This document shows, piece after piece, positions 1 through 64,000 of a stretch of 64,000 bases of DNA. The stretch lies in the NCBI GenBank assembly GCA_949517355.1, contig CATDIL010000001.1, positions 62,001 through 126,000 on the forward strand, in the 5' to 3' direction. A model generated the notes under the pieces. It saw only the letters and a program-made list of their open reading frames with translations. It had not been told where the DNA came from and made no database searches. The stretch's first letter is position 1. Every line of letters starts with the position of its first letter. The stretch is from an uncultured Mycoplasmatota bacterium (GTDB taxonomy: Bacteria; Bacillota_I; Bacilli_A; Mycoplasmatales; Mycoplasmoidaceae). Both the position numbers and the translations under genes were made by a program.

Positions 1-348
1 AAAGGTCATACAGTTGTTATGGGTCGTAAAACTTTTGAATCAATTGGTAAGCCGTTACCAAATAGAACAAACATTGTTTTAACTAATAATCCTGACCTTA
101 AAATTAATGGTGTTCAAATTATTCATGATTTTAACAAAATCATAGAATTAGCAAAATCACAAGATATTTTTATAATTGGTGGAGCATCTATATATAAGCA
201 ATTTTTGCTATTTGCTGATGAATTAGTAATTTCAAAATTGCCTGATACTTACCATTGCACTGAATACTTAAATTTTGATTTATCAAATTTTAAACTTAAA
301 AATACAGAAGATTTTGGATTATTCAAAGTTAACTATTATGCAAAATAA
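1..348 (+). CDS. folA: Dihydrofolate reductase, C-terminal part (5' end outside window)
   Basis: The reading frame is open from the first base and ends in TAA at 348. It matches the C-terminal two thirds of DHFR, which makes tetrahydrofolate from dihydrofolate with NADPH. Visible family motifs are VVMGRKTFESIGKPLPNR, the IVLT strand and the NADPH-binding IIGGASIYKQF. The N-terminal substrate-binding strand lies upstream of the window. The stop overlaps the scpA start by 11 bp, so the two are probably co-transcribed. Confidence 0.93.
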   Translation, partial: KGHTVVMGRKTFESIGKPLPNRTNIVLTNNPDLKINGVQIIHDFNKIIELAKSQDIFIIGGASIYKQFLLFADELVISKLPDTYHCTEYLNFDLSNFKLKNTEDFGLFKVNYYAK

Positions 349-1150
349 AGACATTGAGTTTAATATTGATATTGAAGGATTCTCTGGACCACTTGATGTT
401 CTAGATACACTTATTCGTGAAAACAAGATGGACATTCTTGATCTTAATATTTCTTTATTAGCTAATCAATACTATGAATTTATTAAAAAGAATTTTAATA
501 AATTCGAAATAGATAAATTAGGTAATTACCTTGTTATGGCTACTTATCTATTAGAGCTAAAGACAAAGAAAATCCTTCAAGGATTAGAACAAACTCAAGA
601 AGAATCAAATTTTGAATATGAACGCGATAAACTAGTTGCTCAAATTATTGAATATCGTAAATATAAAGAAGTTTGTGAAAAGTTAAATATTAAACGTGAA
701 AAACGTCAAACGCTTTATGCAAAATCAAGTGATATTACAAAATTGAAAGAAGGATCTGAACGTTTCTATATAGAAAAACTTCCAAGTTATATAAATCCAG
801 ATAAATTATTGAAATCAATTATTAGTGCATATGAAAAATATCACTTCTCTTTATTTTCTAAAAATAAAATTATTGTCCAAGAATTGTCTGTTGATGACAT
901 TAAAAAAGATCTTATTTCTTTTCTAAATACATCAAAAAAAATTACTTCTTTTGGTGAATATCTATTCTCGATAGATGAATTAAAAATTTCTGAACAATAT
1001 ATTGTCACAACTTTTTTAGCTCTTCTAGAATTAGTTAAATATGATGTTATAGTTTTGGAACAAAATGAACAAACAAATGAGATAATAATTACTATTAAGG
1101 ATCTAAATAATTCTAAAATAGCTTTGGGACAAGGAGGATTACATGAATAA
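338..1150 (+). CDS. scpA: Segregation and condensation protein A
   Basis: A 270-residue kleisin subunit of the bacterial SMC-ScpAB condensin. The N-terminal signature FSGPLDVLDTLIRENKMDI is the SMC-neck-binding helix region, and the C-terminal winged helix ends at GLHE. I chose the ATG at 338 because the protein then begins just before the conserved F-x-GPLD block. An in-frame start at 275 would lie deep inside folA. It overlaps folA by 11 bp and scpB by 8 bp, the usual scpAB arrangement. It acts on the nucleoid. Confidence 0.93.
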   Translation: MQNKDIEFNIDIEGFSGPLDVLDTLIRENKMDILDLNISLLANQYYEFIKKNFNKFEIDKLGNYLVMATYLLELKTKKILQGLEQTQEESNFEYERDKLVAQIIEYRKYKEVCEKLNIKREKRQTLYAKSSDITKLKEGSERFYIEKLPSYINPDKLLKSIISAYEKYHFSLFSKNKIIVQELSVDDIKKDLISFLNTSKKITSFGEYLFSIDELKISEQYIVTTFLALLELVKYDVIVLEQNEQTNEIIITIKDLNNSKIALGQGGLHE

Positions 1151-1715
1151 TAAATCAATTATTGAGAGTGTTCTATATACATCAGGAAATGATGGAGTTG
1201 ATATCAATACTTTTAAAAAAGTATTAGGCATTGAATCAGAAGAAATCATTAAGTTAATTAATGAGTTAAAAACTAAATATGAATCTGATCAAGACTCGGG
1301 TTTATTAATAAAAAAATATGGGAACTCTTTTTATTTATTGTCTAAAGAAGATAATAATCAACATATTGCTAAAGCAATGAATTATGCTTCCAAAAACCCC
1401 TTAACTCCTGCCATGATGGAAGTATTGGCAATCATCGCATACAATAATCCTTGCACATCAACTAAAATTGAAAAAATTAGAGGTGTGGACTCTAAAAATG
1501 CAATTAGTAAACTAATAGCATTAAATTTGGTTAAAGAAGCTGGACGTGACACAACTCCTGGCTGTCCATATTTATACAAGACAACTCAAGAATTCTTAAA
1601 TTTATTTGGTATTAAAGCTTTAAGTAACTTACCGAAATTAAAAGATTCTGATCAAAGTTTACTTGAAGAAACCGATGTTGATTTTTTCAATTCTAATAGA
1701 ATTGAAGAAGAATAA
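1143..1715 (+). CDS. scpB: Segregation and condensation protein B
   Basis: A 190-residue partner of ScpA, made of two winged-helix domains. Family features are the N-terminal IIESVLYTSGNDGVD and the central block ALTPAMMEVLAIIAYN-like (here PLTPAMMEVLAIIAYNNP), followed by IEKIRGVDSKNAISKL. It overlaps scpA by 8 bp, so translational coupling is likely. The gene runs tail to tail into the degV gene with no gap and no clear terminator. Confidence 0.93.
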   Translation: MNNKSIIESVLYTSGNDGVDINTFKKVLGIESEEIIKLINELKTKYESDQDSGLLIKKYGNSFYLLSKEDNNQHIAKAMNYASKNPLTPAMMEVLAIIAYNNPCTSTKIEKIRGVDSKNAISKLIALNLVKEAGRDTTPGCPYLYKTTQEFLNLFGIKALSNLPKLKDSDQSLLEETDVDFFNSNRIEEE

Positions 1716-2579
1716 TTATTCTACTCTTAAAATGATTGCAGCATAATCAATACCTGTATGCACAGTAATTACTGATGGTAAAACATCTCTTGGTGTTTTA
1801 TCATTTAATTTATATTCTTTCTTTAATAAATCTATTAATGGCTCAATGTGATACTTGTTGTCATGATAATTTACTTTCATTAAAACTGCGTTTTTAATTT
1901 TAGACTTATCTAAATTAATTCTTTCATTAAATGTTTTAGTTAAAATCTTAACACAATTTTCATATTTAGATGCTTTGTCTAAAAATACTAAACCATTATG
2001 ATCATATGTAATGATCAATTTAAGATTTAACACTTTTGCAAACATTCCTTTAAAGTTGCTTACTCTTCCACCTTTAACTAATTGATCAACATTTGGAACG
2101 ATTAAAAAACCTAGTCATTTTTTCTTTTCTGATTCAATGTAATTTTTAACTATTTCTTCAGTTAGATCTTTCTTCTTAGAAAGTTCTATTAATTCTTCTA
2201 ATTGAATTCTACTTCATCTAGACAATGAATATTGTGGGATAACATGAACGTTTTTGTAGTCTTCAGCTACCATTCTTCATGTATTAATAGCAGAAGAAAG
2301 TTTCTCATGAATTGGCAAGACAAATATATCATCATATTTGTCTGCAATCTTATCTAGTAATTCAGTGATCATTCCAGGCGAAGGTTGGCTTGTACTAACA
2401 TTAATTCCTTTATTAATCAATTCGCAAACCTCTTTATTATCAATCTCAATTAAATCTTTGTATGATGTGATTTGACCATTAAGGTTTTTATTAATTATTA
2501 AAGGCATATAGTATACGTTTTGATACTCACCTTCTTTGATTCCAGATGATGAATCAATAATAAAAGCAACTTTCTTCAT
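1716..2579 (-). CDS. DegV family fatty-acid-binding protein
   Basis: A 287-residue protein with in-frame UGA Trp codons. DegV proteins bind a fatty acid between two domains; in Firmicutes the related FakB proteins present fatty acid to a kinase, FakA. Visible motifs are the N-terminal FIIDSSSGI, the STSQPSPG block that contacts the fatty-acid head group, and VKGGRVSKFKG in the second domain. A second paralogue lies at 39493-40392. Assignment to the family is firm, but the fatty acid bound and any kinase partner cannot be read here. Confidence 0.88.
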
Positions 2580-2621
2580 ATTAAATAATTATACTAATTA
2601 TAAATAATTTATTTAATTGCT

Positions 2622-3212
2622 ATGATAGGATGTTTTTACAACAAAAATTCATTAAATGACACATTAATCCTTAATGTGTCAAATGAAAAACCAATTAAAA
2701 TTGACCAAAACAATAGATATTGTTTAGGTTTTGATAGAAACAATGAAGTTTGTTTTATAAATATCTTTAATTTTTCTAAATATGACAATTTTGATAAAAG
2801 CTATTTTTTGTTTAATGATAAATTAAACAAAATAGTTATGGATGTTTGCAAAGTTGATTTATCTAAATATGTAAACAAAAATAACTTTGTTATTGGTCAC
2901 ATTGATGAATGTGAAGATGTTTCTGGAACTCACTTGCATAAATGTAAAGTTAATATTGGTAGCGAAATACTCAATATTGTATGTGGTGCTAAAAATGCTA
3001 GAAAAGATTTAAATGTAGTTGTTGCTACTGTTGGAGCTATATTACCTAATGGTAAAAGAATTAATAAAGGTAAATTACTAGGAATTGAATCTTTTGGTAT
3101 GTTGTGTTCAGCAAAAGAGTTAGGAATTACTAATAAAAAATTCAATGATCAAGGAATCATTGAATTAAATACTACTTATCTTGTTGGAAGCTCTTTCAAC
3201 GAAATGTTTTAA
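2622..3212 (+). CDS. ytpR: YtpR-like tRNA-binding (EMAP/Trbp111) domain protein
   Basis: A 196-residue protein. Residues 1-85 are a variable N-terminal region. Residues about 88-195 form the OB-fold tRNA-binding domain found in YtpR and at the N terminus of PheRS beta, with FVIGHIDECEDVSGTHLHKCKVN, IVCGAKNARKDLNVVVATVGAILPNG and GIESFGMLCSAKELG. The standalone form is thought to bind tRNA non-specifically. It starts 42 bp from the divergent degV start, so the two genes share a short AT-rich promoter region. Confidence 0.85.
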   Translation: MIGCFYNKNSLNDTLILNVSNEKPIKIDQNNRYCLGFDRNNEVCFINIFNFSKYDNFDKSYFLFNDKLNKIVMDVCKVDLSKYVNKNNFVIGHIDECEDVSGTHLHKCKVNIGSEILNIVCGAKNARKDLNVVVATVGAILPNGKRINKGKLLGIESFGMLCSAKELGITNKKFNDQGIIELNTTYLVGSSFNEMF

Positions 3213-4207
3213 ACTTTGTAATATCCTACTCAGAATGGACGTTTTGCTTTAACATTAGGTATTTTGTAAGGACGTAAAAGTTGAACTGTTCAGTTCAATC
3301 ATACAATACCTGAAGCAATTAAAGTCAACAACAGAATTGTTATTACTTCTTTGAAATATCATGGAATGTCACCTAATACACTTCCAAATCCTGAAAACAC
3401 AGCATTAATTTGTTTAGGATCTGCTGCTCCTTGAATTGCAGGCAAAATTTCTTTTAATCAGTCATTTTCAACTATACCTGTACATTCAACAACAATACCA
3501 CTAATTGCAAAACTTTCATTTTCTATCTTCATTAATGAAGAAGCATATTTCATAATTGTAATGTATAAGAAAAACACAATACATACAACTCCTGTATAAA
3601 ATCAATTCTTCATCTTAACATTGGGTGTGTTTAATAAAACTCCTAAAGCAATGCAAGCAGATAACGCATGCATAGAATACTTTAATCTATATGGATCATT
3701 GCCCATAAAGACATATTGAAAATTCAATTGAGCATTTCCATCATCTCCAGGAAAAATTGATACAAACAATGTTAATAATGCTCCTAATAGTTGAGGACCT
3801 GCTAAATATGAAGCAATCTTTCTTGATGGTTGAAGTATTAAAGCTAATAATGAAGCTACAAAAAAGAAAGGACAAAAATCTGTAATAAATATTTTTGATA
3901 AACAGAATCCTAAATAAATTGAGCTAGCACGCGTGAATTCTCCACTAGCAATCATTTGTGGATAATAATGAGTTACAATTTCTCTTAATTTTTCTGAATC
4001 TCCTTGAGCAGAGACAACAGTAATTAATGCCTTAAAATCAGGCACATATCTAAAAATAATAAAATAAACTAAACAAATGATTGCAATAAATAATCAAAAT
4101 AAATATGAATTTGTTAGTTTTTTAATAAATGGGTGTAAAGCTATTTGGAAAAACATTGCAATTAATACAACGAAGACTAATAATACCCCAACTGCTAGCG
4201 GTGACAT
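3209..4207 (-). CDS. Multi-pass membrane protein of unknown function
   Basis: A 332-residue protein read through UGA Trp codons, from the ATG at 4207. I do not recognise the family with certainty. It has about eight hydrophobic segments, beginning with VLLVFVVLIAMFFQIAL and ending with the pair ITILLLTLIASGIVWLN. A soluble-looking stretch rich in charged residues (about 60-95) follows the second segment. Two motifs stand out: YSMHALSACIALGVLL in a central helix and a Pro-rich RPYKIPNVKAKRPFWVG tail near the C terminus. Its 3' end overlaps ytpR by 4 bp tail to tail. The layout recalls YwaF-type integral membrane proteins, but that is a guess. Confidence 0.6.
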
Positions 4208-4249
4208 ATTTTAATATAATTATATTAATTATACTAAATCTTGTTTTCT

Positions 4250-5095
4250 ATGCCTTTTATAAAAAATATTAACAATGATTTTTCAATTAAAGATGATAGG
4301 ATAGTTTTATCAAAAAATTACTTTGATAATTATCATAATCGTTTTGCAAAAATCACCGGAACTAGATTTTCTTGTATTTTAGGTCAAAATAAATTTTCAT
4401 CTCCATTTAAAACTTGAGCAATTATGACAAAAATTTATAAAGAAGAGATGGATCCGACTTTATCAAAAGTTGGATGTGCCATAGAACCAAAAGTAAGAGA
4501 GTATGTAGAAAAAGAATTGGGATGCAAATATCTTTCTTATGATCCTGTTCAAATAAGGTTTGATGTTTTTCATGAAAATAAAATTTTTGGTGGGATTCCA
4601 GATGGTGAACCAATAGTTAACGGATGTATTGATTATTCAAAATTCCCAATGTTAGAAATTAAAACCACTTCAATAGACAGCTTTGTTTATAAAAAAGAAA
4701 ATGGAAGTTTTTTTATGAAAAAAGATGAAAATGGTTATCCACTAATTAAACTTCCTGGTGAGAAAAGAAATAGTTGATATTGTGATAATGACATAGTCAT
4801 TAGTGAAGAATATAAATATCAACTTGGTCTATACTTATATTTAAGAAAGATAGATAGAGGAATCTTTGCTGTTGCTTTTTTAACTGGTGAAGATTATGTT
4901 CATCCTGAAAATTATGTTGCAAATGAACACGAAATTGCTCTTGTTAATTTCTCAATTAATGATTTAGACCATTTTAAGCAAAAGGTTGAATATGCAAAGC
5001 AATGATACATTGACCATATTCAAACAGGTATTTCTCCTAAAATGACAGCCGAAGATAAAAAATGGCTTAAAGAAGAGTTAGGTCGAGTGTTCTAA
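4250..5095 (+). CDS. YqaJ/lambda-exonuclease-type putative nuclease (MAGa7180-like)
   Basis: A 281-residue protein with three UGA Trp codons. It resembles the phage-type YqaJ recombinase nucleases (PD-(D/E)xK fold), which mycoplasmas carry as standalone chromosomal genes. Supporting motifs are ITGTRFSCILGQNKFSSP near the N terminus, an Asp in GGIPDGEP and the Glu-Lys pair in PMLEIKTTS, which together give the D...E-x-K metal site. A further conserved-looking YQLGLYLYLRKIDRG helix follows. TAATG couples its stop to the thiI start. No phage genes or recombinase partner such as Bet/RecT lie nearby. The fold is well supported; a role in DNA repair is inference. Confidence 0.75.
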
Positions 5096-6264
5096 TGAAA
5101 ATAATTTATCTTAAATATGGTGAACTTACTTTAAAAGGTAAAAATAAAAAAATATTTATCAACCAATTATTTCAAAATATTAAGATTGCTCTTAAAGATT
5201 TTGATTTAAAAATTATTAAACAATACGATTCTTCTTTAATCAAGGAAATTAAGGAAGAAGATTTTGATAGAGTTATTTCTGTTTTAAAAAATATTCCAGG
5301 TATTTCTCAAATAATTGTTGCCCAACAATTAGAAAGAAATTACAATAATTTAGTTAAGTTTTTAGTTGACAAATTCTCAAATTTAAAAGAGTTAACTCTT
5401 TTTAAAATTGAAACAAAAAGAAATGATAAATCATACGAATTAAATTCAATGGAATTTTCAAGAAAGCTTGGTCATGATTTATTGGTTTCTAGCAAATTAC
5501 TAAAGGTTGATGTTAAAAATCCTCAATACAAAATTGTTGTAGAAATTCATAAAAACAACTTTATTTGTTACACAAATAAAATTAACGGAAGAGGTGGTTT
5601 TCCGATTGGCGTTGGCGGGAAGGTATTAATGTTAATATCTGGTGGTATTGATTCACCAGTAGCTGCTGGACTATTAATGAAAAAAGGTTACAAAGTAGAT
5701 TTCTTAACATTTATTTCTCCTCCTCATACTAAACCAGAAGCCTTAACGAAAACTGAAGACTTAGTTAAAACCTTAACTAAAACTTGTCCTTATGCTCCAA
5801 AATTATTTGTATGCAATTTCACTAAATTGCAACATGAGTTATCTCATATCTCTGATCATTCTTATCAAATAACTTTAATGAGAAGATATTTCTTTAGAAT
5901 TGCTCAAGAATTAAAAAATAAATTTGATTATGACGCAATAGCAACTGGTGAATCATTAGGACAAGTTGCTAGTCAAACCATTCAAAGTATAAATACTATT
6001 GAATCGGTATTAAATAATACGGTTGTTTTGCGTCCGCTACTAACATATGACAAATTAGAAATTATTAATTTAGCAAATCAATTTGGCACATATGAAATTT
6101 CTATTTTACCATATGCTGACTCATGTTCTTTATTTGTTCCTGTCAATCCTGTAACTAAACCAACTATTCATAAAGCTGAAAAATTAGAAAATGAATTAGA
6201 CCTAATTAATGAACTTTATAATATAACTATTGAGAAGCACATCGAAACTAAATTAATTAAATAA
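5095..6264 (+). CDS. thiI: tRNA 4-thiouridine synthetase
   Basis: A 389-residue ThiI that adenylates U8 of tRNA for sulfur transfer. The N-terminal ferredoxin-like region holds KYGELTLKGKNKK. The THUMP domain follows at about 60-165, with NGRGGFPIGVGGK at its end. The PP-loop ATPase motif is LISGGIDSPVAAG. There is no C-terminal rhodanese domain, as in the short Firmicute form, where a cysteine desulfurase passes sulfur directly. The start is set by the TAATG overlap with the upstream nuclease gene. Confidence 0.94.
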   Translation: MKIIYLKYGELTLKGKNKKIFINQLFQNIKIALKDFDLKIIKQYDSSLIKEIKEEDFDRVISVLKNIPGISQIIVAQQLERNYNNLVKFLVDKFSNLKELTLFKIETKRNDKSYELNSMEFSRKLGHDLLVSSKLLKVDVKNPQYKIVVEIHKNNFICYTNKINGRGGFPIGVGGKVLMLISGGIDSPVAAGLLMKKGYKVDFLTFISPPHTKPEALTKTEDLVKTLTKTCPYAPKLFVCNFTKLQHELSHISDHSYQITLMRRYFFRIAQELKNKFDYDAIATGESLGQVASQTIQSINTIESVLNNTVVLRPLLTYDKLEIINLANQFGTYEISILPYADSCSLFVPVNPVTKPTIHKAEKLENELDLINELYNITIEKHIETKLIK

Positions 6265-6265
6265 T

Positions 6266-7237
6266 ATGGAATTTATTAAAAAAACTATCATTGAAAAAAT
6301 CAATAGTTATAACAAAATATCACTATTTTTTCATGAAGTTCCTGACTTTGATGCTTTAGGAGCATGTTATGGTCTAAAACGGTTTATCAAAGATATAGCT
6401 CCTGAAAAAGAAGTTAAAATTATTGGTTTAGATATCATTGATGATTTTTTTTCAAAGAAATTCTTTGAATTTGATCATACACATGTTGGAAATTCTTTTA
6501 TTAGTCAATCATTAGGAATTATTCTAGATACAGCCAATGAACAAAGGATTTGAACTAACAGACATAGATATTGTAAAGAGTTAATTAGAATTGATCACCA
6601 CCCACAAGTAGAATCAATTGCTAATATTGAATGAATCGATCCTTCATATCCAGCAACTTGTCAAATGGTTGCTGAATTATTATTTGATTGAAATTCAAAA
6701 TATGTGTTGGCTCCAACAGCAATGTATTTATATGCAGGCATTGTTACTGATACTGGTAGATTCTTACACTCTAATACAAACCCATCAACATTAACAATTG
6801 CAGGTAAATTACTAAATACTGGTTTTAATAGACAATCTATTAATGATGCTTTGTATTTAAGAAATTACAAGCAACTAAAATTTGATTCATATGTTATTTC
6901 AAAAATTGTTTTCATAAAAAATAAAAAGTTTGCTTATGCTGTTTTAGGAAAAAAATCTTTTGACAGATATGACATTGATGTTAGAATGTCAATGGTACAA
7001 ATTTTAAACAATATTGAAGGTGTTGAAGTTTGAATGAGCTGTTATTATGACAAAACTAAAAAATCTTGAAGAGGTTCTCTACGTAGTAGAGAATTACCAA
7101 TTAACCAAATTGCTGAAAAGCATAATGGTGGTGGTCATAAATTAGCAGCTGGTTTCACTTTAAGAAACAAAAGAGAAATTAAACAAATTAAAAAAGAAGT
7201 TATTCAATATTTACAACAAGTTCAAAAAGTTTATTAA
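6266..7237 (+). CDS. nrnA: DHH/DHHA1 phosphoesterase (NrnA/MgpA-type nanoRNase)
   Basis: A 323-residue cytoplasmic enzyme expected to degrade short oligonucleotides and pAp. Metal-binding motifs are HEVPDFDALGA (N-terminal), LDTA, the name-giving IDHHPQ near 107-112 and GIVTDTGRF. The DHHA1 substrate-binding motif HNGGGHKLAAGF is near residue 290. It follows thiI by one base and precedes dnaE by about 260 bp, so it sits in a nucleic-acid metabolism cluster. Several Trp residues are UGA. Confidence 0.9.
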
Positions 7238-7261
7238 AAATTTATATATAATTAAATTGCT

Positions 7262-7495
7262 ATGAGTAAGACAAAAACACTAAGAGTCTCTGATGTAGAT
7301 CCAGAAGAATTTGAAAGAATTAAGGTTGAAGAAACTAAAGTAGTTAACCTTAAAGACTTAGGTGATTTATCTTCTTCAAATATAGATGAGGAATTATCTA
7401 AACTTTCAAAAAAACAACTTAAATATCGTTTAAAATACGAAGAAACCGATCCTGTAGTTATTGCTAAGATCAAAGAACTACTTAGAAACATGTAG
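7262..7495 (+). CDS. Small charged protein of unknown function upstream of dnaE
   Basis: A 77-residue highly charged protein that I do not recognise. It has an acidic middle (VSDVDPEEFERIKVEETKV, then DLGDLSSSNIDEELS) and a basic C-terminal helix (KLSKKQLKYRLKY). There is no signal peptide, membrane segment or cysteine. It ends 5 bp before the dnaE ATG and shares its direction, so it is likely co-transcribed with dnaE. Codon choice is like its neighbours and the frame has no UGA. It is probably real, but nothing indicates a function. Confidence 0.6.
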   Translation: MSKTKTLRVSDVDPEEFERIKVEETKVVNLKDLGDLSSSNIDEELSKLSKKQLKYRLKYEETDPVVIAKIKELLRNM

Positions 7496-7500
7496 TAAAA

Positions 7501-10434
7501 ATGTTTATTAACCTTAATACACATTCGTACTATTCATTATTAATGTCATCAATTACTATTGATGACATTATTAATTTTGCAATTAAAAATAAACAAAAAT
7601 ATGTTTCATTAATTGATATTAATTCAATGTATGGAACAATTGAGTTTTATCATAAAGCTATTAATAATAACTTAATACCTGTTATCGGGTTACAAATAGA
7701 ATATCAAAATGAAAAAGTCATTCTTGTTGCTAAAAATAACAATGGTTGTAAAAATTTATTTAAAATTTCTTCACTTGTAATGACTAATAGAAAATTAGAT
7801 TTATCTCAACATTTAGCAGATCTATTTGTAATTGTTAATGATACATCTAAATGCTCATGAATAAAAGATCATGAAAGTTCTTTTAGTTTGAATCGAAATG
7901 CAAATGATTGCATTGCATGTAGAGAAGCATTCTTTGAAAGCAAAGATGATATCGAATATATTAAAGTCTTACACGCTATCAAAGATGGTATTACATATAA
8001 AGATGTAGGAGATTTATCAGAGTTATCTGATAACTACATGTTAAACGAGGAACAAGCATCTAAATTGTATTCAGAAAAATCATTAGAAAATTTAAATAAA
8101 CTTTTAAGTTCATGTAAATGAACTATGGAATTTAATAAAGAACATCACTTTATTAAATACAACAAAAAATATAATTCTAAAGATCTACTTCAAGCAATGT
8201 GTGTTGAAGGTTTAAAGAAAAGATTAAACTCTACTGATGCACCAATAAGTTATATTGATAGATTAACCCATGAATTAGATGTTATTGATAAAATGGGGTT
8301 TAATGACTATTTTTTGGTTGTTCAAGATTATGTTAGCTTTGCTAAACACAGCGGAATTTTAGTAGGTCCTGGTAGAGGTTCTGCAGCTGGTTCTTTAGTT
8401 TCATATACATTAGGGATCACTGAAATAGATCCACTTCAATATGGATTGATCTTTGAAAGATTTTTAAATCCAGATCGTAATACCATGCCTGATATTGATG
8501 TTGATTTTATGGATGATAGACGTGGTGAAGTTATTGAGTATATCCATAATAGATATTCACAAGAACATGTTGCTCATATCTTAACTTTTCAAAAAATGAA
8601 AAGTAAAATGGCTATTAGAGATGTTTGTCGTGCTTTTGAATTTGACTTAAAACTTGTTGGATTAATTTCAAAAGAATTTCCATCATCTTTTTTTGATTCG
8701 AGTATTGAGGAAATTATTAAATCTAATAAAAAGGTTGCTGAATATGCAAATAAATATCCAAAGATATTTAAGATTGCAAACAAACTTGCAGGATTTCCAA
8801 GACAAATAGGCCAACATGCAGCAGGTATTATTATTTCTGATAAACCATTAGATGAAATAATTCCAATTCAATCTTCAACTGACAATATTTATTCAACTCA
8901 ATTCTCGATGGAATATCTTGAACCTTTAGGTTTAATTAAGATGGATATTCTAGGTTTAGTAAACCTAGCAACTATTGATCAATGTTTGAAATTAATTGAG
9001 CAAACAATTGGTCAAAAAATCAATCTTTCTAAAATTTCTTTAAATGACCAATCTGTATTTAAAGAGTTATCTAACGGAAATACACAAGGTATATTTCAAT
9101 TAGAATCTCCTGGAATGACCAATTTAATTAGAAGAATTAAACCTATAAATATCGAAGATATTTCAATAACTTCGGCTTTGTTTAGACCGGGGCCACAAAA
9201 AAACATTAATACTTATCTAGAAAACAAAGCTCATCCAGAAAGCATTAAATATTTAAATGATGATTTTAAATCAGTTTTAAGTTCTACATACAACATCATC
9301 ATTTATCAAGAACAAGTTATTGAAATGGTTAAACGGGTTGCTAAATTTAGTCTTGCACAAGCTGATATGTTTAGACGTGCTATTTCAAAAAAGAATGCAG
9401 ATAAAATGTCAAGTCTAAAAGAAAAATTCATTGAAGGTGGATTAAAAAACGGCTATTCACAAAAAGAAGTAAATCAAATTTTTGATTATATTTATGAATT
9501 TGCTAATTATGGTTTTAACCATTCACACTCTTTAGCATATTCATATGTAAGCTACTGAATGGCTTATTTAAAATTTAAATATCCATTGCAATTCTTTACA
9601 ACCTTATTGTCATCTAATGACAATAGTGCTGATAAAATTGCTATGTATGTTGCTGATGCTAAAAAATGTGGAATCAATATTTGTCCACCTTGCATTCAAG
9701 ATTCACATTTTAACTTCAGTATTAGAAAATCAAAAATCATTTTTGGTTTCAATGCAATTAAAGGTATCGGCAGAGAAACAATTAATAAAATTTTAAGCAT
9801 TAGAAATCAACAACCTAATCATGAATTTAAAAATATGTTCTACGCTATAGGGCTATTAGCAAATAATTCCATTGGAATTAAAACTATAGAAATTTTAATA
9901 AAAGCAGGATGTTTTGATTGTTTCTTAGAAAAAAATCAAACTAGATTATTTATTCTAAAAAACTTAGAAGAAATCTTTAAAGCAAGTAGGTTAATGAAAC
10001 CTAATGGAGAATTTATTATTTCTCCTAATTTGGTTGAAATTATTCCAACAAATGAAGAAATCTTAGAATTGCAAGAAGAACAATTTAATTTACTAGGAGT
10101 AAATTTTGCAGAACATCCTGTAGTAACCATTAGAAATAACTATAAGGGCAGTGAAACGATTTCAACATTAGCAGATGTTTCAAATAACACTTCTGGATTT
10201 ATTCATTGTTTTGTTGTTCTAGACAACTTTAGAGAAATTAAAACTAAAACAGGTTTACCAATGGCTTTTGCAAAAATAGAAGACGATACAAAAGTATCAG
10301 ATGTTGTTATTTTCCCTGGTGTTTATACTAAAGCAAAAGGTATAATTAAAAAAGGTGAAATTTATTTAGTGTGCGTTAAAAACGCACCACGTGGACTTCA
10401 ACTAATGAGTATTAAAGAAATAGATCATGAGTAA
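7501..10434 (+). CDS. dnaE: DNA polymerase III alpha subunit, DnaE type
   Basis: A 977-residue replicative polymerase subunit with several UGA Trp codons. An N-terminal PHP domain (1-200) is followed by the C-family polymerase core with PGRGSAAGSLVSYTLGI and the catalytic aspartates in MPDIDVDFMDDRRGEVIEY. The fingers and helix-hairpin-helix region extends to residue about 780, and an OB-fold sits near 860-960. It lacks the 3'-5' exonuclease of PolC. The PHP metal motifs look degraded: the usual HxH reads NTH, and the usual DHG reads DIN. Its 3' end overlaps the exonuclease gene by 8 bp. Confidence 0.95.
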
Positions 10435-11299
10435 AAAAGCAATTGTAATCGATGGGAACTCTCTTATATATAGAGTGTTTTATGCTACTTACCAACAATT
10501 AGATTACTATAAAAAAAATAATTTACCACCAGCTAATGCTATTAGATTAGTAGCTAGTATTGTTCTTAAATTATTAAACGAGAATCAATATGACTATGCA
10601 TTATTTGCTCTTGATTCTCATAAGAAAACCTTTAGAACAGAACAATTCGAAGACTATAAAGCTGGACGTAAACCAATGCCAGAAGAGTTACTGAGTCAAT
10701 TAGAAGATATTAAAAATATAGTTTCTGCTATTGGTTTAAATATTGAAGCGATTCCTGGAATAGAAGCAGACGATATTATTGGTAGCTATTGTAAAATAAT
10801 GAATGATTCTGATGTTGATGTTACCATCTTTACTTCAGATCGTGATATGCTTCAATTAGTTAGCCCTAAAACATCTGTTTCATTTTTCGTAAAAGGAATA
10901 TCTGTTAGAGATTTATATACAGAACAAAACTTTTGTGAAAAGTTTATGGGATTAAAACCCTGTCAAATTCCTGACTTTAAAGGAATTTCTGGAGACTCTT
11001 CTGATAACTTAACAGGTGTTAAAGGTATTGGGCCTAAAACTGCTGTTAGTCTTTTACAAAAATATGGATCATTAGATGACATCTACAATCATATAAACGA
11101 ACTTAATGAAACGCAAGCTAAAAAATTTAACGAATGTAAAGATCATGCTAAACTTTGCAAAAGTTTAGCTACTATTCGTTTAGACGTTTTAAACAATAGA
11201 TCAATAAATGAATTTTTAACAAAAAACTTTAATGTAGATGAGTTTGAAAAAATAATAACTTATTACAAACTTGATTCTTTAAGGAACTTATTAAAATAA
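10427..11299 (+). CDS. 5'-3' exonuclease (PolA N-terminal-domain type)
   Basis: A 290-residue standalone flap/5'-3' exonuclease corresponding to the N-terminal domain of DNA polymerase I; no polymerase domain follows. Motifs are the N-terminal IDGNSLIYRVFYA, FRTEQFEDYKAGRK, the metal-binding IEADDIIGSY and TSDRDMLQLV. The helical SGDSSDNLTGVKGIGPKTA is the H3TH DNA-binding motif. It would remove RNA primers and process Okazaki fragments. The 8-bp overlap with dnaE suggests coupled translation. Confidence 0.93.
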   Translation: MSKKAIVIDGNSLIYRVFYATYQQLDYYKKNNLPPANAIRLVASIVLKLLNENQYDYALFALDSHKKTFRTEQFEDYKAGRKPMPEELLSQLEDIKNIVSAIGLNIEAIPGIEADDIIGSYCKIMNDSDVDVTIFTSDRDMLQLVSPKTSVSFFVKGISVRDLYTEQNFCEKFMGLKPCQIPDFKGISGDSSDNLTGVKGIGPKTAVSLLQKYGSLDDIYNHINELNETQAKKFNECKDHAKLCKSLATIRLDVLNNRSINEFLTKNFNVDEFEKIITYYKLDSLRNLLK

Positions 11300-11325
11300 T
11301 TTGTTCCAATATATAATAAATATAT

Positions 11326-11886
11326 ATGGTAAAAATTGGTATTATTGTAGCAAATGGTACAGAAGACTCAGAGTTAGTTGTCCCTGTAGACATTTGAAAT
11401 CGTGCTGGAATAATTACTAAAATTATTTCAATTCACAAGAAGAAAAACGTTCTTCTTGCAAACGGTATTAAAGTTTCATGTCATGAAACTTTAGATGTTG
11501 AAAACTTAAGTAAATATAATGCAATATATTTACCAGGTGGTACAAAAGGTGTTGAACAATTATCATCAACTAATACCCCTAGGTTAATTAATTTCTTAAA
11601 AGGCAACACAAACAGCAATGTATGATTCTTATCTATTTGTGCTGCTACAAGCATATATGGAAAGTTAGGAATGCTAAAAGGTGTTAAAGCAACTTGTTAT
11701 CCAGGTTATGAATCTAGTTTCAGATCTTCTTATGTTAAACAACCAGTAGTTGTTTCAAAACACTTTATCACTGCTAATGGCCCTGGTAACGTTTTTGATT
11801 TTGCCTTTAAAGTTGTTGAAAAATTAGTAAGCCCTGCTATGGCTAAAAAAGTAGCAAATGATATGTTATACAAAGGAAATAAATAG
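11326..11886 (+). CDS. DJ-1/PfpI family protein
   Basis: A 186-residue single-domain protein with two UGA Trp codons. The nucleophile-elbow cysteine is in FLSICAATSIYG, and YLPGGTKGVEQL is the preceding conserved loop. ITANGPGNVFDFAFKVVEKL is the C-terminal family signature. The ATG lies in an AT-rich leader 26 bp after the exonuclease stop. Members act as deglycase/chaperone-like or stress proteins; the exact activity cannot be told from sequence. Confidence 0.85.
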
Positions 11887-11888
11887 TT

Positions 11889-12185
11889 ATGAATTTTACA
11901 ATTAGATGAAAAGACTGCAAAAAAAGTGATGCAATTGCAAACCACTTACAAAATAAAATGGATAACTTCCAAGATTTTCATTTTGTAGAAGATGATGGTA
12001 AGGTAGAAATCGTTTATTATGCAAAGCAAAATAAATATACCTGTAGAATGAATGTTCATGTTAAAACTAAAGGTATCATTAGAGCAGAAGCTAATGCTTA
12101 TGATGTAATCACATCAATTAATGATTGTGCCAATAAAATTACTGATCAGTTGAGACGTGTAAAAACACAATTCAAAGATAGATAA
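11889..12185 (+). CDS. hpf: Ribosome hibernation/HPF-RaiA family protein, short form
   Basis: A 98-residue S30AE-domain protein beginning MNFTIRWKDCKKSDAIANHL (one UGA Trp). The rest fits the beta-alpha-beta-beta-beta-alpha fold, with DGKVEIVYYAKQNKYTCRM, an acidic RAEANAYDVITSINDC and the C-terminal helix ANKITDQLRRVKTQ. It lacks the C-terminal dimerisation domain of long HPF, so it resembles E. coli YfiA or short HPF. It begins 2 bp after the DJ-1 stop and is followed by a strong hairpin terminator. Confidence 0.85.
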
Positions 12186-12211
12186 AAAATACACCGAGCG
12201 GTGTATTTTTA
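12184..12211 (+). terminator. Rho-independent terminator after hpf
   Basis: The stem AATACACC/GGTGTATT with a GAGC loop is followed by a T-rich tract. Because the stem is flanked by A on one side and T on the other, it could also serve rpmB, which ends 4 bp away on the other strand. Confidence 0.85.
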
Positions 12212-12214
12212 TTT

Positions 12215-12409
12215 TTATGCTAATTTGTTATTTTTTCTTAATGTTTTTAAAGTTCTAGCAGAAACTCTTACTTTTTTAGTTTTACCATTTTCTTTAATGG
12301 TAACTGTTTGAAGATTTAATCCTCACTGTCTACGTGAATGATTTAATGCGTGGCTTCTTGTATTACCACTCATTGCTTTTTTACCAGTTATTTGATCTTT
12401 TCTACTCAT
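12215..12409 (-). CDS. rpmB: 50S ribosomal protein L28
   Basis: A 64-residue basic ribosomal protein. It carries the L28 pattern: N-terminal DQITGKKAMSGNTRSHA, then NHSRRQWGLNLQTV (Trp is UGA) and C-terminal VRVSARTLKTLRKNNKLA. The SHALN-x-S-x-R and RVSAR-x-L-(K/R)-x-L motifs are diagnostic. It stands alone, with pgi starting a separate unit upstream on the same strand. Confidence 0.92.
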
Positions 12410-12440
12410 AATCTTTTTGATTGTTATTTTATTATATTAA

Positions 12441-13724
12441 TTATTTTCTTTTTAATAAAGAAAACATATTAGTCTTATATGCTTCTACACCCGGTTGGTC
12501 AAATGGATTAATCTTTAATAAATAACCACTCATCATAGCTGCACGACACAATCAAATATACAAATATCCATAGTGGTAAGAATCACATCTAGTAATGTGA
12601 ATAATTAAATTATTTGTTTTACCATTTTTAGTGTGAGCTAAAACTGTCCCTTTAAACGCTTGTTCATTAATGTAATTTAATGTCTTCTTGTCTAAATATT
12701 TTAAACCATCAGTATTATCATTAATTGATAATTTGAAATCTTTTCTAGGTTCATCTACTCATAGAGTAGTTTCACAGAAATTTCTAGTTCCTTGTTGCAA
12801 GTATTGACCTAATGCATGCAAATCAGTAGTAAATAAACTAACAGTTGGATACATTGCCTTGTGAGATTTACCTTCTGATTCACCAAATAATTGTTTTCAT
12901 TGTTCTCCAATCATTGTTAATGATGGATCATAAACAATAAAGTTTTCAATTTGTAATTTTTTAACAACATGAAAATAATGTCTATAACATGCATATAAAA
13001 AAGCTGAATTTGATTTTAAAGAGAATGTTTTTGTATCATCCAAAGCTTTCTTGGCACCCTTTAACACTTCTAATGGATCTAATCCTGCCAACACCATCGG
13101 AAACATACCAACTGGAGTTAATGTTGAATAACGTCCACCAATATCATCAGGAATATAGAACATTGTTCATTTATTAGCTTTAGCTAATTTATGAAGTGTT
13201 CCTGAACAACTATCAGTTATTGCAACAATCATTTTCTGACAATATTCTTTGCCAAAATTTTTACACATTATTTCTTTAAAGATTCTAAATGTTACAGCAG
13301 GCTCTATTGTTGTGCCTGATTTAGAAATGACAATAATAGAAAATTTATTCTTTCCAATCTTCTTGATTACATCATATATGTAAGAAGAAGACATATTGTG
13401 AATGTAAATAAATTTATGATGACCAAAGCCAATTGATCCTTGAACCATTTCAATTGCTGCTCTTACACCTAGATAGCTTCCACCAATACCAATAACTAAA
13501 ACATACTTAAGATTTTGTTTTTTTCATTGTTGAGCTTTTTTCTTCATTGCTAACAATTGTTGATTACTATAGTAATCAATAATGTTTACTCATCCTAATT
13601 TTTCAAGACCTGGCAATGTACTAGACATCATTTGTCTTTGAATCTTATCAACTTCTTTTTGGTATTTTTTTTGAATTGCTGATTCACTAATTTGAATAGC
13701 ATTAGATGTAACAAACTTTAGCAT
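12441..13724 (-). CDS. pgi: Glucose-6-phosphate isomerase
   Basis: A 427-residue cytoplasmic glycolytic enzyme interconverting glucose-6-phosphate and fructose-6-phosphate. Sugar-phosphate-binding SIS motifs are [14 protein letters not shown] and [12 protein letters not shown]. Further signatures are [30 protein letters not shown] and the C-terminal [10 protein letters not shown] with its catalytic Lys. The length agrees with the short Gram-positive form. It lies 28 bp downstream of prkC, with which it may be co-transcribed. Confidence 0.95.
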
Positions 13725-13752
13725 AATTCCTAATATTTAAAATTATATACTA

Positions 13753-14937
13753 TTAATAAATCACTTTGATTACTACAGTAATGATTATTATTACCAAAGC
13801 TAATAATAATATCACAAAAATAAATCATCATTTTTGGTAAAATTTTTCATGTTGACGTTGTTTGCTTGTATCAAAAATATTTTTAATTTGAAACGTTCTA
13901 TCTTTACTTGGTTTTAACAATTTTTCATTAATACTTGTGGTATTAGATACATTTTTTAAATCATTAATAATTTCTTGAACAGAATGGTAACGGTATTTAA
14001 TATCTTCAGGCTTAGATGCAATACATCTAAAGATGATATTTTCAATTGCCGGAGTGATATTAGGGTTAATATCACTCATAATTGGCATATCAAATTTAAG
14101 AGGCAATTTAATTACTTCTATTGAACTATAGTTGCTTGAAAAAAATGGTTTTTTACCAATTAACATTTCATAAAAGATAATTCCTAAAGAGAAAAAATCA
14201 AATTGTTCAGAGATAAAATTATTAGTATTTTTATCATTTGATCTTGCCATCTTGAATACATCAGGAGAAATATATGGATAAGTTCCATATAAAGTTGCCT
14301 CGTTTGTTAAAACTTTATTTTCATCATTGTTAGTAAATTCAATCACTGATGAAATACCAAAATCAATAATTTTAACTTGTCTTAAATCATGAGACAATAA
14401 AATGTTTTCAGGTTTTAAATCACGATGAATAATCTTGTGTTTAAATGAATGAAGTTCTTTAATAGCTATTAAAACTTTTTCAAAAATAAATGTAGCTTCT
14501 TTAACACTTAAGTAGCCATGTTTGTTTAAATGGTCTCTTAATGAAATACCATCTACATATTCCATAACAATAATGATAGTATTATCATTGTTAATTTTTT
14601 CTACTTGGAACGTTCTAACAATATTATTTAAGTTGTTAACTCTCTTAGTAGTTACGCATTCATCAAGAAACTTAATTCATTCGCCATCAGAAATTGAAGG
14701 GTTTCTTGTAACAACTTTAATTGCTACATATTTATTTTGTAAAGCAAAATAATCATTCTTGTCAACAAAAGTGTCTTCGGCTTTATAAATTATTGAATTC
14801 ATGCCTCCACGAGCTATTTCATCAATAATTTTGTATTGACCTAAAACAATGTTCCCCTTTGTAAATATGGGAAGTTCTATTGGTTTTTGTTTTATCTCTA
14901 CAGTTTTTTCCTCTTGACTCTTAATTTTTTCTGACAT
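13753..14937 (-). CDS. prkC: Ser/Thr protein kinase, PrkC-like, with C-terminal membrane anchor
   Basis: A 394-residue Hanks-type kinase. The Gly-rich loop is EIARGGMNSIIYKAED and the ATP-binding Lys is in KYVAIKVV. The catalytic loop HRDLKPENIL holds Asp at about 173, the metal-binding motif is DFGIS, and SLGIIFYEMLIGKKP lies in subdomain IX. After residue 300 there is a short linker, then a single hydrophobic segment (about 373-394, beginning WWFIFVILLLALVIII) that runs to the end. The protein is therefore tail-anchored and has no extracellular PASTA domains. I prefer the ATG at 14937, 4 bp after prpC, to the upstream one at 14955. Confidence 0.92.
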
Positions 14938-14941
14938 TGTT

Positions 14942-15709
14942 TTATAAGATTTCAATAACTATAGAAGTTAAATTATCATTACTATGATTTTCTAAAGCTT
15001 TTCTAATTAATGCAGTAGATGTGGCATAAAATGGTTTATCACGATTCTTATTGATGTAATCATCAATGTAAGGCATATCAATGTAGTTATAAACTCCATC
15101 TGATCCTAAGAAAATTAAATCACCATGATTTAATTTAAAGTTAAACTTATCATAGTCTAATGGACAATTAGTATTTGAATCTACATATTTTGTTAATGCT
15201 AAGAAACTATCTTTATATTTAACAAACATTTCTTGAGGGGCATTTGATGAAACTAAATAATTGTATAGATTATGATCTTTAGTAATTTGTCTTCATTTAA
15301 AGTTAGTAATATCAAATCTGTATAAACGAGAATCCCCTAGGTTAAAACAAGTTGCTCTTCCATCTTTTTGAATAAAGATACAAACAAAAGTTGTAGTAAT
15401 TTTTTTGTTATTTAATTTTGCTTTGCAATATGCTGCAAGTTTTTTTCTAGCATTTACAATGTTTCTCGAAATTCATATAGATGGGTTAACAATGTGACGT
15501 CTTTTTTTAAATTTATTTTTAAAATAATCAACAATCATGTTAGAAGCTATCTGGCTATCTGACTGTGAACCAATACCGTCACAAACTATACCAAAACATT
15601 GGTCTGTAGCATTAACTCCAACAAAGCCAGCATCTTCATTGTGATCTCTTAAGCCTTTTGCTGTTGCAAAAGAATAATTAAATTTATTTTCTCTATTTTC
15701 CTTTTTCAT
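14942..15709 (-). CDS. prpC: PP2C-type protein phosphatase
   Basis: A 255-residue Ser/Thr phosphatase that would reverse PrkC phosphorylation. PP2C metal and phosphate motifs are AKGLRDHNEDAGFVG, GIVCDGIGSQSDSQIAS, CFNLGDSRLYR, LIFLGSDGVYNYID and the C-terminal HSNDNLTSIVIEI. The usual DGxGG reads DGIGS. I chose the ATG at 15709, which overlaps the rlmN stop by 17 bp; a start at 15742 would overlap more. It is directly followed by prkC, the common phosphatase-kinase pair. Confidence 0.93.
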
Positions 15710-16742
15710 AGTTAGCTCTGAGTTGTCCACAAGCCGCTGCAATTTTAGAACCGCGCTCTAAACGAATGGTTGCAATTATATTGCTATCATTTAAAACTTT
15801 AGAAAATACATCAATGTTTTTGCTAGTTTTAAACTCGTTTTCAACTACATTATTATATCTTATTAGGTTAACATAACAATAAATAGGGTTTAACAACTTT
15901 ATAAGTTGTTTAGCATTTTCTGTTGAATCATTTAAGTCTTTAAGCATGATGTATTCAATCCCAATTCTATTCTGTGTAATCTTTTGATATTTAACTAATG
16001 AGTCAATTAGTTTTTCTAAAGGATATGCTTGATTCACTGGCATTATTTTATTTCTTATTTCATTTGTTGGTGCATGTAATGAAATTGCTAAATTCATTTG
16101 AGGAAAGTCTTGACCAAATTTTACAATTTTATCAATTAACCCACAAGTAGACACAGTAATGTGTCTAGAACCTAATCCAATTCCAAAAGGAGAATTTAGA
16201 ATTTGTAAAAACGATTTTAAGTTATCATAATTATCAAATGGTTCACCAATACCCATGACTACTAAGTTAGAAATTCTTGAATTTTTATTTTCTTTTAAAT
16301 ATCTATTAACAGTAATAACTTGTAATACAAGTTCGTCTACATTTAATCCCCTAACTTTTTTTAATAAACCAGATGCACAAAATTTACATCCCATGTTACA
16401 ACCAATTTGACTTGATACGCAAATTGAGTAACCATAGTCAAATTTCATTAATACAGTTTCAATAGTTCTATCATCTTCTAATTTAAATAAAAATTTAGTT
16501 GTTTCATCTATAGGATCAATTTGTTTTGTAACTTCAATTAATTTATTAAACCTAAAATTCTTTTTTAAAACTTCAATTGATGATTTTGCAATATTTGACA
16601 TTGCATCAAAATTATCAACATTTTGTTGATAAATTCATTGAAAGATCTGTTTTGCATTAAATTTCTTTAAGCCTAATGAAATGACTTTTTCCTCTAATTG
16701 TTCAAGAGAATATGAATATATTGATGTTCTATTTTCTTGCAT
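15693..16742 (-). CDS. rlmN: 23S rRNA A2503/tRNA A37 C2-methyltransferase (radical SAM)
   Basis: A 349-residue enzyme. The radical SAM cluster motif is GCNMGCKFCASG (C-x3-C-x2-C). The SAM-binding VVMGIGEPFDNYDNL is clear, and SLHAPTNEIRNKIMPVN and GIEYIMLKDLNDS are family signatures. The C-terminal catalytic region ends ERGSKIAAACGQLRA with the reactive Cys. The N-terminal helical domain starts at the ATG at 16742 and includes a UGA Trp. It overlaps gmk by 14 bp and prpC by 17 bp. Confidence 0.94.
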
Positions 16743-17322
16743 TGTTGAATGATCTTACAAAAATTTCTTTAATTTTTTTAGTAGCATCTTTTGGATTAGA
16801 ACCATTGACTACACAATAATCATATTTATCTTTAAGAGATAATTCTCATTCAGCTTGTTTAATTCTTTTTTCAATTTTAGCTTTTGTTTCAGTTGCTCTT
16901 CCTAATAATCTAGATTTTAATGTCTCAATAGATTGAGGAGCGATAAAAATAGATAAGAATTTATGATCATTTTGTTTTTTTATGTAATCCATAATAAGTA
17001 ATGCACCTTGTGGTTCAATTTCTAACAATACATTCTTACCTTGGTTTCTTAGATCGTTAACATATTTTTTAGGAGTACCATAATAGTTATCAACATAAGT
17101 TGCATATTCCAACAAGTTATCATTTTTGATTTCTTGTTTAAATTGTTCTTTAGTTAGAAAGAAGTAATCTTTTCCATTAATTTCTCCTTCACGTTTTTCT
17201 CGTGTAGTCATAGAAATTGAATAGGTAAGGTTAAGTTCAGAGTCATTTAATAGAGGTGTAAGAACCGTTCTCTTCCCAACTCCACTAGGTCCACTAATTA
17301 CAATTAAAAAACCCTTTTTCAT
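16729..17322 (-). CDS. gmk: Guanylate kinase
   Basis: A 197-residue kinase phosphorylating GMP to GDP. The P-loop is ISGPSGVGKRTVL; an Arg stands where relatives usually have Gly or Ser. GMP-binding residues lie in YSISMTTREKREGEINGKDY and LLEYATYVDNYYGTP. The lid region includes LLGRATETKAKIEKRI. The C terminus was extended through a UGA Trp to TAG at 16729, overlapping rlmN. It heads the gmk-rlmN-prpC-prkC cluster. Confidence 0.94.
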
Positions 17323-17334
17323 AATATTATTATA

Positions 17335-18981
17335 TTACCCTATACGAATGTCTTCTACTGGATAAGACGAAGCGTTGCCCTTTGGGTTTCTTCTTGTTCA
17401 TGACAATAACGTAGAAGAAACACCTAATTGTCCAACAAACATTAGAATGATCAAAAGTATTTGACCAAGAGGAGTAATTTGAGAAGTAATACCAACAGAT
17501 AAACCTACGGTACCAAATGCACTAGTTGCTTCATAAAATACACTTAATAATTGGAATTGTGGTAAATCATCTTGACCGTATTGAGTGTATGTGATTAACA
17601 AAGTAACTAAAGTTACTAAGATGATTGATGCACAGAAAACAATTAAAGAATCTTTAACTTTTGTTGTTGGAATAGTTCGTTTATACATTGAGACCCTATT
17701 TTTACCAATTATTTTATTGAAAATTGCTACAGCAACAATTACTAAAGTAGTAGTACGAATTCCTCCAGCTGTAGAAGATGGTGAACCACCAATGAACATT
17801 AATAAACAATTAGTCCATTTAGCACCTGCACATAATAAGTTATGATCAAGTGTTGAAAAACCTGCAGATCGTGTAGTCATTACATTAAAGAAAATACAGA
17901 AAGTTTTATTTCATCCTTCTGCTTTTCCAAATTCATGATAAATATTTGAATCAGTAAATATTGAGTATTCATCTGTATTAAGCTTTGCGTCTATACCTTC
18001 AAAACCAAATGCAAGAATTAAACCAATAATGGCGATTATAAAATAAGAAGAAAGCGCAACTTTAGTGAATAAAGAAGTCCTTGTTTTTATTCCTTTTTTA
18101 GCATTTTTTCTTTTTTCCATTACATCAAAGATAACAGGATAGCCAATACCTCCAATAACAATTTCAATAACAATGAATAATTGAAATATTGTATTTCAAT
18201 CGTTTCTATATGAAGCTAATGAGGAAGTACCTTGAAAAATGTCAAATCCCGCATTATTAATTGCAGAAATAGAGGTAAAAATACCAATTCATAAACATTG
18301 ACCATAATTATGATAACAATGTAACAATGTAGTTGTATCATGTGTTGGTCTTAAATCATCACTCCCACTAATGAAACTTGCTTGTTCATACGCTGGAACA
18401 GCATACATTCAAACTGAATAAATTAAACCAAAAATTAATTCACTAATAAGAATGAAACCAACAGCTTTCTTGACCATTTTAAATGAATTACCAAGTTTCT
18501 CATTTCCACGTTCAGATTGGACCATCACCATCTGCTTCAAACTTACATCGTTAGTTTTCTTGAAGAAATTTCATATCAAAAAGAAAATCGAAATAACACC
18601 AATACCACCAAGTTGTATTAAAAATAACAAAATTACTTGTCCTACAACTGTAAATGTTTTAGATATTACAGCAGGAGTCAATCCAGTATCACTAAATCCA
18701 CTGCACGCAATGAATAAAGCATCTCAAAATGTATATGCTCTTGAAAATTTTTCATTCATTGGATCTAAATAAACAATGTATTTTCCATCGGTCAAGCTAA
18801 ATGGACAATACAAAAGAGAAGCACCAAGCAAGATTAGAATTAGATAAATTCTAAACATTCTTTGCGCAATAGTTTTACCAAAAATTATTCTAAAAATTCT
18901 AGAATGAATTGTATGACGTTTGTTTTTTGCAAAGTCTTTTATATTAGGTTCATTTGACTTTGGTTCTTTTTTGGTTGGCAT
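17335..18981 (-). CDS. ktrB: K+ uptake channel subunit KtrB/TrkH
   Basis: A 548-residue membrane protein with the four membrane-pore-membrane repeats of the Trk/Ktr/HKT family. The four pore loops are visible as GFSDTGLTP, INNAGFDIF, RSAGFST and FGTVGLSVGI, each with the filter glycine. A basic, cytoplasmic N terminus of about 45 residues precedes the first helix. It works with a cytoplasmic RCK subunit, here ktrA, which is transcribed divergently from 74 bp away. Several Trp residues are UGA. Confidence 0.93.
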
Positions 18982-19054
18982 TATTTCAATAATATATTTA
19001 TTATATATTTCAAGCCAACATTAAAATATAATAAATTAGTATTACTTAAAATTT

Positions 19055-19738
19055 ATGAGTCAGAAAAAAAGTTATTGTGTAATTGGTCTTGGCCGTTTTG
19101 GTTATCAAGTTGCTACTAAACTAAACGAAGGTGGAAAAGACGTTATTGTTATAGATAAGAATGAAGAAAAAATTGAAAAAGCATCAAAGATTTTTGATAT
19201 TGCTTTTAAAGCCGATGCTACCGATATCAACTCGTTAGTTGAAATTGGTATTCAAAATGTAAGAACAATTATTGTTGGTGTTACAAGCATTGAAGAATCA
19301 ATCATGGTGTGTGCAAACTTGCGTGAAATTGGTGTTAAGGATATTATTGCTAAAGCAAATAATGATATTCATAAACGTGTTTTAAAAACTATGGGTATTG
19401 CAAGAATTGTTGTTCCTGATATTGAAATTGCAAATAGAATTGCTGTTCAAGCTTTATATAACATTGGCATTGACATTTTCTCAATAGGTGATGGATTCTC
19501 ATGAGTTAAAGGTGTTGTAAACAATGAAGCTGTTGTTAACAAAACTTTAGAAAAACTTGATCTTAGAGTTAAGTATGATGCAACTGTTATTATGGTACAA
19601 CGTTCTGGAAAAACTATTTTTCCACCAGCTAAAGATACATCTTTAATGATTGGTGATGTAGTTACAATCATGTGTCGTAACGAAAAGATTAAATCTGTAG
19701 TTAAATTACTTAACGTTGAAGACATTGATAATGACTAA
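19055..19738 (+). CDS. ktrA: K+ uptake regulatory RCK subunit KtrA/KtrC
   Basis: A 227-residue cytoplasmic protein. Residues 1-135 are an RCK_N (Rossmann) domain with the nucleotide-binding VIGLGRFGYQVATKL and the strand-end Asp in VIVIDKNEEKI. Residues 140-227 form the RCK_C domain, the part that binds c-di-AMP in Gram-positive KtrA/C. It gates KtrB. The gene overlaps rpe by 8 bp. Confidence 0.93.
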
Positions 19739-20390
19739 AATTTTAGAACCATCTTTACTTTCATTCGATTTTAAAAATATGCAATCTAACCTCTATGAGG
19801 TTAAACAATTAGGCATTTCACAAATCCATTATGATGTGATGGATAATAAATTTGTTCCAAATACAGCTTTTGATACTGAATGATTAGATTTATTACATCA
19901 AAACGGATTTGATATCTCAATTCATTTTATGGTTGAACAACCAAGAGAATGAATAAAAAGATTTATCTCTTTTAAAGGAATAAAAGCTATTACATTTCAT
20001 CCTGAACCAATTAATGAAAAAGAGACTCTTGATCTTTTAAAATTTATTAGAAATAATAAAATCTTAGCAGGCATTGCTCTTAAACCTGATACTAACATTT
20101 TTGAATATCAAGACGTTTTAAAAGAATGTAATTTAGTTACAGTTATGGGAGTACAACCTGGTTTTGGTGGACAAAAATTTATGCCAATTACTATTGACAA
20201 TTTAAAAATATTTAGTGAAATAAAAAATAAATTAAATCCAAAATTAATTATTCAATTGGATGGTGGTGTAAATTTTGATGTATTAAAAGAAACTTACCAT
20301 TATGTTGATTGGTTCGTTTCTGGCTCTTTTTTAATGAAATATAACGGAAACAAAAAAGATATTATTGATTATTTTAAAAATTTAAAATAA
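19731..20390 (+). CDS. rpe: Ribulose-phosphate 3-epimerase
   Basis: A 219-residue TIM-barrel enzyme interconverting ribulose-5-phosphate and xylulose-5-phosphate. Motifs are PSLLSFDF at the N terminus, HYDVMDNKFVPN (metal-binding His and catalytic Asp), ISIHFMVEQP, VMGVQPGFGGQKF and IQLDGGVNFD. The last Gly-Ser phosphate-binding segment is FVSGSFL. Three Trp residues are UGA. It overlaps ktrA by 8 bp. Confidence 0.93.
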
Positions 20391-20391
20391 T

Positions 20392-22089
20392 TTATCCAAC
20401 TACTCAACCTGATGGTAATCCTTTAGTTTTTAAATGTGCAAGTAACTGTGCACTAGTAATAGAAGAATTACCAGTAACTTTAACAGTTCCTGTCGCTCCT
20501 ACTTTATTAAAAGGAACATCAGTAATATTAGGTAAACTTGTTAAATTGTTTCAAACAATTTGCTTTATAGGTACCGCTCCTACTGTAGTAATAAAATTTG
20601 TAGTTATTGTTTGTAATGTTCCTGGAAGAACAATAGTTTGTATTTGCGATTTATGTAAAAAATTTTCAAATACAGAACCATCTGTTTGTTCAATTCCACA
20701 AAACCTTGTAAAAGCAGTTTCGCTTAAATCTAAAGTTTGAACAGCTGTATTTTCAAAATTAAATGTGTAATTATAATTTTTTGAAAGATTTCTACATCCA
20801 GAAAAATTAATATTTTTAAGTGATGTGAAATTTTTAAAACAATAACCACTTAAATATGAAAGTTGGCTACATCCAGAAAAATCTATATTTTCTATATATG
20901 TTGGACATTTTGAACTTCCAATAGTTGAAAAATCAAACGCTTGTTGAGCAATACCAGTTACAGTATTTGGAATCTTTATTGTATCATATCCTTTATTTGC
21001 ATAAAAATCTTTATTTTCTAAAAATTCATTTTTAAATCCCTTTAATTCGTTATTTTCAATTCTAAGAAGTTCAGTTGGTAAGGCATTATCTACAGTAAAT
21101 GTAAAATGTTTAGTTGTACTAGTACCATATTTTTTACTAGTTGCCTTAACATCAAATGAATAGTTACCAATTGTAGTCAATTGATTTCAACTAAATTTTA
21201 AGGTATCAGTATTAAGAGAAACCATTCCATCAGATGTATCATTAATAATTTCTCATTCAACTGATTGATCAGGGGTATTTGAATCAATTATTGAAGCAGA
21301 TAAAGCTTTGGTAGTTGTACCAGCAATATTGTAATATGTAGGAAGATCTGTTGAATCATTTCATGTAATTTCAATAGTTGGTACTGATACATTTAAAGTA
21401 AATGTATAACTATCACTTTTAGAAGAATCTTGATTAGAAGTTGCTTTTAACGTTAATTCATGACTACCTGCCTGATTAGAATCCATTGCTTGTCAAGAAA
21501 TTTGATGAGTGTCTTCATTAAAAGTAATTTTATTACTAACAGTATCGCCAGTCAGTGATCAAGTAACATCTTGGCTAGTTTGATCAGCAGGTTTTACTAT
21601 AGATTCAAAAGTAAATGGATTGCCATCTTGACCTGTAATATAACCAACAGTATTGTTGTATGTAGAATATGTAGTTTGACTCGGATGAACAATCTCAACA
21701 CTTTCTACTAAAGTGTATGTAAAGTTGAATTTTAATTCGATTATGTTTGAACTTTTAGTTTTATCTTTTGAATGAAAAGCTTGAACTTGCAATAAAACTT
21801 CTTTAGGTTGATTAACAGGTTTAACAGTTAATGAACCATCAGGATTCACATCGATATCTTGTGTGTCAGAGATTTTTTTAAAAATAACACTAGAACTTTT
21901 TAAACCAGAAACCTTTCAAGAAGAATCAATTGTTTTTTGTTGATTAACTAGTAAGTTAATTGTTGTTTCACTAGTTCATTCTATTGAAAAACTTTGCGAA
22001 AATGAACACGATGAAGTTAAAGGAATAGTTGTAGTTATTAAACAAGTTGCGCTTAATATTGCAAATATTTTTAATGCTTTTTTTAACAT
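20392..22089 (-). CDS. Surface lipoprotein with BspA-like leucine-rich repeats
   Basis: A 565-residue lipoprotein. The signal peptide ends at lipobox LTSSC with Cys28. Residues about 40-330 hold three or four successive Ig/cadherin-like segments with repeated ITWN..., DKTKSSN/DSSKSDS and SYTFTLNVSVP patterns. Residues 350-540 are treponemal BspA-type LRRs, with IKIPNTVTGIAQQAF, NIDFSGCSQLSYLSGYCF, NINFSGCRNLSKN and TLDLSETAF. It ends TAA next to the rpe stop, facing it. Such proteins are host- or surface-binding adhesins in other bacteria; the role here is inferred. Confidence 0.85.
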
Positions 22090-22158
22090 AATAAATTACT
22101 CTATTATGTAAATTATATATATATATATTAGGAAATTTTTACAAAACTATGTTAAAAT

Positions 22159-22473
22159 TTACCCTTTATTATCTTCTATAAACTTGATAAGTCGTTCTTT
22201 AGGCATGTAGCCATGTGTAATTGCCTTATCTTGCCCGTCTTTGAATAAAATTAAAGTCGGAATAGAAGAAATTGAATAACGCATAGCTATAGATCTATTC
22301 TTATCTACATCACATTTACATATTTTAATAATGTTATCATTAGCAAGATCTTCAATAACTGGATGGATCATTTTACATGGACCACATCATATTGCATAAA
22401 AATCTATTAATACTAAACCTTTAGTGTTTAACACTTCTTGCTCAAAATTTTGTTCATTTAATTCAATTACCAT
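22159..22473 (-). CDS. trxA: Thioredoxin
   Basis: A 104-residue cytoplasmic thiol-disulfide carrier. The active site AIWCGPCKM has its Trp encoded by UGA. The cis-proline loop is ISSIPTLILFKDG. N-terminal VIELNEQNFEQEV and C-terminal RLIKFIEDNKG complete the fold. It begins 2 bp after the topA stop in the same direction. No full-length thioredoxin reductase is in the window; a truncated relative lies at 35053-35598. Confidence 0.93.
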
Positions 22474-22475
22474 AA

Positions 22476-24560
22476 TTAATTTTTAATTTGTTTTGTTTGT
22501 TCTGTTTGTTTTTCTTCAGGCTTAGGTTCCTTAGGAATATTTCTTACATAATGACATTTTGGATAACCTGTGCAACCAATAAATTTTTGACCTCTTTTGT
22601 TATATCTTTCAATTAGTGGTTTACCACATTGAGGACACTTTTCTTCAAGTACCTTTTGAGGTGAATTAGGGAATTCAGCATATTTACATTTTGGATAGTT
22701 AGAACATCCTATAAATTTAGCTCCTGATTTTTTAGCATATCTATAAATAAGATCATGCCCACACTTAGGACATTTACGACCTGTTTTTTCTGCTTCTGAT
22801 GTTTTCATTTTTGTTGTTGCTTGTTTTAAGTCTTTTTTAAATTTTGGTTGGAATTCTTTAATTCATTCCTTTCAGTTTTCTTCTTTAGATGCAATATCAT
22901 CTAAGTGACCTTCCATTTCCTTTGTAAAATCTTTATCTACAATGTAAGGAAAGAATTCAGACAATTCTTTAATTACCAAATCACCAATTGGTTGCATTAC
23001 GTAAGCACGATTCTCTAATCTTGCATATCCACGTTCAAGAGCCATATTAGCCATTGATTTATAAGTTGATGGTCTTCCTACGCCTGCTTCATCAAGAGCC
23101 TTGATCAAGCTAGCTTGGTTATAACGAGGAGGTGGAGTAGATTCGTGTTCTTTAACTTCTGCTTTATCAAGTTTTAATGATTGATTAATCTTTAATTTTT
23201 TTAGACCAATATCATGCGGTGTATTTGCATCTTCGAATGGATTATAAATAATTCTGAATCCATCAAATACCATTCTTCTGTTAAACGTATAGAACTTATT
23301 CTTATTTGATTCAAGACGAACAATAACGTTTTCAAATTTACTTGGAGCCATGAATGCAGCTAAAGTTCTAACCCAAATCATTTTATAAAGTTTATATTCA
23401 TCTCTAGTAATTAATTTACGTAGAGATTCAGGTGTAACTGTTGGGTCAATTACTCTAATAGCTTCATGCGCATCTTGTGTATTTTGTGAATTACCTTTAT
23501 TTATAAAAGTTCTTTCAAAGTAATACTTCTCACCAAATTTTTTAATGATATATGGTTTTAATTTTTTTACAAAGTTTTCAGAAATTCTAATACTGTCTGT
23601 ACGTGGATAAGAAATTAATGCAGTGTGTTCTCCATTAATTTTAATACCTTCATATAAATGTTGAGCAACTGATGTTGCTTTACTTACTTGTCATCCAAGT
23701 TTATTAATAGCATCTTGTTGCATTGTAGATGTCTTATAAGGATCTCTTGGATTAGATGTATACATTTTTGGATCATCAATTGCATAAATCTTAAATTCAT
23801 TTTTGATGTTCTTTTTTACTATTTCTGCACTTTCAGCATCTTTAAAATCAATACCTGTACCATGAACATCATCGTTGATCTTTTTATAGTTAAGGCCTTT
23901 AATGTTAGAGTTAACATTACGAAGAACTAATTTTACATCACCTTTTAAAGTAACATCAAGTGTTCATCATTTAGTTGATTTAAATTTTTTAATTTCTTTT
24001 TCTCTGTCATATAAAAATTTTAAAGCAACAGTTTGAACACGACCAGCTGATTTAGCACGTAATTTTTTACGTACTAAAGAAGATAAACTAAAACCAACAA
24101 GTCTATCTAGAATTCTTCTAGCAAATTGTGATTGTACTCACAACATATCAATTTTTCTTGGATGCTCTAGAGCTTCTAGAACTGCATCTTTAGTAATTTC
24201 GTTAAATGTTATTCTATAGCATTTTTCTTGTTGTGCTTTTGGCAATATTTCATAAACATGTCAAGCAATTGCTTCTCCTTCACGATCAGGGTCGGATGCC
24301 AAATAAATTTTTTCTGCTTTTTTTGCTTCTTCTTTTATTTCAGCAATAATTTCTTGTTTATTCTTTTGACCCTTAGGAGGTTTTTTAGATGGAATAATTC
24401 ATCTAGGTTCAAGAGTTTTTTCGTCAAAACCCATTCCTCTTGAAGACAGATCACGTATATGACCTATAGTAGCAATGATTTTAAAGTCTTCATTCTTTAA
24501 ATATCTCTTAATCGTTTCAATCTTGTTAGGAGACTCAATAATTAACAAATTTCTTGACAT
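22476..24560 (-). CDS. topA: DNA topoisomerase I
   Basis: A 694-residue type IA topoisomerase that relaxes negative supercoils. The N-terminal TOPRIM domain has [13 protein letters not shown] and [16 protein letters not shown]. The catalytic Tyr lies in [14 protein letters not shown]. Two C-terminal C4 zinc ribbons are present: [12 protein letters not shown]...GCSNYPKC and [12 protein letters not shown]...GCTGYPKC. The tail after the second ribbon is Lys/Glu/Gln-rich. The start is the ATG at 24560, immediately before [11 protein letters not shown]. Confidence 0.95.
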
Positions 24561-24611
24561 AACTATATAAATTATATATTCAATAAATATGGTAATTAAT
24601 TTCTATCTTCC

Positions 24612-24635
24612 TACATATATATTAATATATATGTA
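24612..24635. repeat. 24-bp perfect AT palindrome between topA and the tRNA genes
   Basis: Positions 24612-24623 are the exact reverse complement of 24624-24635 (centre TTAA, alternating AT arms ending TACA/TGTA). It lies about 50 bp upstream of topA and 67 bp upstream of tRNA-Glu. On the + strand it is followed by a T-rich run. It may be an operator, a supercoiling-sensitive cruciform, or just AT-rich sequence; the 140-bp gap shows no other clear feature. Confidence 0.5.
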
Positions 24636-24702
24636 ATTTTTTTATAACTAGAGAAATTACGTCTAATTTTATTGATAATATATAATATTATCATCAACTT
24701 AT

Positions 24703-24779
24703 AGCCCGTTGGTGAAGTGATTAACACATACGCCTCTCAAGCGTAGATTCGCTGGGTTTGAATCCCGCACGGGTTACCA
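24703..24779 (+). tRNA. tRNA-Glu (anticodon CTC), with T-stem bulge
   Basis: The acceptor AGCCCGT/ACGGGTT includes one G-U pair, and CCA is encoded. The D stem is GTG/CAC. The anticodon stem TACGC/GCGTA closes the loop CTCTCAA, which reads GAG codons. The T arm reads GCTGGG TTTGAAT CCCGC: pairing needs one bulged T in the stem, and the usually invariant C56 of the TTCGAAT loop is T. The overall pattern still matches bacterial tRNA-Glu. Confidence 0.85.
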
Positions 24780-24780
24780 T

Positions 24781-24855
24781 TGGGTTGTCGCCAAGCGGTA
24801 AGGCCTCCGGCTCTGAACCGGTAATCCGTTGGTTCGAATCCAACCAACCCAGCCA
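24781..24855 (+). tRNA. tRNA-Gln (anticodon CTG)
   Basis: The acceptor TGGGTTG/CAACCCA is fully paired, with discriminator G and encoded CCA. The D stem is GCC/GGC, the anticodon loop CTCTGAA reads CAG, and the T arm GTTGG TTCGAAT CCAAC is normal. The first anticodon-stem pair is a T-T mismatch. It follows tRNA-Glu by one base, so both come from one transcript. Confidence 0.9.
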
Positions 24856-24867
24856 AATAATAAAAAA

Positions 24868-24890
24868 TAAAACTCCATTAAGGAGTTTTT
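24868..24890 (+). terminator. Terminator after the tRNA pair
   Basis: The stem AAACTCC/GGAGTTT with an ATTAA loop is followed by a T run. It abuts the pyrG stop on the opposite strand and, given its A-rich left flank, may terminate both units. Confidence 0.85.
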
Positions 24891-26495
24891 TTATTTCTTA
24901 GTTTTCTTTTGTTGTGAATGTTTAATTGAAGCACCAATGAAACCAATGAACATTGGATCAACATTTCCTGGTATAGAACCTAATTCAGGATGGAATTGTC
25001 CACCTAAGAAGAATGGATGATCTTTTAATTCGATCATTTCAACTGTTTTTTCTGAATCATTACTAAAAGCAGAGAATACAAATCCTTTATCTTCAAATGC
25101 TTTTATGTATTTGTTATTAAATTCATAACGGTGACGGTGACGTTCTGCTACAAATTCGTTCTTATACAATTTGTAACACTTAGTAGATTTATTAACTAGT
25201 TGACATACTTGTTCGCCTAAACGCATTCTACCATCAATATAGTGGAACACGTGACGTTTAGATTTAGGATTAAACTCTTGACTTGTTGCTTCTTTTCATC
25301 CAAGAACGTTTCTAGCAAATTCAATAGTCGCAATTTGCATACCTAAACAAATACCCATGTAAGGTGTTTTGCTTGTACGAGCATATTGAGCAGCTAAAAT
25401 TTTACCTTCAATACCTCTTGTTCCAAAACCACCTGGGATAAGGATACCATGGTATCCTTTAAATTTAGTTTTTAAATTTTTTGGAGTTAATGTATCTGAG
25501 TTAACTCATCCTATTTTAACATTACGAGAATATTCATAACCTGCTAATTTTAAAGATTCAACTAAAGATGCATAAGAATCATGTAATTCAATGTATTTTC
25601 CAACAATTGCAATTTTAATTTCGTCTTTAATAGACTTAATCTTATCAGTATATTTAACTCAATTGTCAATATTTGCATTTGGATCAATCTTCATTCCAAA
25701 ATATTTCATGATTGAGTTGTAAATACCTTGGTTGTATAACTCTACAGGTAAAAAATAAGTTGATTTTAAGTTAGGTGAAACAAAAATGTTTTTACTTGAT
25801 AAATGGCAGTTAAGAGCAATCTTATCAATAATTGATTGATCTACCATTTGTGTATATCTTAATATTAAGATAGATGGGGTAATACCTAAACTACATAACT
25901 CTTTAAACGAATGTTGAGTAGGTTTTGTTTTAATTTCTTCACTTGTTGGAATGTAAATTAATGGAGCACATAAAATAGACATTACATTGTCTTTCCCATA
26001 TTCACTTGTGAATTGACTCATAGCTTCTACAAATGGAATTGATTCAATATCACCAACTGTACCACCAATTTCAATTAACAAGAAATCAGGATTTTCAGCT
26101 TCTATTAATTTATAAATTTTATTTTTAATGTGATCAGTTACATGAGGAATAACTTGAACAGTTTTTCCTTCATATCCGCCTGCACGTTCTTTACTGATAA
26201 TTTCACTGTATACACGTCCAGAAGTTAATGTAGACATACGGCTCATTTTTTTACCAGTAAATCTTTCATAATTACCTAAATCAAGATCTGTTTCAGCCCC
26301 ATCATATGTAACAAACACTTCACCATGTTGATAAGGAGAAAGAGTTCCTGGGTCAACATTTAAGTATGGATCACACTTTAACATTGATACTTTATATTTC
26401 ATTTCAGTAAGAATTCTACCGATACTTGATGAAGTAATACCCTTTCCTAAAGAGCTATAAACACCACCGAATATTACAATAACTTTTGTACTCAT
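24891..26495 (-). CDS. pyrG: CTP synthase
   Basis: A 534-residue enzyme making CTP from UTP with glutamine or ammonia. The N-terminal synthase domain has [40 protein letters not shown] and the [12 protein letters not shown] block. The C-terminal glutamine amidotransferase has [12 protein letters not shown], the nucleophile GICLGMQIA, and a QFHPEL His-Glu pair. Several Trp residues are UGA. It is monocistronic by appearance. Confidence 0.96.
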
Positions 26496-26560
26496 AATTT
26501 TTTCTAAACTTCAAATAACTATTTAAGTATAATCATTAATATAATTAATGGTAAAGAAAT

Positions 26561-27163
26561 ATGAAAAAGACTAAAAAACATCAAAAAAAGAATCATTATT
26601 TTGGTGGCTATTGATCTCAAACCTTTGGTTTAAAAGCAATTATCACCAAACTTATAATGTTTTCAATTGCAATTGTGTTGTTGATTCCAGCTGCTGTTGC
26701 TTTAAACTTATGAGCACAAAAATCTCCAACGAAAGAATTTGATAATTCATTCATTTCAATAGAAATTAATGTAAATCAAGGTATTGCGTTCTCTTGACTA
26801 GAAAACAACACAATGTATGTTTACTTAATTCAAGCAATTGTTGTATTCTGCGTATTAATAATCTTGATATTCTTCTGCAAGAAATGATACTATGTTTTAT
26901 TTTGATCACTAGTATTTTTAGGTGGATTATTTAATATCATTGATCGTGTATGTGTTAAGAAAGTTTTATGCTTAGGAGATGAATTAGTAAAAAACGCTGC
27001 TATTGACTACTTCAAATTTAACATTAACGGTATTAACTTCCCAGCAATATTTAACATTCCAGATGTTGGTGTATGCTTAGGTGCTGCATTATCAGTTCTT
27101 ACAGGTTTAGTTGAATTAATCATTTACCCTTTCAAAAAAAATAAGAAAAGTAATAAAAAATAA
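26561..27163 (+). CDS. lspA: Lipoprotein signal peptidase (signal peptidase II)
   Basis: A 200-residue membrane aspartic protease that cleaves prolipoproteins at the lipobox Cys. Under code 4 the frame is open from ATG 26561, with six UGA Trp codons. Four hydrophobic segments are seen. Family boxes are NVNQGIAFSW (like N-x-GxAFS), GGLFNIIDRV with the first catalytic Asp, and AIFNIPDVGVCLG with the second. The basic N terminus of about 25 residues and a loop of about 25 residues between the Asp boxes are longer than usual. It sits before an RluD-like gene, a common order. Its substrates would include the window's three lipobox proteins. Confidence 0.88.
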
Positions 27164-27180
27164 AACTTATTCTTTAAAAG

Positions 27181-27213
27181 AAAACCAAGGCTTATAAGGG
27201 TCTTGGTTTTTTA
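27181..27213 (+). terminator. Terminator between lspA and the pseudouridine synthase gene
   Basis: The stem AAAACCAAG/CTTGGTTTT is perfectly paired around a 12-nt loop and is followed by TTATT. It separates lspA from the next gene. Confidence 0.85.
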
Positions 27214-27253
27214 TTCATAGATAAAAAGAACAATTAAAAACTATAATTTTTAT

Positions 27254-27955
27254 GTGAATAAAATTTGTATCAACTCTGATGTTCATAAATTAATAATCGT
27301 CTATGAAGATGATTCTGTTGTTGTTGTAAACAAACCAAAAAACATGTTAACTCATCATACAAAATATGATACAGACAACACAGTTGTAGACTATTTAATT
27401 CATAAAGTTAATGTAGATGAATTTGAAGATAAATCTCGCCCTGGAATAGTTCAAAGATTAGACAGAAACACCACTGGACTAATGGTTGTAGCCAAGAACA
27501 TAGAAGCGTATAATTCGTTGATTAATCAAATATCTAATAATACATTAACCAAAAAATATTTGACTATTGTTCATGGTAAATTTAAAAAAGACTCACTAAT
27601 TATTAAATGTCCAATTATTAGAAGTAAAAAAAATACAACTAAAATGGTTGTCAGTGACGATCCAAAAGCAAAAGATGCCACAACAATAATTAAAGTACTA
27701 AAAGAATCTAATGAATTATCTTTGATAGAATGCACTCTTGTAACCGGTAGAACCCACCAAATTAGAGTTCATATGAATTTTATTCATCATAATGTTTTAA
27801 ATGATCCTTTATATGGCCATGAAGATGGATATAAAGATTATGATCAATTCCTTCATTCATACCATTTATCTTTTTATCACCCTATTACAAAAGAACTATT
27901 AGAATTTAAATCTGTCCCCGATAATACATTTAACTCGGTTATTAAATATGAATAA
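27254..27955 (+). CDS. RluA/RluD-family pseudouridine synthase without S4 domain
   Basis: A 233-residue enzyme. The catalytic Asp is in GIVQRLDRNTTGLMVVAK, and the C-terminal motif is LVTGRTHQIRVHM. It opens directly with the core strand IVYEDDSVVVVNKPKNMLTH, so the N-terminal S4 RNA-binding domain of RluD is absent. No in-frame ATG precedes the core; the start is GTG at 27254, just after an out-of-frame ATG. Its rRNA or tRNA target cannot be read. It overlaps tsaB by 8 bp. Confidence 0.9.
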   Translation: MNKICINSDVHKLIIVYEDDSVVVVNKPKNMLTHHTKYDTDNTVVDYLIHKVNVDEFEDKSRPGIVQRLDRNTTGLMVVAKNIEAYNSLINQISNNTLTKKYLTIVHGKFKKDSLIIKCPIIRSKKNTTKMVVSDDPKAKDATTIIKVLKESNELSLIECTLVTGRTHQIRVHMNFIHHNVLNDPLYGHEDGYKDYDQFLHSYHLSFYHPITKELLEFKSVPDNTFNSVIKYE

Positions 27956-28529
27956 TAAAAAAGTCAATCTATTCATTGATACATCACAAGCTTCGTGTAA
28001 CTTAGCAATTTTTAATAATGGTAAAATTGTTAAAAAATCTTCTTGTTTAACTCATAATAACCTAACAGATATCGTAGTAGAAAAAATAGCAAAATTGTCT
28101 TCAGGTTATGAAATTAGTAATATTTATATTACTAATGGTCCGGGTAGTTTTACCGGACAAAGAGTGTCATGTCTAATCGCAAAAAGTTGAATGATTATTA
28201 AAAAAATAAATGTCTATACAATTGACACATTAACTTTTCAGTTAAAAGATTTAAATGGAATTTCTATTATTGATGCTAAATCAAATCGTAGTTATGTTAG
28301 TGTTTATAAAAACACAAAATGTTTATTGCAACCAAGAATTGTGTTTAATGCACAATTAGAACAAATTAAAAATAAATATAAAAATTTAAAAGTTTATGAA
28401 AATTACAAAGACATTAACGTCTTTAATAACTTACTATCTTTAACTAATATTTTTAAAAAAGCAAATACAATAAATGAAATTACTCCTAAATATTTAAAAG
28501 AAGCAATTTATGATCAAAAAAATAGATAA
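27948..28529 (+). CDS. tsaB: tRNA t6A synthesis protein TsaB
   Basis: A 193-residue actin-like-fold protein that supports TsaD in t6A37 formation. The N-terminal LFIDTSQASCNLAIF corresponds to the family's ILAIDTS block. IYITNGPGSFTGQRVSCLIAKS is the GPGSFTGxR signature. One Trp is UGA. The C-terminal half is divergent but of normal length for mycoplasma TsaB. It overlaps rimI by 20 bp. tsaD and tsaE are not in the window. Confidence 0.9.
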
Positions 28530-28926
28530 AAATAATGTTGCTCAAATTTATGAAATTGAAAAAGAAAATTTCAAGGATTCTGAACAATATAAAAATATTG
28601 AATTTCTTCTAGACAACAAAAATTATTTAATTGTTGGTAACTTTATCAAAGATAAATTAATCTCCTATATTATTGGGATAGACTTGAATGAAGAATATGA
28701 ATTATTAAAGATCGCTACAAGAGAAGAATATAAAAATAAAAAATTTGCTACAAATCTATTCAACCATATTGCAAAGCAATATAAAAAAATATTCTTAGAG
28801 GTTAACAAGAATAATTCAATAGCTATTAAATTCTATAAGAGTTTAGGTTTTTCAAAGATTGGTGAGAGAAAAAATTATTATGGTAATAATGAAGATGCGA
28901 TCAATTTGGTATTTGAGCATCATTAA
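28510..28926 (+). CDS. rimI: GNAT N-acetyltransferase, RimI-like
   Basis: A 138-residue acetyltransferase. The acetyl-CoA loop is worn: EYKNKKFATNLFNHI corresponds to the usual R-x-x-G-x-G/A. NNSIAIKFYKSLGFSKIGERKNYY is the C-terminal GNAT motif typical of RimI, which acetylates the N terminus of S18. The tsaB-rimI pairing supports the call. Its last 101 bp overlap the convergent exchanger gene. Confidence 0.85.
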   Translation: MIKKIDKNNVAQIYEIEKENFKDSEQYKNIEFLLDNKNYLIVGNFIKDKLISYIIGIDLNEEYELLKIATREEYKNKKFATNLFNHIAKQYKKIFLEVNKNNSIAIKFYKSLGFSKIGERKNYYGNNEDAINLVFEHH

Positions 28927-30058
28927 ATAATGATAATACCGAACTGTCATTTGTAGTCATTAAATAAAATCCGATTATTAAATAAATTGCATAAATTAGA
29001 ACGTTTATTGAAGAAACAACTGCAATTGCTGTTCTTTTATGCTTCTTAATTTTGCAAAATCATAAATAAAGAACAAACATCACAGACATTAATAATGGTC
29101 AAAAAATAAGGCTTGATTCATCTTTTTCTCAGAAATGGACGGTTTGAATAGGATCAGCATTATATGTGTAAATAGTTCAACCAGTAATTTTAGTTGTGAT
29201 AGCATCACAAAGACACAATGTAAAAATAGAAAATAAAGAACTTCCAATGATTGTTTGAAATGATGCATTATAGTTTTTAATCTTACACAATGAAATAATA
29301 GAAATTAATTCAGGAATAGAAGTCGGAATTCCTAATAGTAATGATGCTCCAAATCCATTGTTTTCTTCACCAAATCAAATCGCAACTAATTGTTCATCGA
29401 TAAATGATAACCCAACACTAATACCTACTAAAGCAACTGATAAACTGCAGAAAATTGTTACAGCAAACTTAAGATTAATTTTACTTAATCAACGTGGTAA
29501 TGTTGCAACACCATCATCTTCTTTATCTTTCTTTTCAATAAAAGTTGAATAAACAAACATCAAAACATAAATGATAATAATAAACAATGACATTAAATTG
29601 AACCCATCATGTTTATCATTACTTCCTTTGTAAAACCCTTGAGCTGAAATATAAAATTGAACATCATATGGGAAGAACAATGCATAAGCAATTAATAAAT
29701 AACAAATAATTAATGCACCGATCGCAAGAACGTTTGATAATAAAACTTTCTTTTTATTAAAGTTTTTAATAAATATTAAAGTAACTATTGCTAATGAAAA
29801 TAAAATAAATAAGTTTCCACCCATTAAGTTACTAAAAATAGAATCATGATTAGACCCAACATCTAAACATGATAGCATACTTGTTATAAATTCAGGGAAT
29901 GAATTAATCATTGAAAAAACTATTCCAGATAAAAATGCTGCTGATAATTTAGTTTTCTTTTCTAAATAATCAACCAAATATGCCAAAGTAATTGAGGAAA
30001 ATATAATCGCCCCAACAATTAAAACAAAACCTATTATTAACCCTACCTGCTGAGTCAT
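28826..30058 (-). CDS. Na+/Ca2+ (CaCA-type) exchanger family protein 1
   Basis: A 410-residue membrane protein with about ten hydrophobic segments. The two CaCA alpha repeats are LSGIVFSMINSFPEFITSML and LLLGIPTSIPELISIIS, each with the P-E ion-binding pair, followed by NLMGGNLF and TIIGSSLFSIF. The repeats are joined by a cytoplasmic loop with EKKDKEDDG. The last hydrophobic segment ends at FYLMTT. UGA is Trp here, so the frame runs on as IPNWSHLHYYHNN... to TAA at 28826, overlapping rimI by 101 bp tail to tail. The transported ion is not determined. Confidence 0.85.
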
Positions 30059-30107
30059 GCTAGTTATATTAGTCTATCTTATTATATTAATAATATTATT
30101 AATAGAG

Positions 30108-30137
30108 ACAAAAAAAGCCAAGCTTTGCCTGGCTTTA
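30108..30137 (-). terminator. Terminator after dnaK
   Basis: Read on the - strand, the stem AAAGCCA/TGGCTTT with a GGCAAAGCT loop is followed by a run of seven Ts. It lies about 20 bp beyond the dnaK stop. Confidence 0.88.
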
Positions 30138-30157
30138 TAAATAAATTTAATAATTTA

Positions 30158-31927
<1,770 letters not shown>

Positions 31928-31941
31928 TTAATAATACTATT

Positions 31942-31968
31942 TTAGCACAAAATAGGTAAGAGTGCTAA
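31942..31968 (-). promoter_or_regulatory. CIRCE operator for HrcA upstream of dnaK
   Basis: TTAGCACAA, nine bases, then GAGTGCTAA matches the CIRCE consensus (TTAGCACTC-N9-GAGTGCTAA) at 16 of 18 arm positions; only the inner two bases of one arm differ. It sits 39 bp upstream of the dnaK start. HrcA binding here would repress dnaK outside heat stress. hrcA is not in the window. Confidence 0.93.
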
Positions 31969-32070
31969 TTTTTTTATAAAAAAGAAATGTGATGTTTTTC
32001 ATTATTTTTATATATTTAAATATTATTTGATATACTATATCATATATATAAAAAAGAAAGGATTTACAAA

Positions 32071-32277
32071 ATGGCTGCAAAGAAAACTGCTAAGAAACCT
32101 TCTAAGAAGACTACTAAGAAAGCAAAATCTGCCCCTAAAAAATGTGGTAAGAAATCTTGCAAATGCGGATGCAAATCTGGAAAGAAATGCACTTGTGCTA
32201 AAAAAAGTACAAAAAAAGCAACTAAAAAAGTAGCTAAGAAACCTGCTAAGAAGTCTTCAAAGAAATCTAGAAGATAA
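32071..32277 (+). CDS. Lys-rich, Cys-cluster small basic protein (histone H1/metallothionein-like)
   Basis: A 68-residue protein with 29 Lys and 2 Arg. Both ends are AKK/TKK-type repeats like histone H1 tails and chlamydial Hc1/Hc2. The centre (residues 25-42) has six cysteines as C-x4-C-x-C-x-C-x5-C-x-C, resembling a metallothionein or zinc-binding cluster. The start is well set by the Shine-Dalgarno AGAAAGGA 9 bp upstream. It stands alone with its own strong terminator, which suggests a short abundant mRNA. DNA or RNA compaction with metal binding is inference. Confidence 0.85.
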   Translation: MAAKKTAKKPSKKTTKKAKSAPKKCGKKSCKCGCKSGKKCTCAKKSTKKATKKVAKKPAKKSSKKSRR

Positions 32278-32290
32278 TTAACAAATATTT

Positions 32291-32320
32291 AAAAAAGTTA
32301 GCCAAGTGCTAACTTTTTTT
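32291..32320 (+). terminator. Terminator of the Lys/Cys-rich gene
   Basis: The stem AAAAAGTTAGC/GCTAACTTTTT has a CAAGT loop and a long T run. The convergent lipoprotein gene ends inside its right arm, so the hairpin can work in both directions. Confidence 0.88.
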
Positions 32321-33137
32321 ATTTTAATGCTAGTGCTGTATTAAATTTGTAGTTAGTGTAAGTGTCTTCCATCATGTAATCCAATGTAATTGGAAGAACT
32401 GAAGTATGTTGTTCTAAAATTGTAATAACTCCAAAAGTCTTTTCTGTTTTTCCAAAATTAGGATTAAACGAAGGATATAAAGGGCATCACTTATATTTGT
32501 TTGCTTCATTTGTTTGATAAGGCTCAGGATTTTTATAATAGCCTTCTGGACAATCTTCTGTAGTTTTATAACAAACCGCCATTTCTGGTTCATAAAATTC
32601 AGGAATACAATTAATAATTGTTCCAGCAGCTACTGTTTTTGAATCATTCACTTTGTAATCTTTCATATATTCGATAAACAAAGCAGCTTCAAAAGAAGCA
32701 GATATTGAATCTTTTTTTAATTCTGGAAAAGAATGAACAGTAATTGAGTTATTAGGTGAAACACTAGCAGATAATGCAACAATGTTATTTTTGTATAAAT
32801 CAATTAAACTTTCATCTTCTTTTGTATAGTTAACATTATTAAGTTTAAGCCCCTTCTTTTTAATTAGATGAAAACAATCATAAACAATTTCATTCTTTAA
32901 AATTGAACGATCATTAAAAAAATAATTGTCATATGCATATTTATTAATAGAGTTAGGTACACATCCAGCCGGACTAACACGAATTACTTTTGATTCTGAT
33001 TGCGGATTTTCAACAATATCAATTATTTTTTTTACAACATCTTCTTGACTTGCACAAGATGTTGTTGTGAACATAGGAATAACAATTGCAACACTTAAAC
33101 AAATTAATAGAGTTTTAAATATAAGTTTTTTCATCAT
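32319..33137 (-). CDS. Lipoprotein of unknown function
   Basis: A 272-residue lipoprotein with signal peptide MMKKLIFKTLLICLSVAIVI and lipobox TTTSC (Cys28). I do not recognise the mature domain. Visible are VIRVSPAGCVPNSINKYAYD, a Cys in IVYDCFHLIKKKG, SVSPNNSITVHSFPEL and four further cysteines or Cys-containing turns in the C-terminal half (INCIPEFYEPEMAVCYKTTEDCPEG, WCPLYP). MKK at 33134 is an equally good start. The stop overlaps the convergent terminator. Confidence 0.8.
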
Positions 33138-33143
33138 TTTTAA

Positions 33144-34190
33144 TTATATTAAATCAATCAATATGTTATCAATAGTATTTAAATTCTTTGCTACTATATG
33201 ATTGTCTTTAATTGATATTTGTTTTTTATCTAATTTGTTTTTGTAGTATTGATAAGCCTTATTATGCAATTCATTGTTAAGATCAAGGCCATAAATTGTC
33301 CTAACTCCCATAATAAAAACTTGTTGATAAAGTTCTTCTTCTCTTAATTTGTGATGTTCAACACTCCAATTCAAACTACTGCCAGAAACATTGTAATAAT
33401 CTAAATTTTGAAAACCAAAGGCACCATAACCCATCCCTATTCAGTCAGCTGAATTTCAATAAGCAAGATTGTGTTTTGATGTAAGTGATAGATCTTTACA
33501 TCAATTACTTACTTCATATCTTATATATCCTAATTCTGAAAACTTTCTTTCGATAAATTTAAGTTTATCTTCAATATCAACATCATTAATATGATAATTC
33601 ATTTTACCATATATAGAATTGTCTTTGATTTCTAAAGAATAGAATGAAACATGAGGTATTTTGTATTTATTTATAAATTCAAAATCTTTTTGAATGTCTT
33701 CTATAGTTTGCTCATTGAATCCATAAATTAAATCAATGCTAAAATTAGCAATATTATTTTTAATAATATTAATAGCATTTTCTACATCTTTTATAGTGTG
33801 TTTTCTGCCAATTTGTTTTAATATATTGTCATTTGTAGATTGCACACCTAATGAAATTCTATTTACTTTGCAATTTACAAATTCTTTTATTTGTTTATCT
33901 GTGATAAACTCTGGATTACATTCGATAGTAAATTCATAATCATCTTGTAAATGATTACTTAATTCATTAAGTAATCTATACAAATCATGATTAAGACAAT
34001 TTGGTGTTCCCCCACCAACATATATAGTCTTAAATTTATGATTTTTATATTTATCATTTAATTCTTTAATTAGTAAATCAACATATTGTGATTTTGTTTT
34101 ATCATCAGATAAACTTCTTTTAAAATCACAATATCAACAAATGTGCTTGCAAAATGGAATATGAATATACAAATGACTTACTTGATTCAT
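33144..34190 (-). CDS. hemW: HemW-like radical SAM protein (coproporphyrinogen III oxidase-like)
   Basis: A 348-residue protein. The radical SAM motif is HIPFCKHICWYCDFKR (C-x3-C-x2-C), followed by the SAM-binding TIYVGGGTPNCLN. NRISLGVQSTNDNILKQIGR and IDLIYGFNEQT are HemW signatures, and YEVSNWCK and HNLAYWNSADWIGMGYGAFGF lie in the C-terminal part. HemW is a heme chaperone elsewhere; mycoplasmas lack heme synthesis, so the role here is unclear. The start overlaps the miaA end by 13 bp. Confidence 0.9.
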
Positions 34191-35053
34191 TTTTTAACTT
34201 TATCTACAACATCATTGTAATTATTTTGATTAAATGAAATATAGTCTGAATAATGATTTTTATTTCAAGTAATTTGTCTTTTAGCATATCTTCTAGATTT
34301 TTGTTTGATTAAATCTAAATCCAATTTAGATTTATCAACAATAGAATTGTATATTTGAAGATATCCAATAGCTTTAAATGCATTTAAAGAAGATAAATCA
34401 TTAATCTTCATTAATGATTTTACTTCATTAACTCACCCTTCTTTAATCATTTGATCTACTTTAAAATTAATCTTATCATATAAAGCTTTTCTATCTTCAA
34501 TAGAAGTTAATATGATTTTAAAATCATACATTGGTGGTTTCACTAAATGAGATTCATATTCGCTGCTAGTAGCTATTTCTAAGGCACGTGCAAGGCGTTT
34601 ATGATTACCAACATTTTTATCTGCTAACTCTTTGTCATATTTAGATAGCATTGTATATAGCTGTTTAGCATCTAGATGATCATAAGTGTTTGTTCTTTGA
34701 GGTGACTTAGATAAATCATAATTTTTAATCAATGTATCTACATACATTGATGAACCACCACAAATGATTGGTAAATGATTATTAGCAATAATCGTTTCAA
34801 CACATTTATAAGCCTTATCTTGAAACTCTTTAATATCTCATTTATCTTTTATAGATACTTCATTTAGTAAATGGAATTTAGCTTGTTTTTGTTCATTTAA
34901 TGTCGGTTTATTAACTCCAATATTTAATTCTTTATAAACTTGGAATGCATCAGCATTAATAATTTCACCATTAAACTCTTTAGCTAATTTAATAGCTAAA
35001 GTTGTTTTTCCAGTTGAGGTTGGCCCCAAAATTACTAATACCTTTTGTTTCAT
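34178..35053 (-). CDS. miaA: tRNA dimethylallyltransferase
   Basis: A 291-residue enzyme that isopentenylates A37 of tRNAs reading UNN codons. The P-loop is [14 protein letters not shown], followed by [18 protein letters not shown], the expected DS-Q-x-Y region with Ala for Ser. [10 protein letters not shown]-like sequence ([13 protein letters not shown]) gives the GGTGLY block. The C terminus [17 protein letters not shown] is diagnostic. It overlaps both neighbours and is one of four tightly packed genes. Confidence 0.92.
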
Positions 35054-35598
35054 TATTTCTTTTGATTCACAATACTACGTATTGCAACAGTTGCTTCTCC
35101 AATAGCTGTTGACATACTACTTGGCTTGTCTTGATAATAACAAACATTACCAATAGCATAAATATGACTTAAATTTGTTTCTTGATTAATTTTAACATTA
35201 ATTCTATTATTAGAATTAATCTCTAAGTTTTTAAATATATCTATCATATTGCCAGAGGCAATAATGATATTGTTAGCAGTAATTGTTTCATCATTAGAAA
35301 GAGTGATTTCAAACACATTGTTCTTATAAGAATAAGAAACAATTATTGTGTTGGTTAATATTTTTGTTTTAGTATTAAATGTAATTTGATCAATTAATCT
35401 ATTGATTAAATCTTTTGCTTTAATCTCACTAAAGCAAGGAAAATCATAAACAAGTTTATCTGGATATGTTAAAGGGGTTCCGCCTAAAAATCCTTTTTTT
35501 TCAATTAATAATAAATTCAGTTTCTTTTGATATCCATAAATACCAGCAAACATTCCAGATGGACCTCCACCAATGATAATTGCATCAAAATTTTTCAT
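35053..35598 (-). CDS. FAD-only mini flavoprotein related to ferredoxin-NADP reductase/thioredoxin reductase
   Basis: A 181-residue uninterrupted frame. Residues 1-117 match the N-terminal FAD domain: [38 protein letters not shown] and IIIASGN. Residues 118-181 jump directly to the C-terminal FAD strand-helix, [28 protein letters not shown]. The NAD(P)H-binding domain (about 120 residues with GGGxSA) and any CxxC pair are absent. The LGG-x-P...YPDK...YDFP block is like YumC-type reductase rather than classical TrxB. It is flanked by overlapping miaA and trmL. It may bind FAD, but how it would be reduced is unclear. Confidence 0.8.
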
Positions 35599-36107
35599 TA
35601 TAAAATTCCTTTCTTAAAAGGCTCAGCTTTTTCTAAACCTTTAAAATCGTTAGACTTTACATATTCATAAGTTAACATTGCAGCACAATTTGATAAGTTA
35701 AGACTTCTTGTGTTGATGCTTATAGGAATCCTATAAGTATGATTTGAGTATTTTTTTAAAATATCTTTATTAATTCCTGTAGATTCTTTACCAAATACAA
35801 TATATGTATCATTGTCAAAATTAAATTTTATTTGACTAGTAAGTTTTTTACCATATCTAGTAATAAAAAATAGATCAGAATCTTTATTAATTGAATTAAT
35901 AAAATCATCAAAACAATCATGTTCAATCAATTCTAAGTGATCTCAATAATCTACACCACTTCTCTTAAATTTTTTGTTGTCTAGAAAAAAACCATAAGGT
36001 CTAATTAAATGTAAAACAGCATCAAACCCAACACATGTTCTAGCAATGTTGCCTGTATTTTCTGGAATCTCAGGTTCAAATAAAACAATATGTAATTTAT
36101 GTTTCAT
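35598..36107 (-). CDS. trmL: tRNA (cytidine/uridine-2'-O-)-methyltransferase TrmL (SPOUT)
   Basis: A 169-residue SPOUT methylase for the wobble ribose of tRNA-Leu species. The N-terminal [20 protein letters not shown] is highly characteristic. The knot holds [39 protein letters not shown]. One Trp is UGA. It heads the cluster trmL-flavoprotein-miaA-hemW. Confidence 0.93.
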
Positions 36108-36132
36108 ACATAAATTATAAAAAGAAAAAGAC

Positions 36133-37083
36133 CTATTGAAGGTCTATAGATATTTCTTCTGTATTAAATATTTTTTCATCAACATTATCAATAAGCGTGT
36201 CAGGAGTTTTAAATGAATTTTTTCTCTTTAATTTATTTATATTGTTTTTCTTAAAAGTTAATAACAAGCTATCTAAGATAGAATTGTATGGAACTGTGTA
36301 TATATTTTTAGATACCATCTTTGCTTCATAGTATGCATATATTGAGATTAAATGATTTTTAAAAGTGTTATAACATTCAAAATCAATACTATTTAATCCA
36401 TAGTAATAAACGTTTTTGAAGTCAGTAATATTTTTTAGCTTCATAATTTTAATAAGAGATTTGTATTTACAAACATCTTTATGGAACGCTTGAAAAGAAG
36501 ATTCTGAAATTTTAATTAATTTAATATTTAAATCCTCTTGTAAAGTTAAAAAATTAGAATAAATATTTTCAAAATCATAAGTGTTGTGTTGAAAACACAA
36601 AAAACTATAAATTTTATTTTTAATAATTTGATCTTTGTAATTTAGGAAATTGCTTGTTGTCATTAAATTGATGTAATGCATTTTTGCAAATGCATGGGTA
36701 CTTAATTGATCAAAGGAATAGATTAATTCATTATTTTTATAAGAAGCTAATTGTAAAAGATCATTAGTAGCAGCAATACGAGAAATGCTTAATGCAGCGG
36801 TTTCATCAATTGCTTTTTCTCATAGAATTTTACCTGAACCAGCATTATAAATTCTGGCTCCATTATCAGAGATAATATAACAATGTTTTAACTTAGCATC
36901 TTTAACAATTTTTTTAAGTACTCTTAAACTACTATGAGAAATTAAAACAACAAATTGGTTTTGTTCAATAACTTTAATTATTTTAGATAATCTACCCATT
37001 ATGACATCTTTTGTGACGTCATCATTTCCTGGATTTATATCAAATACATATATTTTTGTAAAAAAGTTATTAATTTTACTCAT
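36133..37083 (-). CDS. HAD-like (Cof-type) protein with degenerate catalytic motifs
   Basis: A 316-residue protein whose layout follows Cof-type HAD phosphatases, but with worn motifs. The N-terminal [10 protein letters not shown] stands where DxDGT is expected (the second Asp is Asn). Motif II is [26 protein letters not shown] is the well-kept I.xNGa.iy segment that follows. The C-terminal motif IV (gDg.ND...) reads [12 protein letters not shown]. It overlaps thrS by one base. It is probably a non-catalytic or altered HAD protein. The assignment rests on the overall pattern, not on intact active-site residues. Confidence 0.6.
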
Positions 37084-38813
37084 TATTTTTTAGATTTAAT
37101 TCTTTTCTTAAGAAGTGTAACAAATTGGCTTGGTTTAATAGTTGTAGATTCAGTTTTACCATATTCTCTAAAAGAGATTGTTTTGTTTGCAACTTCATTA
37201 TCACCAATAACAATTTGGTATGGAGTTTTATGAGTTTGAGCATTAAAGATTTTCTTTGATAATCTTTCATCTGAGTTATCAATATGAACTCTAATGCCAT
37301 TTTTTCTCAATAAATTAGCAACTCTTTCAGCGTATTTCGCATGCTTTTCGTTATCTACTAAGATTTCCTCAACTTGAACTGGAGACAATCATAAAGGTAA
37401 TATACCTTTAGTTTGCTCAAGTAATACTGAAACAAATCTTTCAAGAGTACCAAGACTTCCTAAGTGAATCATTATTGGAGTTTTAACTTGTCCATCAGAA
37501 TCTTTGTATTCAAGTTTAAATCTTTCTGGTAATAAAAAGTCTAATTGAATTGTTGAAACTGTAATAATTTTTCCTAATACAGTTTTGAATTGGAAGTCAA
37601 TTTTTGGTCCATAAAACGCTGCTTCACCAACCATTTCCTTATAAGGAATCTTCATTGATTTTAACACGCCTCTTAATTGTTTTTCGGCGTGTGCTCACAT
37701 TTTTGGATTATCAAAAAACTTTTCAGTATTTTTTGGATCATGCAACGATAAATCAACACCGTGAACAGTCAAGCCAAAAGTTTTGTAAACTTCTTTAATA
37801 ATCTTGTAACAGTTCTTAATTTCTGACTTCATTTGTGATGGAGTACATAATATATGAGTGTCTACTAATTGAAGTTGTCTTACTCTTTCAAGACCAATCA
37901 AACCACCTGAAGCTTCATATCTATGAAGAAATGCGAATTCACCAATTCTAAAAGGTAATTCACGATATGAACGTGGTCTATATTTGTAACATGTTAAATG
38001 ATGAGGACATGTCATAGGACGTAATACTAAAGTTTCATTGTCTACTTCTACTGGAGTAAACATGTTTTCACGATAGTGAAATCAATGTCCTGAAGTCTCA
38101 TACAGTTTCTTTGAACCTAATACTGGAGTAGAAACAATTTGAAACCCATATTGTCTTAATAAATTAAGAATATAATTTTCAATTTCAGATTTAATTGATT
38201 GGCCATTTGGTAACCAAATTGGTAGACCTTGTCCTACAATTTCATCAAATGTGAATAATTCAAGATCTTTACCAATCTTTCTATGGTCTCTTTCAGAACG
38301 ATCTTGTAATTCTTTTTTAAATTGTTCTAATGATGATTGAGAATCAAAAGCCATTCCGTGAACCATAATTAATTGGTCATTATTTGAAGAACCTTTTCAG
38401 TAATAACCTGAAACATTATTTAGTTCAATTGCTTTAATTGTTGATAGTTTGTCAATAGATAAATTTTCGCAAATATCAACAAAATCATTACCGAATCTGC
38501 AAATGTTGATATTACTATTTGCATCATCAATTAATTCAAGTTTATATTTGTTTCCAGCAAACATTTGTTTTGCTGCTTCTTTACTAATTGATTCATATTC
38601 AATCTTATAAGCACGATCAATATTTTTTTGCATTTGTTTTTTTACTTTATTGAATTGACTAGCACCAAATGCTTCTCCATTAAAGTTTATTCCATATGCA
38701 AAACCATCTTCATTGATTTTAAAATCTCCTAATATTGCATTAGGATATAAATCTTTAATGGATTTAGCTAATAGTAAGCTTGCTAGTTTATTTAAATTTT
38801 TATTAATTTCCAT
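37083..38813 (-). CDS. thrS: Threonyl-tRNA synthetase with worn editing domain
   Basis: A 576-residue class II synthetase, without the N-terminal TGS domain. The catalytic core keeps the zinc Cys in [24 protein letters not shown], the zinc His in [15 protein letters not shown] and the zinc His in [13 protein letters not shown]. The anticodon-binding domain is at 470-576. In the N2 editing domain the H-x3-H pair of relatives is replaced in [15 protein letters not shown], and the D-x-C-x-GPH block reads VDICENLS, keeping Asp and Cys only. Several Trp residues are UGA. Confidence 0.95.
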
Positions 38814-38832
38814 TGTTGTACCTTTCCTTATT

Positions 38833-39117
38833 TTATTTAATTATTTCAATTTTAGAAGCATTGATAACTTGTTTATAAATACCATATTTTCGAAGTTTAA
38901 ACACCGTTATGGTACCTTCGAAAATAACCGTGGCATTCATTTGTAATTTATCAATTATTTCTTGGTGTTCAGGAAAAATTGCTACCTCAAATGTGATAGG
39001 GCGTAATTCATTGTTATATAACACTTGTTGTTTTAAAGAAACAAAGTATGTATTATTTTGACTATGCCTAATATCAGAAATGACTCCCGATATCTTGGCG
39101 CTATTAATATTTTCCAT
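38833..39117 (-). CDS. Small OB-fold (SSB/PriB-like) protein
   Basis: A 94-residue protein with the strand pattern of an SSB-type OB fold: KISGVISDIRHSQNNTYFVSLKQ, FEVAIFPEHQEIIDKL, NATVIFEGTITVFKLRKYG and VINASKIEII. It has no acidic C-terminal tip. It lies directly after (downstream of) a second OB-fold gene and before thrS. It is probably a single-strand DNA-binding paralogue, but binding of another nucleic acid cannot be excluded. Confidence 0.65.
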   Translation of the reverse strand: MENINSAKISGVISDIRHSQNNTYFVSLKQQVLYNNELRPITFEVAIFPEHQEIIDKLQMNATVIFEGTITVFKLRKYGIYKQVINASKIEIIK

Positions 39118-39125
39118 AAGTAAAA

Positions 39126-39443
39126 TTATTTTGTTTCAGATGCTTTATCTGAAGAGTTGTCAAGAATCTTTTCAATTAAGATGGTAGTTTTTCATTCATT
39201 AGTTTTTTTTGAATGGTACGTACGAAGTCTACCCTCAACCGTAATATGAAGGTCTTTATTTTCTTCAACTAATTTAGCTAATTGAGTAGCTAAAGGATTG
39301 TTGCAATAGGATGAAAAATAACTGCTTCATGAAAATTGACCAAATTTTCTTTCTTGTTTTAGTGTAATAAAGAAACTGTTTTTAGCAGTTTTGTCTCATG
39401 CACTTCTTACAACATCACCCTCAATAATTACTTTATTAATCAT
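39126..39443 (-). CDS. Single-stranded DNA-binding protein-like
   Basis: A 105-residue SSB-family OB-fold protein read through three UGA Trp codons. The pattern is KVIIEGDVVRSAWDKT, FFITLKQERKFGQF, LAKLVEENKDLHITVEGRLRTYHSKKTNEWKTTILIEKI. The GRLRTY and LIEKI segments are like SSB. The tail is short (DNSSDKASETK) and lacks the DDDLPF-type tip that recruits partners. A standard ssb between rpsF and rpsR would be expected elsewhere, so this is probably a paralogue. Confidence 0.7.
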
Positions 39444-39492
39444 ATAATGTTATTTTTACTATTATATATAATTAGAACATAGGTTAATAAAA

Positions 39493-40392
39493 ATGAATAA
39501 AAAAGTTAAAATCTTCATAGATTCATCATCTACATTTGATAAAGAATTTTTAAAGAAGAATAACATTAGTGTTATTCCTTTATCATTATCTGATATGAAT
39601 AATCAAGTTTATTCGGATGATGGAACAAGCATGAACCCGAATATTTTATTTAAAGAAATTGCGAATGGTAATAAATTTAGAACAAGCGCAACTCCTTTAG
39701 GTGTCCTAATGACTACTATTGAAGATGCTCTAGATGAATATGATGTTGTTTATTTCATTCCTATTTCTCACGGTTTGTCTAGTCAATGAAACCAAGCTAG
39801 AATGATTGAAGAAGATCATCCAGGAAAATTCTTTGTTATTAAATCAACAGGTGCCGCTTTAGCATCTGAATTTGTTTTATACAAACTTATTGATTTAATA
39901 AAGACTAACAAAGAACCAAAAGAAATTGTTAAAAAATGTGAAGATTATTATTTAAATACTGATACATACTTCTCATGTGAAGATATTACTGATTTATTAA
40001 GAGGTGGCAGAGTAACAGCTGGTATTGTTAAGATTATTAAAATGCTTAAATTAAAACCAATTATTTTACTTGATACTAAAAATCAAAGAGCAGGTATGTC
40101 AAAAAACTATCAAGATGCTGTTGCTAAGATAATTGATTGCATCAATAAAGATTACAACAAAATTTTATCTAATAACGATATTGAGCATTTGGGCATTTAT
40201 TATTCAGGTTACGAAGATGCTAAAAAAGAATTTATTGTAAATTCTGTTTCTAAAGCATTTAATTATCCTAAAGAAAAAATCCTTATAAGATGGGTGCCAA
40301 CCATTGTATTAGCTCACACAAGAAAAGGTGCATACGGTATTACAGTTGCAACTAAACTTCCTCACAAAAAAAGAGAAATTAAAGTTGATTAA
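39493..40392 (+). CDS. DegV family fatty-acid-binding protein 2
   Basis: A 299-residue DegV protein with one UGA Trp. N-terminal FIDSSSTFDKEFL, FRTSATPLGVLMTTIEDAL (fatty-acid head-group loop), YFIPISHGLSSQWNQARM and DITDLLRGGRVTAGIVKI are typical. It diverges from the OB-fold pair across 49 bp and is followed at 6 bp by the MBL gene. It is only distantly similar to the copy at 1716-2579. Confidence 0.9.
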
Positions 40393-40398
40393 TTTTTT

Positions 40399-41016
40399 AT
40401 GAAAAAAGACATTGCAATTTTTAATAGTAAAGAAATGCAAAACAATTCTTATCTCATTATCTATGATAATGAATGTGTAGTTGTCGATCCTTCTTTTGCA
40501 GCCGATGAAATTAATGAGTACATTACTAAAAACAACTTAAAGTTATTAGGTATTATTTTAACTCATGGTCATTATGATCATTTTGCTACAGCTAATTTTT
40601 TATTAAAAAATTACAATACTTCTTTATATGTTTATGAGAAAGAAAGAGATGTAATTCTTCAACACAATTTAAATGATTTATTTAATGTTGAAAATTTCAT
40701 TCTTCCTTCTAGCATTAAATTTTTTAATGGAAAAACTCTTGAATTAGGAAAAATAAAACTTAATATATTTCATACACCAGGACATACAATTGGTGGAATT
40801 TGCATTTTTTGAGAGGGATATGTTTTTACTGGAGACACAATTTTTATAGACAGCGTCGGAAGAATGGATTTGCCTACAGGAAATCCAAGACAATTACTTC
40901 AAAGTATTCAACAAATTAAAAAATTTGATAAATCTTTAAGAGTATTAACTGGGCACAACGAAACAAATGTTACTCTTGATGAATTATTAAAAAGAAATAA
41001 ATATATTAATTTTTAG
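40399..41016 (+). CDS. Metallo-beta-lactamase-fold hydrolase (glyoxalase II-like)
   Basis: A 205-residue hydrolase. The zinc motif is ILTHGHYDHFATA (HxHxDH), followed by HTPGHTIGGIC, the Asp in VFTGDTIFIDSVGRMDLP and the final His in VLTGHNETN. The short single-domain form resembles YcbL/RosB-type MBL enzymes. The substrate is not evident. One Trp is UGA. Its end overlaps the methyltransferase gene by 11 bp, tail to tail. Confidence 0.9.
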
Positions 41017-41560
41017 TAATTAACGCAATACCATCATCCAAATCTATGATTTGGACGTTAAATTTTTTTTGTTGCAATAACCAGTCATGAAATTGACGGA
41101 CCTTTTGAATCAATCTAGTTTTTTGACGATCAAGATTTTGCTGATTAGCAAATTTTTTTAGAAAAATGTTATCAATAACCATTAATCCTTTCTCATTTAA
41201 ATTATTTAAATATTTATTAACCAATATTTCTTGATTAGATTTACATGCGTCTAAAAAAATTAAATCAAATTTTTCTTTACATTCAAATGTAAATGCATCT
41301 GCTAATAAAAAAGTGATTTTGTCATTTACAATTTGCTTTGCAATTGCATAATTAGATTCATTTTTTTCTATTGTTACTATTTTAGTAACACAATCTATTT
41401 CTGAAAACAACAATGAAGAATAACCATATGCAGTCCCGATTTCTAAAATAGATGAATAGTTATTTTTAAGTATTTTATTTTTAATAAATTTAAAAGTTTC
41501 ATCCCTAATAATAGGAATGTTATTCTTTATACACAAAGTTTTTAACTCATTAAAATCCAT
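41006..41560 (-). CDS. trmR: SAM-dependent O-methyltransferase, TrmR-like
   Basis: A 184-residue class I methyltransferase of the methyltransf_3 (catechol O-methyltransferase-like) family; B. subtilis TrmR methylates 5-hydroxyuridine-34 of tRNA. Motif I is ILEIGTAYGYSSLLF, motif II KIVTIEKNESN, and the metal-binding Asp lies in FDLIFLDACKSNQ, with MVIDNIFLKK following. It overlaps ruvX by 11 bp. The tRNA role is inferred from the family. Confidence 0.85.
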   Translation of the reverse strand: MDFNELKTLCIKNNIPIIRDETFKFIKNKILKNNYSSILEIGTAYGYSSLLFSEIDCVTKIVTIEKNESNYAIAKQIVNDKITFLLADAFTFECKEKFDLIFLDACKSNQEILVNKYLNNLNEKGLMVIDNIFLKKFANQQNLDRQKTRLIQKVRQFHDWLLQQKKFNVQIIDLDDGIALITKN

Positions 41561-41978
41561 TATCTAAATAATCTTGCAAAATATATACAGCTGACATTTT
41601 ATCTTTAATTTTTTTAATCTTACTAGCTTTTAACCCTGCTTGATATTTTAACATTTCAGTTGTATTAATAGTAGAATAAGCTTCGTTCCATTGAACTACT
41701 TTAACATTCTTAAAATTTTGTTCTAAGATTCTTTTAAACTCATCACTTAACAAAGTCATTTCAGATGGTTTATCATTAGAACGCTTAGGTTTACCTAAAA
41801 CTATAGTATCAATATCATTAGAATACTTTTCAAATATTTGCTTAATCTTATTAACACAAATATTAAGGTCTCAATTTGAATACTCAAAATTTTCTAATCC
41901 TGTAGCGATTATTTTTAAAGAATCTGTAATTGCTATACCTAATGTTTTAGTCCCTAAATCTAAACCAATTGCTCTCAT
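41550..41978 (-). CDS. ruvX: YqgF/RuvX putative Holliday junction resolvase/pre-16S rRNA nuclease
   Basis: A 142-residue RNase H-fold protein. N-terminal IGLDLGTKTLGIAITD carries the first acidic residue, TIVLGKPKRSND the second block, and VQWNEAYSTINT the DER-like motif with Glu. KDKMSAVYILQDYLDNG is the family C terminus. Some UGA Trp codons are present. It starts the trmR-containing unit, 72 bp from the divergent tRNA-Arg. Confidence 0.88.
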
Positions 41979-42050
41979 TACTAAATAATTATATATTCTA
42001 TATGTGATAAGAATAACACCCTTTATAATATAATAAACTTATTCTAATGT

Positions 42051-42127
42051 GCGCTCGTAGCTCAGTTGGATAGAGCACATGCCTTCTAAGCCTGTTGTCG
42101 GGAGTTCGAATCTCTTCGAGCGCGCCA
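42051..42127 (+). tRNA. tRNA-Arg (anticodon TCT)
   Basis: The acceptor GCGCTCG/CGAGCGC is perfect, with discriminator G and encoded CCA. The D arm is GCTCAGTTGGATAGAGC. The anticodon loop CTTCTAA reads AGA, the main Arg codon in this AT-rich genome. The anticodon stem CATGC/GCCTG has a T-C mismatch in the middle pair. The T arm GGGAG TTCGAAT CTCTT has two G-U pairs. Confidence 0.92.
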
Positions 42128-42142
42128 TTTAAATTAATAAAG

Positions 42143-42167
42143 TACTAGGGAAACCTAGTATTTTTTA
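42143..42167 (+). terminator. Terminator after tRNA-Arg
   Basis: The stem TACTAGG/CCTAGTA with a GAAA tetraloop is followed by six Ts. valS ends immediately beyond on the opposite strand, so its transcript may use the same hairpin. Confidence 0.88.
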
Positions 42168-44753
42168 TTTAAGCTTAGCAATTTCTTCTTTAATTTGTTC
42201 AAATTGAGTTTTATAAGACTCATATTTTTTTTGTTCAATTTGAATCTTTTCTTTAGGTGCTTTTGCTAAAAAGTTTTTGTTAGAAAGAATTTTTTTTGAT
42301 CTATCAAGTTCTAATTCTAATGATTCTAATTTACGTTTTAAATCAGTTAATAGTTTCTCTTTATTTACAAAAACATTTTTGAATTCAACTGCAATATCAC
42401 CAACAGTAATTAAATCTCAATCAAGATTTTTTCTTACCTTTGATATTGAATTAATCTTAATATTAAATTTATTTAAGAATTCAGAAATTAAATTTAAGTT
42501 TAATCTTTTGGTAGTTAAAATATTTAATTCAATAATGTTTGATTTAGAAATGGAGTGTTTAATTCTTAATTCTTTAACTAAATTAAAGACTTGAATAAAA
42601 ATATTAATTTCATTCTTTTTTAATGTAGATTTAAGCTTAGTTGGTCAACTCTCACAAAGAATAGATTCTTTGTCTTTATAAATATTTTGATAAATATTCT
42701 CAGTTAAGAATGGAGCGTGTGGGTGTAAAATTATCAAAATATTTTTGAAAATGTAATTAATTGTTCAAATGGTTTCATCTTTGTATTTATCATCATTGAA
42801 CAATGGTTTTGAGAATTCAATATATTGATTGCAGAATATATCTCAAATAAATTCAACTAAATATTTGTTAGCTACAACAAAATTGTATTTATCCATGTTC
42901 TTAGAAATCTTTTCTAAATAATTGTTAAATTGTGAAAGAATTCAAGAATTAATTAAATTAAATTTAACAGTTTTTTCAATTTTGTTAGTTTTGTTAAAAC
43001 TAATAAAGTTTTTTGCATTTCAAATTTTGTTGAAGAAATTATCATAATAATTAATTTTTTCTTCATCATATCTTAAATCTTCACCAAGACTTACAGTAGA
43101 TGTTAAGAATATCCTTAACGCGTCTGAACCATATTTTTCTATTACATCCATTGGATCAATACCATTGTTTAGTGATTTAGACATTTTTCTGTTTTGTGAA
43201 TCTCTAATTAAACCATGTAATAAAACCTTGTTAATAGGAATAGAGTTAGTTAGATATGAACATTGAAACAACATTCTGGCAACTCAGAAAAATAAAATAT
43301 CATATCCAGTTACCAAAATAGAAATAGGATAGAACTTTTTAAGTTCTATATTATTCTCAAATGTACAAGCAATTGGTCATAATGCAGAAGAAAATCATGT
43401 GTCTAATACACCCTTTTCTTGAGCATAATTTTCTATATCTTTTGGTTGTTGTTCACCAACATAAATCTTATTAGAATTCTTTTTATACCAAACAGGCAAT
43501 TGGTGTCCCCAAACCAATTGACGACTAATACATCAATCATTAATGTTTGTCAACCATCGATTTAATGTTGCCTTATATCTTGGTGGAATAAAAGAATATT
43601 TAATTTTAGATTTCTTTTGAATGGCAGCCAATTGTTTAACAATTGGTTTCATCTTAACAAATCATTGTTTAGATAATAATTGTTCAACAACTTCTCCTGT
43701 TCTTTCAGAATATCCTACTTCATTATCATATTCTTCTGCTTTAATTAGCATGCCTCGATCAGCCATTTCTTTAACAATACTTTCACGAGCTTCTAATCTA
43801 TCTAATGATTTAAATGATTTTGTAACAGATTGCGCATATGCATTTAATTTACCATCATTATCAATTACTGAATGATAATCCTTAATATTGTGTTTCTTAG
43901 CTAGTTCATAATCATTTAAATCATGTGCCGGTGTGCATTTCATTGCACCTGTACCAAATTTAATATCAATATATGAATCAGTTAATACTTTAAGTTTTTG
44001 ATTATTAATAGGATTTATTACTTCTTTCCCAATAAAAGATAAATATCTTTTGTCTTTTGGATTAACAAAAACATGAGTATCAACAAACATCGTTTCTGGA
44101 CGTGTGGTTGCAATTGGTAAATATTTTGATTGATCTGTTGCTAAACAATACTTGAAATAATATAACTTAGAATGAGTTGGTTTATAAATTGTTTCTATAT
44201 CAGAAATAGCAGTTTGTAGTTTAACATCTCAATTAACTAATTTGTAATCTTGATAAATTAAACCATTTTTATATAAGTTAACAAATGTCTTTCTAACAAG
44301 TTTTTTAATAAAACCATCTAAAGTAAAAATTTCATTTTGATAAGAAAGAGCAAAACCCATCGTTGCTCATTGATTTCTAATGTATTGAGCTTGTTCTTTT
44401 GATCATTTAAAAATTTGGTTTACAAAATCTTGTTCACTTAAATTTTCTTTTTTAATTCCTTTAGAATTAAGTAACTTTTCATATTTAGTTTGAGTAGCAA
44501 TACCTGCATGATCAGTTCCAGGAATTCAAATAGTATCAAATCCTTTAAGTTTTTTATATCTAATAATAGTATCCTGTAAATAACCGTCTCATGCGTGCCC
44601 TAAATGTAAGTGTCCAGTAACGTTTGGTGGTGGTAAAATAATTGAAAAGGGTTTTTTTGAAGAATTATGGTCTTCAAAAAAATTATTTTTCTTTCAAAAA
44701 TCGTAAATACCTTCAATTACTTTTTTATGATCAAACTTATTAGGATTTTGCAT
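42165..44753 (-). CDS. valS: Valyl-tRNA synthetase
   Basis: An 862-residue class I synthetase. The HIGH box is [13 protein letters not shown] and the KMSKS box is [14 protein letters not shown]. The CP1 editing domain looks intact, with [18 protein letters not shown] and [18 protein letters not shown]. The C-terminal coiled coil (about 795-862) is [18 protein letters not shown] and following. More than a dozen Trp residues are UGA. The next gene upstream on the same strand is the C39 ABC protein, 24 bp away. Confidence 0.96.
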
Positions 44754-44777
44754 TTGTATTAAATATTATAAATATAT

Positions 44778-46604
44778 TTAATCATTTATATAGAAGACGA
44801 AATTTTCTTTTGACACTTTTTCTTTAATTAATTTATCAATATATTCTTTTTGTTCTTTAGTTAAATATCTAAAACAATCGTTAAAACAAATAATCTTTGA
44901 TGATTGAATATAAGCAAACATAAAATTAATAATCTGTTGTTCACGAATTGTAAAAGATGTTTTCATTAAATTTATATTAAAATATGATAATAAATCTTTA
45001 AAGACCATTATGTTTGTCTTAAGTAAACATTCTGCTGGAATCTTACTATCAGGATTAATCTTAATAAAATTATCTTTAAAATAAAATGAATTTTGTTTAT
45101 TAGGTTTATTTATTCCTAAAAAAGTATCTAAACTTATTTTAAAATGTGATTTAATATTTTCATTTCTTTTAATACAATATGTTGTATTCGCATTAAAAAA
45201 ATAAAGTGCATTTACATCTTCAATTCTGTTAATTGATGAATCTTTTATTCCATTGGCAATATTAATAATGTTTCAATAAATTGCAGCCATTTTTTTATAC
45301 TCTTTTTGTTTAGACGGAAATAGGCAAACATCTTGAACAGATGTAGAAAACATTCCTAATAAACTAATAATAAAAGTTAATAGACCAATATTAAATTTAT
45401 CATTAATTAAATAATAGGCACCAAAACCTATTGTTAATATGTAAGTGACATTTGTAAAAAATGATTCAAAGTTAAATGTAAAATTTTCAAAGGAAGTTTT
45501 CTTTGTATAGATTTTTTCAAACTCTGTAATATTACATCTTAATTTATTTAAATTAAAATTCAATAATTCTTGGTTTTCCTCTTTACTTATCGAATTAATA
45601 ATTTCAGCTGAAATATTGTTTGATATATTACTATTCTTGATTGATACATTAATATTGTGTTCTTTAAAATTGTATGTTACTACACCAAACACAGATTTTA
45701 TTAACAAAACAACAATGCAGAACACTATAAACATTGGTTTAATAAACGAAAGAATTATTATTGTAATAACACACATTATTAAATCGGTAATTAATGTAGG
45801 TATTTCATAAGTTAAATACCCGCATATTGAAACTATTGATGAATCAACTATATAAATAGAACTTAACTCAATCTTGTTAATAAAATGACCTGTTTTATGT
45901 TTTAATCTGTTCAATAATTGATAATTTAAATATCTAAAATTTTGTTTAAATCTAATAAGTGAATATTGTTTAAGAAAATAGCTTAACAACAAATTTAATC
46001 CTCCAATTAATAAGAAAATAAAACATAGACTAACCAAATTTGATGTTGATTTTCCATAAACAGACATATTTAATGTTCAATTAAATACATTTGCAAATAA
46101 TGTTGATAATCCAATTATTAAAATGTGAATACCTAATGTAACAGCAAAATATTTTAGATCAATATTTTGCAAATCTATTTTTTGGCTTTTATATTTAATA
46201 TTTACTTTTGATTTAGATACATCAAAAATAATGCCTGCAAACTTTTCTTTAAATTGGTTATATTGTAGTTCGAATATTCCAGAATCAGAATCATAGATTT
46301 TTAAACAATCTTTCTTTTTGTAAACAATAATGTAGTGCATTCCCTGATTCTTATTAATCAGCATTCCATAATATTTATTGTTTTTAAGTTCTACAAACTC
46401 ACTTCATTCACATTCATAGCTTTCAATAAATAACCCAAATTTTTGTCCTAAATTTTCAAAATCAAAAATACTCAAACCATTTTCACTAATATTTGCAGCA
46501 TTAAGAACTTCAAATTTATTTGAGTTGTTATAAAAGTGTTTTACAAAACTATTTATTACACAAACACCACATTCATTTGGAGAATTTTGTCTTGTTATTT
46601 CCAT
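44778..46604 (-). CDS. C39-peptidase-containing ABC exporter with decayed nucleotide-binding domain
   Basis: A 608-residue protein. Residues 1-135 are a C39 bacteriocin-processing peptidase with Gln6, the nucleophile Cys12 in SPNECGVC, His90 in GMHYIIVY and Asp105 in KIYDSDSG. Residues about 150-410 hold six hydrophobic segments of an ABC exporter membrane domain. Residues 420-608 stand where the ATPase should be, but no Walker A (GxxGxGKS) is visible. FTIREQQIINFMFAYIQSSK may be the remnant of LSGGQxQR, and IICFNDCFRYL that of Walker B (LDEPTSxLD). It resembles the mycoplasma Mbov_0121-type peptidase-ABC family, as I recall it. The peptide cargo is unknown. Confidence 0.82.
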
Positions 46605-46635
46605 ATTAAAAATAATATAGAATAAAACAAAGAAA

Positions 46636-46668
46636 AACTTGTTTCAAATTTGTTTAAAATTTGTTTAA
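46636..46668 (-). repeat. Three tandem 11-bp repeats upstream of the C39 ABC gene
   Basis: On the + strand the copies are AACTTGTTTCA, AATTTGTTTAA and AATTTGTTTAA, head to tail with no gap. They begin 32 bp upstream of the start codon, over the expected -35 region; a TATATT-like -10 lies between repeats and gene. The 11-bp period places each copy on the same helix face, as in regulator-binding arrays. Confidence 0.7.
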
Positions 46669-46694
46669 TTTTTTTCAAAAATTTTACAATAGTT

Positions 46695-47339
46695 TTAGTT
46701 AAATTCAATTGGTAAACAATCTTTTAATTCGAATGTTCCTGATTTTATTCTTTTTAGTGCGCTAATGTATCCATGATTATTAAGTGCCAACCCTAAGTCA
46801 TGTGCAAAACTACGAATGTAAAAACCTTTGCTAACCTTTAGCTCAATAGTTAAAGTGTTGTTTATATATTTAATAATTTTGTATGAAAACAATTTAACAT
46901 CTCTTGGTTTAATTTCAACTTGTTTATTGTTTCTAGCATAATCATATAACTTCTTACCATTTACTTTAATAGCAGAATATATTGGCGGAAATTGTTTATA
47001 GTCATTTAAGAATTTATTCTTAATCACCTCTTCAATTTGTTCAACACGAATCTTGGATGCATCAATTTCTTTTATTATTTGTCCTTCTGCATCATATGTT
47101 GTTGTTTCAATTCCAAATATAATATCAGCAACATATGTTTTATCATCTTGAATTAATGTAGATAATTCTTTAGTTCCTTTATTAACACCAAGGACCAATA
47201 CGCCAGTAGCTAACGGATCTAATGTTCCTGCATGTCCAACTTTTTTAAATTTGTATTTGTGTTTAATAAATTGAACAACATCATTACTTGTTCAATTAAT
47301 AGGTTTATCAACACAAAATACTTTTTGTTTAATTTCCAT
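46695..47339 (-). CDS. truB: tRNA pseudouridine-55 synthase
   Basis: A 214-residue enzyme. The N-terminal KPINWTSNDVVQFIKHK and GHAGTLDPLATGVLVLG hold the catalytic Asp. FPPIYSAIKVNGKKLYDYAR and VSKGFYIRSFAHDLG are family motifs. It lacks the C-terminal PUA-like domain, which is usual for reduced genomes. One Trp is UGA. It diverges from the ttcA-like gene with only 33 bp between the starts. Confidence 0.93.
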
Positions 47340-47372
47340 GCAAATAATATAAATATTATAATTTTAAATAAT

Positions 47373-48158
47373 ATGAGAGAGTTGGTAGGCGAAATTATAA
47401 AGTCAAACAAAGTCTTTAGTCTTATTGAAGATGGTGACAAAATTTGTGTTGGTGTTTCATGTGGTAAAGATTCGTCTTTATTGCTATTAGCTCTTAATTT
47501 ATACAAACAATATGTAAAGAATAAGTATGGGTGAAATATTAAGATTTATGGAGTTCATATAAAAATGAATCTTTACAAAGATATTGATTATTCTAAATAT
47601 AAAAAATTCATGAAAAATAAGAAGGTAAACTTTAAAACTGTTGAATCTAATATGAATGAAATTTTACTTGCTAAAAAGAAAAAAGGAGTAATTCAATGTT
47701 CTTTATGTGCTAAATTAAAAAAAGCAATATTAGTTAAAGAAGCTAAAAAACTTAAATGTAATAAAATTGCTATGGCGCATCATGTGGATGATGCAATAGA
47801 AACTTTATTCATGAATATGATTCATGAAGGAAGAATTGCAACGTTTAATCCAAAAAATTACTTTGATCGTACCGATATGACTTTAATTAGACCTTTTTGC
47901 TTGTTAAGAGAAAAAAGTTTAATTAGAGAAGCTAAAAAACAAAATATTCCAATTATTAAAAGAGATTGTCCAATTGATGGTAAAACAGAAAGAACTTATA
48001 TAAAATCATTCTTAGAAAAAAATTTTTATAAAAATAAAAAGTTCTCAATGAGTTATGAGAACTTTCTTGTAGCTTTATTAAACGGTAAGCAATCTAGCTT
48101 ATGATTTGATGAATCTGCTAAAAAAGATTTATTAATAAAATACAATTCTAAACTATAA
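47373..48158 (+). CDS. TtcA-like PP-loop tRNA thiolation protein
   Basis: A 261-residue protein of the TtcA/TtuA group. The PP-loop is CVGVSCGKDSSLLLL (Cys where Gly is usual). A CxxC pair (IQCSLCAKLKK) and a later Cys in IKRDCPIDG give the three-cysteine set that binds an Fe-S cluster in TtcA. MAHHVDDAIETLFMNM is the family's H-x-x-DD-x-xET motif. E. coli TtcA makes 2-thiocytidine-32; the substrate here is inferred. The start is the ATG at 47373; longer frames would run into truB. Confidence 0.85.
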
Positions 48159-48827
48159 AGTTTTTGGAACGTATTTGTGGAAGCTTCAGAACTCACCAAA
48201 TGGAATTCAACAACAAATTGAATTAATTACAAATAACACTAAGCAAAATAAAATTATGCTTCAGAAGACATAATGGTATAGTCTTGAATAATAAACACCA
48301 TTAATTCCAACAAATCATGAAATGATTAAGTAAACAATTGGTAACGCTAATAAAATAATGACAATATAAGACATAGCAATGCCAGCTTGTAACATCTGGT
48401 TAAATGAAATACCAGGGTAACCAGGAGCAAGAGGTGAACTATCACTGTTGCTTAAAACATTATTTCCATAAGCAATAAAGAAAATTGAGAATGTATATAA
48501 AACAATAAACAATACAGCAATGATTGCTCATATTAATCCAAGTTTCTTTTTGTTTGCCAATCAAGTTTCAACCTTAACACCAAATGAAGATTTAGCGCTT
48601 TTTTCTTTAAAGAAACGTCTTTTCTTTGTTTTGGTAAATTTTTCAAAATTAATTTCTGGTTGTTCTTTAACTTGTTCTGTTTTAATTTTCTTTGTAGCTT
48701 CAGGTTTCTTTTCTGGTTCAGTAATAGCAGGTACTACATCACTAGAAAAACTACCAACATTTTGGTTTATATCTTTAGCTTCATTTTCATTTCCTATAGT
48801 AAGGATTGTTTTCTTATCATCAGCCAT
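48153..48827 (-). CDS. Membrane protein with long charged cytoplasmic N terminus, unknown function
   Basis: A 224-residue protein I do not recognise. Residues 1-85 are hydrophilic and Lys/Glu-rich (EPEKKPEATKKIKTEQVKEQ, then KFTKTKKRRFFKEKSAK). Three hydrophobic segments follow: IWAIIAVLFIVLYTFSIFF, MSYIVIILLALPIVYLII and FWSIILFCLVLFVINS. Trp codons are mostly UGA. It lies 17 bp after rbfA and so ends the nusA-infB-rbfA transcript. Its stop overlaps the ttcA-like stop by 6 bp. Confidence 0.7.
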
Positions 48828-48844
48828 AATTATCTTTTATTATA

Positions 48845-49201
48845 CTATTTACCGTCTTTATTGTTTATACCATTTAAAATTTCATCAATTTTAATTGAAT
48901 TTTGAATTGTTAAATCCTTTTCAAATAAAATTTCTGGAACTTTTCTGATTGTCATATTGTGAGCTATTTGATCTCTAAAAATTCCTTTAGCTACATTTAA
49001 TTGATCAACTACTTCATCAACTTTCTTAGAATCATAATAATCAACACTAACAATAATTTTTGAAAAATCATCAAGTAACTTTACATGTGTAAAGCAAGCC
49101 ATTCTCAACAATTTGTCATTAACTGTGTTTTTAAGAGCATGATTTAAATTATTAAGAATTTCTGATTCAATCTTTTCATGTTTATGATTTGCATATGACA
49201 T
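48845..49201 (-). CDS. rbfA: Ribosome-binding factor A
   Basis: A 118-residue 30S maturation factor. N-terminal HEKIESEILNNLNHALKNTVND, the central KIIVSVDYYDSKKVDEVVDQL and C-terminal IAHNMTIRKVPEILFEKD match RbfA's KH-like fold. It lies 2 bp downstream of infB, as in most bacteria. Confidence 0.92.
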   Translation of the reverse strand: MSYANHKHEKIESEILNNLNHALKNTVNDKLLRMACFTHVKLLDDFSKIIVSVDYYDSKKVDEVVDQLNVAKGIFRDQIAHNMTIRKVPEILFEKDLTIQNSIKIDEILNGINNKDGK

Positions 49202-49203
49202 AA

Positions 49204-51027
49204 TTATTCTCCTAATGTTTTTTGAACTATTTTATATGTTTGAATAACATCGCCTACTTTAAGATCGTTGTATTTGCTTAATACAATACCACATTCCATA
49301 CCTGATGTAACTTTGTTAACAACATCTTTTACATGTTTCATTGATGAAATATCTGTTTTACAAACAACCACTCCATCTCTTAATACACGAGCTTTATCAT
49401 TACGGTTAATTTCACCAGATTGTACTAAACATCCAATAATAGTACCAACTTCTGAGTGTCTTCAGATTTGTTTTACTTCAGCTTCTCCAGTTTCTTGTTC
49501 TACATAAATTGGATCTAATGTACCAGTAAGTAATTTTTCTAATACTTCTTTTAGTTTATAAATAATATCAAAGAAATAAATTTGTACTTTTTGAGCATCA
49601 GCTATATCTTTAATGCTTCTTGATGGTTTTACATTAAAACCAATAATTAATGCATTTGAAGCTTTTGCAAGTTGAATATCTGATTCTGATATCCCACCAA
49701 CTGCAGATCTAATTAAACCTAATTTAGTTCCTGGAACATCAATTTTAGAGCACATTCCTTTGATTGCTTCTAATGAACCATGAACATCAGTTTTAAGAAT
49801 AATATTTAAAACCTTCTTTCCTTCAGAATCTTTTAAAATTGATTGTTCATATTGGAAATTTTGAAGTTTCTTATGTTGTTGAATTTTTGCTGCAATTTCT
49901 TTAATATCTCTTTCATTTGTACTTACAACGAAATGGTCACCAGCATTCGGTACATCATTGATACCTACAACTTTAACAGGTTGAGATGGAAGAGCAACTT
50001 TAACTTCTTTGTTATTTTCATCTAACATAATTCTGACTCTTCCGTATACTCCACCGATGATAATAAAATCACCTTTAGCCAATGTACCATTTTGAATTAA
50101 TACTGTAGCTACTGGACCTAATCCTTTATCTAATTTAGATTCAACAACAACACCTGTTGCTAATCTGTCAGGATTAGCTTTATAATCATTCATTTCAGCT
50201 AACAATAAAATGTTTTCTAACAATTCAGAAACATTTGTTCCCTTAAGAGCTGAACCTTTAATAGTAATTGTCTTACCACCTCATTCTTCTGCTGTTAAAT
50301 CTTTTTCAGCTAATTGACTCATAGCTAAATCCGGGTTAGCTTGTGGTTTATCAATCTTATTGATAAATACAATAATCGGAACACCTGCTGCTTTAGCATG
50401 ATCAATTGCTTCTTCAGTTTGTGGCTTAATTCCATCATCTGCAGCAACAATTAAAATTACAATATCTGTAACGTTAGCCCCACGAGCTCTCATTTCAGTA
50501 AACGCTTCGTGCCCAGGAGTATCAATAAATGTAATTTTTTGTTTGTTGTATTCAACTTGATAAGCACCAATATGTTGTGTAATACCACCAGCTTCTCCAG
50601 AAACTACATGAGTTTTACGAATGTAATCTAATAAAGTTGTTTTACCATGATCAACATGACCCATAATAGTAACAACAGGTGGACGTGATTTTAACTTAGA
50701 TGGATCATCTTTAATATGAATGTTAGTTAAAACATTAGTTTCATCAACTGCAACTTGTTTTTGAAAATCAAAGTTAAATTCTAAACATAATTCACCAATT
50801 TGTTCTTCTGTTAACAAAGCATTTAAATTTAACATTTTTCCTTGTAAGAAAAAGTGCTTTAAAATTTCAGAAGCAGGTTTATTAATTTTTTTTGAGAATT
50901 CATCAACAGTAAGAGGAGACGAAAAAACAAAGACACCATTTTTAATTCCAGTATCTACTTTTTTAAATTGTGACTTAAGATCAATATTTTGTCTTGTATC
51001 TTGTTTTTTAAAATTATTCTTTTTCAT
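49204..51027 (-). CDS. infB: Translation initiation factor IF-2
   Basis: A 607-residue GTPase that delivers fMet-tRNA to the ribosome. It has a short N-terminal region, then the conserved G1 [17 protein letters not shown]2-G3 [13 protein letters not shown] and [19 protein letters not shown], and G4 FINKIDKPQ. The C-terminal IF2 domains run from [19 protein letters not shown] to the end. The start has a strong Shine-Dalgarno (AAAGGAGG). The large N-terminal domains of E. coli IF-2 are missing, as in other reduced genomes. Confidence 0.96.
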
Positions 51028-51069
51028 ATTTCCTCCTTTGTTTTAGAATAAAAGGACTGAAAAAGATAA

Positions 51070-52353
51070 TTACTTATCTTCTTCAGTGTTTTCTTTAGAT
51101 TGTTCAGCTATTTGACTTTTAGCTATTTTATTAGGGTTATTAAATTTATTCAATTCAGATAGATCAAGTGATGAAGTATCAAATGAAGATAAAACATCAT
51201 TGTTTGTTCTATATTTCTTGAACGTATCATCGAATGTACGTTGTTTAAATGATTTCATATCAACACGAGTGTAATCTAACCCTTCCTCACCCATATCTCT
51301 AATAGTCTTAACTTCAATATCTGCATTTAACATTTTTGAAATCAATTTAACGTTGTTACCAAATTTACCAATTAATAATGCAAGTTTTTCTGGTTTACAT
51401 ACCAAAATTACATTACGTCTGCCTGTTTGATCTTTTGGTTCAGTTAATTTGAATCCAGCTATTTCAGCTGGTGAACATACATTGATAATATATTTAGAGA
51501 AATCATCTGAATATTCAATAACTTCAATTTTTTCATTATTGATTTGTTCAGAAATAGTTTTAATTCTGCTTCCTCTAACACCAATTACTGTACCAGCGGC
51601 TTCAATACCAGGTCTATGACTAATTACAGAAATCTTAGTTTTAAATCCTGCAATTCTAGCAATGTCCTTAATTTCAATTAAATTTTCTTGAATTTCAGGA
51701 ATTTGTAAATTCAAATAGTATTTTACTAATCCTACATCTCCACGAGATAAAATAATTGGTCATCCTTTTGATTGTTCTTTTACATCTTTGATGTAGAAAC
51801 TATAAGTTTGACCTGGATTTAATAATTCACCAGGAATCTTTTCGTTATTTGATAAGAAACCAAAAGTAGTTCCTAAATCAACAATAACAAATCCACTACG
51901 TGAATCGATTTTTTCAACTTCAGCTTGAATAACAGTACCAAGTTTATCTTTTCATTCTTTATAAGCTTGTGAATTTGTTCTAATAGTGATATTACTCTTA
52001 AAAATTTGTAAAATGTGAGCTACTACTGCTCTATTTAACTTAGATAGATCAATAGGTTTTTTAATTTCATCACCTACTTTAGCATCTGGACTAATAGTTT
52101 TTGCGTCATCTAATAAGATTTCACAATAATCATTAAAGTCATCATAAGGTTCAACAACCTTAAGAATTTGGTTTACATCAAGAGTTTTGTTATCAATATC
52201 AACTAAAACTTCTACTATAGTTTCAGGAAATTCTTTTACATATGCTTTTGTAATTGCATCTTTTAATGCATCTGCAACAGAATCTCTTGGAATTCTTTTT
52301 TCATCAGAAATCATCTTGATGTTATTTATTAATTCAATATTAAAATTGCTCAT
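51070..52353 (-). CDS. nusA: Transcription termination/antitermination protein NusA
   Basis: A 427-residue protein with an N-terminal RNA polymerase-binding domain (MISDEKRIPRDSVADALKDA), an S1 domain, and two KH domains with GTVIGVRGSRIKTISEQI and LALLIGKFGNNVKLISKML. I place the start at 52353 because AAAGGAGAG lies 7 bp upstream. An in-frame ATG at 52398 would be inside the leader hairpin. rimP upstream and ylxR/ylxQ between nusA and infB, usual in Firmicutes, are absent. Confidence 0.95.
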
Positions 52354-52375
52354 TTTTTTCTCTCCTTTGATTAAA

Positions 52376-52404
52376 AGAAGGAGTTGGTTTCCCAACATCC
52401 TTCT
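52376..52404 (-). promoter_or_regulatory. Leader hairpin (attenuator-like) upstream of nusA
   Basis: On the - strand AGAAGGA-T-GTTGG, a GAAA tetraloop, CCAAC-TCCTTCT forms a 12-bp stem with one bulge, followed by TTTTAAT. It ends 23 bp before the nusA start codon and looks like an intrinsic terminator placed in the 5' UTR. No gene precedes it on this strand for which it would be the normal terminator. Autogenous control of the nusA-infB operon is an inference. Confidence 0.75.
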
Positions 52405-52495
52405 GGATATTTTATTTGTATACCATAATAATAACCTAAAAATTATTATTTTTATAATTTATTTTAAATAATCTATAATTTGTTTTTCTGAGAAA

Positions 52496-53635
52496 ATGGC
52501 ATTTTTTGATTGAATTAACTCTGATTGATTTAATGGTTGATGAATAATCTTCTGATTTTTATTATTTTCTTTTTGTGTATTTATAACAGCAAAGTTGTTA
52601 TCAATGGTCCTTGAATGTATTGGATCAAAAAGTAAAATTTCTAAAGTATTTTTAGGAGGAATAGTAATGTCATTAGTTACTTCTATTCCTGAATTAATCT
52701 CTAGTATATATGGAGCATGTAGTAATGAGCCATTATTTGCTATATACAATGAAACTGGCTCTAATACCATTCAGATATTTTTATTATCTGTAGTTATGGT
52801 TTCTTTTTTTGTTTATCAGTCTCGTAAAAATAAACAGAAAAAAAATAACACTATAAATGATATTTATAAACAATGTTTATATAAAATTAGCATCCATAAC
52901 AAAGTTTTAATTGATTGTTTGGTAGGATTTTACGCTTTATTTTGTTTGTTTGTATTGATCCCTGATGTAGGAAAATATTGTTATATTCCAGGTTGAAATA
53001 TTTCTCTTATTTCAATTGTTCCTTTTGTTCTTTGATTAGGTTTCTTAGTTTGAACATTATTGGATAAGAATCAAGTTAGTGAGCCTATGCAAGGAGATAA
53101 CTTTTTCTCTAAATTTAATATTTTTACTTTATGAATTTTATTCATAATATTTTCTTTAGGACTATGCTGATTTGCTTATGCAAATTCAGCTTCAGTAGAT
53201 AAAATGTCTGAAGTGTTTAATATTCCTACACAATCTGCAGCTAGTGTAATTTTAAGTATTCCTACAGCTTTACCAGAAACATTAACAATGATTTTTATGT
53301 TTAAAAGAAAGCAATACACTCTAGGTTTTTCAACATTAGTTGGTAGCGGTTTAACTAACTCATCATTTATGTTTTATGTAGATTCAATCTATAGAGAACC
53401 ATTGTTTAAAGATTTCTTTAATAACTATTTGCAAACTGAACACCAAAGTGATATTTATATTAATGCAATAAGATTACAGTATTGAATACCAATGGTGTTA
53501 GGTATATATTTCTTAATGATGTTAGCTAGTAGAAAAAAAATAGCAACACACAACGGTGTTGTTACTGGGTTACTATCTACAATTGTTATTGTTTTTATCC
53601 TAGGATTTAGTCTAATTTCTTCGCTAGTTTTTTAA
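52496..53635 (+). CDS. Na+/Ca2+ (CaCA-type) exchanger family protein 2
   Basis: A 379-residue membrane protein. The ATG at 52496 adds a Trp-rich first helix (six UGA codons in the first 21 residues) that a start at 52595 would lose. The alpha repeats are LGGIVMSLVTSIPELISSIY and ASVILSIPTALPETLTMI, with NTIQIFLL and TLVGSGLTNSSF following. A basic loop (SRKNKQKKNN) separates the halves. It is a distant paralogue of the protein at 28826-30058. The ion is unknown. Its stop overlaps the next convergent gene by 12 bp. Confidence 0.85.
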
Positions 53636-54367
53636 CTTCTTAAAAGTTAATAAATTATTTACTCAGTCAACAAATTCTTTATCTGGTTGTTCTCTATCTT
53701 CAAAAAAACAATTAATGTAATCTGTTGTTTTATCAATTAATTCTTTTTCTGAATAATTTATTTCACTACCAAAGTAATATTCATAACACATTTGCATAAT
53801 ATGCTTTGCTAGTGGATATAAAGACGGAGTCTTTAAAAAATTATCTTCTAATTTATTCAAGATTCTTTTGTATTTCAAATCTTCTTCAAATTCAAAATTA
53901 GACATTGTGCTAACAACGAATTTTTCGTTTGTTAAATTATTAAAAAATGAGAAATCATGATCTATTTCTGCTGCTTTCACTTGAGCTAATGCAAAAATCT
54001 TAACATCATTGCTAATGTTAGGATTCATAAAAATTTCTTCAATGATAAAGAAATGAACTTGTTCTAATTCTTTACCATATTTTGCTAAAAAGAAACTCAA
54101 AACATTAATATTAAGATTTCTTCCATCGTATGCTTTAGTTAATAACTCAATCTTAGACATTTTGTTATATTTATTTTGAATATTTTCAATGTTAACTTTT
54201 TGGTATAAAGAACTATATAAAGTTTCAAAATGTTCCAAATATTCAGATGGAATATATGGTGAAGAAATATCTTCAGAAACCATCTCTAAAGCCTCTTTAT
54301 ATTTCTTTTGATCTATACACAGATTTATTTTGTTTATTCTTTCCTTGTAATAATCTTTTTTTTGCAT
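53624..54367 (-). CDS. Alpha-helical protein of unknown function (possibly DUF3196-like)
   Basis: A 247-residue soluble protein with no membrane segment. Predicted helices such as KKYKEALEMVSEDI and KNLNIN-type turns recall TPR-like repeats, and the start KERINKINLCIDQKKYKEAL is typical of such folds. A similarity to the mycoplasma DUF3196 family is possible but uncertain. The start at 54367 has a good Shine-Dalgarno (AGGAG 11 bp upstream) and lies 71 bp inside the end of the preceding DUF402 gene. Confidence 0.65.
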
Positions 54368-54908
54368 TGTATTTTTCTCCTGATTTATTTAATAAATTAT
54401 TATTAAAATATTTGTCTAATTCTCCATTAATGAACTTTTGTTCAATATTATGTGCTGTTATGATTATCTTATTTTTTAAAGCATTCGGATAATTTAATAA
54501 TTTTGAATGATATTCAAATTCATTAATATCTATTTTTCTTAATGCATGCTTTTTTTCAAAAGCATTATTTGTAAAATCTATATCAAAGTCAATATATTTA
54601 ATTGTATCTTGTTCATATATGTATGGACTAGCTATATTAATATAAACTCTCATATGATTTGATCTTTGTTGGTAAATAAGATTAAATCATTCGTTCTTAA
54701 AAAAATACCAAAGTGAAGGTTCAACCACTTTTGATTTGTAGTGTCTATCACTACCAATTCTGTTTGTGATTATTCTAGCTCCTTGATTACTTACACAAAC
54801 ATATTCATCAGTTTCTTCAACCACTTGAGGAAACTCTCAAGTTCTATATAGTCAACCGTTAAACTTGTATGCATGTATCGCTATCTTCTTGTCTTTTTTC
54901 AATTCCAT
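54297..54908 (-). CDS. DUF402 family nucleoside tri-/diphosphate phosphatase-like protein
   Basis: A 203-residue protein read through several UGA Trp codons. The N-terminal IHAYKFNGWLYRTWEFP and the central INIASPYIYEQDTIKYIDFDIDF carry the YkqC/Ntdp-type pattern: an H-x-Y-K, and an acidic Y-x-D-x-D-x-D strand that binds the metal in S. aureus Ntdp. The C terminus is a basic, disordered-looking tail (KSGEKYNAKKRLLQGKNKQ) encoded over the start of the next gene. It overlaps the upstream thiT gene by 50 bp. Confidence 0.78.
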
Positions 54909-55491
54909 AAAAATTATTTATTAATCTTTTTAAAGAAGGATAACACAATAGAACTATGGGTGCGCAGACTGCAAAATCAATATATATTATTTCTATGTTA
55001 ATTACCAATGATGCATATCAATTACCATTTGTGTACCATATGGCACCAGCAGCTATGTGTATTACAAGTTTAATAGTAAATAAAATTAAAATTAAAATTG
55101 TAAGAGAAACTAATTCAATAATTAGTTTGTTTTTATTACCATTGACCTTCTTTGTCAATAATGTTATTATACCCGGAAAATAAACAATAGGGAAAAATAC
55201 ATAAAGAGGCAAAACATATTCCATTAATGAATCCCAGAAGTTAATTGCTCCACTTGGTATCAACAATAATACTAATGGAGTTAATAAAACAAATGTCCAT
55301 TTATACTTATGTGTTTGAATGCATATTATTCCTAAGACATATATAGAAATATAAACTGATAACCCATATCCATTAACTATCGGAAAAAAATTAAAAATTC
55401 CTTTAAATATTAAACACAAAGCAATTAATATGCCCATTAGAGCGATATTAAATACTTTAGATTTATATTTATTGTTTTCATAATTTGTCAT
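54859..55491 (-). CDS. thiT: ECF transporter S component, thiamine type (ThiT-like)
   Basis: A 210-residue membrane protein with six hydrophobic segments, starting at IALMGILIALCLIFKGIF. The motif GAINFWDSLMEYVLPLYVF is like the thiamine-contacting segment of ThiT, and HIAAGAIWY like its C-terminal one. The TPP riboswitch directly upstream supports thiamine as substrate. It would work with the shared ECF module (EcfA, EcfA', EcfT), which is not in the window. A strong Shine-Dalgarno (AAAGGAG) lies in the riboswitch hairpin. Confidence 0.82.
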
Positions 55492-55496
55492 ATAAA

Positions 55497-55528
55497 AAGT
55501 CTCCTTTTGTTACTACAAAAGAAGACTT
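55497..55528 (-). promoter_or_regulatory. Expression-platform hairpin of the TPP riboswitch
   Basis: On the - strand AAGTCTTCTTTTGT, an AGTA loop and ACAAAAGGAGACTT pair over 14 bp with one G-U, followed by TTTTAT. The right arm contains the ribosome binding site AAAGGAG of thiT, 8 bp from its ATG. The hairpin could stop transcription, hide the ribosome binding site, or both. Confidence 0.85.
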
Positions 55529-55535
55529 ATGTTTT

Positions 55536-55622
55536 AAAACAAACTTCCTTCGCAAGTATTAACTTTATCAGGTGCAATGGTATTTCTCAACCACACAAAT
55601 GTGTAGTACCCATGCTTGTTTT
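55536..55622 (-). promoter_or_regulatory. TPP riboswitch (THI element) aptamer
   Basis: On the - strand the ends pair as P1 (AAAACAAGC/GTTTGTTTT, one G-U). Inside are the conserved TPP-binding segments: GGTTGAGAAATACC (consensus CUGAGA...ACC), ACCTGAT, GTTAATAC and GCGAAGGAAG (consensus GCGUAGGGAA). P3 is TACTACACATTTGTGTGG. The hairpin at 55497-55528 follows at 7 bp. Together they control thiT. Confidence 0.9.
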
Positions 55623-55638
55623 TTTGTAAATTTATAAT

Positions 55639-55716
55639 TGGGGCGGCTAATGGGACTTGAACCCATGTATGCCTGAGTCACAGTCAGGTGCGTTAGCCAG
55701 CTTCGCCATAGCCGCC
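55639..55716 (-). tRNA. tRNA-His (anticodon GTG)
   Basis: The 8-bp acceptor GGCGGCTA/TAGCCGCC includes the extra G-1:C73 pair typical of His, and CCA is encoded. The anticodon stem CCTGA/TCAGG holds CTGTGAC. The T arm ATGGG TTCAAGT CCCAT is perfect. It lies 16 bp upstream of the riboswitch aptamer on the same strand. Confidence 0.95.
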
Positions 55717-55743
55717 ATATCAAAATTATACCAATAGATTGAA

Positions 55744-56553
55744 TTATTTATTAGTTAGTTTCTTTATTTTAATAAAATTATTTTTGATGATTTTTTTTAA
55801 ATCATTTAAGGATTTAGCTTTTTGAATTTTATTAATATATTTTGTAGGAGTAAATGAAATATGGCTGCCATAAAATTCAGGTAATAAATGATTTATGATA
55901 TGAATTTCTATTAACTGCTTGTTGTTTAGATCATTTCTAATCGTTCCTGAAGCCTTATAGTGTTTAGTTTTGTTATTGATTGCTAAAAAACAATCTCCAT
56001 AATAAACCCCTTCTGGCAAATGCATTAATTCTTTATCTCTATATATATTAGCTGTGTGATAACCTAATTTTCTACCTAATTGTTTGCATTTAACAACTGT
56101 TCCTTCTAGATTAAATTTTATAAATAAATCATTTTGAGCAGAAGTAACTTTATTCTTAAGAAGTTTTTGTTTAATTTCTGTTGTTGAATATTTTTTATTT
56201 TTATTAACTGCTATAACATTGAAATGTTTTTTAAGATATTTAACATCTTTAAAATCAGATCCAAATTTAAAATCTGATCCAACAATAATTTTGTTGGGCT
56301 TAATAATTTTCTTTAAATATTTTATAAATTCAGCAGCTGTTTTATTTTGTTTTTTAAGATCTAAAATATATATTTTATTTTTTGTAAGTTTTTTAAGGTT
56401 GTTTATTTTTTGTTCAAAAGAAAATAACACAGAATCAATCTTTCTAGGGATATTTTTAAAAGTAAGAACCATAGGATTAGTTGTTTTATCAAATAACATT
56501 TTATGGCCTTTATGAATAACTTCAAAATTTCCAATGATTAAGTCTTTACTCAT
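55744..56553 (-). CDS. ribF: Bifunctional riboflavin kinase/FAD synthetase
   Basis: A 269-residue enzyme making FMN and then FAD. The adenylyltransferase half has IGNFEVIHKGHKML (HxGH) and YSTTEIKQKL, corresponding to the ISST segment. The kinase half has GRKLGYHTANIYRDKE (PTAN-like; Pro is His here), VYYGDCFLAI and the acidic IEIHIINHLLPEFYG. The length is slightly below that of larger relatives (about 310). Its products would serve any flavoprotein, including that at 35053-35598. Confidence 0.92.
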   Translation of the reverse strand: MSKDLIIGNFEVIHKGHKMLFDKTTNPMVLTFKNIPRKIDSVLFSFEQKINNLKKLTKNKIYILDLKKQNKTAAEFIKYLKKIIKPNKIIVGSDFKFGSDFKDVKYLKKHFNVIAVNKNKKYSTTEIKQKLLKNKVTSAQNDLFIKFNLEGTVVKCKQLGRKLGYHTANIYRDKELMHLPEGVYYGDCFLAINNKTKHYKASGTIRNDLNNKQLIEIHIINHLLPEFYGSHISFTPTKYINKIQKAKSLNDLKKIIKNNFIKIKKLTNK

Positions 56554-56567
56554 TAGTGTAATTATAA

Positions 56568-56608
56568 AAACATTATTATCTTGCTAATCACACAAAATAA
56601 TAATGTTT
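56568..56608 (-). terminator. Inverted repeat between the TM2 gene and ribF
   Basis: On the - strand AAACATTATTAT and ATAATAATGTTT pair perfectly over 12 bp around a 17-nt loop, followed by TTATAA. It fits a terminator of the TM2-protein transcript, although the stem is AT-only apart from one pair. Confidence 0.6.
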
Positions 56609-56640
56609 AAAAAAGTTTAATAGTGACTATTATTCAATAA

Positions 56641-56829
56641 TTAGAATTTTAATTTACCACTTGTAACTACACAGAAGATGTCGTAAATTCATCCAATTAG
56701 GAAAACACCACCTGTAAGTAGGTATAGTAAACCAGTTCAAATTTTACCAGCAAAAAATCTGTGGATACCAAATACTCCTAGAAAAATTGTTAATAAAATC
56801 ATTACTACTTTATTGTCTATTTTTGCCAT
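56641..56829 (-). CDS. TM2 domain small membrane protein
   Basis: A 62-residue protein with two hydrophobic segments: VVMILLTIFLGVFGIHRFF and GLLYLLTGGVFLIGWIYDIF. LGxFGxHRFFxGK and GGxFLIGWIYDI are the TM2 (YozV-type) signature. Two Trp are UGA. A clear Shine-Dalgarno (GAAAGGAT) lies 8 bp before the ATG. The function of TM2 proteins in bacteria is not known. Confidence 0.85.
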
Positions 56830-56848
56830 TTTTATCCTTTCTATTAAA

Positions 56849-57442
56849 TTATATAGAATGTTTTTTTGAACTTTTTACTTTGTTTAACATTTTTCTGTGT
56901 CAAGTTTTAATTTGAATTCCTCAGAAATGATTAACTTGATCTCACATAATGAATAAACAAAATACTACTAATCAAACACAAATATTAATACCACCAAACC
57001 CTACAGCATTGCTTCCTGTTTTTCATAATCATTGATCGCTAATGTTTACACTTCCTGCAATAATTAATAAATAAATTAACACAAGACAAATGAACAATAA
57101 TTCTTTAATTAAGTAATTTGTTTTAGAATCACGTACTTTAAAGAATCATCCAGCTGTAATAGCTATTACTAATGCTAGTGCAATGCAAGTTAAAATGATA
57201 ATAAAAATTGCTCATCCTGCCATACTATTTGAACTATTTTTAATGAATCCAGTGTATTTTTCATTTTTAACAAACATTGTCCCTCAAACAATAAAAAACA
57301 TTAATACAGTGTAAGCAAATACACCAATTGTTAGTCATCTAATTGTAAAGATGCCTCTTTTGCTTCCTAAATCTGGAATAGGACGTGTAACATCAATATG
57401 AGATGTTTTAACTTTATTTGTTTCTACTTTTTTTGTATTCAT
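56849..57442 (-). CDS. Four-helix membrane protein of unknown function
   Basis: A 197-residue protein read with ten or so UGA Trp codons. The N-terminal 30 residues are polar and basic. Hydrophobic segments are WLTIGVFAYTVLMFFIVW, AIFIIILTCIALALVIAIT, ELLFICLVLIYLLIIAG and INICVWLVVFCLFIMW. The C-terminal tail is basic (TWHRKMLNKVKSSKKHS). I do not recognise it. It is 19 bp upstream of the TM2 gene in the same direction. Confidence 0.7.
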
Positions 57443-57549
57443 AACTCTTAAATAATAAATTTATTATATGTTTGCAAAAAACTTAAAAAACAAAAACTTT
57501 TATTTAGTTAATAACTAAAAAATCTGTATTTTAACAAAAAATTGTTTAA

Positions 57550-57579
57550 AAAAAGCAAACCGAAATTGGTTTGCTTTGT
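57550..57579 (-). terminator. Terminator after adhE
   Basis: On the - strand AAAGCAAACC and GGTTTGCTTT pair over 10 bp around a 6-nt loop and are followed by a T run. It lies 17 bp after the adhE stop. Confidence 0.9.
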
Positions 57580-57595
57580 ATGATCTAAACGTTAA

Positions 57596-60214
57596 TTATT
57601 TTAACGGTTTACGTTCAGGAACTTTTTTAACTGGTTTTCCATAGTGAGCTTCAATGAATAATTCTTTCATGTCTTCGATTGAAGGGAATCTTGGGTTAGC
57701 ATTTGTACATTGGTCATCAAATGCTTCAGTAGACATTTGATCAAGAATAGCTTCAAATTCTTTATCTTTAACACCATATTCTTTTGTTGAAGCTCATAAG
57801 TTAACAGCCTTGAATAATTTTTGTACTTCTTTAATTAAGTTGTTAATCTTTTCAGCTTCAGTTTTTCCTTTAACACCAATTGCATCAGCAATTTCACAAT
57901 AACGTTGTCTTACTAATGGTCTGTCATATTGAGATCAATACATTTGTTTTTCTCTCTTACCTAGTTGTGAGTTGTAAGAAATTACATATGGTAAGTAAAT
58001 AGCGTTTGCAGCACCATGCATTACACCAAAATGTCCACCGATCTTGTGAGATAATGAGTGAACTACACCTAAGAATGCATTACCGAATGCAATACCAGCT
58101 AATGTTGCAGCATGAGCAATTGCTTCACGCGCTTCTTTATCAGTAGCACCATTCTTATATGCACGTACTAAGTATTTGTGAATTAACTTAATACCTTCTA
58201 ATGAATAAGGTTTTGTAAATTCAGTAGCTAAGATTGATACATAAGATTCAAAACAGTGACTGAATGCGTCAGCTGCAGTAACAGCTGTCATTCTAGGAGG
58301 CAATCCCATCATGAATTGAGCATCAATAATTGCCATGTTAGGAGTGAAAGCATAATCAGCTAATGAATATTTAACATGAGTTTTGTCATCTGTAATAATT
58401 GCAAATGGAGTAACTTCTGAACCTGTACCTGCAGTTGTAGGTATACAGATCATTTGAGCTTTCTTACCAGGTTTAGGGAATTTACAAATACGTTTACGAA
58501 TATCCATAAATCTTAAAGCTAGATCTTGGAATTTAGCATCTGGGTATTCATTGTACAATCACATTAATTTACCAGCATCTAATGCTGAACCACCACCAAT
58601 AGCAATTACAGCTTCTGGGTTGTATGCTTGAATTTCTTTAGCACCTTTAATAGTTGTAGATAAAGAAGGGTTTGGTTCAACTGAAGTGAAAGCTTGTGAT
58701 TTGATTCCGTATTTTTCTAATATAGTAATTAACTTAGTACCGAAAGTTTGTCAAATGAATGAGTCAGTAACAATAAATACTTTCTTTACACCATCTTCGT
58801 GTAGGTCTCTTAATGCTTCTTCTAAGCATCCATATTTAAAGTAAATTTTACTTGGTAAACGTAATCAAAGCATGTTTTCTCTCCTTTTTGCTACAGTTTT
58901 CTTATTTAATAAATGTTTAGGTCCAATGTTTTCACTGAACATGTTACCACCTCATGTACCACATCCTAATGTTAAAGATGGGTCTAAGTGGAAGTTATAT
59001 AAATCACCAATACCACCAAATGCTGATGGACAGTTAACAACTAATCTTGCAGTCTTAGCTGAGTTTTTAAATAGATCAATTTTTTCAGGGTGTTTTCATT
59101 CATTAACAAATAATGAAGCTGTGTGACCAGGACCAAGTTTTAATAATTCGGTTTGAATTCTTAAAGCATCATTGAAGTCTTTTGCTTTGAATAAAGAAAC
59201 AAAACATGAAAGTTTTTCATGAGCTAACGGTTCTTCATAAGCAGTTGATTTAGCTTCAACAACTAATAATTTAGCATCATCTGGAACATTGATGTCAAAT
59301 ACTTTTGCTAAACCTTGCGGGTTTTGACCAACCATATCAGGGTTTAACAAACCGTATTTTCCTTCTTTGAACATTTTTTGTCCAATCTTTTTACAAGTTT
59401 TTTGATCACTTACAACATGTGCATATTGTTTTTTAAGTTCTTTTACAAACTTGTCATAAACAGAAGCAACACAAACGATTGAGTTTTCAGTTGCACAAAC
59501 TACACCGTTATCAAATGTGTTAGATTGAATAATTGATGCAGCGGCCATTTCTAAATCAGCAGATTCATCGATAATTGCAGGACAGTTACCAGCACCTACA
59601 CCAATAGCAGGTGTACCAGATGAATAAGCAGCGCGAACTAAACCACCACCACCGGTTGCTAGAATAATATCTGCTTCTTTCATTAAAGTAGCAGTATCTT
59701 CCATTGAAGCACCTTGAGGTAATCAACTAATGATTCCCTTTGGAGCTCCGGCTTTTTCAGCAGCTTCAAGAATAATCTTGGCAGCTTCAATTGTTGATTT
59801 AAAAGCTCTTGGGTGAGCAGAAATAACTACACCATTACGAGTCTTTAATGAAATTAAACATTTAAAGATTGCTGTAGATGTAGGGTTAGTTGTTGGAATA
59901 ATTGCAGCAACCACTCCCATTGGTTCGTATAAATATTCGTAACCATCTGCTTGGTCTTGTTCATAAGTACCAACAGTTTTAAATGCTTTATATTTGTTGT
60001 AGATATATTCAGAAGCAAAATGATTCTTAATAATTTTATCTTCAACTACACCCATTCCTGTATCTTCAACTGCAAGTTTAGCTAAAGGAACACGTGCATT
60101 GTTAGCAGCTCATGAAGCACGGTAGAAAATTTCGTCAACTTGTTCTTGTGTAAAGTTAGCGAATTTCTTTTGAGCTTCACGTACGCTGTCTACTATTTTT
60201 TTAACATCAGCCAT
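57596..60214 (-). CDS. adhE: Bifunctional acetaldehyde-CoA/alcohol dehydrogenase
   Basis: An 872-residue two-domain enzyme converting acetyl-CoA to ethanol with two NADH. The aldehyde domain (1-440) shows ILATGGGGLVRAAYSSG, IGVGAGNCPAIID and the catalytic Cys in DNGVVCATENS. The iron alcohol dehydrogenase domain (450-872) shows AVIAIGGGSALDAGK, PTTAGTGSEVTPFAII, and metal His residues in DAFSHCFESY, HSLSHKIGGHF and MHGAANA. The start has Shine-Dalgarno TAGGAG. It would dispose of glycolytic NADH. Confidence 0.95.
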
Positions 60215-60287
60215 AATACACTCCTAATAAATTAATATTAAAATTATAAAGTATTTTATATATAAAGAATAAAAGTAATTTTTAATG

Positions 60288-61451
60288 TTAATTTAGATAA
60301 TTTAAAATAATTGTTTTATCTTTATAATCCCAAATGTTGTATGGTGTAATTATTGGATTGCTTGGATCATAACTGTATTTATTTAAATCTACTCCAGCAC
60401 TTTTATATGCAGCCCAAATGAACTCAGAGCAATATCAAGAAGGTTGATATGATGTTGACATAGTCAACATAATTGGGCATGAGTAGCCTGATTTTTTATC
60501 TAGTTCATGTCTTGCAAAACTCAACACTTTGTTTGTTTGCTTTTGACTCATATTATTTATTCTAAAAATATGTCCCTTATTTTCGGCACGTGACATTCGT
60601 GTATCATCTACTAAACCATAAGAAATACCATATTGATTACATTCAATCGTTCTGTAATACTCTCTATTATTTGGATCTTTATATTTACCTTCAATTATTG
60701 CTAAATGTCCAGTATCTTGTCCCTTGTCTTCAAAACCAATTTCACTAAAAAACATATCACCAGGTTGAACGTTTTCTCAATCATATAATTTGTATGTGGT
60801 ATTTTCAGACACACAAATTTGATCAATAGGAGTTTTAAGTTTGCTACCGTCCAAATGACTATGGTCAATTCCTGTATAGTATTTATCATCCCAAATTTTA
60901 TAAATTAATTTTCAGGCATCTTCTTTGCTGTCGTCACAGTATGGGACTAAAAAATAATTAAAAATATTTTTTAACGTTCATGCTCTTTTAATACTGTCTT
61001 TAAAATTTAACACGTTATTGCAAATATTTTTTATATAAGAAAGAACATAATCACGTTGTTTTTCTGTAAGCAATTCTTTAATTCTTGTTTCATTCAGTAT
61101 CTTTTTTGCATTTTCAACCACAAAATCTTTATTTAGAATTAATTGTTCTTGCAAAATATCAACAGGATCTTTATTACACAAAACATCTTCACATTTTGAT
61201 GCAATTTCATCTAATACAAGATCAAGTATTGTTTTTGCTGCACTAAAATAATCTTCACCTGTTTCAGATTCTACCAGCTCGTTCACAATATCTACTTGTG
61301 AATCAATTTCCGTTTTTGTATGTTGAATTGTTTGTTTTATGAAAAAACTATAAGGAAAAACTTCTTTGTGTGAACACGAACAAAGACACAGCGTTTGAAA
61401 AATCAAACTACTCTGCGAGACCAAATTTAAAAGAAAAAGTCTTTTTTTCAC
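60288..61451 (-). CDS. Secreted lipoprotein with YiiX/NlpC-P60-like (permuted papain-fold) domain
   Basis: A 387-residue protein starting with GTG at 61451; no ATG fits the signal peptide. The signal MKKRLFLLNLVSQSS... ends at lipobox LCSC (Cys26). Residues 30-180 are helical and polar. Residues about 225-380 resemble YiiX/YebB-type NlpC/P60 enzymes: PGDMFFSE, His249 in TGHLAIIEGKY, and Cys341 in WYCSEFIWAAYKSAGV, followed by the typical ITPYNIWDY. With no peptidoglycan in mycoplasmas, the substrate would be a host or foreign cell wall, lipid or protein. Confidence 0.75.
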
Positions 61452-61497
61452 AATAAATATTACACATTATTTTTAACACAAAAAAGTGTTTTTTTAA

Positions 61498-61522
61498 TTT
61501 TTTTTTTTTTTTTTTTTTTTTT
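61498..61522. repeat. 25-bp poly-T tract upstream of membrane protein gene
   Basis: This is an uninterrupted run of 25 Ts, preceded by TTTTTAA and followed by GAATTTTT. It is the longest homopolymer I noticed in the window. It ends 11 bp before a good -10 box, so it covers the -35 region. Confidence 0.95.
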
Positions 61523-61530
61523 GAATTTTT

Positions 61531-61539
61531 TGCTAAAAT
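61531..61539 (+). promoter_or_regulatory. Extended -10 promoter element
   Basis: TGCTAAAAT is an extended -10 (TG-N-TAAAAT) just after the poly-T tract. A -35 at the usual 17-bp spacing would fall inside the Ts. A perfect Shine-Dalgarno (AAAGGAGG) and the ATG at 61561 follow. Confidence 0.65.
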
Positions 61540-61560
61540 GTTAGAGAAAGGAGGAAATGT

Positions 61561-62262
61561 ATGAAAACTCAAAATTTTGGAAAAAATGGAAAAAACTATT
61601 ATGGTTTAGTAATGGGTATTGCCAGTGTTGTGATTTTTGGAATGCTAGCGTATCTTTTATTTTGCTGATCAATCAATGGTGAAGGTATTTATGTCCATTA
61701 TAATGTTAAAGGTGAATTTGATCATTTTGATGCGAGAGGAAATGTGGGTTTAGGCTTCTGATCGTTGAGTGTGCTTTGTCACGACGATAGTGGAAATAAT
61801 TTTGAAGTCACACGTGTATTAAGCCCAGCTGGTATTTTTGCAATTGTAGCATTATGTTTATATTTTGTTGCTTCTGGAGTTTATTTATATCTAAATAAAA
61901 GATCTGGTCTTGAAACTGATTTCAACTTTGGTATGATAATTGTCATTACTATGGTTTTATGCGCAATTATACTTATTATCGGAATGGCATCATTACCTAA
62001 TGCAAAAGCAATTCAAGATTATATTAATTTTGCTTCTCACGGTTCACATGAAGACGTTATTCCTGATTTAGTACCGCTTCCATGATTATGAAAACTTGGT
62101 TTTAACGCAGTTTCAGGTTCAATATCTCCAAGTTCTGTTAGTGTTACATTAACTGCCCACTTAAGCACTATAGCTAATCTTGTTATGGCTGTTTTAATTG
62201 GTGGAGAAATTGTTGGTGCTGTTCCTGGAATTAAAGGAATTATTCAATTTGTAAAAGAATAA
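61561..62262 (+). CDS. Membrane protein of unknown function behind a poly-T promoter region
   Basis: A 233-residue protein I do not recognise. Hydrophobic segments are GLVMGIASVVIFGMLAYLLF, AGIFAIVALCLYFVASGVYL, FGMIIVITMVLCAIILIIGM and a C-terminal one at LSTIANLVMAVLIGGEIVGA. Two loops are probably outside the cell: GEGIYVHYNVKGEFDHFDAR and ASHGSHEDVIPDLVPLP. The start is supported by AAAGGAGG 6 bp upstream. It is a single-gene unit closed by a strong terminator. Confidence 0.8.
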
Positions 62263-62280
62263 TAAAATAATCAAAAATAA

Positions 62281-62309
62281 AAAAACACGCTTGATTAGCG
62301 TGTTTTTTA
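62281..62309 (+). terminator. Bidirectional terminator between the membrane protein gene and rpsB
   Basis: AAAAACACGC and GCGTGTTTTT pair over 10 bp around TTGATTA, with A and T runs on the two sides. It can end the + gene and rpsB alike. Confidence 0.9.
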
Positions 62310-62324
62310 AGTTTTATAGAAGAA

Positions 62325-63359
62325 TTATTTCTTTTCTACGGGTTTTTCTTCATTAGATTTTTGAAAACTTCTTCCAAATTTCTTGTGAGCAATGAAACCT
62401 TGATCAAATTTCTTCTTAGCTATTTCTGGAAGGATGATTTCTTCATCGCTCTTACCTACTATTAATTGAGGTTCATTTAAAGCTTCACAAATAGCATCAT
62501 TTAAGATTGTTAATATTAAATACACAGTTCTAATAGATGTTGTGTTAGCTGGAATAATGAAGTCAACTAATTCAGGGTTGGCATTAGTGTTTGCAATAGC
62601 AACTACTGGAATTCTTAATTTACGTGCCTCTTCAACAGCATTGTGTTCCACAACTGGATCACATACAACAATTGCTTGTGGTAAACCACGCATCGTTCTG
62701 ATACCATTTAAGAATTTAGACATTTTTTCTACTTCTTTTGACATCATTAATTGTTCTTTTTTAGAGTAACGTTTAATTTCACCTGACATTTGAAGAGAAA
62801 TTAAATTATTTAACTTGTCAATTGACTTAGAAATAGTCTTAAAGTTTGTTAAAGTACCACCTAATCATCTTTGGTTAATATAGAATGATTTACTACGAGT
62901 AGCTTCATTTTTTACTAAATTTTTAGTAAATTCACCTTTAGTACCAACGAATAGAATTCTTCCACCGTCTCTAGTAATATCTCTTAAGAAGTTGTATGCA
63001 CGGTCTAAGAAAATAGTTGTTTTTAATAAATCAATTACTTGATTTAATCCAGATTTACTTGGGTAAATAAATGGTCTCATTTTAGGATTTCATCATTTAG
63101 CAGACATACCAATGTGACAACCAGATTCCATTAATTTAGATGCAGAAATTAATTTTTTAATTCCTGCTTCTTTGTTTGATTCAAAGAATGAATTAATCTT
63201 AGATTCAATTGATTTTTGTGTAACAAAAAAATCTTTTGACGAATTTGCATTTGGTTTCTTGTTTTCAGAAGCAGCCTTTGTAGGCTTCTTTGCTTTTTTA
63301 ACTTCTGTTTTAGCTTTTGCAGTTTTTGTTAAAACTGATTCATCTTTTGTATTTGTCAT
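62325..63359 (-). CDS. rpsB: 30S ribosomal protein S2 with N-terminal extension
   Basis: A 344-residue S2. The S2 core runs from about ISASKLMESGCHIGMSAKWWNPKM through RILFVGTKGEFTKNLV, SFYINQRWLGGTLTNFKT and PQAIVVCDPVVEHNAVEEAR to AICEALNEPQ. About 70 extra N-terminal residues are Lys/Ala-rich (KAKTEVKKAKKPTKAASENK), and about 45 C-terminal residues are also added. Normal S2 is about 250 residues. Several Trp are UGA. It follows nusG by 31 bp. Confidence 0.94.
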
Positions 63360-63390
63360 CGTTAACCTTTCAATGTAAATTTATGTGTTA

Positions 63391-64000
63391 TTAATCTTTT
63401 TTTAATTCACTAAATGGAGTTTCAATTTGTTGAGATCTACCAAAGAATTCAACTTCAACAGAAGCTGTTCCTTTTTCAAGATCAATGTTTCTAATAGTAC
63501 CAACAGTTCCTGCGAATGCCCCAACAGTAATTTGAACATTTTCACCAATTTTTAAATCAGTTGTATAAACTGGTTTTTCAACAACTGGTTCAACTGCTGC
63601 AACATTTTCCACTTCTGCTTTTGGCGCTTCTTCAGAAGCCGCTTGTACATTTGTGTTAACGTTGTTAAATTCACTAATAGTAATTGGAATAGGCATTGCA
63701 CCTTTACCGCTACTACCTACGAATCCCATTACACCATTGGTGTTACGGATTGTATATCAAATATTTTTATCCATAATCATATTAATGAAAATATAACCTG
63801 GAAATTTATTTGCAATTTTAGTACGAATTTTTTTGTATTTACCATCTGGAGTAGTTTCTCATTTAGTAGTCTTAGTATTCTTCATTGATTTAGGCAATGA
63901 AGGATCATTTTTTGAAAAAATTTCTTCTTTTACAATAGTACGTTTAAAGATTTTAATTTCTTTAACGTGGTCTTCATATCCAAAGTTACGAATTTTTTCA
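63391..64000 (-). CDS. nusG: Transcription factor NusG (N terminus outside window)
   Basis: The frame is open to the window edge. The NGN domain shows IKIFKRTIVKEEIF, KIANKFPGYIFINMIMD, WYTIRNTNGVMGFVGSSGK. The KOW domain has KIGENVQITVGAFAGTVGTIR and VEVEFFGRSQQIETPF. Two insertions are seen: about 25 residues inside NGN (NDPSLPKSMKNTKTTKW...) and an Ala/Glu/Val-rich linker of about 40 residues before KOW. Some 20-30 N-terminal residues are missing from the window. Confidence 0.93.

What the first reader, a model, noticed from the sequence alone, without database searches (positions are those of the whole stretch)
44778..46604. Peptidase-ABC exporter with intact C39 triad but no recognisable ATPase site
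The protein has a full C39 peptidase (Cys12, His90, Asp105, Gln6) and a six-helix exporter domain. The C-terminal ~190 residues keep the size of an ABC ATPase, yet I see no Walker A, and the signature and Walker B positions read FTIREQQ and IICFND. Either the protein works as an ATP-independent processing protease, or it pairs with another ATPase. Why such a machine is kept without its motor, and which leader peptide it cuts, is open.
Basis: partly seen in the sequence, partly recalled or inferred. Interest (0 to 1): 0.75.

Follow-up and report, generated by a model that had tools for sequence, protein, structure and literature searches.

The report
Peptidase-ABC exporter without its ATPase motor
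A group of gut- and rumen-type mycoplasmas keeps a membrane protein that is a peptide-cutting exporter in every part except the engine: the ATP-binding loop has been deleted while the protease, the channel and a small partner protein are preserved, so it probably cuts (and perhaps passively passes) its substrate without burning ATP.

Summary
Window 44778-46604 (minus strand, TGA = Trp) encodes a 608-aa C39 peptidase / type-1 ABC exporter half-transporter. AlphaFold plus PDB searches show that residues 455-608 are a true ABC nucleotide-binding domain, but shortened: the Walker A loop is deleted (about 12 residues), and the signature, catalytic Glu and H-loop His are gone. This is neither a frameshift nor a private accident. 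All 30 sequences of the same clade that I aligned lack the loop, whereas other genera of the same family and other Mycoplasmatales families keep it. A second loss (part of another genus) is favoured but not proved. The C39 Gln/Cys/His are invariant in 57 of 57 homologues, and the Asp in every motorless one. dN/dS is 0.02-0.08 for the peptidase and 0.09-0.10 for the membrane domain; it is relaxed but still under 1 (0.19-0.30) for the pseudo-ATPase. A one-helix accessory protein (MAG1140-type), adjacent to the transporter in relatives, is retained here elsewhere, in the ybeY-era cluster. No partner exporter and no canonical double-glycine peptide was found. Best reading: a constitutively protease-competent, motorless variant of the mollicute Mbov_0121-type transporter. 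Substrate and direction of transport remain unknown.

The parts
44778..46604 (-). Motorless C39 peptidase / ABC exporter half-transporter, 608 aa, code 4 (ATG 46604-46602, stop 44780-44778)
46206..46604 (-). Peptidase C39 domain, residues 1-133; catalytic Q6 (46589-46587), C12 (46571-46569), H90 (46337-46335), D105 (46292-46290)
   Evidence: PF03412 E 1.5e-18; Q, C, H in 57/57 homologues, D in 53/57 and in all motorless ones
45261..46157 (-). Six-helix ABC exporter membrane domain, residues 150-448
   Evidence: PF00664 E 7e-7; helices in model; 454 residues aligned to PCAT1 4ry2_B, Z 24.6
45849..45902 (-). Intracellular loop between the second and third membrane helices, residues 235-252, with near-invariant K237, F241, K244
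   Evidence: 97, 97, 91% of motorless rows; loop position from model
44781..45242 (-). Pseudo nucleotide-binding domain, residues 455-608
   Evidence: separate model pLDDT 89.1, pTM 0.84; all listed top matches are ABC ATPase domains, Z about 10, 141-159 of 161 residues aligned
45135..45161 (-). Approximate site of the P-loop (Walker A) deletion, residues about 482-490
   Evidence: alignment against intact homologues
44934..44954 (-). Signature-equivalent position, FTIREQQ, residues 551-557
44877..44894 (-). Walker-B-equivalent strand, IICFND, residues 571-576
42165..44753 (-). valS-like gene directly downstream (24 bp); this linkage recurs in about 15 relatives
   Evidence: name by sequence inspection
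46695..47339 (-). truB-like gene directly upstream, same strand
   Evidence: name by sequence inspection

Best explanation
The gene encodes a descendant of the mollicute peptidase-containing exporter (Mbov_0121 type) that lost its ATP-binding loop but keeps the protease, the membrane channel and a folded pseudo-ATPase domain. Probably a homodimer, it would stay in the ATP-free, inward-facing state that in PCAT1 is the cleavage-competent one, and so act as an always-on, membrane-anchored leader protease with the pseudo-ATPase as scaffold. It probably still works with the MAG1140-type one-helix protein encoded elsewhere in the genome. Shown here: predicted fold, deletion, conserved active site, selection, partner retention. 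Inferred: homodimer, constitutive inward-facing state, leader cleavage, physical contact with the partner. Unknown: substrate, and whether the product crosses the membrane.
For: P-loop deleted in every clade member aligned while C39 Q, C, H, D are invariant in all motorless forms; no PF00005 in 24/24 against clear hits in 7/7 intact relatives. dN/dS 0.02-0.08 (C39), 0.09-0.10 (membrane), 0.19-0.30 (pseudo-ATPase) for the window against its two nearest relatives. ABC fold kept. Present in 33 of 35 same-genus genomes, many reduced to 0.5-0.7 Mb. Accessory retained in 30 of 36 genus genomes at E < 1e-3, in many of them in the ancestral ybeY-(dgkA)-era cluster, under purifying selection (dN/dS 0.11-0.21). 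Accessory found in 24/24 transporter-positive family genomes tested and weak or absent in 4/4 negative ones. Literature: PCAT1 protease activity is inhibited by ATP binding, and ATP-free PCAT1 is inward-facing with docked peptidase domains (PMC6959990; PMC8794836).
Against: No substrate found, and no biochemistry. PCAT1 is only an analogue (12-14% identity). The title of Nishie et al. 2011, seen in a reference list (paper not held), says a lantibiotic transporter needs its ATP-binding domain together with its peptidase domain. Retention of channel and accessory suggests that something beyond proteolysis is kept.
Confidence: 0.55

Rival explanations
1. Uncoupled exporter: besides cutting, the dimer still passes cargo across the membrane without ATP, by diffusion or a ratchet (extracellular folding or capture by the MAG1140-type partner) or by the membrane potential.
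For: Membrane domain under strong purifying selection; one-helix partner retained after unlinking and co-occurring with the transporter; partner also directly downstream in the motorless g24 and g20 forms.
Against: In PCAT1, release outward needs ATP-driven NBD closure (PMC6959990); nothing in the sequence shows an alternative energy source. The membrane domain may be kept only as anchor and substrate cradle.
Confidence: 0.22
2. It borrows a motor: it pairs with another ABC half-transporter or a free-standing ATPase.
For: Most related genomes also carry further complete exporters; heterodimeric exporters with one degenerate site are well known (PMC7756269).
Against: Own genome shows no other PF00664 protein and its ABC ATPases have best matches to other systems. 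In the degenerate-site cases seen in that review the motifs are substituted, not the whole P-loop deleted. The MAG is 90% complete, so a missed partner is possible: the near relative G026 has further exporters.
Confidence: 0.1
3. A relic on the way to loss: the protein has no function and the C-terminus is decaying.
For: Pseudo-ATPase evolves faster than intact ones (0.19-0.30 against 0.047 in L041/L043); some relatives are shorter (L027, 549 aa); two genus genomes lack it.
Against: Open frame conserved in about 30 deeply diverged relatives (down to about 25-30% identity), invariant active site, dN/dS well below 1 in every domain.
Confidence: 0.06
4. Not a leader protease for export but a transacylase or processing enzyme on a housekeeping protein, as proposed for the syn3A homologue 0401 (lipoyl-peptide import and transamidation).
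For: PMC6609329 proposes this because no double-glycine peptide is known in mycoplasmas; no canonical leader found here either.
Against: That proposal is tentative and was made for a gene annotated as a complete transporter; nothing here links the gene to lipoate.
Confidence: 0.07

Closest known systems
Mbov_0121 family peptidase domain-containing ABC transporter (NCBIfam NF045998), mollicutes
   Same: Best family match; peptidase and membrane domains align over profile positions 2-483 (E 7e-53); intact members in other families of the order have the MAG1140-type gene directly downstream, followed by ybeY
   Different: 180 bits against a cut-off of 500; the ATPase part of the profile (after 483) is not matched; P-loop deleted; gene relocated away from its accessory
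PCAT1 (Clostridium thermocellum) and ComA (Streptococcus)
   Same: Same domain order and fold (Z 24.6 to 4ry2_B); same kind of catalytic residues
   Different: 12-14% identity; PCAT1/ComA have complete ATPase sites and known GG-leader substrates; here neither was found
HlyB-type exporters with a C39-like domain
   Same: Domain order and fold (7sgr/8dck Z about 22.8); one enzyme activity lost in a C39-ABC protein
   Different: The mirror image: HlyB has a dead peptidase and a live ATPase (own knowledge), this has a live-looking peptidase and a dead ATPase
Heterodimeric exporters with a degenerate site (TM287/288, TAP, Pdr5)
   Same: Loss of catalytic ATPase residues in one NBD
   Different: They retain ATP binding and a second live site; here the P-loop is deleted and no partner was found
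MAG1140 family (NCBIfam NF045999), unnamed function
   Same: Partner gene; f7 member E 4e-38, g24-type member L067 2.6e-5
   Different: The own-genome member is below the NCBIfam threshold and is linked by my profile (E 8.6e-9) and by position next to ybeY

Membership tests
Peptidase-containing ABC transporter (PCAT) | Catalytically complete C39 domain at the N-terminus | tested here: met
   PF03412 1.5e-18; Q6, C12, H90, D105 conserved. Activity itself not tested
Peptidase-containing ABC transporter (PCAT) | Type-1 ABC exporter membrane domain | tested here: met
   PF00664 7e-7; model and PDB match
Peptidase-containing ABC transporter (PCAT) | NBD with Walker A, signature, Walker B Glu, H-loop | tested here: not met
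   P-loop deleted, other motifs lost
Peptidase-containing ABC transporter (PCAT) | Double-glycine leader substrate | tested here: inconclusive
   The relaxed leader pattern gave 2 genome hits, neither in a leader-like setting by eye; the strict pattern had a spacing error. Non-canonical leaders not excluded
NCBIfam NF045998 (Mbov_0121 family) | Score over curated cut-off, full-length match | tested here: not met
   179.9 bits against 500; profile 2-483 of 673
ABC nucleotide-binding domain (fold) | ABC ATPase fold of residues 455-608 | tested here: met
   profile hit to ABC ATPase 2ghi 9e-6
HlyB-type (C39-like domain) exporters | Catalytic Cys of C39 lost | tested here: not met
   C12 invariant in 57/57
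Heterodimeric exporter with degenerate site | Partner half-transporter with a live ATPase | tested here: inconclusive
   None found in the own genome, which is 90% complete; relatives have other exporters

The most novel reading that the evidence does not exclude
A lineage of mollicutes turned an ATP-driven processing exporter into an energy-uncoupled two-part machine, C39 protease-channel plus a one-helix outer partner, that cuts and releases its substrate without ATP; the motor may have been discarded more than once.
Probability: 0.25. Interest if true: 0.82.

Novelty: new variant of a known kind. Interest (0 to 1): 0.64.

Why it matters
I found no report of a peptidase-ABC exporter that keeps the protease and drops the ATPase (only open-access text searched). 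It gives a natural test of what the NBD does in these machines: whether cleavage needs ATP at all, and whether the channel can work passively. It also bears on the open question of what mollicute C39 transporters do, including syn3A 0401, for which no leader peptide is known (PMC6609329). The transporter plus MAG1140-type pair, conserved even when unlinked, is a tractable unit for finding the substrate.

Tried and rejected
Local frameshift or sequencing error in the window: rejected, because the same deletion occurs in all relatives of the clade. G036 does carry a real frame break between its membrane domain and an intact Walker A; this is a different genome. Partner ATPase: none identified. 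Double-glycine leader scan: pattern 1 was mis-spaced by one base; the corrected and relaxed pattern gave two hits, read by eye as a ClpB-like Walker-B segment and an unrelated sequence. First idea that the accessory was lost together with the motor: rejected, since it was found at another locus in the genus and next to motorless transporters in g24 and g20. Homology of the accessory to ComB/HlyD barrels: suspected from its layout, but no Pfam match and no PDB sequence match, so not claimed. Two independent motor losses: favoured by the tree (0% of bootstraps with one change) and by both states occurring within genus g20, but one loss is not rejected (AU p = 0.25). Plasmid collection: only an ordinary Mesomycoplasma homologue. 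Paper searches on inactive-ATPase PCATs found none; most subscription papers are not held.

Full report
WHAT WAS CHECKED. The reported frame lies on the minus strand of the window, 44778-46604, and is open only with TGA read as tryptophan (three such codons). The genome is a 636 kb, 9-contig, 90%-complete assembly. The nearest record is an 'uncultured Mycoplasmatales bacterium' whose protein is 96% identical. The 608-residue product has a Peptidase_C39 domain (E 1.5e-18), an ABC exporter membrane domain (E 7e-7) and no ABC_tran match. NCBIfam's best match is the Mbov_0121 family of mollicute peptidase-ABC transporters, but only over profile positions 2-483 of 673 and at 180 bits against a cut-off of 500: the ATPase part is what fails to match.

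IS THE C-TERMINUS AN ABC DOMAIN? Yes. A model of the whole protein (pLDDT 82.7) aligns over residues 140-608 with PCAT1 (4ry2_B, Z 24.6, 454 residues, rmsd 4.0). Residues 448-608 predicted alone (pLDDT 89.1, pTM 0.84) match ABC ATPase domains in all listed top rows of both searches, Z about 10, with 141-159 of 161 residues aligned. The domain is shorter than its targets. Alignment with intact homologues places the missing piece at the strand-loop that carries Walker A: about 12 residues are gone and the neighbouring helix remains. The signature LSxGQ reads FTIREQQ, the Walker B strand IICFND, and the H-loop histidine is absent. None of 24 such C-terminal domains matches PF00005 at E <= 1, whereas all seven motor-intact relatives scanned do.

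IS IT A LOCAL ACCIDENT? No. A homologue is found in 33 of 35 same-genus genomes, and all 30 sequences of this clade in the final alignment, including the window, lack the P-loop. Other genera of the same family (g17, g18, g19, g21, g22, part of g20) and other families of the order keep Walker A, signature, Walker B and H-loop. In G036, a sister genus, Walker A is intact although that assembly has a frame break just before it. Genus g24 and three members of g20 also lack the loop. The best tree needs two losses (g1 with g24; part of g20), and both states occur within one genus, g20; but a single loss is not rejected (AU p 0.25).

IS IT STILL IN USE? C39 Gln, Cys and His are identical in 57 of 57 homologues. 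Asp105 is identical in all motorless ones; the four exceptions are motor-intact. Between the window and its two nearest relatives dN/dS is 0.02-0.08 for C39, 0.09-0.10 for the membrane domain and 0.19-0.30 for the pseudo-ATPase; an intact pair (L041/L043) has 0.047 for the ATPase (Nei-Gojobori). So protease and channel are strongly kept and the pseudo-ATPase is relaxed but not free. In the membrane domain the most conserved residues, K237, F241 and K244, lie in the loop between the second and third helices that in exporters of this type faces the NBD (placement from the model, and general knowledge of the fold).

A PARTNER PROTEIN. In the motor-intact relatives examined the transporter gene is followed directly, often with overlap, by a gene for a protein of about 120 residues with one N-terminal membrane helix, and in outgroup loci next by ybeY. 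NCBIfam calls it the MAG1140 family (f7 member 4e-38). The motorless g24 and g20 transporters keep it adjacent. In the window's genus the transporter has moved, in many genomes next to valS, but the accessory persists: 30 of 36 genomes at E < 1e-3, in the ybeY-(dgkA)-era-recO cluster in many of them, in the own genome at G000:C3:80047-80424 (L144:6048-6425), with dN/dS 0.11-0.21. Within the family all 24 transporter-positive genomes tested have it, and the four without C39 have none at E < 0.003 (G173 has one at 0.0032). The own-genome copy is below the NCBIfam threshold; its identity rests on my profile and on position.

NO BORROWED MOTOR, NO KNOWN SUBSTRATE. The own genome shows one C39 protein and one PF00664 protein, both this one. 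Its ABC ATPases match ECF, sugar, polyamine, phosphate, DrrA-type, SufC and UvrA families best. Relatives usually have additional complete exporters, so a missed partner in the 10% gap cannot be excluded. A relaxed double-glycine leader pattern gave no leader-like hit (one search used a mis-spaced pattern). This agrees with the published remark that mycoplasma C39 transporters lack recognisable double-glycine peptides (PMC6609329).

MECHANISM. In PCAT1 the ATP-free state is inward-facing with the peptidase domains docked, substrates are cut in that state, and ATP binding inhibits proteolysis and drives release (PMC6959990; PMC8794836). A protein that cannot bind ATP at this site should therefore rest in the cleavage-competent state. 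This is an inference by analogy at 12-14% identity. I rate 'always-on membrane protease, perhaps with the accessory' at 0.55 and 'also passes cargo without ATP' at 0.22. The kept channel and accessory argue that more than proteolysis is preserved; nothing here shows transport.

NOVELTY. It is a variant of a known kind: a peptidase-ABC exporter that fails the defining ATPase feature, the mirror image of HlyB-type proteins, which keep the ATPase and lose the peptidase. I found no description of this in the papers searched, which exclude most subscription journals.

Noticed in passing
window 46571-46560 (residues 12-15) and relatives: The catalytic Cys12 sits in a CGxC motif; the second Cys (C15) is present in 35 of 35 motorless homologues but in 6 of 18 motor-intact ones. 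It may be simple descent or a redox or metal feature.
   Followed up: partly
L117, L125, L128, L129 (motor-intact, genera g20 and g22): The third catalytic residue (Asp105 column) reads Cys in four motor-intact transporters, while all motorless ones keep Asp; an alignment shift is not excluded.
   Followed up: no
L066, L069: Possible intermediate: Walker A kept (GKSGIGKS) but signature changed to MSPGV, with relaxed ATPase-domain dN/dS of 0.235.
   Followed up: partly
L033:4260-4320: The G036 transporter has a one-frame break just upstream of an intact Walker A (GPSGSGKST); could be an assembly error near a T-run or a real pseudogene.
   Followed up: partly
L157:3191-6608: In G023 a valS-like gene lies directly before the accessory and ybeY, although the transporter itself is elsewhere; a possible trace of the relocation.
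   Followed up: no
window 60288-61451: Protein with lipoprotein-like start and a possible NlpC/P60-like C-terminal stretch (TGHLAIIEG, SCPIMLT...WYCSEFIWAAYKSAG), by eye from the translation.
   Followed up: no
window 20392-22089: Secreted-looking protein with repeated Ig-like segments and a C-terminal leucine-rich-like part, by eye.
   Followed up: no
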